A stretch of 64,000 bases of DNA from Candidatus Poribacteria bacterium. GTDB taxonomy: Bacteria > Poribacteria > WGA-4E > PCPOR2b. Made by a program: the position numbers and the translations under genes. Numbering within the stretch: position 1 is the stretch's first letter; every line of letters begins with the position of its first letter. Below, piece after piece: positions 1 to 64,000 of the stretch. The stretch is from assembly GCA_022822005.1 (NCBI GenBank), contig JAJECO010000085.1, forward strand, positions 1-64,000. The letters run 5' to 3'. The notes under the pieces were generated by a model. That model worked only from the letters and a program-made list of their open reading frames with translations. It was not told where the DNA came from and ran no database searches.

Positions 1-35
1 TACCCATAACTCCGACCTTCGAGAGGTTTCCAAAG

Positions 36-53
36 TCCCCCTGACAAGGGGGA
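36..53. repeat. G/C-rich palindrome
   Basis: Arms of 7 bp at 36-42 and 47-53 pair perfectly around a GACA loop, followed by a G-rich stretch to about 66. It lies outside any gene and looks like a dispersed palindromic repeat unit. The same T-GACA-A loop closure occurs in the rpsO leader hairpin at 34614-34633. No copy count outside the window is possible. Confidence 0.4.
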
Positions 54-142
54 TTTAGGGGGTTGGCTGTGTAGTGGGAATGTCTAAGTAATTGTAAAAT
101 CTATCATAGTTAGACCTTACATAGTTGAACGCTCAACGCAAA

Positions 143-183
143 TACCAGAAACGGTCGTATAACAAAATTCCGTATTTCTGGTA
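143..183. other. Intergenic inverted repeat
   Basis: Positions 143-151 pair with 175-183 (9 bp), and 152-154 pair with 170-172 after a two-base bulge, leaving a 15-nt loop. No T-run follows, so it is not a canonical terminator. It may end an upstream gene outside the window or be a repeat remnant. Otherwise bases 1-387 hold only the palindrome at 36-53 and a candidate promoter; I see no gene there. Confidence 0.35.
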
Positions 184-240
184 CGCTAAATGCCGATATT
201 ACAGGCGATAAGGTGGTCTGCGTCTAACCCATTTTAGTGC

Positions 241-269
241 TTGCATTTCTAAACGAGGTGTGCTAAAAT
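241..269 (+). promoter_or_regulatory. Candidate sigma70 promoter for flavoprotein gene
   Basis: TTGCAT at 241-246 and TAAAAT at 264-269 are separated by 17 bp. This fits a housekeeping promoter about 120 bp upstream of the flavoprotein start at 388. The same TTGCAT -35 box with 17-bp spacing recurs in front of the rimP leader. Assigned by eye only. Confidence 0.4.
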
Positions 270-387
270 CAGTGCGCTATTTTCTAATGGGTTTAACAAG
301 AGTAAAGAAAGACAAAGTCTACCATGGGCGCGCGTATAAACGCGAATTAACACTCAATTCTAGAACTATAAGATAAGGAAAAAGACG

Positions 388-960
388 ATGGCAGATGTGC
401 TAATTATTGGTGATGGTCCCGGTGGTTTAAGTGCCGCACTTTTCCTAGCTAAAAACGACCTGGACGTAACCGTTTTTGGTCAGAATAAAACCTTGATGCA
501 CGACGCGATGCTCTACAACTACTTAGGTATTCCTCAGATCACCGGAACTGAATTTCAAGAGATTTCCCGTAAACAGGTCGAGAGTTTCGGTGGGGAAATT
601 CTTGATGTTGAAGTAACCGAGATCCAGACTGGTGGCACTGAATTTTCCGTGACTACTGCAGCGGGTGACAAACATCAGGGCAAATATCTAATCGTCGCAA
701 CCGGCCTTGAGGAAGCATTGGCAGCAACGCTTGGACTCAGCACGGATAGCGAAAACGATGACGCTATCGTTGCTGACCGAGAGGGCAAGACAACCATTGA
801 GAATCTCTATGTTATCGGTTGGCTGACTCGTGGTCAGCGAACCCAAGCGATTATTTCCGCTGGTGAAGGTGCCGCAGCGGCGTTAAGCATCCTATCAAGC
901 GAAATTGGTAGAGACTTCCACGACTTCGATGTCGTCAAAGAGGATGGGGACGACGAGTAA
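388..960 (+). CDS. Short thioredoxin-reductase-like FAD oxidoreductase
   Basis: This 190-aa protein begins with a dinucleotide-binding motif GDGPGGLSAAL (residues 8-18). It ends with the second FAD-contact segment typical of thioredoxin reductases: NLYVIGW followed by an alanine-rich helix. Family members are normally about 310 aa and carry an inserted NADPH domain with a CxxC pair; both are missing here, so this is an FAD-domain-only version. AAGGAA precedes the ATG at suitable distance. It is probably a single-gene unit, since a strong terminator follows at 989-1018. The electron donor and substrate are unknown. It could depend on a partner reductase, or bind flavin without acting on disulfides. 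Confidence 0.75.
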   Translation: MADVLIIGDGPGGLSAALFLAKNDLDVTVFGQNKTLMHDAMLYNYLGIPQITGTEFQEISRKQVESFGGEILDVEVTEIQTGGTEFSVTTAAGDKHQGKYLIVATGLEEALAATLGLSTDSENDDAIVADREGKTTIENLYVIGWLTRGQRTQAIISAGEGAAAALSILSSEIGRDFHDFDVVKEDGDDE

Positions 961-988
961 AAAAATGAAACTCGTTGGCAACTACGAT

Positions 989-1018
989 GCTCAGAGGCGT
1001 TGTCTCTGAGCTTTTTTT
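989..1018 (+). terminator. Intrinsic terminator after flavoprotein gene
   Basis: A perfect 8-bp stem (989-996 with 1004-1011), a 7-nt loop and seven consecutive T residues (1012-1018). It starts 28 bp after the flavoprotein stop codon and separates that gene from the peptidase gene downstream. Confidence 0.85.
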
Positions 1019-1056
1019 ACGATGGGGAAGTTTGCAATATCTTAAGGAGAACTGGA

Positions 1057-2607
1057 ATGCAATGGTCCGGAAAGACTATAAATAAGATTCAAAGCGGGCT
1101 GTGCTGCATCGTTTGTTTGCTATTTACCTTGTATGCAGCGACGTTACATGGAGCCGGATTTGAAGATGTGGAGCAGAAAATCAGAGAGCATGTTTTGTCC
1201 AACGGTATGAAATTCATCATTCTTGAACGGCATGACGCCCCGGTGTTTTCCGGATATATCTATGTCAATGTCGGCAGTGCTGACGAGGTATATGGAAACA
1301 CTGGAATTGCCCACGTCTTTGAGCACATGGCATTCAAGGGAACGACCACCCTCGGGTCGAAAGGGTATGATCAAGAAAAAGCCATTATGGACAAAATGGA
1401 TGAGGTGTTTGATCAACTCAGAGCCGAATGGGCGAAAGGAGATCACGCAGATGCGGAGAAGTTGGGCGAATTAGAAGCCGAATTTGAGCGTCTGCAGGAG
1501 GAAGCCTCTCAATACTCTGATGGTGAAGAATATACGAAAATCTTAGAACAGGAAGGAGCTGTCGGCGTAAATGCAGGCACATCCGCGGATTGGACTGCGT
1601 ATTTCTACAGTCTTCCGTCAAATAGAATTGAATTGTGGATGGCACTTGAATCGGAACGATTTATCGATCCCGTGATGCGAGAGTTTTTCAAAGAAAAAGA
1701 CGTGATCAAAGAGGAGCGGCGGATGAGGACCGAAAGCAGTCCAATTGGTAGGCTGATTGAGGAACTTCAAGGACTCGCATATCTGGCGCATCCTTATGGT
1801 CATCCAGTCATCGGACACATGTCGGATATCAACACGACAACACGAGCCGAAGCCCTTCAATTTTTTCGGGAGTACTATACCCCCGGTAATATGGTTGCTG
1901 CGATCGTTGGTGACGTAAATGCCGACGAAGTTATCCAGATGGCGGAAAAATACTTCGGCAGAATGCCTGCTCGTCCCAATCCATCACGGGTTGAGACCGC
2001 TGAACCCAAGCAGTTAGGGGAACGACGCATAAAAATTGTAGAACAAACGCAGCCATTTATCGCTATTGCCTACCACAAACCAGAGGTCAGACACCCGGAC
2101 AACGCTGTATTTGGCGCAATAACGGATATTCTGGCTTCGGGGCGAACATCACGCCTTTATAAAAAGTTAATTCGGGACGAAAAGGTTTCGATCTCTGCCG
2201 GTGCTTTCCCCGGATTTCCGGGCGACAAATACTCAAATCTTTTCCTCTTCTACTCTTTTCCCGCACAGGGACACACGAACGCGAAAAACGCAGAGATGAT
2301 TCTGGCTGAAATTGAACGTCTCAAAACGGAGTTAGTGTCAGAAGCGGAACTGAAAAAAGTCAAAACGCTTGCCAAAGCGGCACAAATCCGGTCCCTTCGA
2401 TCCAACAGCGGGTTAGCTGGAATGTTATGCAGCGCTGAGTTCCTTCTGGGCGACTGGCGGGAGTTGTTTAAGTCGCTTGAGCGTATTGAAAAAGTGACGA
2501 GCGAAGATATCAAACGGGTTGCCAATGAATACTTTGTGGATGCCAACAGATCCGTGGGAGAAATCGTTACATCGACGGACGATGAAGAAAAGGAGGAAAG
2601 TAAGTGA
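1057..2607 (+). CDS. Secreted M16 zinc peptidase, catalytic subunit
   Basis: A 516-aa pitrilysin/insulinase-family (M16) metallopeptidase. After a signal peptide (residues about 1-33) comes the inverted zinc motif HVFEH at 86-90. The third ligand is probably the glutamate in ALESERF, about 107 residues later. Usual spacing is 74-76, so roughly 30 extra residues, predicted helical and charged, are inserted between them. The ATG at 1057 is chosen because AAGGAGA precedes it; an upstream TTG at 1000 would lie inside the terminator. The stop overlaps the next gene by four bases (GTGA), so the two M16 proteins are translationally coupled and probably form a heterodimer in the periplasm, one subunit carrying zinc. 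Confidence 0.9.
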   Translation: MQWSGKTINKIQSGLCCIVCLLFTLYAATLHGAGFEDVEQKIREHVLSNGMKFIILERHDAPVFSGYIYVNVGSADEVYGNTGIAHVFEHMAFKGTTTLGSKGYDQEKAIMDKMDEVFDQLRAEWAKGDHADAEKLGELEAEFERLQEEASQYSDGEEYTKILEQEGAVGVNAGTSADWTAYFYSLPSNRIELWMALESERFIDPVMREFFKEKDVIKEERRMRTESSPIGRLIEELQGLAYLAHPYGHPVIGHMSDINTTTRAEALQFFREYYTPGNMVAAIVGDVNADEVIQMAEKYFGRMPARPNPSRVETAEPKQLGERRIKIVEQTQPFIAIAYHKPEVRHPDNAVFGAITDILASGRTSRLYKKLIRDEKVSISAGAFPGFPGDKYSNLFLFYSFPAQGHTNAKNAEMILAEIERLKTELVSEAELKKVKTLAKAAQIRSLRSNSGLAGMLCSAEFLLGDWRELFKSLERIEKVTSEDIKRVANEYFVDANRSVGEIVTSTDDEEKEESK

Positions 2608-4739
2608 GAAAGCACCTGTTGTCTTGGATAATATGGAATCTTGTCTTGGCTGTTTTAATTACTGCTACTGGGGAGGCACAAAACAAGCCCCACGAAGGAC
2701 TCGTCTATCCGCCTCTGAATCAACCGCAGCCACCTGTCCCCGATAAATTTGTGTTGGATAATGGACTGATTGTTTATCTCCTCGAAGATCATGAACTGCC
2801 AATTATTGATATTTCTGTGCGGATTCGTACTGGCTCCATCTACGAGCCCGCGGACAAAGTGGGGCTTGCATCAATCACTGGAGCAGTGATGCGCACGGGC
2901 GGTACCACAAGTAAAACCGGAGATGAGCTTGATGAAATCTTGGAAAATTTAGCTGCGTCCGTTGAAACGGGCATCGGTGATGATGCCGGTTCAGCGTCGG
3001 TATCGGTTTTGAAAGAAGACCTTGATGTAGGGCTGTCTATTCTCGCGGATATTCTCATGAATCCCGCATTCCGAGAGGATAAAATCGAGCTAGAAAAAGT
3101 GCAACATCGCAGTGGCATAGCGCGGCGGAATGACAATCCAGGGGCGATCACAAGACGAGAATTCAGTAAACTTATCTACGGTCCGGCCAGCCCCTACGCA
3201 CGCACCACCGAGTATGATACGATTAATAGTATCACCCGCGATGATCTCGTTGCGTTCTATCAAAAATTCTTCCGCCCGAACAATATCATTTTGGGTGTGC
3301 TTGGAGACTTTGATTCCGAGACTATGTTGGCAAAGATTCAGGAGGCTTTCAAGGGATGGGAACCTGCGGAGATTAATCTACCTGCAAAACCCAAAATCCT
3401 TGAAACGTATGGAAAGAGAATTGCGCTTGTGAATAAGGACGACGTGAACCAAACGAATATTCGTATGGGACACATCGGTTGGTTGCGCAAAAATGAAGAC
3501 TATCCCGCTCTGGTCGTGATGTCCCAAATTCTGGGAATTGGGTTTTCCAGTCGGTTAATAAACAGCATCCGAGTTGAAAAAGGACTAGCATATTCGGTCG
3601 GAAACAATTACGGAGCAGGTTACGATGTTCCTGGGGTGTTTTTCATTGCATGCGGAACCAAATCGGAAGCCACTGTGACAGCAATCGAAGCGATTCTGAT
3701 TGAAGTTGAAAAGATGCGAGCTGAAGAGGTTACCGATGACGAATTAAAACAAGCAATTGATGGCTTCATGAATTCCTCTGTGTTTGACTACGATACCAAA
3801 GGAGAAATTTTGTCTCGGGCGCTCCGGTATGAGTATTATGAATACCCACAGGATTTCGTTGAGCAGCTTATGGCGGGGATTCGTGAAGTCTCAAAAGCAG
3901 ATGTCAAGCGTGTAGCAGTTGAATATTTGCATCCCGACAAATTTACACTCATCGCTGTCGGCAAAGCCAGCGATTTTGATAAACCGTTGGATACGCTCGG
4001 AGATGTCACAGAGGTCGATATTACCATTCCACCCCCGTCGCCCGAACCTGCTCCCGAAGCAGGTGAAGCGGATGTTGCAAAAGCAAGAGCCATCCTCGCT
4101 GACGCCGTCAGCGCGCACGGTGGGTTCGATAAACTCAAGCAGGTAAGCAACATCATCACCAAAGGGAAAATGGTTGTGAATACTCCTGGTGGGATAATGG
4201 AACTTGATGGAGAAGTTACAATAGTATTACCGAACAAGGCGCGTGCAGATCTAAGTATGCCAGCAATGGGTATGCGGATGAGCCGAATCTTCAATGGTCA
4301 ATCGGCATGGATGGTGATGCCTCAAGGGGTTCAACCCCTTCCTCCAGCTTATGTTGAAGAAGGGAAAAAAGAGATTTTTCGGGACAATATTCCTCTGCTG
4401 ACCTATGTTTCTAATGAGGGGACATCTGCCCAATACCTGGGTGCCGAGGATGTGAACGGCAAAATGACAGATGTCGTACTGATCAGCGATACCCCCGGCG
4501 GTTCCATTAAACTCTTTATCGACCCAGAAACAAAACATATTATTAAAAAACAGTTTCAGGCGTTCACGGAGCAAGGACCGGCTGATCGAGAAGAGTTCTT
4601 AGATGACTATCGAGATGTTTCCGGCGTGATGGTTGCTTTCCATACCATTTTGATTGATAACGGCGCGAAATCTGCCGAGATCACGTTCAGCGAAGTCATA
4701 ATTAATGCTGAAGTAGATGAATCGTTATTCGAGCAGTAG
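2604..4739 (+). CDS. M16 peptidase-like subunit with C-terminal LolA-like domain
   Basis: A 711-aa protein with a signal peptide (about 1-25) and two M16-fold domains (about 45-460). Where the HxxEH zinc motif should sit it reads VGLASITGAV, so it is a non-catalytic partner of the upstream peptidase, as known for beta subunits of two-chain M16 enzymes. Residues about 490-711 form an extra domain resembling the outer-membrane lipoprotein-sorting (LolA/LolB-like) beta fold, joined by a proline-rich linker near 470-485. Translation starts at GTG 2604 behind AGGAGG and overlaps the previous stop. The LolA-like assignment is from pattern only. Substrate unknown; the pair may process peptides or envelope proteins. 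Confidence 0.85.
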   Translation: MRKHLLSWIIWNLVLAVLITATGEAQNKPHEGLVYPPLNQPQPPVPDKFVLDNGLIVYLLEDHELPIIDISVRIRTGSIYEPADKVGLASITGAVMRTGGTTSKTGDELDEILENLAASVETGIGDDAGSASVSVLKEDLDVGLSILADILMNPAFREDKIELEKVQHRSGIARRNDNPGAITRREFSKLIYGPASPYARTTEYDTINSITRDDLVAFYQKFFRPNNIILGVLGDFDSETMLAKIQEAFKGWEPAEINLPAKPKILETYGKRIALVNKDDVNQTNIRMGHIGWLRKNEDYPALVVMSQILGIGFSSRLINSIRVEKGLAYSVGNNYGAGYDVPGVFFIACGTKSEATVTAIEAILIEVEKMRAEEVTDDELKQAIDGFMNSSVFDYDTKGEILSRALRYEYYEYPQDFVEQLMAGIREVSKADVKRVAVEYLHPDKFTLIAVGKASDFDKPLDTLGDVTEVDITIPPPSPEPAPEAGEADVAKARAILADAVSAHGGFDKLKQVSNIITKGKMVVNTPGGIMELDGEVTIVLPNKARADLSMPAMGMRMSRIFNGQSAWMVMPQGVQPLPPAYVEEGKKEIFRDNIPLLTYVSNEGTSAQYLGAEDVNGKMTDVVLISDTPGGSIKLFIDPETKHIIKKQFQAFTEQGPADREEFLDDYRDVSGVMVAFHTILIDNGAKSAEITFSEVIINAEVDESLFEQ

Positions 4740-4951
4740 TCCAGCAACGGTTTCGCTAAATGCTAAGTTGTCCAGAACGGGTGTTTTCCGATAATCTCAG
4801 AGTTGTGTCAATCCCTTTCGATTTTTCAAGTTGATTGAGGCATTCAAAACGCTTGTGGTCTATGGACCGAATGAATTTCATTTGGCAGTGATTCGTGTTA
4901 GATGCTATCTGACTCCGTCGAAATGTCAAAGAGCCTAAAGTGGGAGATCGT

Positions 4952-5803
4952 ATGGGTAAGCAGAACATCACTGAGTTTGATGGCTTAGATTTGGAACTAT
5001 TTTTTTGTACAGAAATCTTGAAATTGAACTCATTGCACTACGGATATTGGGAGGAAAGCGAAGAACTAACACAAAGTGATAAATTAACCCTTGAGTGTTT
5101 GCGAGATGGGCAGCAAAGATATACAGATATGCTCATGGCAATGATTCCTGAGAATGTGAAGAGTATTCTGGATGTCGGCTGTGGCATTGGCGATGTGTCG
5201 AGAGCACTCGCAAAGTTGGGATATAATGTAACTGCGATTTCACCGGATAGTAATCATGGAAAATATTTCGAGAACCATAGTCCAGGATTAACCTTCTTGC
5301 AGACAAAATTTGAAGACCTCGATATCGATGATAAGTTCAATTTAATTCTCATGAGTGAATCTCAGAACTATTTTCCAACTGAAATCGGGTTCCGTCGATG
5401 CGCTTCATACTTGTTACCTGAGGGATATTTACTTGTTGCAGGGATGTTTAGAAAAGACGACCGGTGTCAAATTGTGGAGATTCCCAATACCATTGAGGAT
5501 TATACAAAAATTGCTGAAAAGCACAGTCTCTTATTGATCGAAAGTGTTGATATAACTCGAAACATACTCCCGACTATCAATTTTATGTGCGAATCAATGC
5601 AGAATTATGTGGAGCCGGGTGTAAAGATGTTAAATCATTTTGTGTCATCAACCTCACCGCTAAAAACCTCGTTCATTAAATTCATCTTTCGGAAGCAGAT
5701 AAATAAGATCCTACAAATCTATAGTTATTATAGAAAAAAAATGGATCCGCTGCTTTTTACCAAGAATGTCGTCTACGCTAAACTCCTGTTCCAATTACAA
5801 TGA
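4952..5803 (+). CDS. SAM-dependent methyltransferase
   Basis: A 283-aa class I methyltransferase. The SAM-binding motif I is ILDVGCGIGDVSRALAKLG, followed by the acidic end of beta-2 (ISPDS). The N-terminus (LNSLHYGYW) resembles methyltransferases acting on small molecules or lipids. The start at ATG 4952 is preferred because GGGAG lies five bases upstream; GTG 4940 is an alternative. It precedes the serine palmitoyltransferase gene by about 210 bp on the same strand, so a role in lipid head-group or long-chain-base modification is possible but unproven. The C-terminal third is basic and shows no second recognisable domain. The flanking gaps 4740-4951 and 5804-6016 contain nothing I can support. 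Confidence 0.75.
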   Translation: MGKQNITEFDGLDLELFFCTEILKLNSLHYGYWEESEELTQSDKLTLECLRDGQQRYTDMLMAMIPENVKSILDVGCGIGDVSRALAKLGYNVTAISPDSNHGKYFENHSPGLTFLQTKFEDLDIDDKFNLILMSESQNYFPTEIGFRRCASYLLPEGYLLVAGMFRKDDRCQIVEIPNTIEDYTKIAEKHSLLLIESVDITRNILPTINFMCESMQNYVEPGVKMLNHFVSSTSPLKTSFIKFIFRKQINKILQIYSYYRKKMDPLLFTKNVVYAKLLFQLQ

Positions 5804-6016
5804 CTGGGTGCGGAACGTGAAAATTCTGCCAGTTTTCCTTTTATACCGCCCTCAGTTGCATTTGGGTATTCCCTTCTCACCAACGACAAGAAAACAGTTC
5901 TTCAATTCCGTCCCTACGCATTGCAACTGATTGGGTTAGAACCTTGATTTAGAAACGTTGGAAGAATTGTATACCTTCCACATGTTCGACGCATAGCACA
6001 TCAGGAGTGTCGATGA

Positions 6017-7222
6017 ATGGATATATTTGAAAAATGCTACGATTTTAGCAATGGCATTAGCACACGCGGACAAGAATATAAAGCAGTAGTCGAAGCAGGC
6101 ATCTATCCTTATTTCATTCCAATCGAGTCCTCCGCAGATACAGAAATCGTAATCAATGGCAAGAAAAAGGTGATGATCGGATCGAATAACTACCTCGGCC
6201 TGACACATCACCCTAAAGTCCTCGAAGCTGCTGAGATAGCTGGTAGAAAGTATGGTTCTGGCTGTACAGGCAGCCGGTTTTTGAACGGAACGCTCGACAT
6301 CCATATTGCGCTTGAAGAAGCACTCGCGGAGTTTGTTCACAAAGAAGCCGCACTGGTTTTTAGCACCGGATTTCAAGTCAACTTAGGTGTTATTGATACC
6401 CTCGTAGGACGTAGAAACATCGCTTTCATCGATTCATTGAGTCATGCGTGCGTTGTTGATGGATGCCGCCTCTCGTGGGGCGAGATGATTAGGTTCCGAC
6501 ACAACGACATGGAGGATCTGGATAGCAAATTGGAAAATGCTGCTCCTGAGCGAGAGAAACTGATTGTCGTTGAGGGAGTTTACAGTATGGAAGGCGATCT
6601 TGGTGACCTCCCAAGTGTGGTAGAAGTAGTTCGGAAACATCGGTGTCGATTAATGGTTGACGACGCACACGGCGTTGGTGTCCTCGGTCCAACCGGTGCC
6701 GGCACCGCTGAACACTTTGGGGTCGAGGAGGACGTTGATCTGATTATGGGGACCTTCAGCAAGTCTTTTGCGTGTATCGGTGGATTTATCGCTGCAGAAG
6801 CTGCTGTCATCGATTACTTGAAACACCACACAAACACCTTCCTTTTTAGCGCAAGTATGCCACCATCAGCGGTTGCAACCGTCCATGCCGCCTTAGAAAT
6901 CATCAAGATTGAGCCGGAACGACGCAAGCGATTGTGGGAAAATGCACGAAGGATGCAGGAAACTCTCCGATTAATGGGTTATGACATCGGAGACACACAA
7001 ACGCCAGTTGTTCCTGTAATCGTGGGTGATGATATGAATACCTTCTTGCTATGGAAACACCTGTTCGATGAGGGTGTTTTCACGAATCCTGTTGTCAGTC
7101 CAGCGGTGCCTTCCGGTGGTTCACGCCTACGCACCAGTTATATGGCAAGCCACACCGATGAACAGCTTGACTTTGTCCTTGAAAAATTTGATAAGGTCGG
7201 CAGAAAATTGGGCATGATCTAA
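6017..7222 (+). CDS. spt: Serine palmitoyltransferase (alpha-oxoamine synthase)
   Basis: A 401-aa PLP enzyme of the alpha-oxoamine synthase family, which condenses an amino acid with an acyl-CoA. Visible family features are SNNYLGL (56-62), GSRFLNGTLDIH (85-96), the PLP-stacking His143, the DDAHG motif at 215-219 and the Schiff-base Lys249 in GTFSKSF. The sequence GIYPYFIPIES near the N-terminus, the HHTNTFLFSAS stretch and FTNPVVSPAVP near the C-terminus match, from memory, soluble bacterial serine palmitoyltransferases (Bacteroides type) better than AONS (biotin) or threonine-pathway KBL. The product would be 3-ketosphinganine, the first step of sphingolipid synthesis. The next gene is a GNAT acyltransferase 38 bp downstream. 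Confidence 0.82.
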   Translation: MDIFEKCYDFSNGISTRGQEYKAVVEAGIYPYFIPIESSADTEIVINGKKKVMIGSNNYLGLTHHPKVLEAAEIAGRKYGSGCTGSRFLNGTLDIHIALEEALAEFVHKEAALVFSTGFQVNLGVIDTLVGRRNIAFIDSLSHACVVDGCRLSWGEMIRFRHNDMEDLDSKLENAAPEREKLIVVEGVYSMEGDLGDLPSVVEVVRKHRCRLMVDDAHGVGVLGPTGAGTAEHFGVEEDVDLIMGTFSKSFACIGGFIAAEAAVIDYLKHHTNTFLFSASMPPSAVATVHAALEIIKIEPERRKRLWENARRMQETLRLMGYDIGDTQTPVVPVIVGDDMNTFLLWKHLFDEGVFTNPVVSPAVPSGGSRLRTSYMASHTDEQLDFVLEKFDKVGRKLGMI

Positions 7223-7260
7223 AGACCGACTTTTCTAAAACATAGGTGATTTTTCAAAAA

Positions 7261-8403
7261 ATGCGTTCCAGTAGGCAATCCTCTGAGATTGATGTTACTC
7301 CTATCCAGTCCCCCGCTGATCTAAGAGCATTCATCAAACTACCTTGGACAATCTATCGTAACGATCCCTACTGGGTCCCACCCTTACGCAGCGATCTCAA
7401 GAAACGCCTTGATAAATCCCGGTATCCCTTCTTTGACCATGCCGAAGCCGAATTTCTGATAGCGCGACGGAAAGGGCGTGTTGTAGGGCGAATTGTTGCC
7501 ATCAAAAATGATGCCCATAACGACTTCCACAAAGAACAGGTTGGCTTTTTTGGATTTTTTGAGTCTATTGAAGATTCAGACGTCGCAGCGGCGCTGTTTT
7601 CCCACGCCGCTCAATGGTTGCGGGAATGCAAACTCGAAGTCATGCGCGGTCCCGTGAACTACTCAACAAACGATGATTGTGGGTTGCTTGTTGATGGCTT
7701 TGATTCCTCTCCCATGATTCTGATGTCGTATAATCCACCTTACTACTCCGATCTCGTTGATGGGTTTGGCTTCAAGAAGGCAAAGGATCTGCTCGCGTAC
7801 GAAATAACTGATGAAGTACAGGTGCCTGAACGCCTTGAACGGACAGTGCAATGGATAAAAAAGCGCAAAAAAATCACAATACGGCCTCTCGTCAAAAAAC
7901 AGATCCATCAGGAAATTCAGCATTTCAAAGAAATCTATAATGCTGCGTGGAAGCAGAATTGGGGTTTTGTGCCAATGACGGGCAGAGAGATTGATTACAT
8001 GGCACGCGAGCTAATCCAGATCATCGACCCTGATCTGCTCCTGTTTGCCGAAGTTGAAGGGGAACCTGTCGCCTTTATCCTTGCGCTGCCTGATTTTTAT
8101 GTTGCACTAAAGCATATCAACGGACGCCTATTTCCCTTCGGAGTTCTCAAACTTCTCTGGCATAAGCGCAAAATTGACACAGCTCGGGTGATAACGTTTG
8201 GGATCAAGGAAGCCTACCGCGAACAGGGAATTGATGCGCTGATGTACTACGAAGTGTATAATATTGGGGTTGCCAAGGGATATCGCCGAGGGGAAATGTC
8301 GTGGGTTTTGGAAGATAATACATTGATGAATCGTGCGCTCGAAAACATGGGCGCGACACTTTATAAACGCTACCGCCTCTACGATTATCCGTTGTCACAA
8401 TAA
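7261..8403 (+). CDS. GNAT-fold acyltransferase, candidate bacterial ceramide synthase
   Basis: A 380-aa protein. It has an N-terminal region starting with DPYWVPPLRSD and a GNAT-like core (AEAEFLIARRKGRVVGRIVAI). The C-terminal half contains a second GNAT-like fold ending in MNRALENMGATLYKRYRLY. This architecture is common among proteins next to serine palmitoyltransferase genes. The ATG at 7261 follows AGGTGA; an in-frame GTG at 7246 is possible. The gene lies directly downstream of spt and is probably cotranscribed. My inference is N-acylation of a long-chain base to (dihydro)ceramide, by analogy with the convergent bacterial ceramide synthase described in Caulobacter. The acyl donor and substrate are not readable from sequence, and it could be another N-acyltransferase. 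Confidence 0.6.
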   Translation: MRSSRQSSEIDVTPIQSPADLRAFIKLPWTIYRNDPYWVPPLRSDLKKRLDKSRYPFFDHAEAEFLIARRKGRVVGRIVAIKNDAHNDFHKEQVGFFGFFESIEDSDVAAALFSHAAQWLRECKLEVMRGPVNYSTNDDCGLLVDGFDSSPMILMSYNPPYYSDLVDGFGFKKAKDLLAYEITDEVQVPERLERTVQWIKKRKKITIRPLVKKQIHQEIQHFKEIYNAAWKQNWGFVPMTGREIDYMARELIQIIDPDLLLFAEVEGEPVAFILALPDFYVALKHINGRLFPFGVLKLLWHKRKIDTARVITFGIKEAYREQGIDALMYYEVYNIGVAKGYRRGEMSWVLEDNTLMNRALENMGATLYKRYRLYDYPLSQ

Positions 8404-8471
8404 CTTCTGGTACGAGCGGGTGAAGAGGGAATTTCCACTTACTTTCACGTTGCACGTAAGGGCTGTGTAAA

Positions 8472-9086
8472 ATGGCAGAATCTGACGATGGAATGCCACA
8501 AGGCAGACGCGCATTCTTCCGAGAAGCATTTACAAAAATCGTTCAGCCAGTCGCTGAATATTTGGATGCGCAGATTGGGGAACATCTTCCCGCCGAGAAA
8601 ACCTTATTGCGACCACCAGGTGCACTCCCAGAAGCACTGTTTTTGGAGACCTGTTTGCGGTGTGGAAACTGTGTTGATAGCTGTCCCGCAGATGCCATTC
8701 AGTCTTGGCAGGGCGATCTGTCTGACCTAGCTGGAACACCCCACATCGATCCGGACGATCAACCGTGCGTCGTCTGCGATACACTTGAATGTATGCAGGT
8801 GTGTCCTAGTGGGGCACTGCAAAAACTGCTTGTCCATGAAATTCAGATGGGTTTGGCTGAAGTCAATGATGACATCTGTTTGCGCTCCAACGGAGTCAAT
8901 TGCCGTGACTGTATTGATAGCTGCCCAATTGGCGAAAGGGCAATTCGGATCGATTCCGAAAAACGGGTCGAAGTTCTTCCTGTTGATTGCGTCGGTTGCG
9001 GTGTGTGTCAGTATCAATGCCCAACAACCCCAAAATCTATTGTTGTTCGACCCATTCAAGAGTACGCAGAAGAACAAACGGGTTGA
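8472..9086 (+). CDS. 4Fe-4S ferredoxin-type protein (NapG/MauM-like)
   Basis: A 204-aa iron-sulfur protein with four cysteine clusters: CLRCGNCVDSCP, CVVCDTLECMQVCP, CRDCIDSCP and CVGCGVCQYQCP. Together they could hold four [4Fe-4S] centres, as in NapG/MauM-type electron carriers. A double arginine (QGRRAFF) occurs near the N-terminus, but no hydrophobic segment follows, so Tat export is unlikely. It lies 68 bp downstream of the acyltransferase gene. No nitrate reductase, methylamine dehydrogenase or other obvious redox partner is encoded nearby, so its electron acceptor is unknown. A generic electron-transfer role is the most that can be said. Confidence 0.8.
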   Translation: MAESDDGMPQGRRAFFREAFTKIVQPVAEYLDAQIGEHLPAEKTLLRPPGALPEALFLETCLRCGNCVDSCPADAIQSWQGDLSDLAGTPHIDPDDQPCVVCDTLECMQVCPSGALQKLLVHEIQMGLAEVNDDICLRSNGVNCRDCIDSCPIGERAIRIDSEKRVEVLPVDCVGCGVCQYQCPTTPKSIVVRPIQEYAEEQTG

Positions 9087-9164
9087 CTATGGATGTTTTG
9101 AATGTAGTATTGGTGTGGTTTGAACCTATTACAGATTGGTGTGTTCTAGATTTCTAAACTGAAA

Positions 9165-10214
9165 ATGTGTCTAAGGCTCTTCTCGCGATCATCTCATCCA
9201 AATCCCCCAGATCTCCCATCTTTTCCTTCCTTCCTTTCTTTTCCTTCCTTCCTTCTCTGGCTCATTGTTGTTCATATCCTATTTCTTGTGGTCCCTGAAG
9301 CAGTCTTTGCTCAAGAAGCCATTCGGATTCTTTCGCACCAATTTGACCCGGACGATATTACGATCGGAACTCCAGTTCAGTTGCGCCTGCAAATTGAAGT
9401 CGATGAAAGTCTGCACATTTTCTTAGATGCAATAGAGATCAGCGAGCAAGAACATCTGGAAACAGATAAGCCTCAAGTGAAGCAGATCAAGTCCGAGGAC
9501 ATGCCGAGAGGAAAGGTGCGCTATGAGGCCATATATCCACTACGTGCCTTCACTATTGGTACGCATGCCCTTCCTCCTATCACAATCAAATACAGCGGTG
9601 CTGATGGAGGTACTGGAAGGATCCAAACACCTGCCTACCTGTTTGAAGTTCGGTCTGTCAAATCTCCTGGCACCACAGACTTGAAACGAATCAAGGGACC
9701 TTGGTCCGCGCCTCCAAATTGGTTTTTGTACATTTTAGTTGTGTTTCTGCTAATTGTGATCGTTGGGGTGATTGTCTTCCTGTACCTGCGCAAACGGGCT
9801 AAGCCTATAGATCTTCAGTCAGCAGTAGTATCCCAGGGCCAACCTCACGAGATTGCTTATGAGCAGCTAGGTCGGATTGAGGGAATGGATTGGATTACAC
9901 AGGGAAAAATGAAGGTGTACCATACGGAAATTTCTCACGTTATCCGTCAATATATCGCTGCACGATATCATATCCCGGCACTTGAATTGACCACCGAAGA
10001 ATTGCTTGACCGTTTACAGTCCGAAGATATGCCGAGGGAACGAGTTCAGCGATTTTTCACCAACTGTGACTTGGTTAAATTTGCCCGTTATAGTCCCACA
10101 AAGCCGGAGGCTCATGAGCGCATGGAGGAGGCACGTCGAATTGTTGATGAGACAAAACAGTCGGGGATGGGGCGGGAGAGGGAACAAGAAGGCGAGATTG
10201 ATGAGAATTTGTAG
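9165..10214 (+). CDS. BatD-like membrane-anchored protein
   Basis: A 349-aa protein with an N-terminal signal segment (about 1-50, ending near VFAQ). Then follows a beta-rich extracytoplasmic domain (about 51-175) and one transmembrane helix (about 185-208: WFLYILVVFLLIVIVGVIVF). The cytoplasmic domain carries the YHTEISHVIRQYIAARY signature seen in DUF4381/BatD-type proteins of aerotolerance-like operons. No MoxR ATPase or VWA protein is adjacent, so the assignment is by pattern only. The signal-peptide coding region is a 40-nt pure pyrimidine tract with an 18-bp repeat (9219-9258), giving a LPSFPSFLSFPSF sequence. No Shine-Dalgarno is seen before the ATG, and an internal GTG start after the tract is possible. 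Confidence 0.6.
   Translation: MCLRLFSRSSHPNPPDLPSFPSFLSFPSFLLWLIVVHILFLVVPEAVFAQEAIRILSHQFDPDDITIGTPVQLRLQIEVDESLHIFLDAIEISEQEHLETDKPQVKQIKSEDMPRGKVRYEAIYPLRAFTIGTHALPPITIKYSGADGGTGRIQTPAYLFEVRSVKSPGTTDLKRIKGPWSAPPNWFLYILVVFLLIVIVGVIVFLYLRKRAKPIDLQSAVVSQGQPHEIAYEQLGRIEGMDWITQGKMKVYHTEISHVIRQYIAARYHIPALELTTEELLDRLQSEDMPRERVQRFFTNCDLVKFARYSPTKPEAHERMEEARRIVDETKQSGMGREREQEGEIDENL
9219..9258 (+). repeat. TTCC-type pyrimidine microsatellite in coding sequence
   Basis: Forty consecutive pyrimidines on the + strand. The 16-mer unit at 9221-9236 recurs at 9239-9254 (18-bp period), each copy built of TTCC tetramers. It encodes Ser/Phe/Pro in the presumed signal peptide. Loss or gain of one tetramer would shift the frame, so slippage could switch translation from the upstream ATG. 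Confidence 0.7.
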
Positions 10215-10246
10215 CTGCAGTGTTTCAGGCTTGGAGAGGCAAGAAA

Positions 10247-10286
10247 AGGAAGGAAAAGTACCGTGAGAAGGTCCTTTTTCCTTCCT
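10247..10286. terminator. Hairpin between convergent genes
   Basis: An 11-bp perfect stem (10247-10257 with 10276-10286) with an 18-nt loop lies between the convergent BatD-like and kinase genes. No T-run follows, but the A/T-rich stem base could work bidirectionally. The arms repeat the TTTTCCTTCC motif of the microsatellite at 9219-9258. Confidence 0.4.
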
Positions 10287-10376
10287 ATACAGCCTTGCTT
10301 TTGCTACTGAACTGGGCGTTGTGATTAAAACGCGTGGAGAGACAGTAGATCAGATGAAGGATAGCAACTCAGGTTA

Positions 10377-11093
10377 CTATACTGGTATCGTCTTTCGTAC
10401 GCCGTTTTCATATCGAACCTCATATTCCCCGTTAGGTACTGGTATAGAGCGGATAGCCAGCTCTTCTTGGGTTATCAAAGGTTCGGAAAGCATCAGCAGG
10501 TCATCCAAGGATTCTTCGGGTGTTTTTCCTGTAGTATCAACCACAATCTTGCGCCCGTTCTGGGTAAAGAGAGATTTCTCGATCTCCTCCTCGAAACGTT
10601 GTTTGACCTCAGCAATATCTCCTTCTTTAATAATCTGGTACTCGTGCGGGTCTGCGTGCATCCGCTCCTGAATTGCTTCATCGCTAGCAGTTACATGAAT
10701 CATAACCACATTGGGCAAGCGGGCTTCAAACACCTGCGCCTCGTAAATCCGCTGTGCTCTGTATGAGTAATTCTTATAGTAAGGACTGTCCGGATCATCG
10801 CCATACATATCTGAATAAACCGATTCTTCGATATGCCAGCCTGCAATCAGCGTATTCGGATAATTCTTAATTACCTCAACATGGTACTGAATCTGCATCC
10901 GTTGTGAACGTTCTTTTACATCGTCGGGAAAGTTCACCATCAACGCCCGTGATTCTGGACTCAAAGAGGCATCCGGCAAAGTAAAATGGTCGTCTCCGTG
11001 AACGGGCAATCTGCGCTGTCGATAATAGGCATCCAGCAGCTTAATTATGGTTGATTTTCCGGCATATTCAATACCAACAAAGACACATCGCAT
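10377..11093 (-). CDS. P-loop nucleotide/nucleoside kinase-like protein
   Basis: A 238-aa P-loop protein. The Walker A motif is GIEYAGKST (7-15), and the early region (VHGDDHFTLPD) resembles thymidylate-kinase-like or AAA-18-type small-molecule kinases. Acidic and basic helices in the second half (ERMHADPHEYQIIKE) would form the lid. The substrate cannot be assigned: the sequence is not a close match to canonical Tmk, which has a DRY/H motif. It is transcribed alone on the minus strand, and the 286 bp upstream (11094-11379) contains no gene and nothing I can support. Confidence 0.65.
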   Translation of the reverse strand: MRCVFVGIEYAGKSTIIKLLDAYYRQRRLPVHGDDHFTLPDASLSPESRALMVNFPDDVKERSQRMQIQYHVEVIKNYPNTLIAGWHIEESVYSDMYGDDPDSPYYKNYSYRAQRIYEAQVFEARLPNVVMIHVTASDEAIQERMHADPHEYQIIKEGDIAEVKQRFEEEIEKSLFTQNGRKIVVDTTGKTPEESLDDLLMLSEPLITQEELAIRSIPVPNGEYEVRYENGVRKTIPV

Positions 11094-11379
11094 AATGAAA
11101 ACTCCTCTCTTTCACTCCGTCAGTTCTGTGGTGACGGTTTTATCGTTGTTATAGGAACTGTTCGATATGAGAACCCGACCTCCGTAAGGACACAATAAAG
11201 CATGCGCGAAATCCTACTAAATCTGCGGTTCTATAGCGAGCGATTATAGCACGACTCAATCATAAAATCTATCACTATTTTACTGACTTACACCAAAGTT
11301 GATAGTGGTAGACATACGCTATGAGTCGTAACCATTGCACAAATATAGGGGTCTAGCAAACTAATGAACCTAATCTCTT

Positions 11380-12327
11380 TTAATACCCCTTCTGTTTGTC
11401 CACAAGGTTGACCAATGTTTCACCTTTGACGTAACGGTGTAGATTATCAACAAACAGGCGCATCGCACGAGAGCGCATATGCTGCGATGCGCCCGCACTA
11501 TGAGAGGTCAGAATCACATTTGGCTCCGTCCAAAGTGGGCTATCCGGTGGGCACGGTTCGGTGTAAGTAACATCTAACCCCGCGCCAGCGAGTTTGCCAC
11601 TCTGAAGTGCTGCAATCATAGCTTCCTCATCAATCACTTTACCTCTACTGACGTTAACAAGATAACTTCCATCCGGTAGAAGATTAAACTGATCGTGCGA
11701 TAGAAGTTTGTGAGTTTGTGGAGTGCTTGGGCAGCAGACCATCACGAGGTTCGATTGTCTCATAAAGTCCGAGAGCCAATTCAGCCCCCCAAGTTCCTCG
11801 ACACAATCTGGTTTGTCCATCGGTTCTGGATCAACTGCAATCACCTTCAACTCGAATGCCTTTGCCCGGGCTGCAATTGCCCGACCAATGCCGCCAAGCC
11901 CCAGAATTCCCATAGTCATCCCCGCCAATTCAACGCACGGGACCCGCTCCCAGTGCTTCTCCTTCATAAATTCCAGCTGTGTCGGAATACTGCGAGTCAG
12001 AGAAAGCAACAACGCGAAGGCGTGTTCAGAAATTTGGAGACCATACAGTTTCTGGCAATTGGTCAAAATGACATCACTTGCTTTGAATGCGGGATACATC
12101 GTACCTTCGACACCTGCTGAGGGTTGCTGCACCCAGCGCAACGATTTAGCTTTAGGAAGATCTGCTTCACGGATTCCGCCGTAGATGATCTCTGTATCTG
12201 CAAGGTGAGCGTCCAACGCCTCACCCGGTGCTGGGAAATGAATATCGACCTCCGGCGGGGCATCTTGGAGTATAGCTTCGACCTCCGGATCTTCACGTCT
12301 TGCCATTAACACCTTGTGTTTGGACAT
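11380..12327 (-). CDS. D-2-hydroxyacid dehydrogenase
   Basis: A 315-aa NAD-dependent oxidoreductase of the D-isomer-specific 2-hydroxyacid dehydrogenase family. It reversibly converts 2-oxoacids and D-2-hydroxyacids. The Rossmann motif GLGGIG is at 143-148, and the catalytic triad candidates are Arg228 (NVSRGK), Glu257 (YTEP) and His276 (TSHSAG). Length is normal for the family. It starts 18 bp after the stop of the upstream Gfo/Idh gene with an AGGAG-like site, so the two are probably cotranscribed. The sugar-acid context suggests glyoxylate, hydroxypyruvate or a similar substrate, but specificity cannot be read. Confidence 0.88.
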   Translation of the reverse strand: MSKHKVLMARREDPEVEAILQDAPPEVDIHFPAPGEALDAHLADTEIIYGGIREADLPKAKSLRWVQQPSAGVEGTMYPAFKASDVILTNCQKLYGLQISEHAFALLLSLTRSIPTQLEFMKEKHWERVPCVELAGMTMGILGLGGIGRAIAARAKAFELKVIAVDPEPMDKPDCVEELGGLNWLSDFMRQSNLVMVCCPSTPQTHKLLSHDQFNLLPDGSYLVNVSRGKVIDEEAMIAALQSGKLAGAGLDVTYTEPCPPDSPLWTEPNVILTSHSAGASQHMRSRAMRLFVDNLHRYVKGETLVNLVDKQKGY

Positions 12328-12345
12328 AATAGTCTCCTTTTGGAT

Positions 12346-13383
12346 CTACTCGATTGAAACCTTTACACCTGCTTTGGCACTATCGTAGAGGGCGTCAAGA
12401 ATTTTCATGAAGGTATAGGCATCTGCGGCAGAAACATCCGGCTCAACCTCTCCGGCAATTGCCATTGCGAAATGCTCGACCTCGTAAAAGAAAACAGGTC
12501 GAGGTTCAGGCGGTTCACTGTGCTTGATATCTACCGGTTCATCAATCTCCTCGCGGATAAACTCGCCATCTTTGTGTCTCGAAATCCCACCACCTGTAAT
12601 TGCTCCGGTACTGCCGTAAAGTTCGATGATGGTTGGCGTCGGGGTATGCACCATTCGTGAACAGTCGATCTGAATCGTTTTTCCGCTCTCCAAACCGACC
12701 AACCCCGTGAAGTAATCATCAGCGGCCCCTTCGGGACCGTCGTATGCCGGATAGATCACGTGCTTGGCACCAAATGCCCATTCTGGCTTCGGACACCCCA
12801 TCCACCACCACGCCAGATCCAGCTCATGGGAATAGTGTTGACCTAACGATCCCCCTTTCTGTCCATAGACATGCAGCCAACGATAATTATCGTTCGGGGG
12901 CGGGATATGGTTGTATTTTCCAAAGATCCGGGCGTGGTATGGATCTCCAATTTTACCACTAAGTACTGCGCGCCGAATCTGACGGTTGTTGGGGAAGTGC
13001 CGCATGAAATAGCAGAATTGTAGCGTCCTATCTGCCGCTTGCGCCGCCTCCGCCATCTCTGTAATTTCGTTTGCCCGAATCGCGTGAGGCTTTTGGACCA
13101 GCGCGTGCTTACCCGCAGCAAGTGTCTCAAGCACCATTGGCAGACGGACATCAGGGGCGGTGCCGAGATATACCGCGTCAATATCGTTATCTTCAAGAAT
13201 TTCCCGGTAATCAGTGTAGGCGCGTGGCACAGAGTATTCCCCGGCTACCTCTTCGCGCCGAGCGGGGTCGAGGTCTGCTAGCGCAACAGTGGTCATACGC
13301 GACATCACTGTGGTTGCGAAAATTGTTTGTCTGCCTGTAAAGCCACAGCCAACGACGCCAAGTTTGATCGGTTGATCTGTCAT
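12346..13383 (-). CDS. Gfo/Idh/MocA family oxidoreductase
   Basis: A 345-aa NAD(P)-dependent sugar or cyclitol dehydrogenase. The N-terminal Rossmann fold begins with GVVGCGFTGRQ (9-19). The catalytic-lysine motif appears as QKPHA, with Lys98 retained. The C-terminal half has the family's open beta-sheet with the LYGSTGAI segment. AGGAGG lies just upstream of the ATG. It is cotranscribed with the 2-hydroxyacid dehydrogenase downstream. Such enzymes are expanded in carbohydrate-degrading marine bacteria; the natural substrate is unknown. Confidence 0.9.
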   Translation of the reverse strand: MTDQPIKLGVVGCGFTGRQTIFATTVMSRMTTVALADLDPARREEVAGEYSVPRAYTDYREILEDNDIDAVYLGTAPDVRLPMVLETLAAGKHALVQKPHAIRANEITEMAEAAQAADRTLQFCYFMRHFPNNRQIRRAVLSGKIGDPYHARIFGKYNHIPPPNDNYRWLHVYGQKGGSLGQHYSHELDLAWWWMGCPKPEWAFGAKHVIYPAYDGPEGAADDYFTGLVGLESGKTIQIDCSRMVHTPTPTIIELYGSTGAITGGGISRHKDGEFIREEIDEPVDIKHSEPPEPRPVFFYEVEHFAMAIAGEVEPDVSAADAYTFMKILDALYDSAKAGVKVSIE

Positions 13384-13429
13384 GAAGCTTCCTCCTTTTA
13401 GTATAAAGTCTTATGAGGGATAACGGGTC

Positions 13430-13459
13430 TGTAGGGAACAACACTCGTTGTTCCCTACA
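13430..13459. repeat. 13-bp perfect palindrome
   Basis: Arms 13430-13442 and 13447-13459 pair perfectly around an ACTC loop. It lies between the Gfo/Idh start and the caspase/FGE stop, both on the minus strand. No T-run follows on either strand, so a terminator is less likely than a dispersed palindromic repeat. Confidence 0.6.
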
Positions 13460-13497
13460 CCGTTCTTGCTAGTGCGGAAGGGATAAAGGGTAAAGAT

Positions 13498-15156
13498 TCA
13501 AGGAATAATAGGCATTACGCAACGAAAACTGATATGGGGATAAGTGCTCATTGGATGAGCATTAGAGCGATCGGCGATCCGCGCGTACCCGTATCCATCA
13601 TACCATGATCCACCGCGCAGCACACGATCTCCTTTAACGCGTTGTCCTTCAAAGCTTATCAAACCATCTATAGGCTGAATGCTATCTCCCCTTGCAATTG
13701 AATCTGTTGCAATCGGATTCTCACGTGGGGAATTTTCATAAAAATACCGATCATACTCGTCAAGGCACCACTCCCACACCCGATCCGCCATACCGTAGAG
13801 TCCATAGGGATTGGGTGCGGCTATCCCCATAGGTGTCCATACAAGGAATTTCTGACCTACCAAGCCGCCCCGTGCTGCTTTCTCCCACTCTGCCTCCGTT
13901 GGCAAACGCTTGCCTGCCCACTCCGCGTATGCCATTGCAGCATACCAACTCACATAAACAACAGGGTGATTCCCTTTACCACTCGGGTAGCTGTTTCCAT
14001 GCCAGTGTGTTAAGTAATGGCTATCGTAGTACTTACCATAACTACGGCTTTTTCTCCACTCCGGATTTGCGTCAACAAACTTCTTATACTGTGCATTTGT
14101 CACCTCGTGTATATCTATATAAAAAGCATCAAGGTAGACTATATGCACAGGATTCTCATCGGGGTGGGCATCTCTGTCGCTGCTTCCCATCTTAAACTCA
14201 CCCCCAAGGATAGGCACCATTTTCGCCCCATCCTTTCCAACAATCTGTTTCAGCCAGTCTATTTCTTTGCCCGATGTAATTTTGCGACCCTGAAACACAA
14301 AAACAAAATCCCCTCGATTGAACTTTGGATCATTGATTTTGCCATATTGTGGGGGTTGGATGTGCTTGTACTCTGGGACATGGTGATTTAGATGCAGCCC
14401 CAACTCTTCGGCGGTAATGTAACCATCCGGAATCGGCTCGGCAACCCGCCCTTCCAATAAATCCAGAAATGCTGCCTTAAGTCGACTATAGTTGGGCATC
14501 GGTTCATTGGCACGACCTGCGATGATAAACTGTCTTGCAGGATATTTGACGCTATCCTGAACGGTGCACGGTTGCGGACGATTCTGAACGTTGAGAACGC
14601 TATCAGAAAAACTACTGTCGAACAGATATAGCACATGGAGCGCTTCAATCTGTTTTGCTCCTTCTGCTAGTGATCGTATGCTTACGTTTCGACTTGCGTC
14701 GATTTTGCAGGTTGCCATTGGCATAGGGGAGTCTACCATGACGAGATAGCCAAATTCTTCGTCCGTTTGCTTATTGATTTCCGTATGACCGTGGCCCTCA
14801 TAGTAAAAAAGGAGACGGCTATTTTTACCTGTTCCGTTTCTGATGAACGTCTCAAACACAGCGTCAAAATCAACCTTCTTGAGATTAGTTTTCAGTGTTA
14901 CAGTAAAGCCGTGCTTTCCGAGCGCGGTAGCAACATCTCTTACATCTTTGAGAACGCTATCAAGTGGAGCCCAGCCGTTTGTATAGCTGCCGTTTCCGAC
15001 GACGAGGGCATAGGATTCATTGTAGAGGGGGATTTCTCCAGCTCCGGTCTGGACGCTAATTTTCATGCTGTGTCGCCAAAACAATTTATTGATGCTAATA
15101 AAAACAAGGGCAACACAGAGAATCCCTAACAGTAGAAATAACGAGATCTTTTTCAC
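13498..15156 (-). CDS. Caspase-fold/FGE-fold fusion protein lacking the catalytic cysteine
   Basis: A 552-aa protein with an N-terminal signal or membrane anchor (about 5-22), a caspase-like C14 domain (about 45-290) and a formylglycine-generating-enzyme/sulfatase-modifying-factor domain (about 312-552). The caspase His is present (YEGHG, His122). The position of the nucleophile in the usual D-[AS]-C-F-S-G motif reads D-S-S-F-S-D, so Ser182 (AGT, codon at 14611-14613) replaces Cys, a single-base change from TGT. The FGE part keeps [19 protein letters not shown] and GGSW...SFRC. It lacks about 20-30 residues between GLVGQK and the PNPYGLY segment, including the usual PWG. Probably a non-catalytic recognition or scaffold protein anchored to the membrane. 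Confidence 0.85.
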
Positions 15157-15257
15157 TGGATTATCTCATTTGCATGGCTTCGGTTGTTGACTGTGTCATG
15201 ATACTCTGAAAATGACACAGAACATCACGTAAAGAGACAAATTTATCTAAAGGACTT

Positions 15258-16415
15258 TCAGGAAGTCATACACGCGCAGTCCTGATAAATCGCCTCCAAC
15301 TGCTCGATAGATCTATTGCTATCAAACATCTCCTCAATTTTTCGCCTTGCGTTTCGTCCCAGATATACTGCCAATTCCTGATTGGTTAAGAGGCTGTCAA
15401 TCGCCTCTGCCAATACCTCGCTCGATTGAGGTTGGACAAGTAGCCCATTTTTTTCATCGTCAATGAGATCGAGAACACCCCCGACACTCGATGCTATGCA
15501 CGGTAACCCAACGCCCATTGCCTCAATGAGAGCGTTTGGTGAACTTTCGTGCAGCGAGGGCAAGACGAAAAGGTGTGCAGCAGATAGCATAGGAAAGATG
15601 TCGTCGCAGAAGCCGGGCATCTGTATCCGATCCGACAGGCGATAACGATTGGCAAGCTGCACTAAATCTGTTCTCAGTGTGCCATCTCCGAGGATTGTCG
15701 CTGTGAAGTTTTTCCGGTTGAATTTCGTGTTGAGTAGATGTAATGCTTCAATGAGATATTGATGGCCCTTTTCCGGGGTCAATCGACCAACGCTTACAAT
15801 GTGCCACAGCGGTGGTACGTCGGCAGGTGAGCGTAATGCTATGTCGGGCAGATCAAGGAGATTCCGTATCGCAAGGATGCGTTTGTCAGGATAACGGTGC
15901 CGAAGGTTATCTCCGATGCTATCGGAATTGGTTAAGAGAACGTCGGCATGGCGATAGATGATTTTTTCTGTCAGCCATAGCCTTGAGCGACCATATCTTG
16001 CGTAGTAATCGCCTCGCTGTGAAACAATCAGAGGACGCAACCCTGAAGGAGTCAGAGAAAATTGACGAACAAGACCGCAGAGGAAATTGGAATACCAAAG
16101 CCAACTGTGGATGATTGCAGGCTTCACCGATTTTATAATCCTTGCTAACCTGAAAGTCTTCTGTATCAAGGATAGTATAGGAAATCCGCCTCGATGACCT
16201 TGGGAGTTAAAGCGACTGGTATCATGCAGGACAATAATTTCTCGAGCGATTGGGAGTGCTGCAAGCTGCGCGTAGAAAGCACCGGGTTCACGGGTTAATA
16301 CGATAAAGGCTTCAAATCGATCTAGCGATAATCGCGCTAAGGTCTTCAACAGCTGCGTCTCAGCCCCACCCCTGCCCATAGAATCGATGACATAGAGAAT
16401 TCGAGTCCGATTCAA
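15258..16415 (-). CDS. Family 4-type glycosyltransferase
   Basis: A 385-aa GT-B glycosyltransferase. The N-terminal donor or acceptor loop is SMGRGGAETQLL (12-23). The C-terminal nucleotide-sugar motif runs through VSVGRLTPEKGHQYLIEAL, with the E-x7-E motif in ESSPNALIEAMGVGLP. Family GT4 members transfer sugars in polysaccharide, glycolipid or glycoprotein synthesis at the cytoplasmic face. It is followed 18 bp later by the UxuA-like gene stop on the same strand. No polysaccharide polymerase or flippase is nearby, so its product is unknown. Confidence 0.88.
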   Translation of the reverse strand: MNRTRILYVIDSMGRGGAETQLLKTLARLSLDRFEAFIVLTREPGAFYAQLAALPIAREIIVLHDTSRFNSQGHRGGFPILSLIQKTFRLARIIKSVKPAIIHSWLWYSNFLCGLVRQFSLTPSGLRPLIVSQRGDYYARYGRSRLWLTEKIIYRHADVLLTNSDSIGDNLRHRYPDKRILAIRNLLDLPDIALRSPADVPPLWHIVSVGRLTPEKGHQYLIEALHLLNTKFNRKNFTATILGDGTLRTDLVQLANRYRLSDRIQMPGFCDDIFPMLSAAHLFVLPSLHESSPNALIEAMGVGLPCIASSVGGVLDLIDDEKNGLLVQPQSSEVLAEAIDSLLTNQELAVYLGRNARRKIEEMFDSNRSIEQLEAIYQDCACMTS

Positions 16416-16433
16416 GGCGCACTCCCGTATGTT

Positions 16434-17402
16434 CTAGTTGGCTGTGTTCAATCTTTCAAGGCATGCAGCCATATAACCAATTGTATAGGCGCGTGCACGG
16501 TGTCCCTGCGGTGTATCGTTTATCATATTGGGAACATGATCTGTAATCATCCAGCCGGTAAATCCACTTTCCTTTAATGCCCGCATCACCTCAAACATAT
16601 CGCAGTTCCCGTCATTTACAAAGGATTCGGCGAATTTGGGGACATATCCCTTCACATCCCGAAAATGGACGTAGAAGATTCGATCGCGCTCCCCAAAGTA
16701 GCGAACAGCATCAATGACGCCCGGTCCCATCTCCGACCAGGAACCCACACAGAAGTCGAGCCCGTGCATAGGACTGTCAACAAGCGATATGCCGTGCTTG
16801 AACCCCTCAAAGCTACGGAACAGACGGGGGATCCCTGCAAGGCTCTCTACCGGTGGGTCATCGGGATGGAGTGCGAGCCGAACGCCTGCCTCCTCTGCGA
16901 CCGGAAGAATCGCTCTCATATAGTATTCGTAATATTCCCACATCTCTTCTTCGGTATAAACTCTTTCGTGGGAAAGTGGTGCGTCCTTGACAAGCTCCAT
17001 GTCGAAGCTGGTAACTGTTGCACCGCCTCTCGTGGGCGTTGTGTTGGAGGTCCTCCACACACTGTTGGGCATCCAATGATAGCCGAAAGTATCGATACCT
17101 GCCGCTCCCATATTACGGATGGTAGCTGCCATATTCTCAATCTGTTCATCCCGTCCGGGCAACCCAAGCATAATCTTATCGTAGAAAGAGGGCGGTACAT
17201 TCTCAATAGCGGCAAGCCGGGGACCCACATTTTCAATTGCGGTTCGCATCTGTAACAGATCCATAAATTCCCATCGTTCATCACCCGGCAGTCGGGGATT
17301 CGCCATGACGACGGTCTCAACGCCCAGTTGGTTGACAAATGTTAGCCACTCTGCGTCCACTTCGCCGAATAGGTACAAGCCAAGTTCCATTTTACGTTCC
17401 AT
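16434..17402 (-). CDS. UxuA-like mannonate dehydratase family protein
   Basis: A 322-aa TIM-barrel protein. Residues LALHPDDPP match the metal-site signature of D-mannonate dehydratase (UxuA), which removes water from D-mannonate in glucuronate breakdown. The later HFRDVKGYVPKFAE and MITDHVP segments supply further metal-ligand candidates. True UxuA is about 390 aa, so this is a shorter homologue and may act on another sugar acid. The start at 17402 is chosen because AGGAAG lies six bases upstream; an in-frame ATG at 17441 would overlap dtd. It may be cotranscribed with dtd. Confidence 0.75.
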   Translation of the reverse strand: MERKMELGLYLFGEVDAEWLTFVNQLGVETVVMANPRLPGDERWEFMDLLQMRTAIENVGPRLAAIENVPPSFYDKIMLGLPGRDEQIENMAATIRNMGAAGIDTFGYHWMPNSVWRTSNTTPTRGGATVTSFDMELVKDAPLSHERVYTEEEMWEYYEYYMRAILPVAEEAGVRLALHPDDPPVESLAGIPRLFRSFEGFKHGISLVDSPMHGLDFCVGSWSEMGPGVIDAVRYFGERDRIFYVHFRDVKGYVPKFAESFVNDGNCDMFEVMRALKESGFTGWMITDHVPNMINDTPQGHRARAYTIGYMAACLERLNTAN

Positions 17403-17437
17403 AGTAGCTTCCTTTTTGAAGGTAGGGGCATCTGTGA

Positions 17438-17887
17438 TCAAAACAACTTATTGCTATCCAGCAGTATTGTAACGGGGCCATCGTTAATCAGTTCGACGTC
17501 CATCATCGCTTGAAAAATACCGGCTTTAACGGGAACGCCCAACCGCGAGATCTCATCCATAAACGCTTGGTAGAGTGGATCCGCTTTTTCAGGTCGGGCA
17601 GCGTCGATGAAGCTGGGACGCCTTCCTTTGCGACAATCGCCGCAGATCGTGAATTGAGAGACGACCAGGGCCTCACCTCCCACATCCAGAACAGATAGAT
17701 TCATTAAGCCCTCATCATCTTCAAAGATTCGGAGATTGGCGATTTTGCTTGCCATATAATCGACATCGGCAGGGGTATCCTCTTGCGCGACACCGAGAAA
17801 TACGAGCAGTCCCTTGTTGACTTCCGAAACAACCTTTCCTTCGACGGTTACACTCGCAGATTTAACACGTTGAATAACAGCTCTCAT
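17438..17887 (-). CDS. dtd: D-aminoacyl-tRNA deacylase
   Basis: A 149-aa homodimeric enzyme that hydrolyses D-amino acids or glycine mischarged onto tRNA. The sequence starts [17 protein letters not shown] and contains the two family motifs, SQFTICGD and NDGPVTIL. Length is normal. It sits between accessory genes without other translation genes nearby, although the small gap to the UxuA-like gene suggests cotranscription. Confidence 0.95.
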
Positions 17888-18223
17888 CTTTCACCATAAT
17901 TTTATCATAATACATCGATTGTGGATTCTTGTTCGACAGTCTGTCGATGGGATGTAAACATTTGAAAAGTGCGTAGGTTCGGTTGAACGGCACCGGTAAG
18001 ACATGCTCAGTTGATTCCGTTCGACCGTGATGCCTGATTCAATTTGAAATGCCCCCATGGAGTGAAACCCAATTCTTGATACTAAGGGGACGTCTCACAA
18101 CTTGCGTTATTCTAACATACACATTTTTTCATGAACAAGCGTCTTGTCGAGATCACATCACCACTTCAAACCAATCAGTAACTGATCGCCTTCAGAGTGT
18201 GATGTGGAAAAACTGCTGACTTG
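17888..18223. other. 336-bp intergenic region
   Basis: No coding potential, no clear hairpin with a T-run and no convincing promoter was recognised between dtd and the oligogalacturonate-lyase-like gene, both on the minus strand. It should hold the dtd promoter. Confidence 0.5.
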
Positions 18224-19315
18224 TTACGGAACTTCAACCTCGTATACCTGACTGTAGCCTGTTCGATCTGATGTGTAGACAACCAGCTTCCCATCAGGAC
18301 TGAAAGAGGGGTGCGGATGGGTATGCTGTAGGGAGTAGACCTTAACCGGACCCTTCGCATACGGAAATGGACCGTTCCAATGCTTGCCGATGGATGATGC
18401 TTCCGGGTAGCACAGCGTCACAGGTTCCCCAACCCCATCACGCGGATTGAAAAGCTGGAGACCGATGTCGGGAAAGTTTGTATCAGCGACCATGAGCGTT
18501 CCTTGGCGGTTACAGATTGCGTGCCAAGCATTGCACGACGTAACACGCCGCTCAACACCCGTATCTTCGTGGACACAACGGATGCCGTGAGGCCAATCAA
18601 CAAATGCTAATTCACGTGTGCCAGGAATCCACGACTCATGCGTGATCCACTCATTTTTTTCGACGTTACGAGCATATAGCCGCCGATTGTTGCTCCCATC
18701 TCGCCGAATTACCCAGACCCGGTCAGTTAGCGGACCCGCATAATAAAGCAGATCTGAATCGTCCGGACAGAATTGCAGATGACCAACGCTGTCGCGGCGG
18801 AGTATTATTTCGTGTTCACCGGTCTTAGTGTCAATAATAGCCAATACAGAGCCCTCACCAACGCTGAGGCGCACAGCCCACCACTGATCGTCGTAGCTCA
18901 ACCCCGTTGTTCCCGCTACGGGAAGAACCGCCCTTTCCTCTTCTCTCTGTGAAGCTGTAAAGTCGACCAGCTCCCGTTCTTCAAGTGTCTCAAGATTTAA
19001 CCACCAAGCACTTGTCCCCGCTGTGAAGAAAACGGCACTCCCATCGTGTGAGGGATAAACTGACCATTCGCTAAGATCCGGACGATCCGTCAGTTGGATG
19101 AGCGAACCTGTTGAACGCTCTTCGACAAAAATTTGTGGTGAACCGGTGCGACATGAGATGAAAATCAGCCACCGCATAGCATCGTCATACGCGGGAATAA
19201 AAAAGAAAGGCTGATGATGAATCGATGGATGGTCAGTTACCTGCCGGATATTTGCGCCTGTGCGGGCATCCTGAAATGTTTTAGCTTCCGATGGGTGAAC
19301 TCTGCCTTTGGACAT
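18224..19315 (-). CDS. Oligogalacturonate-lyase-like beta-propeller protein (PL22-like)
   Basis: A 363-aa protein resembling oligogalacturonate lyase, which cleaves pectin-derived oligogalacturonides in the cytoplasm. The N-terminus (AKTFQDARTGANIRQVTDHPS) matches the Ogl start pattern. TolB/WD40-like propeller blades follow (e.g. QLTDRPDLSEWSVYPSHDGS). The conserved QHTHPHPSFSPDG stretch near the C-terminus carries His residues like those binding Mn in Ogl. No signal peptide is seen, so it is cytoplasmic. AGGAAA precedes the ATG. Substrate may differ from galacturonides, but the fold assignment is good. Confidence 0.75.
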   Translation of the reverse strand: MSKGRVHPSEAKTFQDARTGANIRQVTDHPSIHHQPFFFIPAYDDAMRWLIFISCRTGSPQIFVEERSTGSLIQLTDRPDLSEWSVYPSHDGSAVFFTAGTSAWWLNLETLEERELVDFTASQREEERAVLPVAGTTGLSYDDQWWAVRLSVGEGSVLAIIDTKTGEHEIILRRDSVGHLQFCPDDSDLLYYAGPLTDRVWVIRRDGSNNRRLYARNVEKNEWITHESWIPGTRELAFVDWPHGIRCVHEDTGVERRVTSCNAWHAICNRQGTLMVADTNFPDIGLQLFNPRDGVGEPVTLCYPEASSIGKHWNGPFPYAKGPVKVYSLQHTHPHPSFSPDGKLVVYTSDRTGYSQVYEVEVP

Positions 19316-19345
19316 TTTTTCCTACAGCCTTGAATTCCTGACCTA

Positions 19346-20146
19346 CTATTCATCTAACACTGGTCTGTCTAACCGCGTATGGTATGGCGGCTCCATAACC
19401 GCCCGTTGCCTCTCATTCGCCCATTCGGGGACGGGATAAGCTGGAACATACGCCAGATTGCCCGCCGTGTAGCGAGTCAGTATTGACCGACGGGGCTCAT
19501 CCGATGTCCAAGGCAACGTTCCATGCGTAACTGCCTCTGTGAAGATGATAACCCCACCTGCTTTGCACACCACCTGCCGAACATGCTCCTGATAATTCTC
19601 ATAACGTCGGATCTCTTGGGGGCATGGAAAATTACTCTTGTGGCTGCCAGGGATAACTATCAATCCACCATCCCCCGGATTGACATCCGTGAGTTGAAAG
19701 GCAAGAACTGTCAGTCCACAGTGCATCTGACCATCGCGGAAGATATAATATTGGTTCGGATCAAAACCCGGTCCCGAAGATCCATGAAAGATGAATCCCT
19801 CTGCTCCTTTCTCCATTGATAACAGGAACATGTGGTGATCCATCCGAAAACCTTTGCCGAGGATTTGGTTGAGATAGGGAACGATTCGTGGATGCGCCAA
19901 CATCTCGCGGAAAGGATTACACCACGGTTCCTCCCAATTAAGCATATTGCCCATTTCCCCACGTCCCTTATCACCTCTGAGCGCAGGGGAACCACCATCC
20001 AAAGCCTGATCGCGGGGACGGGTGCGCCCTTGGTCCCGGTGACGGTCAATAGCTTCGTTGGCGAAAGCAACCTCATCAGGTGTTAGTACGTCCTCTATAA
20101 CCAAATAGCCATTGAGATCAAACAGATATTTTTCAGCATCGGTCAT
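19346..20146 (-). CDS. Phytanoyl-CoA dioxygenase (PhyH) family protein A
   Basis: A 266-aa protein of the Fe(II)/2-oxoglutarate-dependent PhyH family. It has the N-terminal FDLNGYLVIEDVLTPDEVA, the middle LTDVNPGDGGLIVIPGSHK and the C-terminal VTHGTLPW...RSILTRY segments; the last contains the distal His and the 2-oxoglutarate-binding Arg. The usual proximal H-x-D pair is not evident: the region reads FIFHGSSGPGFD. Iron binding may therefore be altered. Such proteins are greatly expanded in Poribacteria-like genomes. Probable substrates range from lipids to halogenated or phosphorylated small molecules; none can be assigned. Confidence 0.85.
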   Translation of the reverse strand: MTDAEKYLFDLNGYLVIEDVLTPDEVAFANEAIDRHRDQGRTRPRDQALDGGSPALRGDKGRGEMGNMLNWEEPWCNPFREMLAHPRIVPYLNQILGKGFRMDHHMFLLSMEKGAEGFIFHGSSGPGFDPNQYYIFRDGQMHCGLTVLAFQLTDVNPGDGGLIVIPGSHKSNFPCPQEIRRYENYQEHVRQVVCKAGGVIIFTEAVTHGTLPWTSDEPRRSILTRYTAGNLAYVPAYPVPEWANERQRAVMEPPYHTRLDRPVLDE

Positions 20147-20285
20147 AAATTAATATTCTCCTCTTTTGCAAAATTACGGAATGGTGATGGAATCTTATCA
20201 AGGGGTTCGTACTATCTTCAGTGTGCAGGTGAGTATCGATCTGAACCTATCTTGGGTCCATAGGCGTACCAATTTAATCCTTAAT

Positions 20286-21500
20286 TCACCGTGCCTTGAA
20301 GTTGACTGCCAACGCTGCCTCCAAATCCTCGCGGGGATGGATACCAAATCGCTCCTCAAAAATCCGATCAAATGCCTTCTCCTCCGACGGATCCGGCGGC
20401 AAAGGCAGCGCAACCGGGCGCCGATCCACTCCAATTGATCTGCGGGCAGCCAAGACCATCTCCTGATCTTCCCGTCCCATTTCGCCTGTCCAAATCGGAT
20501 CGATATCCTCCCGCACGGCACGCCCAATTCCGTCAAGCATCGTTGCTAACGAGATATTGCGTTCTTGGATCCCCACCTCCAAGTACGGGTTCTTCCATTC
20601 GATTGTGCCGCCCAATTCTGTTGGAAGCTCGACAAAGATTCGTTTGATGACCTTTGACGCAGTATATTCACGCTGAAATTCGTAAATCTGCGCCGTGGCT
20701 GTATGCTCGGCGAGATCTTCGGCGGTACAGACGTGAACCGTTTCCCCGCCCGATGCCCCCTGATTGCCGTTGGTCACAACTGTACCGCGCTCCCCGCACG
20801 TTTCGAAACCGACCAAGGAATTCCGACCAAGCCTACTGTTCTTGTTGCCGACCATTGCAATGCCCAAGGCGCCGTTATCGAAATTGACAGCGTAAAATTC
20901 AAGGCTTTCGGCTTTGAAGTCACGTTTGGCATGGTCGACGTAGGGAACGACTGGCATTGTATGGCTGATGCTGCTGACAGCAACAGGCGCGGCGTCCAAC
21001 CGGCACCGTATCGCAGCTAAACCGTGATACCCCGTTGTTGAAAAGAGACGGTAACACTTGTGGACGGGTCCAATGACGTTTTCGCGAAGGAGTTTGCAAA
21101 CAAACTGTTCAACCGGGACAAACGGGAAGTTCTCGGAAGTTTGCAATTTGACGTTCTGTTCGGCTGCAATCTCAATCATCAGATCCATCAATCCCAGTGT
21201 CGGTGCGAGGGGCGTTTCGACATTGTGGTGGATGCCACAATGCGATAGATAGCAAGAAACCACATGATGAAGTTCCGCGGGCACGACAACATCGCAGACA
21301 TCCGGTTTCTCACGGTCAACCATCTCGCGAACGTCGGTGTAAGCATTCACATTAAACTGTGCTGCCCCGTCCTCTGCTGACGCCGGATGCGCATCGCAAA
21401 CCGCTACAATTTCAAAAGTCTCTTTCAATGCTGCAGCCGTTTCTATATGCGATCTGCCACGGCGACCATAACCAATCAGGGCATACTTCAAACGTGACAT
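20286..21500 (-). CDS. Gfo/Idh/MocA family oxidoreductase lacking EKP lysine
   Basis: A 404-aa Gfo/Idh-family protein with Rossmann start ALIGYGRRGRSH (7-18) and the family's C-terminal sheet domain. The catalytic EKP motif reads VETPLAP, with Thr96 in the lysine position. The reaction may differ from classical sugar dehydrogenases or be lost. Its length is slightly above average, with a C-terminal extension that ends EDLEAALAVNFKAR. It lies between the two PhyH genes on the same strand. The context suggests a joint catabolic or modification pathway. Confidence 0.88.
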   Translation of the reverse strand: MSRLKYALIGYGRRGRSHIETAAALKETFEIVAVCDAHPASAEDGAAQFNVNAYTDVREMVDREKPDVCDVVVPAELHHVVSCYLSHCGIHHNVETPLAPTLGLMDLMIEIAAEQNVKLQTSENFPFVPVEQFVCKLLRENVIGPVHKCYRLFSTTGYHGLAAIRCRLDAAPVAVSSISHTMPVVPYVDHAKRDFKAESLEFYAVNFDNGALGIAMVGNKNSRLGRNSLVGFETCGERGTVVTNGNQGASGGETVHVCTAEDLAEHTATAQIYEFQREYTASKVIKRIFVELPTELGGTIEWKNPYLEVGIQERNISLATMLDGIGRAVREDIDPIWTGEMGREDQEMVLAARRSIGVDRRPVALPLPPDPSEEKAFDRIFEERFGIHPREDLEAALAVNFKAR

Positions 21501-21585
21501 AAATTACCCCTCAAAAAAAGATAGCACTGGATAGCAGCGAAATGATACCCTGCCGCTGGATCTACAGAAAAGCTCACAAGTTACA

Positions 21586-22329
21586 TTACTCATAGTGGTC
21601 TGCACCGTGCAGCACACCTACTCCCTCCTCCATGCGCAGCAGCTGCTTCTGGCGATCTGTAAGTAGATCTAACCACTCCGCTGGGAAGCGGTGATGTGGG
21701 TCAAGTTGAAAGCGCATCATTGGACCGATGCGATAGTGCCCAAAAATAGCATGACGATTCCGATCGCTGGTATTCCCACCCCCGCCGTGCCAGCATTGAC
21801 CGTTAAAAACAAGGACGCTACCCGCCGGTGCGGTTGCTGTAAGCACATGTTTCATCTCCACATTCTCAGGCGGCGGGTTTATCCCACTCTTATGCGTGCC
21901 GGGAACGATTCGCGTCGCTCCAATCTCCGGTGTAAAATCGTCTAGCATCCAAACAGTGTTCATCATGATGGGGTTCTTCCCATCTTTCTTCATCAGGTCC
22001 TCAAGGATATCCCCGTGTAATCGTTGTACTGGGTCGCCGGGACGCACGATACGGGCATTGAGGCTGCCGAGGATCAGCGGTAGACGATTGGTCATAGTTT
22101 CCTCCAGCAGTGGCAAGATTCTCGGATGGTCGATGGTTTTAAAAAAAACCGGATCCATCGTCGGGAGGTTCGAGATGTGTATGCAATCTCCCCGATCAAC
22201 GCCCCTCTCCGCTATCAGTCGGATTAAAGCTTCTCTCATCTCCGCTGCCTCATCGGAAGTGAGGACGTTTTCGAGGATTGTGAACCCGTAGACATCAATT
22301 TCAAACAGTTCCTGCTTCAGATCGGACAT
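21586..22329 (-). CDS. Phytanoyl-CoA dioxygenase (PhyH) family protein B
   Basis: A 247-aa PhyH-family Fe(II)/2-oxoglutarate oxygenase. All expected ligands are visible: proximal His and Asp in RLHGDIL, the distal His in CWHGGGGN and an Arg-containing segment before the end (RNRHAIFGHYRIGP). The central VPGTHKSG is also family-typical. A catalytically competent oxygenase is therefore likely, in contrast to the neighbouring PhyH protein A. Substrate unknown. The gap to the DapA-like gene is 142 bp. Confidence 0.9.
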   Translation of the reverse strand: MSDLKQELFEIDVYGFTILENVLTSDEAAEMREALIRLIAERGVDRGDCIHISNLPTMDPVFFKTIDHPRILPLLEETMTNRLPLILGSLNARIVRPGDPVQRLHGDILEDLMKKDGKNPIMMNTVWMLDDFTPEIGATRIVPGTHKSGINPPPENVEMKHVLTATAPAGSVLVFNGQCWHGGGGNTSDRNRHAIFGHYRIGPMMRFQLDPHHRFPAEWLDLLTDRQKQLLRMEEGVGVLHGADHYE

Positions 22330-22471
22330 GTTTCTTCCTCTAATACTATTTTTGACTTTCCTTTTCGTTCATGCCTTAGCGCCTGCCTCTTCATGATAGA
22401 TGCCCCTTCATGTAATGGTGTCTAAGGAACCAACGATGTACAGAAGAACGATCAAAGACGTTTCAACCTGT

Positions 22472-23416
22472 TTAATGCACGCACTCGTAGCCAATCTCCT
22501 CCAGATTCCGACGGATTTTAACGACCTCAGCATCTGGGAGTGGACGGAGAGGGCGGCGCATCGTCATGGATGGGAACCTGCCCATCAACCAGCGTGCACA
22601 TTTCATCCGTTGGTGTGCATCACCACTCGGCTCACCGAAGTTGTACACAATCCGGGATAGCGGATCCACCAGCTTTCTCGCTTTGCGGGCACCTATCAGG
22701 TCGCCGCTGAGAGCGCAGCGCACGACCTCTACCATCAACTCAGGCACAAATCCGGCAAAGCCGATTAGTGCACCGTCACAGCCTTCCAATAGCGAAGCCA
22801 GCAGATATTCATCGTGACAAGTCAAGATAGGAACGTGGGGGGCTGCTTCTTTCAGCTGCTCATAATCCCATCGCCAGCGTGCCATATCACGCGTTCCCAT
22901 CTTGATGCAGACTATCTGTGGGATTTTTACAAATTCCAACATCTCCTCAAGGCTGTAGCTCGCCTTTGTCCAGGCTGGATACTGATGGACGATAATCGGA
23001 GTGTTTGCCCCCTCCGCAACATCTTGAAAGAAACCGATTGCCGTTTCACTCGTACGGCCAAAACGCAACCAGTGATGTGGTGGCATCAGCAAAATCGCGT
23101 CGGCGCCAGCTTCCTTCGCGGCGATAGCGTAGTCAGTGGCTTCTAAGCTGCCTTCAGCACTCACACCAGAGACAACCTTTACCTTGCCTTTGGTTTCTTC
23201 AGCCACGAGTGCCGTCACACGTGCACGCTCGATCGGGCGCAACGATGTAATCTCGCCTGTGTGCCCATTGCAAACAAGTCCTTTAACGCCATCGACAGCT
23301 GCAAGTTCGCGCATATACGATCGCAAACCTTCTTCATCAATCGACTCATCTTCGTGGAACGGACAGAGGGTTGCGGGAAACACACCTGCCCAAGGTTGAT
23401 CTTCTTGCCGGTTCAT
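22472..23416 (-). CDS. Dihydrodipicolinate synthase (DapA) family lyase
   Basis: A 314-aa TIM-barrel aldolase of the DapA/NAL family. The Schiff-base lysine lies in IVCIKMGTRD, and the active-site tyrosine candidate lies in VHQYPAW. The glycine-rich pyruvate-carboxylate motif appears as VCNGHTGEITSL instead of the canonical GTTGE. Real DapA has YNVPxR and GIKEATG, so this is more likely a sugar-acid aldolase or dehydratase than a lysine-biosynthetic enzyme. ATG 23416 is preferred because AAAGGA precedes it; a TTG five codons upstream would overlap that site. Confidence 0.85.
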   Translation of the reverse strand: MNRQEDQPWAGVFPATLCPFHEDESIDEEGLRSYMRELAAVDGVKGLVCNGHTGEITSLRPIERARVTALVAEETKGKVKVVSGVSAEGSLEATDYAIAAKEAGADAILLMPPHHWLRFGRTSETAIGFFQDVAEGANTPIIVHQYPAWTKASYSLEEMLEFVKIPQIVCIKMGTRDMARWRWDYEQLKEAAPHVPILTCHDEYLLASLLEGCDGALIGFAGFVPELMVEVVRCALSGDLIGARKARKLVDPLSRIVYNFGEPSGDAHQRMKCARWLMGRFPSMTMRRPLRPLPDAEVVKIRRNLEEIGYECVH

Positions 23417-23529
23417 GATGTTTCCTTTCAATTTTTAGATTCAATCTTGACACGGGTCATCTGGCTGTGCTATCGTTAACCTTTGAAATTAGAAGTTGGG
23501 AATTTGGAAAAAGGCTACCGAATAGAGTA

Positions 23530-24606
23530 TTATGTGCTAAGGTCAAACAGTTTCTTGGCGTTGCCACCGAAGATTTGTGCTTTCTCGTTGTTAGGAATAT
23601 CCATCTCCTCCACAAGCGTCACAAAAAGCTGCGGATCAACCCAAGGGTGATCGGTGCCAAACACCAGATGATCTGGTCCAGAAAACTCGTAAGCGTAGCG
23701 CAACGCTTGTGCAGACGGAGAAACGGTGTCCAAATAAATGCTGCGCATGTAGACGCTCGGAGAGTGTTTAATATGCTCCCGCCCACGCCCCATAACCTCG
23801 GTTTGATGCTCAATGCGTCCCATCATGTACGGCAAAACGCCGCCAACATGAGGCATAATAACTTTCAACTTGGGATGCCGTTCGAGTACACCGCCGAGTA
23901 TTAGCCGCAAAAGCGCAAAACTGGTGTCTACCTGAAGCCCCATCATGGGGATCATCGAATGGTCTTTAATTGTCTCACCCCATGTTGGGACCGTAGGGTG
24001 CAAGACAATCGGCAACTCCTTTTCCTGCGCGTGTTTGTAGATGGGATCAAAAGTCGGGTCATCCACCGGTCGTCCGCCGATGTGTGAGTACAGCATCACG
24101 CCGCAGAAACCAAGGTTGTGGGCGCGGTCCATCTCATCAATGGTGGCGTTCACATCCTGCCAGGGAAGGCTGGCAAGTCCCGCAAATCGGTCTGGGTGTT
24201 GCTGCATCATTTCTGCAATGGCATCGTTGATCGCCTGCGCACCTTTGACTGCCAAATCGGGTGCGAGCATACAGGGCCCCGGGATATTGGTACTGATAAG
24301 CGCCATGTCAATACCTGCCTTATCCATGTCCTGAAGTTTACGCTTGGGAAGATACATTTCCTCTCGCAAGTGAAACTGCTGAACATCACCGTAAGTGATA
24401 ACAAACTCGTCAGCATACTGCACACTCGAAGTGCTTGGCGGGGGGCGCTGACTTCTTCGGTCCCCGGTTGAGGAATTGGAACCAGCCAATCCATCGGAGT
24501 CATCTCCCGCTGTGTATAGAAGTTCAATCTGCGGTGGATGGGGGTTTTGGGCAAGTACATCAATATATGCTCGGGGAAATATGTGGCTTTGGCAGTCAAT
24601 CCGCAT
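23530..24606 (-). CDS. ACMSD-like amidohydrolase family protein
   Basis: A 358-aa TIM-barrel protein of the amidohydrolase-2 superfamily (aminocarboxymuconate-semialdehyde decarboxylase group). Seen are LPWQDVNATIDEMDRA, PIVLHPTVPTWGET (metal His), VIMPHVGGVLPYM (metal His) and FGTDHPW (metal Asp). At the N-terminus the usual H-x-H metal motif reads QSH (residues 6-8), so the first histidine is replaced by glutamine. Hydrolysis or decarboxylation of a cyclic or carboxylated compound is plausible. It ends the minus-strand accessory block and is divergent from the sigma factor gene. Confidence 0.85.
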   Translation of the reverse strand: MRIDCQSHIFPRAYIDVLAQNPHPPQIELLYTAGDDSDGLAGSNSSTGDRRSQRPPPSTSSVQYADEFVITYGDVQQFHLREEMYLPKRKLQDMDKAGIDMALISTNIPGPCMLAPDLAVKGAQAINDAIAEMMQQHPDRFAGLASLPWQDVNATIDEMDRAHNLGFCGVMLYSHIGGRPVDDPTFDPIYKHAQEKELPIVLHPTVPTWGETIKDHSMIPMMGLQVDTSFALLRLILGGVLERHPKLKVIMPHVGGVLPYMMGRIEHQTEVMGRGREHIKHSPSVYMRSIYLDTVSPSAQALRYAYEFSGPDHLVFGTDHPWVDPQLFVTLVEEMDIPNNEKAQIFGGNAKKLFDLST

Positions 24607-24909
24607 CAGAATCCTTCGCTCTCAGCATCATCATTTTTTAGGAGAATCCAATTCAATCGAATCGTTGACCGAGGTCTGCAACTATTGGATGCAAGATCCT
24701 CTGAATGGTCTCCATTATACAAACTCAGGTCAGAAAGTCAATAGGAAAATCCTCTGCACTCGTGTCATGCCATTGGAGTTGCAGTCCGACCTACAGTGTA
24801 ACCAAGATCTTACAGGATACGTTCCAATATTTTATTTGAAGAAATTTCCAAACTGTCCTAACCAACGTAATATATGGTGCTGACTTGAGCGTTACAAGTA
24901 GGCATATCT
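24607..24909. other. 303-bp divergent intergenic region
   Basis: Lies between the amidohydrolase (minus) and ECF sigma gene (plus), and should contain both promoters. A weak candidate for the sigma gene is TTTCCA at 24845-24850 and TAATAT at 24868-24873 with 17-bp spacing. No gene, repeat or strong hairpin was seen. Confidence 0.35.
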
Positions 24910-25470
24910 ATGATTCCCGACGAAATCTACGTCCAGAAAACAATTGAGGGTGATCCTGAAGCGTTCAACGAATTGGTGCAACGTCACCATGCCCGGATTT
25001 ATGGGCTTGCTTATCGGATGCTTGGCAATCCCGATGATGCTTCGGACGCGACACAAGAAGCGTTTCTTGAAGCCTACAAATCCATCCAATCCTTCCAATT
25101 TCAGTCGAAGTTTTTGACGTGGATGTACCGAGTTGGAATTAATGTTTGTCAGCAATACAAACGGCGGTCAGAATCCCGTCAGCGTGCATTAACATCCTAT
25201 ACAAAGGATATCCAAGAAAGAGACGCGCAATATACGAGCGAATATCCCGATCGTGTTCTGCTGAAAACGGAGCGTGACCAATTGATACAGCAGGCGATAG
25301 ATCAATTACCGTCGAAACAGAGGCTGGTTATCACGCTATTCTATATGCAGCAGATGAAATATCGTGAAATTGCTGAATTGCTCGATTGTTCTGAGGGTAC
25401 GGTTGCCTCACGCTTGAATACAGCTGTGAGGAACCTCAAGTCAAAACTTGAAGGTTTAAACCTTCACTAA
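24910..25470 (+). CDS. ECF RNA polymerase sigma factor (RpoE-like)
   Basis: A 186-aa extracytoplasmic-function sigma factor. Region 2 spans about 10-90, with the core-binding DASDATQEAFLEAYKS and DNA-melting FLTWMYRVGINVCQQYKRR segments. Region 4 spans about 125-182, with the helix-turn-helix MKYREIAELLDCSEGTVASRLNTA. No region 3, as expected. The next gene on the strand encodes a zinc-motif anti-sigma factor, so this is a classical sigma/anti-sigma pair that likely responds to an envelope or redox signal. Confidence 0.93.
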   Translation: MIPDEIYVQKTIEGDPEAFNELVQRHHARIYGLAYRMLGNPDDASDATQEAFLEAYKSIQSFQFQSKFLTWMYRVGINVCQQYKRRSESRQRALTSYTKDIQERDAQYTSEYPDRVLLKTERDQLIQQAIDQLPSKQRLVITLFYMQQMKYREIAELLDCSEGTVASRLNTAVRNLKSKLEGLNLH

Positions 25471-25581
25471 ACCCGCAATACAAAGAGTCCTACAGAACCT
25501 ACTCCGCTATGTAGCGATTGGGGTTGAGCAAAATTTGTACGAATGCTCATGCCAATTGAAAAAGATAGAAAAGGGACAGCT

Positions 25582-26121
25582 ATGAGTCTCGACTGTAAGC
25601 AAGTGATCGAAAAATTTAGTCTTCATCAACAGCCGGACCTCACATACCAAGAGAAAATTGAATGTAGACGACATCTCATTGAGTGTAAGACTTGTCAAAG
25701 CGAGTATGAGGAGATGTTACATACAGCAGCTGTGCTCGACAGTATTCCGGATCCTGTTCCTCCACCAGAACTTGTCGAGCGCATTCAGACCCAAATTCGC
25801 GAAACTGACAGTCGTTCCGTCTTAGATTTTTTGGTGAATCCAATTGCACGTATCCTTGTTGCGGTGAAATTGGGTCCCCATCCCACTTTTGTCAACTACA
25901 CCGCGATGCTCTTTTACCTAATGTTGACAATTTTTATGGTGAAGCTAACGTTCTTTAACTCAACAGAGCCATCACCTGTTCAGTTGACACGTCCTCCATC
26001 GCCTCACGTTCGTATTGTCCGCTTAGGTGATGTGAAACATGCTTCGCTTGAGGCGGTCAAGGTTGAGAAGGAAAAACCTAACGAAATTCCAATTCAATCT
26101 ACTCCGAGTGATTTTCAGTAA
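25582..26121 (+). CDS. Zinc-finger anti-sigma factor
   Basis: A 179-aa single-pass membrane protein. The N-terminal domain carries HLIECKTC, the H-x3-C-x2-C zinc anti-sigma motif (zf-HC2) that clamps ECF sigma factors. A transmembrane helix follows (about 112-133: YTAMLFYLMLTIFMVKLTFF), then a short proline-rich periplasmic tail. The ATG at 25582 is chosen for its AAGGGA site; an upstream ATG at 25543 lacks one. It should bind and inhibit the sigma factor encoded 111 bp upstream until an envelope or thiol signal releases it. Confidence 0.88.
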   Translation: MSLDCKQVIEKFSLHQQPDLTYQEKIECRRHLIECKTCQSEYEEMLHTAAVLDSIPDPVPPPELVERIQTQIRETDSRSVLDFLVNPIARILVAVKLGPHPTFVNYTAMLFYLMLTIFMVKLTFFNSTEPSPVQLTRPPSPHVRIVRLGDVKHASLEAVKVEKEKPNEIPIQSTPSDFQ

Positions 26122-26150
26122 CATCGTAGTAATCTCCAAATCTAAAACTC

Positions 26151-26201
26151 AAAAGACGCCGTGAGCCTCAAAGATTCATGTTTGGCAGCACGGCGTCTTT
26201 T
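26151..26201 (+). terminator. Bidirectional-type terminator after anti-sigma gene
   Basis: A 13-bp perfect stem (26151-26163 with 26189-26201) whose ends are AAAA and TTTT, with a 25-nt loop. It starts 30 bp after the anti-sigma stop codon. Only four T residues end the stem, so termination may be moderate. Confidence 0.65.
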
Positions 26202-26241
26202 GGGACAATCGAGTGGGATATTTGTAAAGTTCTGTTTTTAC

Positions 26242-26270
26242 TTGCATATTTCCGTCCCTTATGATACTAT
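26242..26270 (+). promoter_or_regulatory. Candidate promoter of rimP-nusA-infB operon
   Basis: TTGCAT (26242-26247) and TACTAT (26265-26270) are separated by 17 bp. The predicted start near 26277 coincides with the 5' edge of a terminator-like hairpin, giving an attenuator-like leader. Confidence 0.45.
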
Positions 26271-26277
26271 TTAGCCC

Positions 26278-26323
26278 ACCGCGAAGAATCCTTCTCAGGA
26301 GGACAACCAGTCGCGGTTTTTTT
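26278..26323 (+). terminator. Terminator-like hairpin in rimP leader
   Basis: A 7-bp stem (26278-26284 with 26311-26317) followed by a T-tract (26317-26323). The 26-nt apical region contains a smaller TCCT/AGGA stem. It begins at the expected transcription start of the candidate promoter, so transcripts would meet it at once. It may be an attenuator under NusA or antitermination control. Confidence 0.55.
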
Positions 26324-26435
26324 GTGTGTCACCTTTTAGTGTTTCACCCGGACAATTGAAATACTAAAGATTCGAGGCTATAGATATTATCTCCAGTGCG
26401 ATTGCTTGATTACAGTTTTACTCTTCTATCCTTCT

Positions 26436-26475
26436 AAGAGTGGGGTGCAGTTTCCCGCTCTTTATTATTTTTTAT
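26436..26475 (+). terminator. Second terminator-like hairpin in rimP leader
   Basis: A 10-bp stem (26436-26445 with 26453-26462, two wobble pairs), a 7-nt loop and a T-rich tail (TATTATTTTTTATT). It lies about 115 bp before the rimP start. Together with the hairpin at 26278 it makes the leader a probable site of transcription attenuation. The rest of 26202-26590 has no gene. Confidence 0.55.
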
Positions 26476-26590
26476 TCAGAGATTTCGGTTGAGTGGGACG
26501 AAAGGAAATCAAGTTACTTTGAGTCCTAATCTTATCGGAGAGGTGTTAGCGGCTTTTTTTTAGCCCAACTTCGGACGGGTGTTATATACT

Positions 26591-27046
26591 ATGACATCTT
26601 CATTAGTCGCCGCTGTTGCCGACTTATTATCACCCGTTCTGGCTGATGAAGGAATCGAGTTGGTTGATGTCGAATATCAAGTTGATGCTCAAACGTTAAA
26701 ACTTCTGATTCATAAGCCCGGTGGTATTACTGTTCAAGATTGCCAACAGGTAAGCCGGATCGCGAACCCGATCCTTGATGTGTATGATGTGATGCTAGGC
26801 ACATACAATCTTGAGGTCGCTTCGCCGGGACTGAATCGACCGCTTATTTCAGAAGCCGATTTCCACAGGAATTTAGGTCAAAAAGTTCAAGTAGAGGTGT
26901 CCACCGCAGCCGGAAAGTTTTCACAGATCAACGGCACCCTAAATCAAGTCAGCGATGGAAAAGTCTTTCTGACCCTTTTGTCTGGAAAGACAGTTCAAAT
27001 CGCAATTTCCGATGTAATTCAAGCCCAAATCCAATTGATGTGGTAA
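26591..27046 (+). CDS. rimP: Ribosome maturation factor RimP
   Basis: A 151-aa protein needed for 30S subunit maturation. It has the RimP N-domain start (LLSPVLADEGIELVDVEYQ), the conserved VASPGLNRPL and the C-terminal SH3-like barrel (VSDGKVFLTLLSGKTVQIAISDV). The ATG at 26591 was chosen; an in-frame GTG at 26579 has no better ribosome site. First gene of the operon, overlapping nothing, with nusA starting 29 bp downstream. Its leader contains two terminator-like hairpins. Confidence 0.95.
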   Translation: MTSSLVAAVADLLSPVLADEGIELVDVEYQVDAQTLKLLIHKPGGITVQDCQQVSRIANPILDVYDVMLGTYNLEVASPGLNRPLISEADFHRNLGQKVQVEVSTAAGKFSQINGTLNQVSDGKVFLTLLSGKTVQIAISDVIQAQIQLMW

Positions 27047-27075
27047 AATCTTGGATGGAGGGTGGAGTTCATACA

Positions 27076-28407
27076 ATGAATAACGATTTAGTCATGACCA
27101 TGCGTCAAATTATGGATCAGACGGAGCTGCCACAGACAATCTTTATCGAGGCGATCGAAGCAGCACTATACTCAGCAGCCAAGCGGCGCTATGGATCCAC
27201 ACGAGGTGTGTCAATTAAAATTGATCCCGATCTGGGAAATATTAGGTGTTATGTCCCAAAAAAAGTGGTTGAGATTATGCGCCACTTTGCTACGGAAATT
27301 CCTATTGAGGAAGCATTGAAAATAAAACCCGATGCCCAGCTGGATGAGATCATTGAAGTTGAAATTGATCCAAGCGAATTTGGAAGAATTGAGGCCCAAA
27401 CGGCACGTCAGATCCTTGTCCAAAAAATAAAGGAAGCAGAACGCGAGCAAATCTATCAGGAGTACAAAGAACAAGAGGGTGAAGTTATCACCGGTTACTT
27501 CCAACGAACCGAACGCGGTAACCTCATCCTTGACTTGGAGCGGACGGAAGGTCTCCTGCCTTATAATGAGGTGCCTCGCCCACACAATTATCGACGAGGC
27601 GATCCACTGAAGTGCTTGATCGTAGAGGTCAATACAGACCAAAAAGGACCGCAAATTATCCTGTCACGTACACATAATGGTCTGATTGCCCGCCTGTTTG
27701 AAATAGAGGTCCCCGAGGTCTACGATGGGTTGGTTCGGATTATGGCAATTGCGCGCGATCCGGGAGACCGGGCAAAGGTCGCTGTTGTCGCGACTGATGA
27801 AAGTATTGACGCGGTTGGCACTTGTGTCGGTGTAAAAGGTTCACGAGTGCAAACAGTCGTAAGGGAGTTAGAGGGAGAGAAAATAGATCTACTTTCGTGG
27901 AATCAGGATCCCGCCCTTTTCATTGCGAATGCCTTGCAACCTGCTAATGTTGTGCGTGTGAACATTGATGATGAAGATACGGGTGCAGAGGTAATCGTGC
28001 CGGATGACCAATTATCCCTAGCCATTGGTCGGCGTGGACAAAATGCACGTCTTGCTGCGAAACTAACGGGTTGGAAAATCGACATAAAAAGCGAATCTGA
28101 AGCGGACACGCAATTTAAAGAAGAAATTGCAGAAGAGTTGTTCAAACCCGTTGAGACCGACTCATCTCAGTCAACCGATGAATCGGATTCTGAGGAAACT
28201 GCCGATCAGTCCTACACGGTCGGAACTGATTTGACCGAATTGGAAGGTGTCGGTGCTAAGACTGCTGAACTTCTTAGGGATTCCGATTTTTCGACGGTTG
28301 AATCAATCGCCCAAGCAACGCTGGAAGAACTCTCATCATTACCGGGAATTGGTGCGAAAACCGCTGAGAAGATTCATCATGCCGCATCGAAAATGCTTTC
28401 GGCGTAG
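27076..28407 (+). CDS. nusA: Transcription termination/antitermination factor NusA
   Basis: A 443-aa RNA polymerase-binding protein. Its N-terminal domain spans about 1-125, an S1 domain about 130-200 ([20 protein letters not shown]), and tandem KH domains follow ([44 protein letters not shown]). A C-terminal pair of helix-hairpin-helix repeats ([24 protein letters not shown]) closes the protein. An acidic serine-rich linker near 360-385 separates KH2 from the C-terminus. The start at 27076 has GGAGGG upstream. NusA commonly autoregulates this operon, which fits the hairpins in the leader. Confidence 0.97.
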
Positions 28408-28453
28408 ATTTAATCCAAAGGGTTGTGATTGCTCATCGTTTAAGGAGGTTTAC

Positions 28454-28741
28454 ATGGCAGCGCTGCCTGTCCGCACCTGTATTGGCTGCCGAGGTAAATT
28501 TCCCAAGAAAGATCTACTGCGATTTGTTCAGGCTGCGACCGGAAAACTCCAGGCAGATCTAACGGGTAAATTGCCAGGACGTGGTGCCTATGTATGCCAA
28601 TCACAGGTGTGCATTAACGTTACTTTCAAGTCGCAGAAAATCAATGCCCACTTGCGAAGCAATCTTTCAAACCAGGTTGTTGATTCTTTCAAACAAGAAC
28701 TCCTGAGTCTGGTGAGTCATAGAAACGTGAAGGAGGTATAA
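28454..28741 (+). CDS. ylxR: YlxR-family RNA-binding protein
   Basis: A 95-aa DUF448 protein beginning MAALPVRTCIGCRGKFPKKDLLRF, with the family signature RTCIGCR and the GRGAYVC segment. AAGGAGG precedes the ATG at 28454. It lies between nusA and infB as in many bacteria. Homologues bind RNA or act as nucleoid-associated regulators, but the exact job is not settled. Confidence 0.93.
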   Translation: MAALPVRTCIGCRGKFPKKDLLRFVQAATGKLQADLTGKLPGRGAYVCQSQVCINVTFKSQKINAHLRSNLSNQVVDSFKQELLSLVSHRNVKEV

Positions 28742-28743
28742 GA

Positions 28744-30867
28744 ATGGTGAAAAGTAGTCAAACCAAGCGGAACGAAAATACTCAAGCTAAAAATAAAAAG
28801 ATTAGGGTTTATGAACTGGCAAAACAATATGGGGTGAGCAGCAAGAATTTTGTTGAAGAGCTGCAGGGATATGGCATTCCTGTCAAGAACCACATGAGTA
28901 CGCTGGATTCGGAAACCATTAAGTTAGTCGAAACCGAACGAAACGCTACAAAGCTACCACCTGCTGAACCTCCTGAAGCTAAAGTTGATCCGCCTCGCAC
29001 AAAAGAGAAAACAAAAAAAGTCGCAGCCGTTTCTACCGTCGACGAAGTGCAAGTTGTTGAGACAAAAACAGAAGGCCCCAAAGAGGCTGCAGCAGTCAGT
29101 GAGGAAGAGACAGTCGCAACTATTCCGCAGATTCAAGAAGGGGTCACTGTTGGACTCCTTGGTTCCGAATTAGGATTTAAGGGAACTGAAATGATTATGC
29201 GTCTGATGAAATTGGGGATCATGGCGAATATTAATCAACGCCTGGATTATGAGACACTACGAGCTATAAGCGACCAGTTTGGATTTGAAGCAGTGCGAAG
29301 GTTGACACTGGAAGAACAAATCCTTCAGGAAGAACCAGATGATACAACAAATCTTGTGTCTCGTTCTCCCGTTATTACAATTATGGGCCATGTCGATCAC
29401 GGTAAAACATCCCTGTTAGACGCTATTCGACAGTCAAATGTCATGGACACAGAGGCGGGCCAGATTACCCAGCATATCGGTGCTTACCATGTGGAATTGG
29501 AGAGTGGTAGTGTTGTTTTTCTTGATACGCCTGGACACGCAGCATTTACCGCGATGCGGGCTCGCGGCGCACAAGTGACCGATATCGTCGTTCTTGTTGT
29601 TGCAGCAGATGACGGCGTGATGCCCCAGACCGTCGAAGCGCTCAGCCATGCAAGAGCAGCGGAGGTCCCAATCCTCGTTGCACTCAACAAAATTGATGTC
29701 GAAAATGCCAGGCCGGATCATGTCAAACAACAGTTAGCAACACATGATCTCGTTCCCGAAGAATGGGGTGGGCAAACGATTTTTGTTGAAATCTCAGCAA
29801 AGGAACGAATTGGGATTGAAGAGCTGTTAGAGATGCTACTCCTTGAAGCAGAATTGCTTGAACTCAGTGCCAATCCGAACAGGCGTGCTCGTGGAACGGT
29901 TGCCGAAGCTGAATTGGATAAAGGACGAGGGCCTGTCGCAACCGTGCTTGTCCAAAATGGAACCTTGCATGTTGGTGATGCATTCGTTGCTGGGCGCTAC
30001 TATGGAAAGGTGCGTGCTATGATAAATGATCGAGGGCATCGTGTAAAAAGTGCGCCTCCTTCAACTCCAGTTGAAGTGCTTGGTTTCACAGGAGTGCCCG
30101 AGGCTGGAGACCAATTTCTGGCAGTTGACTCTGAAAGAGATGCAAAAGCCATTAGTGAATCCCGACAGGAACAGCATCGCGCTACACAATTGGGACCCCA
30201 GAGTCGTGTAAATTTAGATGATCTTTTCCAACAGATTCGGGAAGGTGATATTAAAGAGTTAAACGTCATCGTTAAAGGTGATGTACAAGGTTCCGTCGAA
30301 GCTGTCCTTGATTCCTTGCGGGACTTGAGCACAGAGGAAGTCAAGATTAACATCATTCATCAAGCCGTTGGTGGAATTACTGAAACTGACGTTTTACTAG
30401 CATCTGCCTCCAACGCAATTGTGGTTGGCTTTAATGTTCATCCCACCACCGGTGCCCTCATCGCGAAAGAGAACGAAGACATTGATGTCCGGACGTACAG
30501 CGTAATTTACGACCTTATCTCGGATGTAAAATCGGCGATGGAAGGGCTGCTTGATCCCGAAGTGAGAGAAGTTGTCGTTGGTAGGGGAATTGTTCGAGAG
30601 TTATTTAGGACACCACGCATGGGCACGATCGCAGGTAGCTATGTCAATTGGGGGCGCATCATCCGTAACTACGACCTCCGCGTTCTACGAGACAATCGCC
30701 TCATCTACGAGGGGAAGGTTGATTCGTTGCGGCATTTTAAAGACGATGTCACTGAAGTTCAGGCGAATTACGAGTGCGGCATCGGCGTTAGTGCTTTTGA
30801 TGATTTCAAAGTGAATGATGTGCTGGAGTGTTATACCCACGAGCGCATACCGCGCTCACTAAGATAG
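28744..30867 (+). CDS. infB: Translation initiation factor IF-2
   Basis: A 707-aa GTPase that places initiator tRNA on the 30S subunit. The N-terminal IF2_N module ([22 protein letters not shown]) is at about 19-40, followed by a charged linker of moderate length. A second IF2_N-type region follows ([20 protein letters not shown]). The GTPase domain has [16 protein letters not shown] and NKID; domains II-IV follow. It is shorter than the 890-aa E. coli protein, mainly through a shorter linker. AAGGAGG precedes the ATG, which starts two bases after the ylxR stop. Confidence 0.97.
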
Positions 30868-30922
30868 AAGCGACGATGTGGCGACTGGTGGTTAAAACCC
30901 TCGTGTCAACTGCGTTACGCTT

Positions 30923-31207
30923 ATGCATATTGGAATCTGTACAATCTGGTTAACAATTCCAGACAGCCACTCACTCAAACAGAAACGGCAGGTAGTTAAA
31001 AGCATCACTGATCGTTTGAAAAATCGCTTTAACATCGCTGTTGCTGAAGTGGACCCGCTTGACAGGCATCAACAAGCTGTGCTCGGAGTGGTATCTGTGT
31101 CAAACGATACGAAGCATCTGAATCGTGTTTTGTCTTATGTTGTCAACTTTATTGAAGATACCCTGTTGGTAGAATTAACGGACTACCAAATTGAAATTCT
31201 GTCCTGA
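30923..31207 (+). CDS. ylxP: YlxP (DUF503) family protein
   Basis: A 94-aa small protein starting MHIGICTIWLTIPDSHSLKQKRQVVKS, the DUF503 signature. Its C-terminus is VNFIEDTLLVELTDYQIEIL. It sits between infB and rbfA, the usual place in Firmicutes and several other phyla. Function is poorly defined; a role in ribosome assembly is suggested by its neighbours. The stop overlaps the first possible rbfA start codon. Confidence 0.92.
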   Translation: MHIGICTIWLTIPDSHSLKQKRQVVKSITDRLKNRFNIAVAEVDPLDRHQQAVLGVVSVSNDTKHLNRVLSYVVNFIEDTLLVELTDYQIEILS

Positions 31208-31230
31208 TGAGATGGGATCTGAGGGAGATA

Positions 31231-31620
31231 ATGCCAGGAAGACGCACAGACCGTGTTGGTGTGCTTATACAAAGAGAATTAAGTGAAATTATTCAACGAG
31301 AGCTGAAAGATCCACGAGTTGGCTTTTGTACCATTTCCCAAGTTCAAGTTTCTACTGATCTGAAATATGCAGATATCAAGGTAAGCGTCGTTGGTGATAA
31401 AAGACAGAAAAGGAAATCCATAACGGGGCTTAAAAGTGCCGCTGGCTTCCTGCGGCGTGAGGTTGTACAGCGCATCGGCTTACGCCATGCCCCTGAACTG
31501 CGTTTTGAGTTAGACGATTCTGTAGATCAATTAATGCAGATAGATCGTCTGCTCAAACAAGTTCATACCGAAGAAGAAAATTCATTCCCTTCCGATAATG
31601 AGCCAACCCAGCCCAATTAG
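31231..31620 (+). CDS. rbfA: Ribosome-binding factor A
   Basis: A 129-aa KH-type protein that matures 16S rRNA and helps cold adaptation. It starts MPGRRTDRVGVLIQRELSEIIQRELKDPRVG, matching RbfA, and retains the LRFELDDSVDQLMQIDRLL C-terminal motif. ATG 31231 has GAGGGAG immediately upstream; ATG 31207 would overlap the ylxP stop. A short acidic tail ends the protein. Confidence 0.95.
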   Translation: MPGRRTDRVGVLIQRELSEIIQRELKDPRVGFCTISQVQVSTDLKYADIKVSVVGDKRQKRKSITGLKSAAGFLRREVVQRIGLRHAPELRFELDDSVDQLMQIDRLLKQVHTEEENSFPSDNEPTQPN

Positions 31621-31630
31621 CTAATCCGCT

Positions 31631-32602
31631 ATGGAAGATTATCAAGCAATTTTGCGGGTCTTTGACCAACATCAGTCTTTTGCCCTTTCTACACACGTCA
31701 ATCCGGATGGCGATGCACTCGGATCTGAATTAGCACTCTACTCCTTCCTTAAGGACCTCGGAAAACAGGTCAAGATTTTCAACACCGATGCCGCACCAAA
31801 GAATTACAGATTTCTTCCCTTCTACGACTCCATCTTGCCTGCTAAAGCCTTTCGCAATGACCCGCCTGAAGTCCTCGTCGTACTGGATGCAGGCGTGTTG
31901 AAGCGTATTGGCGGATATCTGTCTCGCTCCCTTGTCCCGACCAAGGCAATCGTCAACATTGATCACCACACTGCTGCTGAGCACTTTGGTGATTATAATC
32001 TTGTCGAAACCGATGCCTCATCGACGTCGGAGATTGTCTACCGGCTGATTCGACATCACGGAACCCCAATAGGAAACGAACGAGCGCTTTGCCTTTATAC
32101 AGGGATTATGTTCGATACCGGCTGTTTTCGATATTCCAATTCGACACCGGCGTCTCACCGTGTCGCAGCAGATTTAATTCGGGAAGGGATCGCTGTTGAC
32201 GAAGTGTACCGTGCTGTGTACGAGACTTTGCCTATTGGAACGATTTTGCTACTGAGTGAAGTTTTTCAGACTATTGGCACCACACCGGATGGCAAAATCG
32301 GTTGGCTATATGCAACGCAGGAGATGTTTCGTAAAACTGGAACGACCCGCGACAATGTTGACGGGTTTATTAATCATATCCGCTCTATCGACACTGTTGA
32401 GGTGGCAATCCTGGCGAGTGAGCAGAAACATGGTGAATCGAAGGTGAGTCTGCGGAGTAAATCGTCTGTTGATGTCGGCGAGATTGCTTCCGAATTTGGC
32501 GGTGGTGGACATCAGCGCGCCGCTGGTTGTGAGATCGATACACCCTGTGAAGAGGCAATTGCACAGCTAGTGGTAGTAACGCAACGACAGATGAGCAAAT
32601 AG
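31631..32602 (+). CDS. nrnA: NrnA-like DHH/DHHA1 phosphoesterase
   Basis: A 323-aa enzyme of the DHH family, likely a bifunctional oligoribonuclease and 3'-phosphoadenosine 5'-phosphate phosphatase. Motifs seen are STHVNPDGDALGSELAL, VLDAG, IDHHTAAEHFGDYN (the DHH motif) and the DHHA1 substrate-binding GGGGHQRAAG near the C-terminus. It starts 10 bp after rbfA. Its product degrades short RNAs and pAp, which fits with pnp (RNA decay) in the operon and with cysC (sulfate activation) elsewhere in the window. Confidence 0.92.
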   Translation: MEDYQAILRVFDQHQSFALSTHVNPDGDALGSELALYSFLKDLGKQVKIFNTDAAPKNYRFLPFYDSILPAKAFRNDPPEVLVVLDAGVLKRIGGYLSRSLVPTKAIVNIDHHTAAEHFGDYNLVETDASSTSEIVYRLIRHHGTPIGNERALCLYTGIMFDTGCFRYSNSTPASHRVAADLIREGIAVDEVYRAVYETLPIGTILLLSEVFQTIGTTPDGKIGWLYATQEMFRKTGTTRDNVDGFINHIRSIDTVEVAILASEQKHGESKVSLRSKSSVDVGEIASEFGGGGHQRAAGCEIDTPCEEAIAQLVVVTQRQMSK

Positions 32603-32641
32603 GGTGAAGGCTGGAGTTGGACGGCAAGAAGCGTAGTTATA

Positions 32642-32678
32642 CGGCGATTCGTTGGGACATTGGTCAGGGATCGCCGTC
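32642..32678 (+). other. Hairpin between nrnA and truB
   Basis: An 8-bp perfect stem (32642-32649 with 32671-32678) with a 21-nt loop lies in the 118-bp gap. No T-run follows. It may be an mRNA processing or stability element; function unknown. Confidence 0.4.
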
Positions 32679-32720
32679 AGGCATGAATTTGATTTTACAG
32701 TAAGCCCCGCTTGACAGACG

Positions 32721-33446
32721 ATGGGAATTCACGGCGTTCTCAATCTCAATAAACCCCCCAAAATTACCTCAAGACAGGCTGTGGATTACGTGAAACGCCT
32801 ACTAAGTGTGAAGAAGGCAGGACATGGGGGCACGCTTGATCCGGATGCTACGGGTGTCCTACTCATCTGTCTGGGAAAGGGGACAAAGTTATTTGAAGCG
32901 CTGCAGGCTGGCACAAAAGAATATGAAGGTACGCTTACACTGGGAATTACAACCGATACCCTTGATGCCAACGGACAAATTACCAAAACTCTGAATGCCA
33001 GCCAGATAACACTCGACCAAATTCGATCCGTCTGTCAGCAGTTTATTGGCGAAATCGAGCAAATACCACCGATGTTTTCTGCGGTAAAGCATAAGGGCAA
33101 ACCTCTTTATAAATTAGCACGTCAAGGGATTGAGATCGAGCGTCGTCCGAGGCACGTTTCTATTGAATCTATCGAATTGCTACTGTTTTGCCCTCCTGAA
33201 GTCCGTTTCCGGGTTGTTTGCTCTAAAGGGACGTATATTCGAACCCTCGCTTCAGATATGGGAACAGCATTGGGCTGCGGTGCTCATCTTTCAGACCTTA
33301 CTCGGACACGCTCTGGCATATTCAACATTGAGAGTGCATACACATTCGATGCCCTCGAACGTACCTCCGAATCTGCTGGTCAGGCCGTGATTCCAATTGA
33401 GGTCGTTGATAATATGCTAAAGCAGCAGTTGGTGCTTACTCGATGA
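32721..33446 (+). CDS. truB: tRNA pseudouridine(55) synthase TruB
   Basis: A 241-aa pseudouridine synthase for U55 in the T-loop of tRNAs. It begins MGIHGVLNLNKPPKITSRQAVDYVKR and carries the catalytic aspartate in HGGTLDPDATGVL. It keeps the KGTYIRTLASDMGTALGCGAHL motif. It is shorter than the 314-aa E. coli enzyme, lacking a full C-terminal PUA-like extension. It belongs to the nusA-pnp operon. Confidence 0.96.
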   Translation: MGIHGVLNLNKPPKITSRQAVDYVKRLLSVKKAGHGGTLDPDATGVLLICLGKGTKLFEALQAGTKEYEGTLTLGITTDTLDANGQITKTLNASQITLDQIRSVCQQFIGEIEQIPPMFSAVKHKGKPLYKLARQGIEIERRPRHVSIESIELLLFCPPEVRFRVVCSKGTYIRTLASDMGTALGCGAHLSDLTRTRSGIFNIESAYTFDALERTSESAGQAVIPIEVVDNMLKQQLVLTR

Positions 33447-33477
33447 TTTTCCAGTTACTAGTCTTTGGAGACTAAAT

Positions 33478-34455
33478 TTGCAGATTTACTATGATCTAGA
33501 CGCCCCTTCTAAATCGTTTCAGGATTCTATTGTTACTGTTGGTGTGTTTGATGGACTGCATGTTGGACATCAAGCGGTCATTCAACAGGTGTTGATTCAA
33601 AGGAAAAAAACCAAGCTACCGTGCTTTGTGCTGACCTTTGATCCACCGCCCTTGGCTTTCCTTGCTCCTGAAAGATGTCCCCCAGTCTTGACAACCCTTC
33701 CAAAGAAAATTGAGATATTAGAACAACTCGACGTTGATGCCGTCGTCTTCGCACGCTTTGACGCGTATCTGCAGCAGATGTCTCCTGACGCCTTTGTTCA
33801 GCAAGTACTACTGCGTCGATTGGGCGCTAGACAAGTTATCGTCGGTTACGATTGGCAGTTTGGGAAGGGACGATCCGGTAATGCCGAAGCCTTGAAGCAG
33901 CTTGGAAATCAGCACCAATTTGATGTGACGATTGTCGGGCCCGTGCAACTTCACGGCGAACCTGTTCATAGCACACGCGTTCGCGACGCCATTGCAGAGG
34001 GGAGCCTAAATATTGCATCTGAGCTCCTTGGACGCCAATATTCAATTATGGGTGAGGTGGTAGAGGGCGAGGGGCGTGGGCGACAGATCGGGTTTCCTAC
34101 CGCTAACATTGAGGCAGGAAAGCAGATGTTACCACCGAACGGGGTCTACGCCGTGCGGGTCAAGTTAGATGGAGATATGTTTGATGGCGTACTGAATATG
34201 GGGACTAGACCTACGTTTGGCGGAGAGAAAATCCAGGTTGAAACCCACCTATTCGACTTTGAGAAGATGATATATGGGAAAAAAATAGAGGTTTTTTTTA
34301 TCGAAAAGATTCGGGTTGAGCAGAGATTTCCAAACCCAGAGATGTTGGTTGCTCAGATTAATCAGGACGTTGCTGAGGCTAAAGCAACTTTGAATCGAGT
34401 CAGGACAGAAACACCCATTGCCGCCGAGTCCTGCTTGGATCAAGAGAGAATTTGA
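33478..34455 (+). CDS. ribF: Bifunctional riboflavin kinase/FAD synthetase
   Basis: A 325-aa RibF: an N-terminal nucleotidyltransferase (FAD synthetase; GVFDGLHVGHQ with the HxGH motif) and a C-terminal flavokinase (GRGRQIGFPTANI). It converts riboflavin to FMN and FAD. The start is a TTG at 33478 with GGAG eight bases upstream, so translation may be weak. A C-terminal charged extension follows the kinase domain. Placement between truB and rpsO is common. Confidence 0.95.
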   Translation: MQIYYDLDAPSKSFQDSIVTVGVFDGLHVGHQAVIQQVLIQRKKTKLPCFVLTFDPPPLAFLAPERCPPVLTTLPKKIEILEQLDVDAVVFARFDAYLQQMSPDAFVQQVLLRRLGARQVIVGYDWQFGKGRSGNAEALKQLGNQHQFDVTIVGPVQLHGEPVHSTRVRDAIAEGSLNIASELLGRQYSIMGEVVEGEGRGRQIGFPTANIEAGKQMLPPNGVYAVRVKLDGDMFDGVLNMGTRPTFGGEKIQVETHLFDFEKMIYGKKIEVFFIEKIRVEQRFPNPEMLVAQINQDVAEAKATLNRVRTETPIAAESCLDQERI

Positions 34456-34480
34456 TTTACAAAACGCTCTGATTTATGGT
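34452..34480 (+). promoter_or_regulatory. Candidate internal promoter before rpsO
   Basis: TTGATT (34452-34457) and TATGGT (34475-34480) with 17-bp spacing overlap the end of ribF. This could give independent rpsO-pnp transcription, as known for the rpsO promoter in other bacteria. Weak match. Confidence 0.3.
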
Positions 34481-34545
34481 ATATTAACCCCTATATGTAT
34501 GTGGAAAACGCATAGTGTATGAAAAAGCAAGTATAAAATAACGCA

Positions 34546-34697
34546 AGTTGCTAGTGATGTAAAATGTCGCAAAGCGGAAGCATGAAAACGAAATTGAGTT
34601 CCTCACTGCTCGCAGTGGATTGACAAATCCACTACACACGCGCAAAGATAGCTTGGATATGCCTATCCAAGCCGAGCTGGTTTAGCAACTAGCAACT
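34546..34697 (+). promoter_or_regulatory. Structured rpsO leader, three-way-junction-like
   Basis: A perfect 10-bp closing stem (34546-34555 with 34688-34697) encloses two hairpins: 8 bp at 34614-34633 (GACA loop) and 9 bp at 34651-34672 (TGCC loop). A competing hairpin (34604-34608 with 34613-34617) shares bases with the first. The closing stem ends about 12 bases before the AAGGAGG ribosome site of rpsO. S15 mRNA leaders in several phyla bind S15 through such junctions. Hence S15 autoregulation is proposed. It could instead be a dispersed repeat that inserted here. Confidence 0.55.
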
Positions 34698-34724
34698 CAG
34701 GTTAAAATAAGGAGGTGAATTTAT

Positions 34725-35015
34725 ATGGCACTCGCAGTTGAACAGAAAAAAGAATTGGTCGAAGCACATAAAACTCATGATAGCGATACCGGGTCACCAG
34801 AAGTCCAGGTGGCAATTATCCAGACTCGCATCCGGGAGTTGACGGAGCATTTTCGGACCCATAGAAAAGACCATCATTCGAGACAGGGACTGTTTAGACT
34901 TGTAAGTAAACAACGCCGTTTATTGCGTTATCTGCATAGGCAAGATGTTCAACGGTATCGTGATTTGATTACTCAACTTGGAATTCGAGACACAATTTCA
35001 GGCAGGAGAGGCTAG
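34725..35015 (+). CDS. rpsO: 30S ribosomal protein S15
   Basis: A 96-aa primary 16S rRNA-binding protein. Conserved segments are DTGSPEVQVAIIQTRI, HRKDHHSRQGLFRLVSKQRRLLRYL and the C-terminal YRDLITQLGIR. E. coli S15 is 89 aa; here a few residues extend the C-terminus. A strong AAGGAGGTG ribosome site precedes the ATG. It is followed by pnp 35 bp downstream, the conserved rpsO-pnp order. Confidence 0.97.
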   Translation: MALAVEQKKELVEAHKTHDSDTGSPEVQVAIIQTRIRELTEHFRTHRKDHHSRQGLFRLVSKQRRLLRYLHRQDVQRYRDLITQLGIRDTISGRRG

Positions 35016-35050
35016 TAGACCACCGTAGAACGTTGTGAGGAGGAAAGATA

Positions 35051-37291
35051 TTGAAAGTTGAAATGCAGCTTGGGAGTGAAAATCTCTCAATTGAAACAGG
35101 AAAAGTTGCCAAACAAGCAGATGGTGCTGTTTGGGTACAATACGGTGGAACGGTTGTTTTGGTAGCAGTCGTCGCTGAGAAGAGAGAATCGAATCTAGAT
35201 TTCTTTCCGTTAACCGTAGACTATCGTGAAAAATCTTATGCGGCGGGGCGTATCCCCGGCGTCTATGGTAGACGAGAACCGCGTCCAGGCGGAGGCGAGC
35301 TCTTAACAGCACGTCTAATTGATCATTGTATTCGCCCCCTTTTCCCTAAGGATTTCCAAGTTGAAGTACAGGTCATGTGCACAGTCCTTGCTTCAGATCA
35401 AATCCATCCCGCTGATGTTCCTGCCCTAATCGGAACCTCGGCAGCACTAAGTATCTCTGATATACCCTTTAACGGGCCCGTCGGTGCCGTTACGATTGGA
35501 AAACTCAATGGAGAACTCTGCGTTAATCCGACTTATGAGCAACTGGAAGAGTGTGAATTAGAATTTTTTGTTAGTGGAACGCACGATGCAGTCATGTCTG
35601 TTGAAGGTGGCGCGCACGAGGCGCCAGAAGATGAAGTGATTGATGCGATCGTAGCAGCGCATCAGGAGATTAAAGAAATCACTAAACTTCAAGAAGGTTT
35701 AGTCGCGCTTTGTGGGAACCCTACGCGCGAGTACACGATGAAAGAAATTGATGAGGGACTCAGTTCGCGCATCCGAAATCTTGCTACGGAGAGAATTCGT
35801 GAGTCCATCGGCATGGACGAAAAGCAGGACCGCGAAGGCTATCTTGAACAGGTACAGGCTGATGTTCTGGCGGAGATTCTCGAAGATGTTGATGTAGAAG
35901 AAGATGGTCCGGAGGTTACAAAAGATGCTGTGTCGATATTAGGTGACATCGAGAAAGAAGAAATGCGTCAGTCAATCTTGACCGATGGAAAGCGTGTTGA
36001 TGGACGAGGTGTCACAGATATTCGCGCAATTTCAGGTGAAGTAGGTGTCCTACCTCGCGTACACGGTTCATCGCTCTTCACTCGCGGACAAACCCAAGCC
36101 CTCTGTGTGACTACGCTCGGGACCAAAGGTGATGAAGATGTAAACCGCACCCTCACGGGAGAAGTGAGAAAGTACTTCTTCCTTCACTATAATTTTCCAC
36201 CCTACAGCACCGGCGAGGTCAAAAGGATTATGGGACCCGGACGAAGAGAAATCGGTCACGGTGCACTTGCTGAGAGGGCGATTCAACCGGTTATCCCTGA
36301 TCGAGAAGAGTTCCGGTACACGATTCGTGCAGTATCCGAGATTCTTGAATCCAACGCGTCTTCTTCCATGGCAAGTGTATGTGGCGTAACCCTTTCGTTA
36401 TTAGACGCAGGCGTACCCATTAAGAAGCCGGTGGCGGGAGTTGGTGTTGGTTTAATTAAGGAAGGCGATCGTGAGGTTATCCTGACGGATATGCTCGGTA
36501 CGGAGGATTTCCTCGGTGATATGGACTTTAAAGTCGCTGGCACCCCCGATGGTATTACCGCTCTTCAGATGGATATTAAGATTGATGGTGTAACACCGGA
36601 TTTGATGCGAAGAGCCATCCATCAGGCAAAAGACGCGCGTATGGTTGTTCTGGATAAGATGAATCAAGTTATTGAGAAACCACGTGATGAGATTTCCCCG
36701 CACGCGCCGCGTATCTATGAGATTCAAATTTCCCCATCTAAGATCAAAGACCTGATTGGTCCCCGCGGTAAAACCGTTCAATCTATTCAAGAGGAAACCG
36801 GTGTTACGATCGATATTGAGGATGATGGAAGAGTTGAACTTTCATCATTCAATGCTGAAGCTGCAAACAAAGCCGAGGAGATGATTCTCTCTATTACTGC
36901 GATTCCTGAAGTCGGCAAAGAATACGCCGGAAAGGTTACCCGTATAACAGGATTTGGTGCTTTTGTTGAAATCATACCCGGCCAGGATGGATTACTGCAT
37001 ATCTCTCAGATGGGAGATGGATACGTCCGACAGGTCGAAGATGTGATGAATATCGGCGATGAAGTGGCTGTGCGCGTCATTGAGATTGATGACCAAGGCC
37101 GTGTTGATCTGACGCTTGCAAGCAACCCGGTCAGCGAAGATGCGGCTGCATCCCAGCGAGATCGAGGGGACTCACGCTCAAGAGATAATCGTCAAAGCAG
37201 GGGACAACGCGATAATCGGAACTCTCGTAACAATCGTGGTAACGATTCACGAGATCGTCGAGCACCAAGAATCCCCAAAGGCAGATTTTAG
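35051..37291 (+). CDS. pnp: Polyribonucleotide nucleotidyltransferase (PNPase)
   Basis: A 746-aa phosphorolytic 3'-5' exoribonuclease with two RNase PH domains, an intervening helical domain, KH (PSKIKDLIGPRGKTVQSIQEETG) and S1 (GKVTRITGFGAFVEIIPGQDGLLHISQM). A roughly 45-residue Arg/Asp/Asn/Ser-rich tail ends the protein, longer than in E. coli and probably an RNA- or partner-binding region. The TTG at 35051 has GAGGAGG seven bases upstream and is preferred over ATG 35063. It should form a trimer and degrade mRNA. Confidence 0.97.
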   Translation: MKVEMQLGSENLSIETGKVAKQADGAVWVQYGGTVVLVAVVAEKRESNLDFFPLTVDYREKSYAAGRIPGVYGRREPRPGGGELLTARLIDHCIRPLFPKDFQVEVQVMCTVLASDQIHPADVPALIGTSAALSISDIPFNGPVGAVTIGKLNGELCVNPTYEQLEECELEFFVSGTHDAVMSVEGGAHEAPEDEVIDAIVAAHQEIKEITKLQEGLVALCGNPTREYTMKEIDEGLSSRIRNLATERIRESIGMDEKQDREGYLEQVQADVLAEILEDVDVEEDGPEVTKDAVSILGDIEKEEMRQSILTDGKRVDGRGVTDIRAISGEVGVLPRVHGSSLFTRGQTQALCVTTLGTKGDEDVNRTLTGEVRKYFFLHYNFPPYSTGEVKRIMGPGRREIGHGALAERAIQPVIPDREEFRYTIRAVSEILESNASSSMASVCGVTLSLLDAGVPIKKPVAGVGVGLIKEGDREVILTDMLGTEDFLGDMDFKVAGTPDGITALQMDIKIDGVTPDLMRRAIHQAKDARMVVLDKMNQVIEKPRDEISPHAPRIYEIQISPSKIKDLIGPRGKTVQSIQEETGVTIDIEDDGRVELSSFNAEAANKAEEMILSITAIPEVGKEYAGKVTRITGFGAFVEIIPGQDGLLHISQMGDGYVRQVEDVMNIGDEVAVRVIEIDDQGRVDLTLASNPVSEDAAASQRDRGDSRSRDNRQSRGQRDNRNSRNNRGNDSRDRRAPRIPKGRF

Positions 37292-37360
37292 TACACTATA
37301 GTGCCAAGTAACTGAGTAGCTAAGAAGGTTCGCCACTACTGGTCAAATACTAGCCATCAT

Positions 37361-37391
37361 GTGAGGTGTGAGGAATTTTTTCACATCTCAC
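37361..37391 (+). terminator. Hairpin downstream of pnp
   Basis: An 11-bp stem (37361-37371 with 37381-37391, one G-U pair) with a 9-nt loop lies 70 bp after the pnp stop. The T-run is inside the loop and none follows the stem. It may protect or end the operon transcript without being a classical intrinsic terminator. Confidence 0.45.
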
Positions 37392-37494
37392 GGACTGCTT
37401 TCAGTGTTTGAAGTGCGTTTTTTTATTTATCGGTGAGAACTGCCGGACAGATTTTGTAATATTTAGTCGCAGCACACTTCTGGGGAGGTTTCAA

Positions 37495-37704
37495 ATGCAA
37501 ACCAAGGACCCCAACCGGAGGACACGAGGAATAATCAACAGGGAAAGAGATCTCCTCGATAAGAAATGGTTGACCTACCTGTTGACATTTATTCTGGTTT
37601 TACTGGGAACTGTTTTTGTTCTTGCTGTGACCCGCCGAGATTGGCTAATCCACCAAGCGAAGTGGATCGTTAAATCCGTAATACTGGGATTCGGCTTAGA
37701 ATAG
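37495..37704 (+). CDS. Small single-pass membrane protein
   Basis: A 69-aa protein with a basic N-terminus (KDPNRRTRGIINRERDLLDKK), one transmembrane helix (about 27-45, WLTYLLTFILVLLGTVFVLAV) and a basic juxtamembrane stretch. The ATG at 37495 follows GGGGAGG; a longer upstream reading lacks a ribosome site. It lies between pnp and an LptE-like lipoprotein gene. Not recognised as a named family. It might be a membrane anchor or assembly factor. Confidence 0.6.
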   Translation: MQTKDPNRRTRGIINRERDLLDKKWLTYLLTFILVLLGTVFVLAVTRRDWLIHQAKWIVKSVILGFGLE

Positions 37705-37763
37705 TCCTTTCCTCCCCTATCCAACGCGCTATATACGGTAAATAGTCACTCCAGAGGTTCGGG

Positions 37764-38279
37764 ATGAAACTTCCTTTGCTTTCCTCAGCCACCGCCTTAA
37801 TGCTGATTCTTTTCGTTTCGGGGTGCGGGTATGTGTCTACTTCGGACTATCTCAATCACATAAAGACAATTACGATTTCACCGATTGAGATCCAGGATCC
37901 AGACTTTACATTTGATACCTCTGGTAATCCACACGATGAGATTATTCGGGATGCGCTCATTGATCGTTTTAACCAGAAATGGCGCGACGGCAATGACTCA
38001 CAACTCGATGTGATTATTTTAGATTACCATCTTGAACCCTATCGCTATGATGCGAATAATCAGCCTGAGCAACTTCGTATGAGCTTAGAAATTGAATATG
38101 AATTTAGGGATCAGGTCCAGAACAAAGTCATTGATCGCAGGGATAACTATTTCCAAATTCACGACTTCTATATTGTTGCGGGGCAGGGAGAACCGCCAGA
38201 AACACTGGAAGAGGCTCAAAAACGACTTGTGGACGAGTTAGTTGATGATTTCTACAGTACGCTTGCTGAACAATGGTAG
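37764..38279 (+). CDS. LptE-like outer-membrane lipoprotein
   Basis: A 171-aa lipoprotein. The signal peptide ends with lipobox VSGC (Cys about 21), followed by GYVSTSDYLNHIKTITISPIEIQDPDF. This resembles the LptE lipopolysaccharide-assembly family: a conserved GY start after the Cys and an alternating beta-strand pattern with the final helix EEAQKRLVDELVDDFYSTL. LptE plugs LptD in the outer membrane. No lptD or other lpt gene is in the window, so identity rests on pattern. Confidence 0.65.
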   Translation: MKLPLLSSATALMLILFVSGCGYVSTSDYLNHIKTITISPIEIQDPDFTFDTSGNPHDEIIRDALIDRFNQKWRDGNDSQLDVIILDYHLEPYRYDANNQPEQLRMSLEIEYEFRDQVQNKVIDRRDNYFQIHDFYIVAGQGEPPETLEEAQKRLVDELVDDFYSTLAEQW

Positions 38280-38313
38280 GCTGATAGACGTAAGTTTGTG
38301 AGACCATAGGACT

Positions 38314-39318
38314 GTGACTTATCACATATCCCGTTTCATTTTTGACACTCTACGTTTTCAGAATTTTCATCGGTGGCGCCAGTATCTCTGGATCGTTTAT
38401 GTATCTTGCGCGCTGTCGTTGCTTTCATGTCAAACTGAACAAGGCGATTACACAATTGCAAGCCAGAACGGGCAATATATCTACGGCGTCTGGAAAGCTC
38501 GAACTGCTAAGGCAGCGAAAGACCTATCAGGTCAAATTGAGCAAACGTCAGTAGAGGGGATTCCCCGGGTTGATTCACTCCGCTCAGTCACAACTGAAAA
38601 ACCGGTGAGTTTATTGCCTACAGATGGAGAGGCATCTCACTGGGTCAGAGCAGGGGAGCCAAGTAGTGATGTTGGGAGAGATCTGTATAAAAATGTGATT
38701 GGTGGAAATCCTGAATTATATCACAGCTACGGCTTTATTGAGGGAGCCTCCGTCCAGTATCAAACTCCCCGGCTCGGATCCCAACCGCTGATTCTTCTGG
38801 AAGTTTTTGACATGGGGACTCCAGAGAACGCTTTCGGTGTCTATAGCCGCAATCGCTATCCACAGGACGAATTTGAATGGGTCGGTAGTAGAGCAATCAT
38901 TTCTGGACGAGAGCTTAATTTCTGGAAAGGCAGATACTTCATACAAATTGAGGGATACGAATTTGCAAGTCAGATTAAACAGGGTATGGCTGAACTTGCT
39001 CGAGCAACTGCTGACCACATCAAAGATCCATTGACAACACCACATCTGCTGAACCTCCTTCCGTCAGAAAACAAGGTGCCTCACAGCGAAAAATACTTTC
39101 CCTCCGGTGCTGCCATGAAGGAAATCCACCGCTTCCTGCCCGAACGTTTACTACAATTCAGTCCGAATGTAACGGGAGGCTCTGCTGCGTATCTGCATAA
39201 GAAATCCTCTACTGACTGGATCGATACGATGACAGCGTTTGTGTTACGCTATCAAACTGAGTCAGAAGCGAAAGTGGCCTATGACATTTATCTGGAGCAC
39301 TTGGGGGCGAACCGCTGA
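38314..39318 (+). CDS. DUF6599-like lipoprotein of unknown function
   Basis: A 334-aa protein with an N-terminal anchor. The segment WIVYVSCALSLLSC suggests a signal peptide with lipobox LLSC. The body (DLYKNVIGGNPELYHSYGFIEG; DMGTPENAFGVYSRNRY; FWKGRYFIQIEGYE) resembles DUF6599 proteins. Their role is unknown, though some are found with respiratory or envelope genes. GTG start at 38314 with AGGA upstream. It lies 34 bp after the LptE-like gene, so an envelope role is likely, but not proven. Confidence 0.6.
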   Translation: MTYHISRFIFDTLRFQNFHRWRQYLWIVYVSCALSLLSCQTEQGDYTIASQNGQYIYGVWKARTAKAAKDLSGQIEQTSVEGIPRVDSLRSVTTEKPVSLLPTDGEASHWVRAGEPSSDVGRDLYKNVIGGNPELYHSYGFIEGASVQYQTPRLGSQPLILLEVFDMGTPENAFGVYSRNRYPQDEFEWVGSRAIISGRELNFWKGRYFIQIEGYEFASQIKQGMAELARATADHIKDPLTTPHLLNLLPSENKVPHSEKYFPSGAAMKEIHRFLPERLLQFSPNVTGGSAAYLHKKSSTDWIDTMTAFVLRYQTESEAKVAYDIYLEHLGANR

Positions 39319-39381
39319 TTCAAACTAAGTCGATGGAATTATTGTTGAGGAGCAGTGTAAGCCAAAAGGAAATGAAGACCT

Positions 39382-40740
39382 ATGAATCAAATTGAAGTCT
39401 CCGGTCAACTACGGGTAATTCGCGAACAATTAAAATTGCCCTACATCAAGGGAGCAATAGAAAAGTGCTCTCGTGAATCCGGAGACTGGGATTATGCGAC
39501 AGCCAATACCAAAACAGAAACACACTGCTTCCACACTTATCCGGCTATGATGATCCCGCAGGTTGCACGACGTCTGATTTCCATGTTTGGACGATGTGGA
39601 ATGACGCTCCTCGATCCGTTTTGCGGTTCAGGGACAACACTTGTGGAAGCACGCATGGCAAATTTAAATGCTTGGGGTGTCGATATCAACCCTCTTGCTT
39701 TACTGATTGCGCGTGCCAAAACAACTTTGCTTGATACAGCCCGTCTTCAACACCACGCACTATGTCTTCTTGATAGCTTTGAACAAGATTGCCAGCGGAT
39801 GCGGAAAAATCCTGAGTTAGCTCCGATTCCGGATTTTTTTAACATAGATTACTGGTTCAAGCCAAGCGTAAGTCGACAATTATCTGCATTGCGGCAGCGG
39901 ATCTTTGCAATTCAAGATGCTGCTATCTGTGAGTTTTTCCGTGTGCCATTTTCCGAAACAGTACGCGAAGCCTCCTACACGCGCAATAGTGAGTTTAAGC
40001 TCTTCCGAATACCGGAGGACAAACTGGAGCAGCATAACCCGAATGTTGGTGTGATGTTTTTTGGCAAGATTGCCCGGAATTTGCGTGGCATGGCCCAGTT
40101 AACTCAACAAGCAAAAGGCAGTGCATGGGTTAAGATCTTGCAAGCAGATACATGCCACCAAACATCTGTGCCTTCCAATAGCATTGATCTTGTAGTTACT
40201 TCTCCGCCATATGGTGATTCAAGAACGACAGTTGCCTATGGACAGTTCTCAAGGCTTTCATTGCAGTGGTTGGGACTCTCGTGGGAAGATATTCGCAACA
40301 TCGACAGTCGCTTACTCGGAGGACGACGGGTCGTAACGTTAGAGGAGACTGCACAAACCCCGACTCTGAAAAAAGTTCTTAATGAAGTTGCAAAGGAAGA
40401 TGAAAAGCGAGCATTAGATGTCGCTAACTTCTATTATGATTTTACACAATGCCTGGATGAACTTCACCGTGTCTGTAAGTTGGGTGCTAAAGTTTGTTTC
40501 GTTGTAGGAAATCGAACGGTCAAACGTATTCCAATTCCTACAGATCGTATCCTTATTGAAATTGCTGAACGTTGTGGATTTAAGTATGTGGATCGGTTTT
40601 ACCGTAACATCCCAAACAAAAGAATGCCTCACAAGAATTCCCCAAGTAATGTGCCCGGTGACTTAGGTAAAACAATTACACAAGAACATATTCTGGTCTT
40701 GAAGAAAATTGGGGAAGGACTAAAAGATGATGCTAACTAA
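39382..40740 (+). CDS. Type II-like DNA amino-methyltransferase (R-M)
   Basis: A 452-aa DNA methyltransferase of the N4-cytosine/N6-adenine class. The SAM motif LLDPFCGSGTT is at 76-86, preceded by the HxYPA segment (51-55) common in this group. The catalytic motif TSPPYG is at 273-278. Order is motif I first, then a roughly 185-residue stretch that could hold the target-recognition region, then motif IV, unlike the beta class with IV before I. The S-P-P-Y form favours N4-cytosine. It overlaps the endonuclease gene by 14 bases, so expression is coupled. Recognition sequence unknown. Confidence 0.88.
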   Translation: MNQIEVSGQLRVIREQLKLPYIKGAIEKCSRESGDWDYATANTKTETHCFHTYPAMMIPQVARRLISMFGRCGMTLLDPFCGSGTTLVEARMANLNAWGVDINPLALLIARAKTTLLDTARLQHHALCLLDSFEQDCQRMRKNPELAPIPDFFNIDYWFKPSVSRQLSALRQRIFAIQDAAICEFFRVPFSETVREASYTRNSEFKLFRIPEDKLEQHNPNVGVMFFGKIARNLRGMAQLTQQAKGSAWVKILQADTCHQTSVPSNSIDLVVTSPPYGDSRTTVAYGQFSRLSLQWLGLSWEDIRNIDSRLLGGRRVVTLEETAQTPTLKKVLNEVAKEDEKRALDVANFYYDFTQCLDELHRVCKLGAKVCFVVGNRTVKRIPIPTDRILIEIAERCGFKYVDRFYRNIPNKRMPHKNSPSNVPGDLGKTITQEHILVLKKIGEGLKDDAN

Positions 40741-41605
40741 CGATCTGAGGGCAGAACTCTTGGGTAATCGTGGTCTTGTCAGCCGCGCCCGAAAGGAATT
40801 CATCCCCACAGGTGAACAATTGGCAAATCAGGCATGGGAGCAAGTCTTTAGGGACACGAACCTGACGGTTGATGATGTGACGCTGAACTTCAATGATTAC
40901 TTGTGTAAACTGGTGGATACAGAATACCAACTATACCTTGAGTATGAAGAACAATGTATGACTCAAGGAGTGTCTAAGCTGGTACTTGATCCTGAAGTTG
41001 GGGTGGATTTCCCCAATGTACGCAACTTGGTTGAAGATGTGTTGCATATATTGGGAAATACAACGCTGAATGACAGTGATAAGCTAGCAGCGGTATGGGC
41101 AAAAATGCGTCCGCTCATCCAACGTGTTGAGCAAAGTTTTGCACAGGGGCGTATGAGTCGTGCCGGTGGTAGCCCACAATATCACCTACGGCGCTTGATG
41201 GAAAATGCAGATTATGCCGATGAGTTTGAGACTCAACAAATCTTGAATGGAACAGTCGATTTTCTCTTTCCAAGCCGCCAAGCTTGGGAACGTGATTGGA
41301 GACGATGTGTCATCGTCTCTATAAAGCGATCGTTGCGAGAACGATACAAGCAGGTTTTTGAGGAATTGAGCATTGCTCAAGGCACTGTTTATCTTTTTGT
41401 AACCGAAACCTACGAAGAAGCCGAAAGCGACATAACGGGACCCAAAGTCGAAAGACTTAACGAGCAAAACGTTTATCTCGTTGTGCGCGATGAAATCAAG
41501 AATATGCGATTTTCCGAAGATGTCAATGTAATTGGATTTTCAGCTTTCATTAGTCAAGAACTGCCTAACCATCGAGCACGTTGGGCTAATTTACTAACGA
41601 CATAG
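40727..41605 (+). CDS. EcoRII-C-like type II restriction endonuclease
   Basis: A 292-aa protein encoded immediately after, and overlapping, the methyltransferase. The C-terminal half resembles the EcoRII catalytic domain: SRAGGSPQYHLRRLM, the VDFLFPS strand with Asp178, and a VSIKRSLRERYKQV strand with Lys200 that matches the D...xxK part of the PD-(D/E)xK fold. The N-terminal half could hold DNA-recognition elements. A restriction partner is the best reading because of the gene order. Cleavage site and activity are untested. Confidence 0.78.
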   Translation: MMLTNDLRAELLGNRGLVSRARKEFIPTGEQLANQAWEQVFRDTNLTVDDVTLNFNDYLCKLVDTEYQLYLEYEEQCMTQGVSKLVLDPEVGVDFPNVRNLVEDVLHILGNTTLNDSDKLAAVWAKMRPLIQRVEQSFAQGRMSRAGGSPQYHLRRLMENADYADEFETQQILNGTVDFLFPSRQAWERDWRRCVIVSIKRSLRERYKQVFEELSIAQGTVYLFVTETYEEAESDITGPKVERLNEQNVYLVVRDEIKNMRFSEDVNVIGFSAFISQELPNHRARWANLLTT

Positions 41606-41654
41606 AAGTAGGCGCCTTTTATGTTTTACACGTTACCCCAAAAGGAGATATACC

Positions 41655-42410
41655 ATGCGAGGAGATTTTGAAGCGTATTTGAACGACTCGTTCCGCGATG
41701 AGAACGGGAAATTGGATTTAGACAAGCTGTTAGTCCTTGAGGATGAAGCGGACATGGACGTTGCTGTCATCATGCCCAACACCCAACCTGAACCGAACAA
41801 CCAGGAACTGGGTGAGGCGATAAAAGACAGTCCACGCGCCCTCGGCTGTGCGCTCGTCCACCCCACCGAAGATGATCCCGTTGGAGAAGTCCGAAGAGCA
41901 GCAACCGAGTGGGGTATGAAAGGCATCAAATTGATGCCGGCTGTTCACAAGTACAATGTTGATGATGAAATGGTCAAACCGGTCGTTGAGGCAGCACGAG
42001 ATAATGGGCTGATTGTTTCAATCCATTCAGGACCCGAAAATTGCCATCCTACACGCATCGGAAACGTGGCAAGCTGGATTCCTGAAACCCCTGTCATCAT
42101 GGATCACATGGGATTTCCTGATGACCTTGACGCTGGAATTGAAGCCGCACAAGCGAATAAAAACATTTCTTTAGGTACAACTATTCTCCGCTTTCATCGT
42201 CGGTGGGGAACCGATCCGGACCAGGTCGTTCCTACCGAGGTGAAGAAAGCAGTTGATGCGTTAGGACCTGAGCAAATTGTTTTCGGATCCAATACACCAG
42301 AATATCGTCCGATCCAAGTGATAAACGCCCTTCGTCGTCTTGAACTGGGAGACGACGCCGAGGCACTCATTTTTGGAGATAATTTGGCTCGGATCTATGG
42401 ATTAGCGTAA
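41655..42410 (+). CDS. Amidohydrolase family protein lacking N-terminal metal motif
   Basis: A 251-aa protein of the amidohydrolase-2 TIM-barrel superfamily. It retains KGIKLMPAVHKYNVDD, LIVSIHSGPE (metal His candidate), PVIMDHMGFPDD (metal His candidate) and IVFGSNTPEYRP. The first beta strand and H-x-H pair expected at the N-terminus are missing. The chain starts at a position equivalent to about residue 20-40 of full-length relatives. The ATG has an excellent AAGGAGATATACC site, so a downstream start is not the reason. It sits 49 bp after the restriction-modification pair and may have been truncated when that pair arrived. Confidence 0.75.
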   Translation: MRGDFEAYLNDSFRDENGKLDLDKLLVLEDEADMDVAVIMPNTQPEPNNQELGEAIKDSPRALGCALVHPTEDDPVGEVRRAATEWGMKGIKLMPAVHKYNVDDEMVKPVVEAARDNGLIVSIHSGPENCHPTRIGNVASWIPETPVIMDHMGFPDDLDAGIEAAQANKNISLGTTILRFHRRWGTDPDQVVPTEVKKAVDALGPEQIVFGSNTPEYRPIQVINALRRLELGDDAEALIFGDNLARIYGLA

Positions 42411-42450
42411 TACAAATCCCGCAAAACGAGGAAGCTCGGCGAGTCGGCAC

Positions 42451-43548
42451 GTGACAGAAAAACTTAAGTGTACACCCCTCTATCATATCCATAAAAAACT
42501 TGGTGCAAGATTGGTTGAATTTGGCGGATGGGAGATGCCTGTGCAGTATAGCAGCATCATTGATGAGCACCTGACCGTCAGATCGAATGTAGGGATATTT
42601 GATGTCTCCCACATGGGGGAGATCGAAATCCGAGGGGCAAAATCCCTATCGCTGATTCAGAAATTAATTACCAATGACGCTGCGAAGCTGGTTGATGGAC
42701 AGGCACTCTATACACCAATGTGCACAGAAACTGGTGGAATTGTGGATGACCTACTCGTCTACCGCTTCGCAGCTGACCGATATCTGCTCGTTGTCAACGC
42801 GTCGAATCTCGAAAAGGGGTTGGAGTGGATACACGCTCATGGTGAAATGGGGGCAGAGATCGAGAACCGCAGCGCCGAAATTGCCCTCGTTGCGCTACAA
42901 GGCAGAAATGCGCCCGAGTGTCTTCAAACCCTGACTGACGTTGATCTCGCAGCGTTAGATTCCTACCGGTTTGAAACGGGAGAAGTTGCTGGAATTCCAA
43001 CGACTATCTCACGAACGGGTTACACCGGTGAAATCGGTTTTGAACTCTATGTCGAAGCCAAGCATAGCGCAGATCTATGGAACGCAGTCTATGAGGAAGT
43101 AACTGCTATCGGTGGAAGGCCGGTTGGACTTGGTGCGAGGGATACCCTTCGACTTGAGTCGCGATTGTGTCTGTACGGCAGCGACATTGACAAAACAACA
43201 ACGCCGTTGGAAGCCGGACTACGATGGACAGTAGCCTTCGACAAGGGAAATTTTATTGGTCGAGATGCCCTAGTTCGGCAGAATAGCGAAGGGATTAGAC
43301 GCCGCTTGGCGGGTTTTCAGATGTTGGATCGCAGCATCGCGCGAGCACACCATGCGGTTTATCGTGAAGATCAGCGTGTTGGTGAAGTCACAAGTGGCGC
43401 GCCGGCACCCAGCCTGAACTGTAACATAGGTCTTGCCTACCTTCCAATCGAAATGAGTAAGATTAACGCCAAAATTGAAATTGAAATCCGCGGGAGACGT
43501 CATCCCGCGAAGGTGGTGAGAACACCGTTTTATCAACCACCGATTTAG
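42451..43548 (+). CDS. gcvT: Glycine cleavage system T protein
   Basis: A 365-aa aminomethyltransferase that transfers the methylene group of glycine to tetrahydrofolate. It begins YHIHKKLGARLVEFGGWEMPVQY and contains the folate-binding SRTGYTGEIGFEL and GARDTLRLESRLCLYG motifs. The C-terminal beta barrel ends with RGRRHPAKVVRTPFYQPP. It starts at GTG 42451. gcvH follows 13 bp later and gcvP overlaps gcvH, so the three form an operon. Confidence 0.96.
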   Translation: MTEKLKCTPLYHIHKKLGARLVEFGGWEMPVQYSSIIDEHLTVRSNVGIFDVSHMGEIEIRGAKSLSLIQKLITNDAAKLVDGQALYTPMCTETGGIVDDLLVYRFAADRYLLVVNASNLEKGLEWIHAHGEMGAEIENRSAEIALVALQGRNAPECLQTLTDVDLAALDSYRFETGEVAGIPTTISRTGYTGEIGFELYVEAKHSADLWNAVYEEVTAIGGRPVGLGARDTLRLESRLCLYGSDIDKTTTPLEAGLRWTVAFDKGNFIGRDALVRQNSEGIRRRLAGFQMLDRSIARAHHAVYREDQRVGEVTSGAPAPSLNCNIGLAYLPIEMSKINAKIEIEIRGRRHPAKVVRTPFYQPPI

Positions 43549-43561
43549 GAGAGAAAGTCAG

Positions 43562-43951
43562 ATGTTTCCGGCAGATCTAAAATATATGAAAAGCCACGAA
43601 TGGGCGAGACGTGAAGATGATATCGTCAGCATCGGTGTCAGTGACTACGCGCAAGCAGAAATCCAAGATGTTGTCTACGTCGAGCTACCAGAGGTGGGAA
43701 CAATTCTTGAGCAGCACAACACCTTTGGCGTCATTGAATCGGTGAAAGCGGCATTTGATCTCTATGCCCCTGTCAGTGGCGAGGTGATTGAAATCAATGT
43801 AGAACTCGAAGATGCACCGGAGCTGGTGAACGAAGCCCCTTACGGCGACGGTTGGATGGTCAAAATTCGCATAAGCGATTTAGGCGAATTGGAGGGGCTA
43901 ATGTCTGCAAGTGAATATCAAGCAATGGTTGAGACAGAGGAAAATGAGTAA
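43562..43951 (+). CDS. gcvH: Glycine cleavage system H protein
   Basis: A 129-aa lipoyl carrier. The lipoylated lysine is Lys62 in [18 protein letters not shown]. It shuttles the aminomethyl group between P, T and L proteins. Length is normal. The gcvP start lies inside its last codons. Confidence 0.97.
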
Positions 43952-46880
43952 AACCCTTCAATCCCTTAATTTCACAGATACTTTTGCTGACCGCCATATT
44001 GGTCCTCGTCCGGACGATGTCGAGTTAATGCTCCAAAAAGTTGGATATCCGTCGTTCGATGAACTAATTGAAGACGCTGTCCCGGCACATACCCGTTATT
44101 ACCAGCCACTGAATCTCAGTAAACCCCGGACCGAGTCTGAGATGCTTGCTGACTTGAAGGAGATTGCATTTCAGAATCAGGTCTTTCGATCTTTTATCGG
44201 GATGGGTTACTATAACTGCATTACGCCCCCTGTAATCCAGAGGAACATACTCGAGAACCCTGGCTGGTATACTGCATATACCCCGTATCAGGCAGAGATT
44301 GCACAAGGACGCCTTGAAGCGCTATTAAATTTTCAAACGATGATTATTGATCTGACTGGGCTGCCGATTGCGAATGCCTCGTTGTTGGACGAGAGTACAG
44401 CAGCGGCTGAGGCGATGGGAATGTGTCTTGCCCTCAGTAAGCGTGGTGCTAATAAGACTTTTTTTGTTTCTGAAACATGCCATCCCCAGACAATCGGAGT
44501 CTTGAAGACCCGTGCGGAACCACTAGGAATTGAGTTATTGATTGGAGATCATCGCACTGCGGTGTTTGACGCACCTCTCTTGGGTGCTCTTGTTCAGTAT
44601 CCGGCGAGCGACGGAACCGTTTATGACTATAACGACTTTGTTGAAAAAGTGCATAATGCCGACGGATTAGTAGCGGTTGCCACTGATCTCTTGAGCCTGA
44701 CGCTTTTGAAGCCACCCGGTGAATTTGATGCTGATATTGCGGTTGGATCCACCCAACGGTTTGGGGTGCCAATGGGATATGGCGGTCCCCACGCCGCGTT
44801 CCTGTCAACGAAAGAAAAATTTAAACGTAAGATGCCGGGTAGAATTGCGGGACTTTCGCAGGATGCAGAAGGGCATCCTGCGATTCGTCTCGCGCTTCAG
44901 ACGCGGGAACAACATATCCGTAGAGAACAGGCGACGAGTAACATCTGTACGGCACAAGTGCTCTTGGCAGTAGTGGCGAGCATGTATGCGGTTTATCACG
45001 GAGCACAAGGGCTTCGCGAAATTGCGGAACGTGTGCATCTGCTTACCAGTGTCCTCCGTGAAGGATTGAAGCGGATCGGATATGTGCTTGATGAGGGCTG
45101 TTACTTTGATACGTTCAGTCTTGATCTGAATTCAGTCCAAGAGTCAAGTTATAGCCCTGATAGCCGGACCAATCAACAGCTAGGACAGCCGCCTACTCTC
45201 GATGGTCTCTTATCCATTGCTCATACACATCAGATCAACTTCAGGATTTTCGACCACTCCCACGTCGGGATTTCACTTGATGAGACCACTTCCATTCAGG
45301 ATATCCGAGATCTGCTGGATGTATTCGCGTTAGGGAGGCCCCTGCCTTTCGAGGTCGAAGGTTTAATACTTCGGGCGCAATCGGAGATTCCCGAGCTATT
45401 GCAGCGAAAGAGTTCTTATCTCACTCATCCGATTTTTAACACCTACCACTCTGAAACAGAGATGTTGCGGTATATCCACAAGCTTGAGGAGAAGGATCTA
45501 TCTCTGACCACATCAATGATTCCGCTGGGATCTTGCACGATGAAGTTGAACGCTACCGTCGAAATGCTTCCCGTTACTTGGCAAGAGTTCAGTCAACTCC
45601 ATCCGTTTGCCCCCCTTGGACAGACGAGGGGGTATCAAATTCTGTTTGAACAACTCGAAGCGTGGTTGTCGGAACTGACCGGGTTTCCCGGCGTCTCTTT
45701 GCAACCCAATGCCGGATCGCAGGGAGAATATGCGGGGCTTCTGGTCATCCGAAAATACCATCAGTACCGTGGGGAAAAGCAGCGGGATGTTTGCCTAATC
45801 CCGCGGTCTGCGCACGGTACGAATCCTGCTAGTGCGGTCATGGTAGGTATGCGGGTAGTAGTGGTCGACTGCGACTATGAAGGGAACGTTGATCTTTTGG
45901 ACCTGCGAGCAAAAGCAGAGCAGCACAGTCAAGAACTGGCAGCAGCGATGGTTACCTATCCTTCAACCCACGGTGTATTCGAGGAAAATATCCGCGAGAT
46001 TTGCGAAATCGTTCATGAACATGGAGGGCAGGTCTACATGGACGGCGCAAATATGAACGCGATGATTGGACTATGCCGTCCAGGTGATTTTGGTCCAGAT
46101 GTATGTCATCTGAATCTGCACAAAACCTTTTGTATTCCGCACGGTGGCGGCGGCCCTGGAATGGGACCGATTGGTGTTAAAGCACACCTTGTTGCCTTTC
46201 TGCCAACCCATCCAGTTGTGCCGATCGGCAATAAAGAGGGAATTAGTCCAGTTTCAGCAGCCCCTTGGGGCAGCCCGAGTATCCTCCCAATCTCTTGGGG
46301 ATACATTGCAATGATGGGAGCGCGGGAACTCAAACGTGCAACTGAAACTGCCATCCTGAATGCAAATTACATTGCCAAGTGCTTGGGATCTCACTATTCG
46401 GTCCTTTACAAAGGGAGCAATGGTCTTGTCGCTCACGAATGTATCATTGATCTCCGTGATTTCAGGAAAACTGCCGGGATCGGGGCAACCGATGTCGCTA
46501 AGAGATTGATGGACTACGGCTTCCATGCACCTACTGTATCATTTCCGGTTGCGGAAACAATGATGATTGAGCCAACCGAAAGCGAATCAAAGAGGGAACT
46601 GGATCGCTTCTGCGAAGCGATGATCTTGATCCGGAAAGAAATCGCAGAGATTGAGAATGGCCAAGCCGATCCTTCCGACAACGTTCTCAAAAATGCGCCC
46701 CATACCGCAGCGCAAGCCATGCAAACCGAGTGGGGTCACGAGTATTCTCGAGAAAAGGCTGTTTTTCCTGCATCGTGGGTACAGGAACGCAAGTATTGGC
46801 CCCCCGTTGCACGGATTAACGAAGTTCAGGGAGATCGAAACCTGATCTGTTCTTGTCCGCCGATTGATTCTTACGCGTAG
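43944..46880 (+). CDS. gcvP: Glycine dehydrogenase (decarboxylating), single-chain P protein
   Basis: A 978-aa PLP enzyme that decarboxylates glycine and passes the aminomethyl group to GcvH. It is the fused form, in contrast with the split GcvPA/GcvPB of many Firmicutes. The N-terminal half has [14 protein letters not shown] and [33 protein letters not shown]. The C-terminal half carries the PLP lysine in [21 protein letters not shown]. The ATG at 43944 overlaps gcvH by 8 bases behind GAGG. The L protein (lipoamide dehydrogenase) is not in this window. Confidence 0.97.
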
Positions 46881-46982
46881 AAGTTACGCAGGGTGATCTG
46901 TCTTCGATGCTGCGGATTTTGATAAAATATATAAACACGACAATCCTAACATCCATCTTAGTTGACATAAGTAAATAAACCA

Positions 46983-48380
46983 ATGAAAGCAATTATTATT
47001 GGCGCAGGAGAGGTCGGATTTCATACAGCGAAACTCTTGATAGCGGACAATAACGATGTCATTCTCATTGACCAATCGAAAGAGGCTTGTCAGCGTGTTC
47101 AAGAACAGTTAGATCTAATAACACTCGAAGGATCGGGGGCTTCACCGCCTTTGTTAGTAGAGGCTGGTATTAAAGAAGCAGAGCTCCTAATGGCGGTGAC
47201 AAATTCCGATGAAATTAATATGCTGGCGTGCGTGATTGCCTCCCGACATGGCGTCAAGACAAAGGTGGCGCGTGTCTCCAATCCCGACTATTTTGTCAAT
47301 GAGACAGATTTATCTCCGAAGGATATCGGGATTAACTTGCTGATCAATCCCGAACAACTGTGTGCCGAAGAATTCTATCGACTACTGAATATCCCAGAAG
47401 CCCGCGAAATCGTCGAGTTTGAAGACGGCAAAGTACAACTGGTCGCGTTCCAGGTAAAACCCACCAATCCACTTCGAGGTACACCCCTCACCCGCCTAGC
47501 AGATCACGGCATCCCCTCCGATCTGCGGGTTACTGCAATTAAACGTAACGATGGTACGACAATCGTGCCCAAAGGTCGCGACTTCATTAGTGAAGGGGAG
47601 GAAGTATTTGTCATTGGTAGTCGTGAATCAACCTCGCGGCTGCTTGAGTTGTCGGGAGTCTCCTTAAATCAAAAAATCCGTCGTGTCATTATCGTCGGTG
47701 CGGAACGGATTGGAATCTCCCTTGCACAAATCCTTGAGAAAGATGGTACGCAGGTCAAAATAATTGAAGCTGATCGGGGAAAGGCTGAGGCTGCGTCAAC
47801 AATCTTGAGAAAAACGACTGTCCTATACGGTGACTACCTTAGTCCCGGCTTCTTGGAAGAGGCAGGAGTTGATGGAGTAGATGGATTTGTGTCTGTAACT
47901 GGTGATGATGAAAATGATGTCATGGCTTGTGTAACAGCCAAGCAGCACGGAGCAGTCCGGGTGCTTGCCCTAGTCCAAAAACCACGTTACCTGCCCATTT
48001 TGGAAAATATTCCAACCCTCGATGCTGCCGTGAGTCGTCATCTGACAGCGGTCAGCAATATTCTCCGTCTTGTCCGCCGAGGTCAAATTGTCTCAGCAGC
48101 GTCACTCCGTGAGATTGACGCTGAAGTAATTGAACTCGTTGCCGGGCCAAATTCGCAGATTACCTACAACGAGATCCAAAACTTGGGCGGAATGCTGCCC
48201 GACGATGTCCTGATTGGCGCGATCGTGCGACAGAACCGGGTCCTTATCCCGACCGGACAAAGTGTGATCCAAGCAGGCGATCGCGTGATAATCTTCACCA
48301 TGCCCGACTCTATTCCTGTTGTTGAAAAGCTTTTTGTAGAACCAAAGATGAAGCGTTTTCTTGGTCAAAAAAGAAAATGA
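46983..48380 (+). CDS. trkA: Trk potassium uptake regulatory subunit TrkA
   Basis: A 465-aa cytoplasmic regulator with two RCK/KTN domains, each with an NAD-binding Rossmann fold (IIIGAGEVGFHTAKLL; VIIVGAERIGISLAQIL) followed by TrkA-C domains (about 140-225 and 385-465). It binds NAD(H) or ATP and gates the TrkH pore encoded next. Length matches E. coli TrkA (458 aa). The 102-bp upstream gap is A/T-rich around 46917-46940 and probably contains the promoter. Confidence 0.95.
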   Translation: MKAIIIGAGEVGFHTAKLLIADNNDVILIDQSKEACQRVQEQLDLITLEGSGASPPLLVEAGIKEAELLMAVTNSDEINMLACVIASRHGVKTKVARVSNPDYFVNETDLSPKDIGINLLINPEQLCAEEFYRLLNIPEAREIVEFEDGKVQLVAFQVKPTNPLRGTPLTRLADHGIPSDLRVTAIKRNDGTTIVPKGRDFISEGEEVFVIGSRESTSRLLELSGVSLNQKIRRVIIVGAERIGISLAQILEKDGTQVKIIEADRGKAEAASTILRKTTVLYGDYLSPGFLEEAGVDGVDGFVSVTGDDENDVMACVTAKQHGAVRVLALVQKPRYLPILENIPTLDAAVSRHLTAVSNILRLVRRGQIVSAASLREIDAEVIELVAGPNSQITYNEIQNLGGMLPDDVLIGAIVRQNRVLIPTGQSVIQAGDRVIIFTMPDSIPVVEKLFVEPKMKRFLGQKRK

Positions 48381-49893
48381 CCCCTCCCATGATACCGTGA
48401 ATCTAAAATTAGTTCTATATACGCTCGGTAACCTGTTGATTTGCCTCTCTGTGGCAATGCTATGTCCCTTACTTATCGCCCTATACCGTGGGACCGCGGA
48501 TGGAGAGTCTGACCTGCGAGCATTTGTTCTCTCTCTTTGTACTACACTCATTGTTGGGTTAGTATTACGTCTGACGACTAAATCCAACCGAGAGCTTGGT
48601 AACAAAGAAGGGGTTGCAGTTGTCTCGTTAGGCTGGACTGTTACAGCGTTGTTTGGATCGCTGCCGTATCTTTTCGAGCGTGTATTTGCAGAGGAAGGTA
48701 GAAATTGGCTGGTTGAGTTCTCATTTTGCTATTTTGAATCCATGTCCGGTTTCACAACGACGGGGGCGACTGTTCTCTCTGACATTGAGCGCCTGACGGA
48801 TGCTATGCTGTTCTGGCGCAGCCTGACACATTGGCTGGGTGGGATGGGAATTGTCGTGCTCGCTTTAGCCATCTTGCCGATGTTGGGAGTGGGTGGGATG
48901 CAGCTCTATCGTGCCGAAGTGCCTGGACCCCAGAAAGACCGCCTGACACCACGCATCGCGCAGACTGCAAAGCTGCTTTGGGGTGTGTATGTCCTTATCT
49001 CTGTTGTCGAAATGCTACTGCTCTGGCTCGGTGGGATGACGTGGTTTGATGCCTTGTGTCACACCTTCGGAACGATGGCAACCGGTGGCTTTTCAACCCA
49101 AAATTTGAGTATTGGTCAATATAACAGTGTCTACTTCGATGTTGTTATTATTATCTTTATGTTCCTCGCCGGAACAAACTTCTCCCTACACTACCGCGCC
49201 TTACGCGGCGACTTCAAAAGCTACATCAGGGATTCGGAGTTCCGTTTTTATGGTTTGACACTGTTTCTGTGCATAAGCTTGATTGTTTGGAACACAATGA
49301 CCGCAACGGTTGGCGGTCAGGTTATTTTTGAATCATTTGGAACCGCCTTGCGTTACGCTGCTTTTCAGGTTGTATCAATCATTACAACGACCGGCTACGG
49401 AACCTTCGACTTTGAACAATGGCCTGCGCTTTCGCAGTTTGTTTTGCTTATACTGATGTTTTTCGGTGGCTGTGCAGGTTCAACAGGTGGTGGGATGAAG
49501 CACGTCCGTCTTCTGCTACTTATCAAACAGGGATATGTCGAAGTTAAGCGCCTCATATTGCCACATGCAGTACTCCCAGTTAAACTTGGTGACCGAGTTG
49601 TTCCGCAAGAGGTGATGAGACACATTCTCGGCTTTTTCTTTCTCTTTATCGGAATTTTCGCAATCGTTACCTGCATCATGGCGGCGTTGGGATTAGATCT
49701 TATTAGTGCTGCTGCTACTACTATCGCAACCATGGGAAATATAGGTCCCGGCCTTGGATCTGTTGGTCCCATTGACAACTACGCACATATCCCTACACTC
49801 GGCAAATTTATTCTTTCTTTTTGCATGTTGTTAGGACGGTTAGAGCTATATACAGTCTTGGTTTTATTCGCTCCACAACTGTGGCGACGATAA
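48361..49893 (+). CDS. trkH: Trk potassium transporter pore TrkH
   Basis: A 510-aa membrane protein of the SKT superfamily. It has four pore-loop filters: SGFTTTGATV, TMATGGFST, ITTTGYGTF and ATMGNIGPG. About ten transmembrane helices separate these loops. It conducts K+ and is controlled by TrkA, whose gene it overlaps by 20 bases. The TTG at 48361 and GTG at 48397 are both possible starts; neither has a clear ribosome site, so translation is likely coupled to trkA. Confidence 0.94.
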   Translation: MVKKENDPSHDTVNLKLVLYTLGNLLICLSVAMLCPLLIALYRGTADGESDLRAFVLSLCTTLIVGLVLRLTTKSNRELGNKEGVAVVSLGWTVTALFGSLPYLFERVFAEEGRNWLVEFSFCYFESMSGFTTTGATVLSDIERLTDAMLFWRSLTHWLGGMGIVVLALAILPMLGVGGMQLYRAEVPGPQKDRLTPRIAQTAKLLWGVYVLISVVEMLLLWLGGMTWFDALCHTFGTMATGGFSTQNLSIGQYNSVYFDVVIIIFMFLAGTNFSLHYRALRGDFKSYIRDSEFRFYGLTLFLCISLIVWNTMTATVGGQVIFESFGTALRYAAFQVVSIITTTGYGTFDFEQWPALSQFVLLILMFFGGCAGSTGGGMKHVRLLLLIKQGYVEVKRLILPHAVLPVKLGDRVVPQEVMRHILGFFFLFIGIFAIVTCIMAALGLDLISAAATTIATMGNIGPGLGSVGPIDNYAHIPTLGKFILSFCMLLGRLELYTVLVLFAPQLWRR

Positions 49894-49914
49894 ACACTAA
49901 AGCAGAAAAAAACA

Positions 49915-50406
49915 ATGATTGACCCAGTCTACATGAACGTTCTGCGCCGAATCCACGCACGATTGTCGGATACATATGTTAATTGGGTTGTCACAGGGAG
50001 TCTCGGTTTTGCTCTTCAGGGGGTTCCCGTACAACCTAATGATATTGACATCCAAACCGACGAAGTAGGTGCTTATCAAATAGAAAGCCTCTTTTCGGAC
50101 GTGGTAATCAGGGAAGTCAAGTTTTCCGCTACTGAGCGGATTAAATCTCACTTTGGTGCACTGCAAATTGACGGGATCCAGGTAGAGATCATGGGAGACA
50201 TTCAGAAAAAGGGAACAGATGGCACTTGGGAGGAACCTGTAGATCCGGCACATTATAGGCGAATGGTAGACGTTGACGGATTGCTTGTGCCCGTTCTATC
50301 GTTAGAATACGAATACCAAGCCTATCTAAAGTTCGGAAGGGTTGAAAGAGCAAAAATGTTAAGGCGGTGGCTTGACGATGAAGGGGATCACAACAATCTC
50401 GTTTGA
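49915..50406 (+). CDS. Nucleotidyltransferase-fold protein
   Basis: A 163-aa protein of the polymerase-beta-like nucleotidyltransferase superfamily. The conserved GS pair lies at 28-29 (VTGSLGFALQG) and the metal-binding D-x-D at Asp43/Asp45 (NDIDIQTD). No HEPN-type toxin gene is adjacent, so a toxin-antitoxin system is not supported. It overlaps the following HAD phosphatase gene by 29 bases, so they are coupled. Ligand unknown; could be a MNT/DUF6036-like enzyme. Confidence 0.7.
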   Translation: MIDPVYMNVLRRIHARLSDTYVNWVVTGSLGFALQGVPVQPNDIDIQTDEVGAYQIESLFSDVVIREVKFSATERIKSHFGALQIDGIQVEIMGDIQKKGTDGTWEEPVDPAHYRRMVDVDGLLVPVLSLEYEYQAYLKFGRVERAKMLRRWLDDEGDHNNLV

Positions 50407-51073
50407 TGCGGATGGTACGCTGTGGGATTTTGAGAGTGTGATGCGTCACGCGCTCGGGTGTGCGTTGGAGGAGCTCCGCCGCCTGGTTCCCTCTGCTCCT
50501 GACTCTCTCTCCATTGAAACGCTAATTGCCATTCGAGATCAGGTCGCGGCGGAACATAAAGACAGAGGATTGACGCACGAAGCAATTCGGGTTGAAGCGT
50601 TCAAGCGAACCCTTCAATTTATTCGGAATCCTGACGACGACCTTGCCGCTCATCTCAATACACTGTACCTGAAACATCGGTTTGAGGACATTCAGCTCTT
50701 CGACGATGTGCTCCCCGCGCTGAATGCACTGCGAGGCGATTATACAATGGGGCTTCTCTCCAATGGCAATACCTATCCGGAACGTTGCGGGTTAGAGGGC
50801 TACTTTCAATTCGTGATATTTGCTCAAGACTACGGCATCCAAAAGCCCGATCCGCGGCTCTTTGAGATTGCTATTGAGCATGCAGGGTGCACAAAACACC
50901 AGTTACTACATGTTGGTGATTCCTTCCGAAATGACATCGTTGGTGCAAAGCAAGCTGGCGTGAAATCTATCTGGCTAAATCGTCAAGGCGAAAATAAGGA
51001 AACAGGGAAGCAACACGACTTTGAAATATCATCTTTGAGGGAACTGACAGGTCTTCTTGAGAATTTCATATAA
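50378..51073 (+). CDS. HAD-superfamily hydrolase
   Basis: A 231-aa phosphatase of the HAD family. Motif I is FDADGTLWDFE with nucleophile Asp10, motif II LLSNGNTYPE, motif III lysine in GIQKPDPRLFE and motif IV HVGDSFRNDIVGAKQAG. A helical cap (about 20-85) suggests subfamily IA, acting on a small phosphorylated metabolite. It could also be a haloacid dehalogenase-type enzyme. The ATG at 50378 is inside the nucleotidyltransferase gene. Confidence 0.85.
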   Translation: MKGITTISFDADGTLWDFESVMRHALGCALEELRRLVPSAPDSLSIETLIAIRDQVAAEHKDRGLTHEAIRVEAFKRTLQFIRNPDDDLAAHLNTLYLKHRFEDIQLFDDVLPALNALRGDYTMGLLSNGNTYPERCGLEGYFQFVIFAQDYGIQKPDPRLFEIAIEHAGCTKHQLLHVGDSFRNDIVGAKQAGVKSIWLNRQGENKETGKQHDFEISSLRELTGLLENFI

Positions 51074-51121
51074 CCGTCAAATAGTCTTGCGTGAGCGTAA
51101 ATTATCCAAAGGAGGATAAAC

Positions 51122-52198
51122 ATGGCACAACTTTTTGGAAATCAGTATACTAAGCAGCAGCTGTTGGAGTTGGTCGGGGACATGACCCAACTGGCAGGTG
51201 CCCGCCGAGCAGAGTTGGTCGAGGGAAACGAACGGGGCTCCGATCTAATCGAAGTGTTCAACGCTTCTGGTCTTTGTTTTTCGGTCCTGCCGGGGCGTTC
51301 CCTTGATGTTGCCTCTGCCCATTACAAGGGGATGTCCTTGGGCTTTCGTGGCAACACTGGTGATGTGGGGCCCGCCTTTTACGAACCCCAAGGCTATGGA
51401 TGGATGCGCGGCTTTTTTGGCGGACTGGTAACCAGTTGCGGCATGATATTCACCGGCCATCCTGAGGTGGATCCCGAAGAAGAAGACGAGGAACTTGGGC
51501 TTCACGGTCGCCTCTCCTTTATTCCAGCTAAAGGCGCGGTTGCTGAGTGTGGCTGGGAAGGGGAAGACTACGTTGTGCGTGTTCGAGGAAAGATGCGTGA
51601 GGCAGTGGTCTTCGGGACAAATCTGGAACTAACCCGAGAAATTTCTACAGCACTCGGCGAAAAATGTTTGCGGATTTATGATCGCATTGAGAATCTAAGT
51701 GTAGACCCTTCGCCGTTGATGTTTGTCTACCATACGAACCCCGGCTTTCCAATCTTGAATGCTGGCAGCCGTGTGCTAATCAATAGCGAGAAGAGCACAG
51801 AATGGTTGGAAGACCGCGAAGTCAGTCCTGAAGATTATGCAGTGGCACTTGGACCACAGCAGGAAGCACACGACGATGTCTACATACACCGACCCATCGC
51901 AGACCAGGAAGGGAACGTACATATCGGACTGATTAACGACGATCTACAACTCGGCCTTTACTGGAAATTCCCTATTGAAGAGATGCCTATCGTTACCCAT
52001 TGGCAACATTTCCACAGGGGCACGTATGTAACCGGCATCGAACCCGGCAATGTCAGTATGCTCGGACGCGCTTGGAATCGCAAATACGGGTATTTACAAC
52101 ATATCCAGCCCGGCGAGATCCGAGAATTTCATCTGGAAATCGGCATTCTGGAGGGTGAGGACGAAATTCGTGCGCTGGAGCAGCAGATTGGTGGGTAG
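51122..52198 (+). CDS. DUF4432 aldose-1-epimerase-like protein
   Basis: A 358-aa beta-sandwich protein of the galactose-mutarotase-like superfamily (DUF4432). Its recognisable segments are VLPGRSLDVASAHYKGMSLGF, FGGLVTSCGM, GLHGRLSFIPAK, FVYHTNPGFPIL and HFHRGTYVTGIEPGN, the last with conserved His and Glu. AAAGGAGG precedes the ATG. Probably acts on a sugar or sugar acid in the cytoplasm, in line with the other sugar enzymes in the window. Substrate unknown. Confidence 0.8.
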   Translation: MAQLFGNQYTKQQLLELVGDMTQLAGARRAELVEGNERGSDLIEVFNASGLCFSVLPGRSLDVASAHYKGMSLGFRGNTGDVGPAFYEPQGYGWMRGFFGGLVTSCGMIFTGHPEVDPEEEDEELGLHGRLSFIPAKGAVAECGWEGEDYVVRVRGKMREAVVFGTNLELTREISTALGEKCLRIYDRIENLSVDPSPLMFVYHTNPGFPILNAGSRVLINSEKSTEWLEDREVSPEDYAVALGPQQEAHDDVYIHRPIADQEGNVHIGLINDDLQLGLYWKFPIEEMPIVTHWQHFHRGTYVTGIEPGNVSMLGRAWNRKYGYLQHIQPGEIREFHLEIGILEGEDEIRALEQQIGG

Positions 52199-52225
52199 TC
52201 GTCTGGTTACCGAATCAGTGAAAAA

Positions 52226-52693
52226 CTACTTGAACTGGTGTTCACATTCCCGGCACTTCCATCTTTTCTTGAAGAATGGAAGGGGTACAGTTAGAAGGAC
52301 CCACGAAGCAAACACCAGACGGCGCGAGAATTTCTCGTAATACACATCTGCTGAACTACATTGCGGACAGCAAACATCGTTGGCATCTTCATTTCCCTGA
52401 TCCGTTTCAAAATCTGCCGGGGCTAACTCCTCCCCAGTTGCGTCGGGATTTGAAATAACTTGGAGGATTTCGTTTGCTCGCTCGACATCTGCTGCCCTTA
52501 TCCGTACCCCAACACCACCAATGGCATTTGAGTAGAGCCAATTCATAGTAACGGTGTGCTCGTTGGTGAGAAAACACTCTATTCCTTCCGACTCCAACCA
52601 CGCGACAACCGGATCTGCTTCGGTCGGATGACTAAATGTAGCGACTGTTATGAGATCGTCTGCGCCTGTGTTGGGGTTCACAGTAGCTGACAT
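52226..52693 (-). CDS. DUF2007 domain protein with C-terminal zinc ribbon
   Basis: A 155-aa protein. The N-terminal DUF2007 signal-transduction-like domain (LITVATFSHPTEADPVVAWLESEGIE) is followed by a C-terminal zinc-ribbon of two cysteine pairs: CCPQCSSADVYYEK and WKCRECEHQFK. Between the pairs is a hydrophobic stretch (LVFASWVLLTVPLPFF) that may be a membrane-associated or buried hairpin. CAGGAG precedes the ATG. Role unknown; possibly regulatory or a metal sensor. Convergent with DUF4432 and separated by 27 bp. Confidence 0.7.
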   Translation of the reverse strand: MSATVNPNTGADDLITVATFSHPTEADPVVAWLESEGIECFLTNEHTVTMNWLYSNAIGGVGVRIRAADVERANEILQVISNPDATGEELAPADFETDQGNEDANDVCCPQCSSADVYYEKFSRRLVFASWVLLTVPLPFFKKRWKCRECEHQFK

Positions 52694-52771
52694 TTTTCAA
52701 CTCCTGTATCGAAACCTGCTGATTGCCACTAGAGTTAGAAGCGCGAAACTTATTTGGATTTGCTACTAAAG

Positions 52772-53614
52772 TCACAATTTTTCATGGATGAACGAATCCA
52801 GATGTGTCTGAAGATCTGTCACCTTACACTTACAGAGTAAACTTGGGTATGGAAACTCTCCGGTCTTTCTAAACTCTTGAGCGTTACGTAGGTGAAGACC
52901 TCCCCGACGATCTCGAAATTGTCCCCACCATTCAGAGTGATTATTGCAGACCATCGGCTTCGCGCTCAGCCGCCACGAATCAGGGAATAAGAGCGAGAAA
53001 GGAGGAAAGGCGTTTAGCCAAGATCCACACGAAATATACCTCATATCGGGGTTTTCTTGTTTGCAATTTTCTACCAACCGACACAGCGATTTGGCTAATA
53101 CCTGTAACTGCTGGAAAGGAGACTGGGGTTGTACTACGCTTTTGAAGTGAAGGGCAACACACTCTTGTCCTTGAATATGCTTAGTTCGCCAGAAACAGCC
53201 GTAATGCACATCGCCATCTCCATCAAGCCATTGACAAGAATGGTGCAGATGTTCTTCCTCGGAACGTCTTACACAACCACACGGGTGGCAAGAACCTTCC
53301 TGTTGATACTCATCGTCGATTGCTCCTTCGATAAAAGGTTGTAATAGCTCAATTCCTTCCCGTTCAAAGCCATTAACCTCACGATTATAACAGTTCAACA
53401 ACCGGTGTATCTTAACCTCTACCTCAGACCAGAACTGTTTGCCGGTGTACCAGATAATCCGGACCCTACGCAGAACTGCTTCATGAGGGTCGATTTCTGT
53501 GTTGTTAACGAGATAATGAATATACCACAACTTAAGACGAATAATCTCAAAATGGTATTCTCTAATCGCCTCATACTGGACTAAAGCAGGTTTTCTCTCG
53601 CTTACTTTGTCCAT
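52772..53614 (-). CDS. Unrecognised Cys/His-rich protein
   Basis: A 280-aa protein that I do not recognise. It has an N-terminal helical region (residues about 1-75, with several aromatic residues). In the middle is a cysteine/histidine-rich stretch, CHPCGCVRRSEEEHLHHSCQW (about 118-138), that could bind zinc or an iron-sulfur cluster. A C-terminal half has further isolated cysteines (VENCKQEN, SCGSW, MVCNNH, LLCKCK). AAGGAAA precedes the ATG, supporting translation. No transmembrane helix or signal peptide. It is not in an obvious operon; function unknown. Confidence 0.55.
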   Translation of the reverse strand: MDKVSERKPALVQYEAIREYHFEIIRLKLWYIHYLVNNTEIDPHEAVLRRVRIIWYTGKQFWSEVEVKIHRLLNCYNREVNGFEREGIELLQPFIEGAIDDEYQQEGSCHPCGCVRRSEEEHLHHSCQWLDGDGDVHYGCFWRTKHIQGQECVALHFKSVVQPQSPFQQLQVLAKSLCRLVENCKQENPDMRYISCGSWLNAFPPFSLLFPDSWRLSAKPMVCNNHSEWWGQFRDRRGGLHLRNAQEFRKTGEFPYPSLLCKCKVTDLQTHLDSFIHEKL

Positions 53615-53687
53615 TCTTAAACTTTTCCTTTTTCGGTAGCTTTCGACTCTGGGGACTTTCTTTACAGCAAATAAGGTTACTTGCTAA

Positions 53688-55430
53688 TTAAGCCACTTTT
53701 GTTACATAGACGTAGTATGCACCAAGCGAATCCCCCGCATCATCAGTCAGAAACGTCTGTAGCTGCATCTCACCGGCAGTGAGACGAAACGTAAACGTAA
53801 CACCCTCTGCCTCTGGATCGATCGATTGGGTTGCCTCTTGATCGCCAACACATAAACGGGCAGTTTTAAGGTCGAGGGCTTTCCCGCCATGATACCAATC
53901 GATGATTTCACCGGGAAGCCCAGCGGTAAGCGGTTTATCCTCCTCCTTGGGCCACCGTCGAAGTTCAAAGGCGTACTCTCCATCTTCAGCAATTTTGATT
54001 GCCCAATATCCATTACACACGAGCCCCTGACGAACGTGTCCCTGATTCCACGCCTGCTGCTCACCGTGCCAGTCGTGGGTGGTCAATCGGGATTCTTTTT
54101 CATGCTCTGTGCCCAGCACAATCGGAGGATCCTCACCAAAGCGCGGTGAAACCAGTTCCCACCACACCTCGTAGTGCTCCCGCAATTCCTCGACAACCTC
54201 CGGATGCGCCGCAGCTATATCATTTCGTTGTTCCGGATCCACCTCTATATCGTAGAGTTCAACACCGTTAATCAGGCGCCAGCGTTGCGTCATGGTCGCG
54301 CTCTGTTTCCACTTGATCGGGTGTTCGACGCGCTGGGAGTCCGTCACGATGACGCGTTCAGGCAGTGTCTCTATTTCTCCCGTGAGAAGCGGTGCGAGAT
54401 TCATGCCGTGAAAACTTCCTGCACCGAAGTCTTCCTGCGAGATCTCTAACTGACAGAAATCAATCAGCGTTGGGAGTAAATCAATGTTTGCAGTGAGTTG
54501 GTCGATGTCCATCCCTTCCGTAAATCCACCATTAGGCCAGTGCATGAATAGCGGTACTCGGTGACCGCCCTCATATTCCGAGCCCTTCCTACCACGCCTG
54601 CCAGCATTAAAGCCGTCTTGGACGAATTGATCCCCGTCGAGCGTGCAACCTTCAGCTGAGCCGTTGTCAGTCATAAAAATAAGAATGGTGTTATCTTCAA
54701 TTTCAAGTTCCTTGAGATGCCGCCTGAGTCGTGCCACATTCTCGTCGATATTGACAATCATCCCGTAGAAGTTAGCTCTTGGATCGGGAACACGTCCGTG
54801 ATACGGTTCGCTATAAGCGGTTGGGACGTGGTAGGGACTGTGTGGAGCGTTGGTTGGCAGATAGCAGAAGAAAGGACGCTCTCTGTTTTTTTCAATAAAC
54901 GTCATCGCTTCATTAAACCAGACATCGGTGCAATACCCCTCGAACGGTTCTTTGACCGCATTTCGGGAGTAGGTATCGTCGAAATAGTCGTTACCCCAAT
55001 GGTCGGGTGTTTGACTAATCCCTCCGCCACCGTGATAGAGCGCTTCTTCAAATCCTCGGTCATGGGGTCTGTAGGGATAGTTGTCCCCCAAATGCCACTT
55101 GCCGAACATGCCGGTCTGGTAACCATTTGCCTGAAAAATATCTGCCATTGTGCGTTCATCGTTCCGAAGGAGGGAGCGGCCACCGATGGTATGCCACACG
55201 CCGGTACAGTTGCAGTAGCGTCCAGTCATAATGCCCGCCCGTGTTGGAGCGCAGGTGGGACCAACATGCAGATTGGTTAGACGAAGGCTTTCGTCGTGCA
55301 ACGCATCGAGGTTTGGCGTTTCGATTACCGGATTGCCGTGACAGCTGAAATCCCCGTAACCTTGATCATCGGTGATGACAAAGACGAGGTTCGGTTTTTG
55401 GTTCATAGAATCGTTAGATGTTGTTGTCAT
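53688..55430 (-). CDS. Type I (Cys-type) sulfatase
   Basis: A 580-aa alkaline-phosphatase-superfamily sulfatase. Metal ligands begin at Asp21-Asp22 (FVITDDQGYGDFSCHGNP). The formylglycine signature is CAPTRAG with Cys60, i.e. the C-x-P-x-R form. Later ligands are in MTDNGSAEG and YEGGHRVPLF. Activation requires a formylglycine-generating enzyme; the only FGE-like fold in the window is the degenerate one at 13498-15156. No signal peptide is obvious, so it may be cytoplasmic. AAGGAACAGG precedes the ATG. Gene is 14 bp after recQ. Confidence 0.93.
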   Translation of the reverse strand: MTTTSNDSMNQKPNLVFVITDDQGYGDFSCHGNPVIETPNLDALHDESLRLTNLHVGPTCAPTRAGIMTGRYCNCTGVWHTIGGRSLLRNDERTMADIFQANGYQTGMFGKWHLGDNYPYRPHDRGFEEALYHGGGGISQTPDHWGNDYFDDTYSRNAVKEPFEGYCTDVWFNEAMTFIEKNRERPFFCYLPTNAPHSPYHVPTAYSEPYHGRVPDPRANFYGMIVNIDENVARLRRHLKELEIEDNTILIFMTDNGSAEGCTLDGDQFVQDGFNAGRRGRKGSEYEGGHRVPLFMHWPNGGFTEGMDIDQLTANIDLLPTLIDFCQLEISQEDFGAGSFHGMNLAPLLTGEIETLPERVIVTDSQRVEHPIKWKQSATMTQRWRLINGVELYDIEVDPEQRNDIAAAHPEVVEELREHYEVWWELVSPRFGEDPPIVLGTEHEKESRLTTHDWHGEQQAWNQGHVRQGLVCNGYWAIKIAEDGEYAFELRRWPKEEDKPLTAGLPGEIIDWYHGGKALDLKTARLCVGDQEATQSIDPEAEGVTFTFRLTAGEMQLQTFLTDDAGDSLGAYYVYVTKVA

Positions 55431-55444
55431 CCTGTTCCTTAATT

Positions 55445-57238
55445 TTAGGTGACCAGCCGTAGGCTCGAATCGCAGAGATCGCAGCTTTCACAACGATAGT
55501 CTGCCTCGACTGTTTCTCCGAAATACTCTCGTACCAATCGCCCGCGACATCCTTCGGCGAGCGCGTAAAAGACGATCTGATCAATCTGACGGTTCTTAAT
55601 GAGAACGTAGTCCTCAAACCCCATCTGATCCGCGGACATTGAAGCGAACAGATCGCTGTCTTGGAGTAACTCAATCAAAACCAAATCTTCCGTCCCCCAA
55701 TACCTCAGACGTCCTGCACTCTGCAAGTCAATTAGCTGCTCCATAAGTTGGTCAGGACGCAGATTTAGTCCTCTACAAAAATCTAAAACGTTTAATTCGG
55801 ATCGAGAGCGCAAGTGGCGTAGTAAAGTCTTTTGTGATTCGTCAGCAATCTCCGTGGTCAGGCTAAACTCAAGTGGACGTGTTCTCACTGAAAGCCTTGA
55901 AGGAACGTTATACAATCGTCGCAGGAAGCCGTGTCTCTCCAAGTGGTTAATCCCGACGCGAATTTTATCCGCATTGAAATCGTTATCTTCTAAGTCCTCT
56001 GCTGCAAACATCCGAAAGCTGCTGACCGACGGGAAGGTTTCAATCAGTTTCAGAAGCTTGAGTAGATCTGGTTTATTTGGTGTGCTCTCCTTGATGAACC
56101 ATTCATGTAATTTTCGGTCGTCCGGGCAATAAAACAGGATGCAGTGTGCGGTTTCCCCATCACGTCCAGCGCGCCCCGCTTCTTGATAATACTGCTCTAA
56201 AGTGCCCGTCATGGTCCAGTGAATGATATATCGGATGTTAGATTTGTCAATTCCCATCCCGAACGCATTGGTAGCAACAACTAAGTCGAGTCCATCAGGC
56301 CCATCGTCGAAGAACCGTTCTTGCACCCGTTTGCGCTCAAGATCTTCACGCCCGGCGTGATAATAATCTACGCGGTGGCCACGTCTCTTTAGATACGACG
56401 CGATTTCCTCAGTTTCCCGTCGGCGGCCTGCGTACACAATCCCTTTTCCCGTTAGCTGCTGCAAGCATTCGTCAAGGAGTGGATACTTTTCAGCTTCCGT
56501 CGAAACTTCGCAAACGCTGAATTTCAAATTGGGGCGTTCGATGCCACGGATAAAGGTTTGGGGCGGTTGAATGTCTAGCTGTTTCCGAATATCTTCTCGT
56601 ACATCTAGGGTGGCTGTTGCTGTGAATAGGGCAATTGAACTCGGGTGCAGTTCTCGGATAGCGTCACGGAGTGCGAGATAGGAAGGGCGAAAATCGTGTC
56701 CCCATTGAGATATGCAATGGGCTTCGTCAATTACAAACAGAGAGATCTGATGCGAATCGAGCAGGTTTAGAAATCGACGACTCCGCAAACGCTCCGGAGC
56801 AATATAGAGCAGCTTAACCTCTCCACATGCTAACCGGTCCAGTTCCGCACGATACTCTTCCCAGTTCAGGCTGCTATTGAGCAACGCCACTGCATAAATC
56901 CCTCGTTCACGCAATGCATCGACCTGATCTTTCATCAAAGAGATCAGTGGCGAAACAATTACGGTCACTCCCGGCAGCATCAATGCTGGCAACTGGTAGC
57001 AAAGCGATTTTCCGTACCCGGTTGGGAACGACGCAAGTATATTCTCCCCGTTCAGTATGGTTTCTACAACTTCACGTTGTCCAGTCCGAAAGTTATCGTG
57101 GTCAAAATGCTTGTTGAGTGCGATGAGCAATTCATCTGTAGTTTTGGCATGACTGTCATCAGTTGAGGTTGGCGGGACTTTGCCCTGTGCATTGAGAAGT
57201 TCATCTACATTTTGAAGGAGTGCTTGTAGATCTTTCAT
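55445..57238 (-). CDS. recQ: ATP-dependent DNA helicase RecQ
   Basis: A 597-aa 3'-5' DNA helicase. Motif I is FPTGYGKSLCYQLPAL, motif II DEAHCISQWGHDFR, motif III FTATATLDVREDI, and the last motifs run to QEAGRAGRDGE. A C-terminal region carries four cysteines (one in EGCRGR, then RCESCDLC) as in the RecQ zinc-binding domain. No HRDC domain is visible. A short non-conserved N-terminal extension (about 1-30) precedes the helicase domain. Upstream of the sulfatase gene on the same strand, probably cotranscribed. Confidence 0.94.
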   Translation of the reverse strand: MKDLQALLQNVDELLNAQGKVPPTSTDDSHAKTTDELLIALNKHFDHDNFRTGQREVVETILNGENILASFPTGYGKSLCYQLPALMLPGVTVIVSPLISLMKDQVDALRERGIYAVALLNSSLNWEEYRAELDRLACGEVKLLYIAPERLRSRRFLNLLDSHQISLFVIDEAHCISQWGHDFRPSYLALRDAIRELHPSSIALFTATATLDVREDIRKQLDIQPPQTFIRGIERPNLKFSVCEVSTEAEKYPLLDECLQQLTGKGIVYAGRRRETEEIASYLKRRGHRVDYYHAGREDLERKRVQERFFDDGPDGLDLVVATNAFGMGIDKSNIRYIIHWTMTGTLEQYYQEAGRAGRDGETAHCILFYCPDDRKLHEWFIKESTPNKPDLLKLLKLIETFPSVSSFRMFAAEDLEDNDFNADKIRVGINHLERHGFLRRLYNVPSRLSVRTRPLEFSLTTEIADESQKTLLRHLRSRSELNVLDFCRGLNLRPDQLMEQLIDLQSAGRLRYWGTEDLVLIELLQDSDLFASMSADQMGFEDYVLIKNRQIDQIVFYALAEGCRGRLVREYFGETVEADYRCESCDLCDSSLRLVT

Positions 57239-57397
57239 TAGGTATGGCTTCGTCTGACAGGCTTTCAGTAGAAAGCCCGATACGAATTTTCACGCTCAGT
57301 TGTTTCAGCATCAACGATCTTCACAATCTATCTTGGGAGGATTCGATTTGCATCGTAATTATAACATGAATTTGGAAGGAATTTTCACATAATTTGA

Positions 57398-58039
57398 TTA
57401 AGGATTGAGCGCCCACTCCAGTTTTTCATTTTTCAGGTACGGAATCAGAAGTGTCTGAAGACGTTTGTGGGCATGGTGAAGGTGTGCTTTAATTGTACCT
57501 TCGGACCGATCCAATTGCGCAGCAATCTCCTTCAATTGGAGCCCATCCTGATATCGGAGGTTAAATACACGCTGCTGTTTGGGGGGAAGTTGTTGTACCG
57601 CTTGGCCAATGATGTGCCCAAGTTCTTTAGTTTCTAACTGATCTGGTGGTAGTGGACCCACATCGTTAAACACTATCTCATTGTTACCATCTGTCGTGAA
57701 GTCCTCTAACGACAGAGGCTGCCCTCGCTTCTGTTGGCGAATGAAGTCGATACACAGATTGGTGGCAATCCGATAGAGCCAACTATAGAATGCCGACTGT
57801 CGTTTGAAATGAGGCAAGGCACGGAACGCTTTTATGAAGATCTCTTGAGAAAGATCTTTTGCAGTTTCGGAATTTGGCACATACTTATACACCAAGTTAT
57901 AGATCTTTCCTTGGTATTTGATGACAAGCTCATTAAAAACTTCCTGTTCACCGTTCTGGAACCGTTCAACAAGTTCTTTCTCGTCAGTGGGCAGGGATTT
58001 CCGTGTTGAGGGTGTAGATAAGGTCTTACATTGAATCAC
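57398..58039 (-). CDS. Second ECF RNA polymerase sigma factor
   Basis: A 213-aa ECF sigma factor with region 2 (KDLSQEIFIKAFRALPHF, YSWLYRIATNLCIDFIRQQKR) and region 4 (QLPPKQQRVFNLRYQDGLQLKEIAAQLDRSEGTIKAHLHHAHKRL). The GTG at 58039 has AAAGGAG eight bases upstream and is preferred over a TTG-type start further upstream. No anti-sigma gene is adjacent. It is divergent from a histidine kinase gene across a 290-bp region with direct repeats, which may bind a regulator shared by both. Confidence 0.88.
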   Translation of the reverse strand: MIQCKTLSTPSTRKSLPTDEKELVERFQNGEQEVFNELVIKYQGKIYNLVYKYVPNSETAKDLSQEIFIKAFRALPHFKRQSAFYSWLYRIATNLCIDFIRQQKRGQPLSLEDFTTDGNNEIVFNDVGPLPPDQLETKELGHIIGQAVQQLPPKQQRVFNLRYQDGLQLKEIAAQLDRSEGTIKAHLHHAHKRLQTLLIPYLKNEKLEWALNP

Positions 58040-58119
58040 GTTGCATTCTCCTTTACCGTGCGAAACAGGCGATACGTACAAGTACGCAGCAACCCATATT
58101 AATCTGCTAATTACACACT

Positions 58120-58154
58120 AACCTGTATCAAATTGTTCCAACCTGTATCAAATT
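58120..58154. repeat. Direct repeat, 20-bp period, in divergent promoter region
   Basis: The 15-mer AACCTGTATCAAATT occurs at 58120-58134 and at 58140-58154, a period of 20 bp (about two helical turns). It lies between the divergent ECF sigma gene and the histidine kinase gene, about 40 bp upstream of the -35 box at 58194. It looks like an operator for a dimeric regulator. Confidence 0.65.
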
Positions 58155-58193
58155 ATCCTCATTTCCTGAACTGGTAGAGTTAGTGCTTTCAAC

Positions 58194-58223
58194 TTGACAT
58201 ACAGCTTAAATCTCGGCTATAGT
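58194..58223 (+). promoter_or_regulatory. Sigma70-type promoter for histidine kinase gene
   Basis: TTGACA (58194-58199) and TATAGT (58218-58223) with 18-bp spacing form a near-consensus promoter. A 6-bp hairpin (58234-58239 with 58244-58249) lies just after the expected start. The histidine kinase ATG is at 58330. Confidence 0.65.
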
Positions 58224-58329
58224 AATGAGTCAGCCCCGATTTATCGGGGAGTTCAGAATGAGACAATCCAACCCGATCTGCTTTGTACATAGAATGCAAG
58301 TATATTGCCACTGATGGGTTCAGATTCTT

Positions 58330-59703
58330 ATGCGTCGATATAGTATTCAAAACAAAATTGTTCTACCCTTCATTCTGCTCTTCACGGTGGTGGTTCTCAT
58401 CGTACCGGTCATTACCATTGCGCTTTTTGATCGGAAATACGATGAACAGGTTAGTCGCGAGACTCAGGAGTGGCTTGAAGCGATTGTGGACACCGGCTAT
58501 ATGCACCAGCCTGAGAAGGTGAAAGAAGCATACGGCGCAGAAGTAACAGTTGTGGGTAACGACAACACAGTGAATTACACCACCCTCTCCGGAGATTGGA
58601 CAAACTTCGCTGATGAGATGAAGTTGGACGAAGTTCGTAAACACATCAAGGAATCAGATCTTGACTTTGTGTCACAAAATATAATAGTTGATGGCCGACA
58701 CTATAAAGTCATCTATTATCAACAAGCCTCCGATCGGTTGTACTGTCTGATGCGTGATATAGATAAAATCGCCGGTGCGAAGCGACATGTAACGTTGTTA
58801 ATGCTCGGAATTGCCGCTGTTGTTATCCTACTGGTTGGGGTCATCAGTCATCTCATTGGGCGGAATCTTACGAATCCCATTAAGGATTTGGTACAATTCA
58901 CACGGAAGGTTGCTGGGGGTAACCTGAACGAGCAGTGTAAAGCGAAAACACACGACGAAATTGGTGATCTCACCGTCGCGTTTAATCAGATGACCCGCGA
59001 CCTCCGAAATTCGCGGAATGAATTGATAAGTGCCGAACGCCTCGCTACAGCGGGGAAAATGGCAGCATCGTTCGCCCATGAGATTCGGAACCCGCTCTCA
59101 TCAATGCGGATGCTTGCCCAGATGTTGATGCGAAAGCAAGATCTCTCAGAAGCGCGGCGCAAGCAGTCAATGGAATATATCCTTGAAGAAATCGAACGGA
59201 TTGATGTGATTGTCAAAGGGTTCATGGATTTTGCCCGGCCTGCGTCCCTTGATCCTGCACCTCACGATTTAAATCAAGTTTTGCAAGAGGTACTGGATCT
59301 GATGGAGGCTAACCTAAACCACCATCAGATTCTACTAATCAAGAAATTTGCCCCAGATCTCCCGGCGATTCCACTGGATCGGGATAAATTGAAACAGGCG
59401 TTTATGAATATCGTATTAAATGCTATGGATGCGATGCCGGAGGGTGGCACATTAGAAATTCTAACATTACAGGATCCAGATAGGGTCCGTATTGATGTTA
59501 TGGATACGGGCGTAGGCATCCCACCGGAAGATTTAAATCGCCTTTTTGAACCATTCTTCACAACAAAATCGCAGGGAACCGGACTTGGGCTGGCAAACGC
59601 GAAACGCGTTCTTGAACAACACAGTGGGGACATACAGGGCAAAAGCGTTGTTGAGCAAGGAACAACGATATCCTTGTGGCTACCCCTATCTAGTAAGTCC
59701 TAA
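58330..59703 (+). CDS. Sensor histidine kinase with HAMP domain
   Basis: A 457-aa membrane kinase. Transmembrane helices are at about 11-32 and 153-174, with a roughly 120-residue extracytoplasmic sensor between. A HAMP domain (about 172-225) follows, then the HisKA dimerisation domain with phosphorylated His250 (FAHEIRNPLSSM). The ATPase domain (about 340-455) has N-box NIVLNAMDAMP, G1 DTGVGIP and G2 GTGLGLANAK. No response-regulator gene is adjacent, so it is an orphan here. cysC follows 31 bp later. Confidence 0.92.
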   Translation: MRRYSIQNKIVLPFILLFTVVVLIVPVITIALFDRKYDEQVSRETQEWLEAIVDTGYMHQPEKVKEAYGAEVTVVGNDNTVNYTTLSGDWTNFADEMKLDEVRKHIKESDLDFVSQNIIVDGRHYKVIYYQQASDRLYCLMRDIDKIAGAKRHVTLLMLGIAAVVILLVGVISHLIGRNLTNPIKDLVQFTRKVAGGNLNEQCKAKTHDEIGDLTVAFNQMTRDLRNSRNELISAERLATAGKMAASFAHEIRNPLSSMRMLAQMLMRKQDLSEARRKQSMEYILEEIERIDVIVKGFMDFARPASLDPAPHDLNQVLQEVLDLMEANLNHHQILLIKKFAPDLPAIPLDRDKLKQAFMNIVLNAMDAMPEGGTLEILTLQDPDRVRIDVMDTGVGIPPEDLNRLFEPFFTTKSQGTGLGLANAKRVLEQHSGDIQGKSVVEQGTTISLWLPLSSKS

Positions 59704-59734
59704 TCTTCAAACTTCCAAAAAATAGGAGAATAGC

Positions 59735-60352
59735 ATGGCAGAACAGAAGGCAACGAATATTACATGGCACGAAGCGAACGTGGTCCAGGCAGACAGGGAA
59801 AAGCTTCTCAATCAGAAAGGGTGTGTCATCTGGTTCACAGGACTCTCAGGGTCTGGTAAGTCTACGCTTGCCCTTGAGGTGGAGAGTAAACTGCACCAGC
59901 GTGGGCATCTTACCTATGTCCTTGATGGCGATAACGTCCGACACGGTTTGAATAAGAATCTTGGTTTTTCGCCGGAGGATCGAGAAGAAAACATCCGCCG
60001 TATTGGGGAGGTAGCGAAGCTATTTAACGACGCGGGTGTTATCGCGATGACGGCGTTCATATCGCCGTACCGTGCAGATCGAGATAATGCACGAGAGTTA
60101 CTTGATGAGGGACGCTTTGTGGAGGTTTTCGTCGATTGTCCCTTAGAGGTATGCGAAGCACGAGACACGAAGGGGTTGTATCAAAAGGCGCGGACAGGCG
60201 AGATCAAAGAGTTCACCGGAATTAGTGCCCCTTACGAAGCACCGTCCCAGGCGGAACTTACTGTAAATACAGATAGTCTGACGCTTAATGAGTGTACTGA
60301 TCGGGTCATCGCGCTCCTTGAAAGCAAAGGGCTCATCCCTGAGTTGCAATGA
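59735..60352 (+). CDS. cysC: Adenylylsulfate (APS) kinase
   Basis: A 205-aa kinase that phosphorylates adenylylsulfate to PAPS, the donor for sulfation and sulfate assimilation. Walker A is GLSGSGKST (36-44), with [16 protein letters not shown] and the lid region [10 protein letters not shown] and [17 protein letters not shown] precedes the ATG. No cysN/cysD partner is in the window. PAPS could serve sulfotransferases, while NrnA can recycle pAp. Confidence 0.95.
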
Positions 60353-60389
60353 ACGCTTGACCTCAGTGTGTCGGAGTGTTAGTTAACTC

Positions 60390-61610
60390 CTAAAACCCCA
60401 TCAAACCGCAGCAGCGGCGACACACAGGCATAGGGCCATCACTACTGATGGAATTGCGGAACTTGCGGGCGGCGGCGTTATTCCACATATCTTCGACAGC
60501 ATCCGTTTTGATGTTGCCGATGATGTAATCGTGGTAGTCACGGCAGAGGCTAACGTCGCCGTTGCTGTCAATTTCCATTGTCATGTAAATGCTGATACAC
60601 TGATTGTAACCAAAAGACTCCGCGTGATCAGTGTAGTATCGCTGGATCTCCTCTGGTGTATTAAGCCTCGGCATCATCATCGGTGGACACCGCTCTGTCT
60701 CTTTAGAAAATTTCTCCATCTCTTCAAACTTATCGAGAATGACACCATGATCGAAATCCTTCCACGTACCGATCCAACCGTAATGGGTTTGGGGCTTAAA
60801 ACCGAAACGGCTCTCAAAATCTTCGGTGTGTGCCTGTGCGGAATGTGAATCGATCCACCACGTTAGGTAGAAGATCTGTGTATCTGCATACTGGTTCGTG
60901 AATTTGTAGAGATCCACTACGTAGTCGATATTGTACATCGTAATACAACTGAGCGGGACGATATACGGAAATGCAAGATTCCGACGCTTCTTCGCTTCGC
61001 TTAGCGTTTCAAGTGCTTCCTTTACGTCCTTAAAGTTATCATAATTCTCTGAAACCCCAGGACGTTGACCATTGTGAATTTCTTCGTTGGGGCCATCAAC
61101 GCTCAAGTAAAGAATTTTGCATGTCTCAATAATGTCATCGGCGCGTCTGGCGAGATGGGTGCCGTTCGTCACGAGCGAAATTGGCATGTCCCGCTCTTTG
61201 ATATAATGCAGCAATTCAATCAAACCGGGGTAGAGCATCGGCTCACCGCCCCAGATATACCACACAGGCGACCAGCCAGCATCAACAATCTGGTCAACAA
61301 GTCGTTTATAGGTTTCGACCGGGACCTCCCGCTGCTTCAATGATTTGAGGGATTCGCCATGCAGGTATCCGTTATCTCCCCACTGCCCACAGGAATGGCA
61401 GCGTAGGTTGCACATATCCGTGATTCGTAGACTGACCAGTTGGACATCGTCGCCCTTGCCATGTTTAGCACCAAATGGATGTCTCCAATTAAAACTCTCC
61501 TTTGCCATCTGGTACTTCATGAGCGCGTAAGAGGTCGCCCAATCATCTGACATTGCCGTTGCAAGTTCATTCACAAAAAAACGAGGTGAAACACGACTTC
61601 GAATTGCCAT
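60390..61610 (-). CDS. Radical SAM/SPASM domain protein
   Basis: A 406-aa radical SAM enzyme. The [4Fe-4S]-SAM motif is CNLRCHSC with Cys67, Cys71 and Cys74. The C-terminal SPASM-like region supplies further cysteines (YNQCISIY, VSLCRDYH, VCRRCCG). ATG 61610 with GAGGAAGG upstream is the start; an upstream extension to 61745 overlaps the glycosyltransferase gene and lacks support. Substrate unknown; such proteins modify peptides or mature cofactors. Probably in one unit with the glycosyltransferase gene. Confidence 0.87.
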   Translation of the reverse strand: MAIRSRVSPRFFVNELATAMSDDWATSYALMKYQMAKESFNWRHPFGAKHGKGDDVQLVSLRITDMCNLRCHSCGQWGDNGYLHGESLKSLKQREVPVETYKRLVDQIVDAGWSPVWYIWGGEPMLYPGLIELLHYIKERDMPISLVTNGTHLARRADDIIETCKILYLSVDGPNEEIHNGQRPGVSENYDNFKDVKEALETLSEAKKRRNLAFPYIVPLSCITMYNIDYVVDLYKFTNQYADTQIFYLTWWIDSHSAQAHTEDFESRFGFKPQTHYGWIGTWKDFDHGVILDKFEEMEKFSKETERCPPMMMPRLNTPEEIQRYYTDHAESFGYNQCISIYMTMEIDSNGDVSLCRDYHDYIIGNIKTDAVEDMWNNAAARKFRNSISSDGPMPVCRRCCGLMGF

Positions 61611-61669
61611 AACCTTCCTCTCTGTTACAGAAGTCAAATCAAATGTACTTATAACTCCTAAATGCCTAT

Positions 61670-62875
61670 TTACCCTTCTTCCGCGATCCGACCTAAAACA
61701 CGACACTTGGTGGCTGAAAGAATTTCGTATCGAACACCGCCCCATACAATCTTGTTTTGAAATAGCGCGTACACTGCGTTCAAGCCTGCAAGAAACATCG
61801 CTATTGGTACGACAAGCGCGGCGGTTCGGAGGGTCTCACGTATTTTAGGTGTGTCTCGCAGCCAACGGGGCAGGTTTCGTGAGAAGATGCGAAAACTCTG
61901 AATTTCAATAAATGGGACAAGGAGAACAAGAAGAAATCTCTCAGAATAGAATATCATGAACGGAATTGAGCCGAGCACAAGTAAAGCCTTTGGCAGAAGT
62001 ATCAGCAAGGTCCCCCACCACTGAGCTTTAAGCCCCATCCGAAAGGTCATTACTATTTGACGGTTAGTAAACTCTATAATCTGTTTCCAGGTTCGTTTCT
62101 CCGTGTGGGTAACTGCAATGCAATCCGGCACAAAATGAACCTTGCGTTTCAGATCTCTCACCGTATGCGTCAAATTATGATCTTCAATGGTTGCATTCTC
62201 CCAACGTTGCAATACTTTACCTTGTTCGAAGGCTTCTCGACGGATTGCGTTTGAACCACCCCAAACCATTGCCAGTGGGTGATCGCCTTGTAACGCAATC
62301 TGAAAGTTGATCCAAACTGCTTCGACAAGCGATGCCGTGTTTAAGGTATGTGGAAAATAAAATCTCGCCCCCACTGTTGCACCGACGTTTTCGTCCTGAA
62401 GCGGCTGGACGAGCAGCCTCAACCAATCTTGCTCGATCGTCGCATCCGCATCGACAAAAGCGATAATCTCAACATCATTCGAAAACGTCGCGATTGCCGT
62501 CATCAGATTCTGCACCTTTTGCGAGCGTGGGAGTGAGTTATCCACAATGTTCGGTGCCAGCAGGGTATGCACGTTGGGATGCCCTTCCGCGATCTCGAGT
62601 AGGTGTGGATAGGATTCATCATAGCCGGATTCACCCATAGCGTGCGTAACAAAAAATACCTCATACTCGCCTGCGTAATCCTGATTTAGCAGCCGTTTCA
62701 CATTCTCTGCTGTCTGATCATCCCAGCCATAATGGGGTGCGATGATGGCAGTTTTTGGAGTATAATCTGATCTTTTGGTATTTCGTTCTCGGCGTGCATA
62801 TCGGAATGAGTTGATGATTATTAGTACTTCTAAAATAAGGACGAGGTAAACTGCTCCAATAATGTATGAGATCAT
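61670..62875 (-). CDS. Membrane family-2-type glycosyltransferase
   Basis: A 401-aa integral membrane GT-A protein. One N-terminal helix (about 3-22) anchors it, and the catalytic domain carries the DAD motif (Asp142, Asp144). The ED motif IEDHN (231-234) is the general-base candidate. Two or three C-terminal helices follow (about 275-345), as in processive or ceramide-type glucosyltransferases (GT2/GT21). GT21 enzymes have a QxxRW motif that I do not see clearly. A glycolipid role would fit with the spt gene elsewhere in the window, but this is speculative. Confidence 0.8.
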   Translation of the reverse strand: MISYIIGAVYLVLILEVLIIINSFRYARRERNTKRSDYTPKTAIIAPHYGWDDQTAENVKRLLNQDYAGEYEVFFVTHAMGESGYDESYPHLLEIAEGHPNVHTLLAPNIVDNSLPRSQKVQNLMTAIATFSNDVEIIAFVDADATIEQDWLRLLVQPLQDENVGATVGARFYFPHTLNTASLVEAVWINFQIALQGDHPLAMVWGGSNAIRREAFEQGKVLQRWENATIEDHNLTHTVRDLKRKVHFVPDCIAVTHTEKRTWKQIIEFTNRQIVMTFRMGLKAQWWGTLLILLPKALLVLGSIPFMIFYSERFLLVLLVPFIEIQSFRIFSRNLPRWLRDTPKIRETLRTAALVVPIAMFLAGLNAVYALFQNKIVWGGVRYEILSATKCRVLGRIAEEG

Positions 62876-63055
62876 GGGATAATATACAATGAGGTTTGAG
62901 GTAATTAGTCAGCTAATACAATCTCATCTTAACATACATGCGCGGATCTGGTCAATACAAAAATAGATGGAGAATTTGTAAAGTATGTGTCAGTTGAGTG
63001 GGTGATATGTTATCATATACGTGCACGTTGAGATTACCTTATGGAGGAGTGTTTT

Positions 63056-64000
63056 ATGGCAAACCAGTACGATTTTCAAGAGGTTGGCAGACTGCCGGCG
63101 TCTGACGATAACGTGGCGATCGCCACACGAAGGGTAGATGCTGGCGCAGAGATTAACTACAACGGTCACGGCTGCACCATATCTCATACAATTTTAGAGG
63201 GGCACCGATTTGCGATTCAATCAATTCCTGAAGGGGAATTGCTGTTGTCGTGGGGGCTGCCCTTCGGGGTTGCAATTACTGATCTGTCGCCCGGTGACTA
63301 CGTCTGCAACCAGAAGATTCTTGAGGCACTTGCGCTGCGAGATATCGACTTTGCACTGCCGTCCCATCCAAATTTCAAAGATCAGATCGCTCCTTACCTC
63401 CTTGATGAAAATACATTTGAACCGGGGACGCAAGTTCCTCGTTATGAGCACGATAGGTCTTTCCTCGGTTATGCGAGGGACGGAGGTCGCGGTGTTGGAA
63501 CGCGAAATTATATCGTTATCATGGGAACAACCTCCCAAACCTCTGGCTATGCGAAAGCACTTGCGGACAGATTCAAAGAGGTTAGTGCAAGTCACGGAAA
63601 TATTGATGGAATCGTTGCCGTAACCCACACGGAAGGCGGGGAAAGCGCAACGCCCAATAACCTGGAGATGCTGCTTCCAACGCTCGCTGGCTTTACGATT
63701 CACCCTAATGTCGGGGCGATTCTCGCTGTTGATTACGGTTCGGAAGTGGTGACAAATCAGATCCTGCAGCGTTATATGGCAGAAAATAACTATCCGTTAG
63801 AGGCTGTGCCGCACCGTTTTCTGAGCATACAGGGCGGTTTTGATGACAGTTTGAAGGCGGGAGAGACCATTGTTGATGGGTGGTTGGAGTCGGTGAACGC
63901 GGCGAAGCGTACTGAAGAATCCCTCGCCAACCTGAAAATTGCACTTCAGTGTGGCGGTTCGGACGCCTTCTCCGGCGTCTCCGGCAATCCGTTGGCAGCT
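63056..64000 (+). CDS. UxaA-family dehydratase (altronate/galactarate type), partial
   Basis: The first 315 codons of a gene cut by the window end. Seen are an N-terminal SAF-like domain (residues about 1-95) and the family motif GYARDGGRGVGTRN (138-151). The cysteine of CGGSDAFSG near 299 is a metal-ligand candidate. The complete protein is normally about 500 aa. GGAGG precedes the ATG at 63056. Members remove water from altronate, galactarate or similar sugar acids. It fits with the UxuA-like and Ogl-like genes. The 180-bp divergent gap upstream holds no recognisable gene. Confidence 0.88.
   Translation, partial: MANQYDFQEVGRLPASDDNVAIATRRVDAGAEINYNGHGCTISHTILEGHRFAIQSIPEGELLLSWGLPFGVAITDLSPGDYVCNQKILEALALRDIDFALPSHPNFKDQIAPYLLDENTFEPGTQVPRYEHDRSFLGYARDGGRGVGTRNYIVIMGTTSQTSGYAKALADRFKEVSASHGNIDGIVAVTHTEGGESATPNNLEMLLPTLAGFTIHPNVGAILAVDYGSEVVTNQILQRYMAENNYPLEAVPHRFLSIQGGFDDSLKAGETIVDGWLESVNAAKRTEESLANLKIALQCGGSDAFSGVSGNPLAA

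Follow-up and report, generated by a model that had tools for sequence, protein, structure and literature searches.

The ceramide genes of Caulobacter crescentus and Escherichia coli B are spt, acpR, cerR, aasR and cerS, corresponding to CC_1162-1165 and CC_1154, with yghO (ECD_02850) as the E. coli B counterpart of the last. We take CC_1154 to be identical to bCerS. The annotated cluster of E. coli E89 (L106:3500-9103) runs from spt through genes for an acyl carrier protein, an NAD-dependent epimerase (cerR) and a fatty acyl-AMP ligase (aasR) to yghO. In E. coli K-12 MG1655 (L085) an IS5 element lies at the yghO end, and the stretch that was read carries no annotation for spt, acp, cerR or aasR. 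YghO was described as the CC_1154 ortholog, and CC_1154 as one of five genes that dihydroceramide formation requires (PMC9386255); CC_1154 was designated CerS (PMC11324152). Spt-like genes were reported in 40 phyla by a Black Sea survey (PMC11334938), which does not name Poribacteria in its main text. A literature search found no paper naming both Poribacteria and serine palmitoyltransferase.

Poribacteria are uncultured bacteria, best known as sponge symbionts. The stretch of 64,000 nt analysed here (the window) corresponds to contig C18 in a Candidatus Poribacteria genome of 6.0 Mb that is 97.8% complete. Among named records, those closest to it are Candidatus Poribacteria MAGs in which synteny is conserved and SPT is 72-97% identical to that of the window. 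As listed in Table 1, spt is followed by a gene for a GNAT protein, and the three-gene bacterial ceramide set (spt, bcerS, cerR) is present in this one genome, with cerR outside the spt-cerS operon. Both genes of the pair are as the first-pass annotation had described them: the first encodes all PLP-binding and catalytic residues of alpha-oxoamine synthases, and the second scores above the Pfam GNAT cut-off. The gap of 38 bp given for the pair is correct if translation of the second gene starts at the alternative ATG. A scan of the window for RNA families of Rfam gave none, and a scan for promoters and terminators gave results close to the expectation from shuffled sequence.

Table 1. Position of the predicted ceramide genes and of neighbouring features
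Feature	Position	Strand	Description
Methyltransferase	4940-5803		Upstream of spt
Intergenic stretch	5804-6016	+	213 bp; site of mlaE-mlaF-mlaD in most relatives
Shine-Dalgarno-like AGGAG	6003-6007	+	9 nt before the SPT start codon; read from sequence
spt (serine palmitoyltransferase)	6017-7222	+	401 aa, ATG start; assigned by NCBIfam, PDB, active-site alignment and tree
cerS/bcerS (tandem-GNAT ceramide synthase, CC_1154/YghO family)	7246-8403	+	385 aa from GTG; alternative ATG at 7261
Glycosyltransferase (GT)	61670-62875		
cerR (CerR-family reductase)	G000:C4:87684-88679		On contig C4 of the host genome (G000)

Assignment of the first enzyme

The best NCBIfam models for the first gene product were two SPT models (536 and 425 bits) and a BioF/Kbl subfamily model (405 bits), followed by bioF (390 bits) and glycine C-acetyltransferase (Kbl; 383 and 309 bits). 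These scores are under every curated cut-off, which are 640 and 500 bits for the two SPT models, 426 bits for bioF, and 460 and 493 bits for Kbl. The label Bacteroides-type SPT given earlier was not retained, since the best score lies below the cut-off of NF047600 (640 bits), and we regard the protein as an SPT of its own branch. Searching the PDB resulted in 421 bits for the Sphingobacterium SPT, 314–332 bits for proteobacterial SPTs, 269 bits for SulA, 254–268 bits for KBL and about 210 bits for BioF.

For an active-site alignment we used the S. multivorum SPT sequence contained in the PDB search alignment, which shares 50.4% identity with the window SPT; the residues that hold PLP and the serine carboxylate in this enzyme were described previously (PMC10196870). 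Asn57, His143, Asp215, Ala217, His218, Lys249 and Arg372 are all conserved in the window SPT, and among them are the PLP lysine (K249 in GTFSKS), the His that stacks on PLP, the Asp-x-Ala-His motif and the Arg for the carboxylate. Only two differences were seen among the residues checked: Met271, a backbone contact in S. multivorum, is replaced by Leu276, and Ala79, a water-mediated contact on the substrate side, is replaced by Thr84. The latter exchange bears on the view that the product is a variant sphingoid lipid, such as 1-deoxyceramide from alanine or a lipid on another amino-acid base, as in the lysine-based ceramide that has been hypothesised for the Black Sea. Alanine and glycine are used slowly by SPTs (PMC10196870), and alternative amino acids have been proposed for Spt-like enzymes (PMC11334938). 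However, a Thr is also found at the Thr84-equivalent position of E. coli Spt, for which SPT activity is reported (PMC9386255), and the residues that contact serine are otherwise conserved. A product of this kind is therefore unlikely in our view.

A single residue is known to part SulA from SPT, being Lys281 in SulA and Ala in SPT, while the two active sites are otherwise almost alike (PMC9304779). This similarity, and the fact that capnine could also be acylated by a GNAT, would allow the pair to make a sulfonolipid of the capnine type, with SulA acting as cysteate acyltransferase before N-acylation. The window SPT has Ala279 at the switch position, where the alignment shows Asn in KBL and Thr in BioF, and the SulA in the PDB scored about 150 bits under the best SPT; we regard sulfonolipid formation as highly improbable.

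In a mixture-model tree the window SPT fell into a clade (support 100/100) with the SPTs of S. multivorum and E. coli, which represent two characterised lineages; outside this clade lay the KBL and BioF of both E. coli and the host genome. Forcing the window SPT together with KBL/BioF was rejected (AU test, p = 1.4e-6), and a quick tree of 84 rows agreed on the SPT placement; in these trees the non-SPT outgroup is small and long-branched. The host genome holds separate BioF and KBL genes, each scoring above its own cut-off, and the BioF and KBL roles are therefore already filled. Thus, although the fold and most catalytic residues are common to all alpha-oxoamine synthases and generic BioF/KBL models also match the protein, a KBL or BioF of threonine or biotin metabolism with an unrelated GNAT neighbour is exceedingly unlikely in view of the rejected placement, the separate host paralogs, the Asn or Thr that these enzymes have at the Ala279 position, and the linkage of SPT to CerS across phyla. 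Placement inside the KBL or BioF clades had been named beforehand as the outcome that would speak against an SPT, and the opposite was found. The first gene of the pair is thus predicted with confidence to encode a serine palmitoyltransferase.

The predicted N-acyltransferase and the remote reductase

Pfam detected a GNAT domain only in the C-terminal part of the second gene product, and a PDB sequence search with CerS gave zero matches. An AlphaFold model built with 30 sequences (pLDDT 90.8, pTM 0.88) matched tandem-GNAT structures of the PDB from end to end (E about 1e-15, TM about 0.6–0.7), and therefore both halves of CerS are GNAT-like. CerS aligns with E. coli YghO across about 96% of its length at 35–37% identity. 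The link to Caulobacter CC_1154 was made via E. coli YghO and the published ortholog table, with YghO, Spt and CerR of E. coli serving as references. The protein belongs to this ceramide synthase family, and by its sequence the second enzyme is predicted to be a CC_1154/YghO-type N-ACYLTRANSFERASE. Its proposal as a candidate N-acyltransferase of the long-chain base thus holds as a predicted function. The suggestion that ceramide could be formed without the classical eukaryotic enzyme is borne out insofar as a bacterial-type ceramide synthase is present, but this is no peculiarity of the locus, being the standard bacterial route.

It had also been noted that no reductase for 3-ketosphinganine lies adjacent. 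None was found beside the pair, but one is encoded elsewhere in the genome, on contig C4. With a CerR that adjoins spt in another phylum as query, this protein was matched over residues 1-324 with 40% identity (E 7e-79), while the runner-up reached E 2e-17. It is an extended SDR with intact GxxGxxG and YxxxK motifs; the SDR superfamily is broad, and its identification as CerR builds on full-length similarity and co-occurrence. A gene for an LPG_synthase_TM/flippase-like protein (L104:6525-7646) is located about 40 bp upstream of cerR, and was kept in all family members checked as well as in a sister family in which CerR is decayed. Caulobacter CerR was reported to be periplasmic (PMC11087976). 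A flippase gene beside cerR would fit acylation before reduction.

We consider it highly likely that spt encodes the enzyme of the first committed step and cerS the N-acyltransferase in a bacterial ceramide pathway, and that the remote CerR completes a dihydroceramide route. Family membership, intact catalytic residues, linkage of the genes across phyla, and their joint inheritance and decay within Poribacteria are shown here; what we infer as to substrates, sequence of the acylation and reduction steps, and product is as follows. SPT would join L-serine and a long-chain acyl thioester in a condensation that yields 3-ketosphinganine, the tandem-GNAT enzyme of the YghO/CC_1154 type would N-acylate the long-chain base, and the CerR-family reductase would reduce the 3-keto group, resulting in dihydroceramide. 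Since no dedicated AasR/AcpR pair was seen, acyl-CoA or housekeeping acyl-ACP would be the likely acyl donor. Neither gene was found adjacent to spt, and the best AasR-like match in the host genome had 28% identity (E 4e-24). The organism very probably makes ceramide-type membrane lipids.

Gene linkage, co-inheritance and the region upstream of spt

We fetched 80 related loci by SPT similarity alone. Among the 70 loci from outside the Poribacteria with a called SPT gene, a CerS family member was present within two genes in 26, a CerR family member in 29, both in 13 and at least one of them in 42. In related loci, operon-like distances of −4 to +10 bp often separate spt and cerS. The pairing of SPT with the GNAT protein in 26/70 of these loci is far from chance.

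Within the Poribacteria, an SPT of the window type was found in 13 of 85 genomes, applying at least 58% identity and more than 500 bits; weaker matches (31–40% identity) behave like the host KBL and BioF. CerR was present in all 13 SPT-positive genomes (>250 bits) and CerS in 12, the exception being a genome of 61% completeness. Among the 72 SPT-negative genomes, CerS was found in two (G013 and G014) and CerR in two others, both incomplete. Fisher tests by genome gave p values of 1e-13 for CerR and 9e-12 for CerS, and by genus of 3e-5 and 4e-4, respectively; these values are descriptive only, as relatives are not independent. In a class relative within the Poribacteria (G012), spt, cerS and cerR are contiguous (L138), and its cerS contains one in-frame TAG that may be an assembly error.

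G013 and G014 form the sister family f2. Here the same two M16 neighbours are followed directly by CerS, and SPT is gone. Both genomes have a broken CerR, and the lesions differ, being an internal deletion in one and a frameshift with stops in the other; the flanking genes for the flippase, nadC and a dehydrogenase are kept. No remnants of SPT or mla were detected by tblastn at the deletion sites. As the absence of SPT is accompanied by decay of CerR, these two unlinked genes are linked in function. In the f2 loci (L145, L146, L147 and L148) CerS is intact without SPT, and such an orphan CerS may serve long-chain-base salvage.

A gene for MlaD (MCE) is located directly upstream of spt in seven genomes of family f1, preceded by genes for the MlaE permease and the ATPase wherever the locus was read. 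The order mlaE-mlaF-mlaD was seen at L004:4899-7938, L005, L006, L009 and L149 (genomes G015-G020 and G022). A relative of MlaD was found in 8 of the 85 Poribacteria genomes, every one of them SPT-positive. These three genes are absent from the window genome and from its closest relative (G021); in the window their site is the intergenic stretch listed in Table 1. The first half of this stretch resembles the spacer between the methyltransferase gene and mlaE of relatives, its end the spacer between mlaD and spt of L004, and in four of five comparisons the alignments exceeded all shuffles. Because the transporter genes occupy this position in genera g2, g3 and g4 of the same family, a clean loss from the window lineage is the simpler explanation. 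The putative transporter MlaE-MlaF-MlaD may have a role in sphingolipid transport. Among the papers listed by a literature search on MCE proteins and ceramide transport in bacteria, none was relevant. We put forward, as a speculation that we hold to be unlikely, that MlaE-MlaF-MlaD of Poribacteria is dedicated to moving sphingolipid between membranes, replacing the LptC2/F2/G2 proposed in Caulobacter; that the SPT-less sister lineages re-acylate external long-chain bases by CerS, for example from the sponge host; and that the window lineage has lost the transporter and kept the enzymes.

The first-pass annotation had considered the methyltransferase and the glycosyltransferase as possible later modifiers of the lipid. 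Both genes are present, but neither is specific to the pathway. The methyltransferase gene occurs, among the 85 genomes, only in the window's genus g1, so that it is ruled out as a core gene of the pathway; it is AT-rich (38% GC versus about 47% in its neighbours) and likely a recent acquisition. The GT gene is found in 70 of the 85 genomes, most of them SPT-negative, which gives no specific support for a sphingolipid glycosyltransferase; being nearly universal in the order, it probably has a core envelope or other function. A radical SAM gene overlaps this glycosyltransferase gene (60390-62875), whose product is of family 2/21 and HpnI-like below the cut-off. The minus strand at 13498-15156 encodes, as judged by eye, a fusion of caspase-like and formylglycine-generating-enzyme (SUMF1)-like domains.

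Comparison with known systems

A complete predicted ceramide pathway makes these bacteria a concrete candidate source for some of the sphingolipids in sponge tissue. Moreover, their relatives provide a natural series (pathway-intact, transporter-lost and enzyme-decayed) in which it can be tested which genes act together.

The kind of system is already known, ceramides being predicted for a growing number of bacterial phyla, and the window genome adds a member to it. The Black Sea survey drew the same inference from an Spt clade together with bCerS and CerR homologs (PMC11334938). The Bacteroidetes SPT (Sphingobacterium multivorum, 3A2B/8GUH; NF047600) has 50% identity to the window SPT and a near-identical active site, but the window SPT stands on a separate branch and under the NF047600 cut-off. 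Like Caulobacter and E. coli B, the host genome has an SPT, an N-acyltransferase of the YghO/CC_1154 type and a CerR-type reductase. Instead of lying in another operon, cerS directly follows spt in the window; cerR is remote, and the AasR/AcpR pair of the five-gene rhodobacterial system was not seen in the host. The spt-cerS(-cerR) clusters in MAGs of Nitrospirota, Zixiibacteriota, Elusimicrobiota, Myxococcota and Bacteroidota show the same order of spt and cerS and the same short spacing as the window, with CerS identities of mostly 37–49% and of 28% in two Flavobacteriales. In many of these clusters cerR is located directly upstream of spt, whereas in the window it is not.
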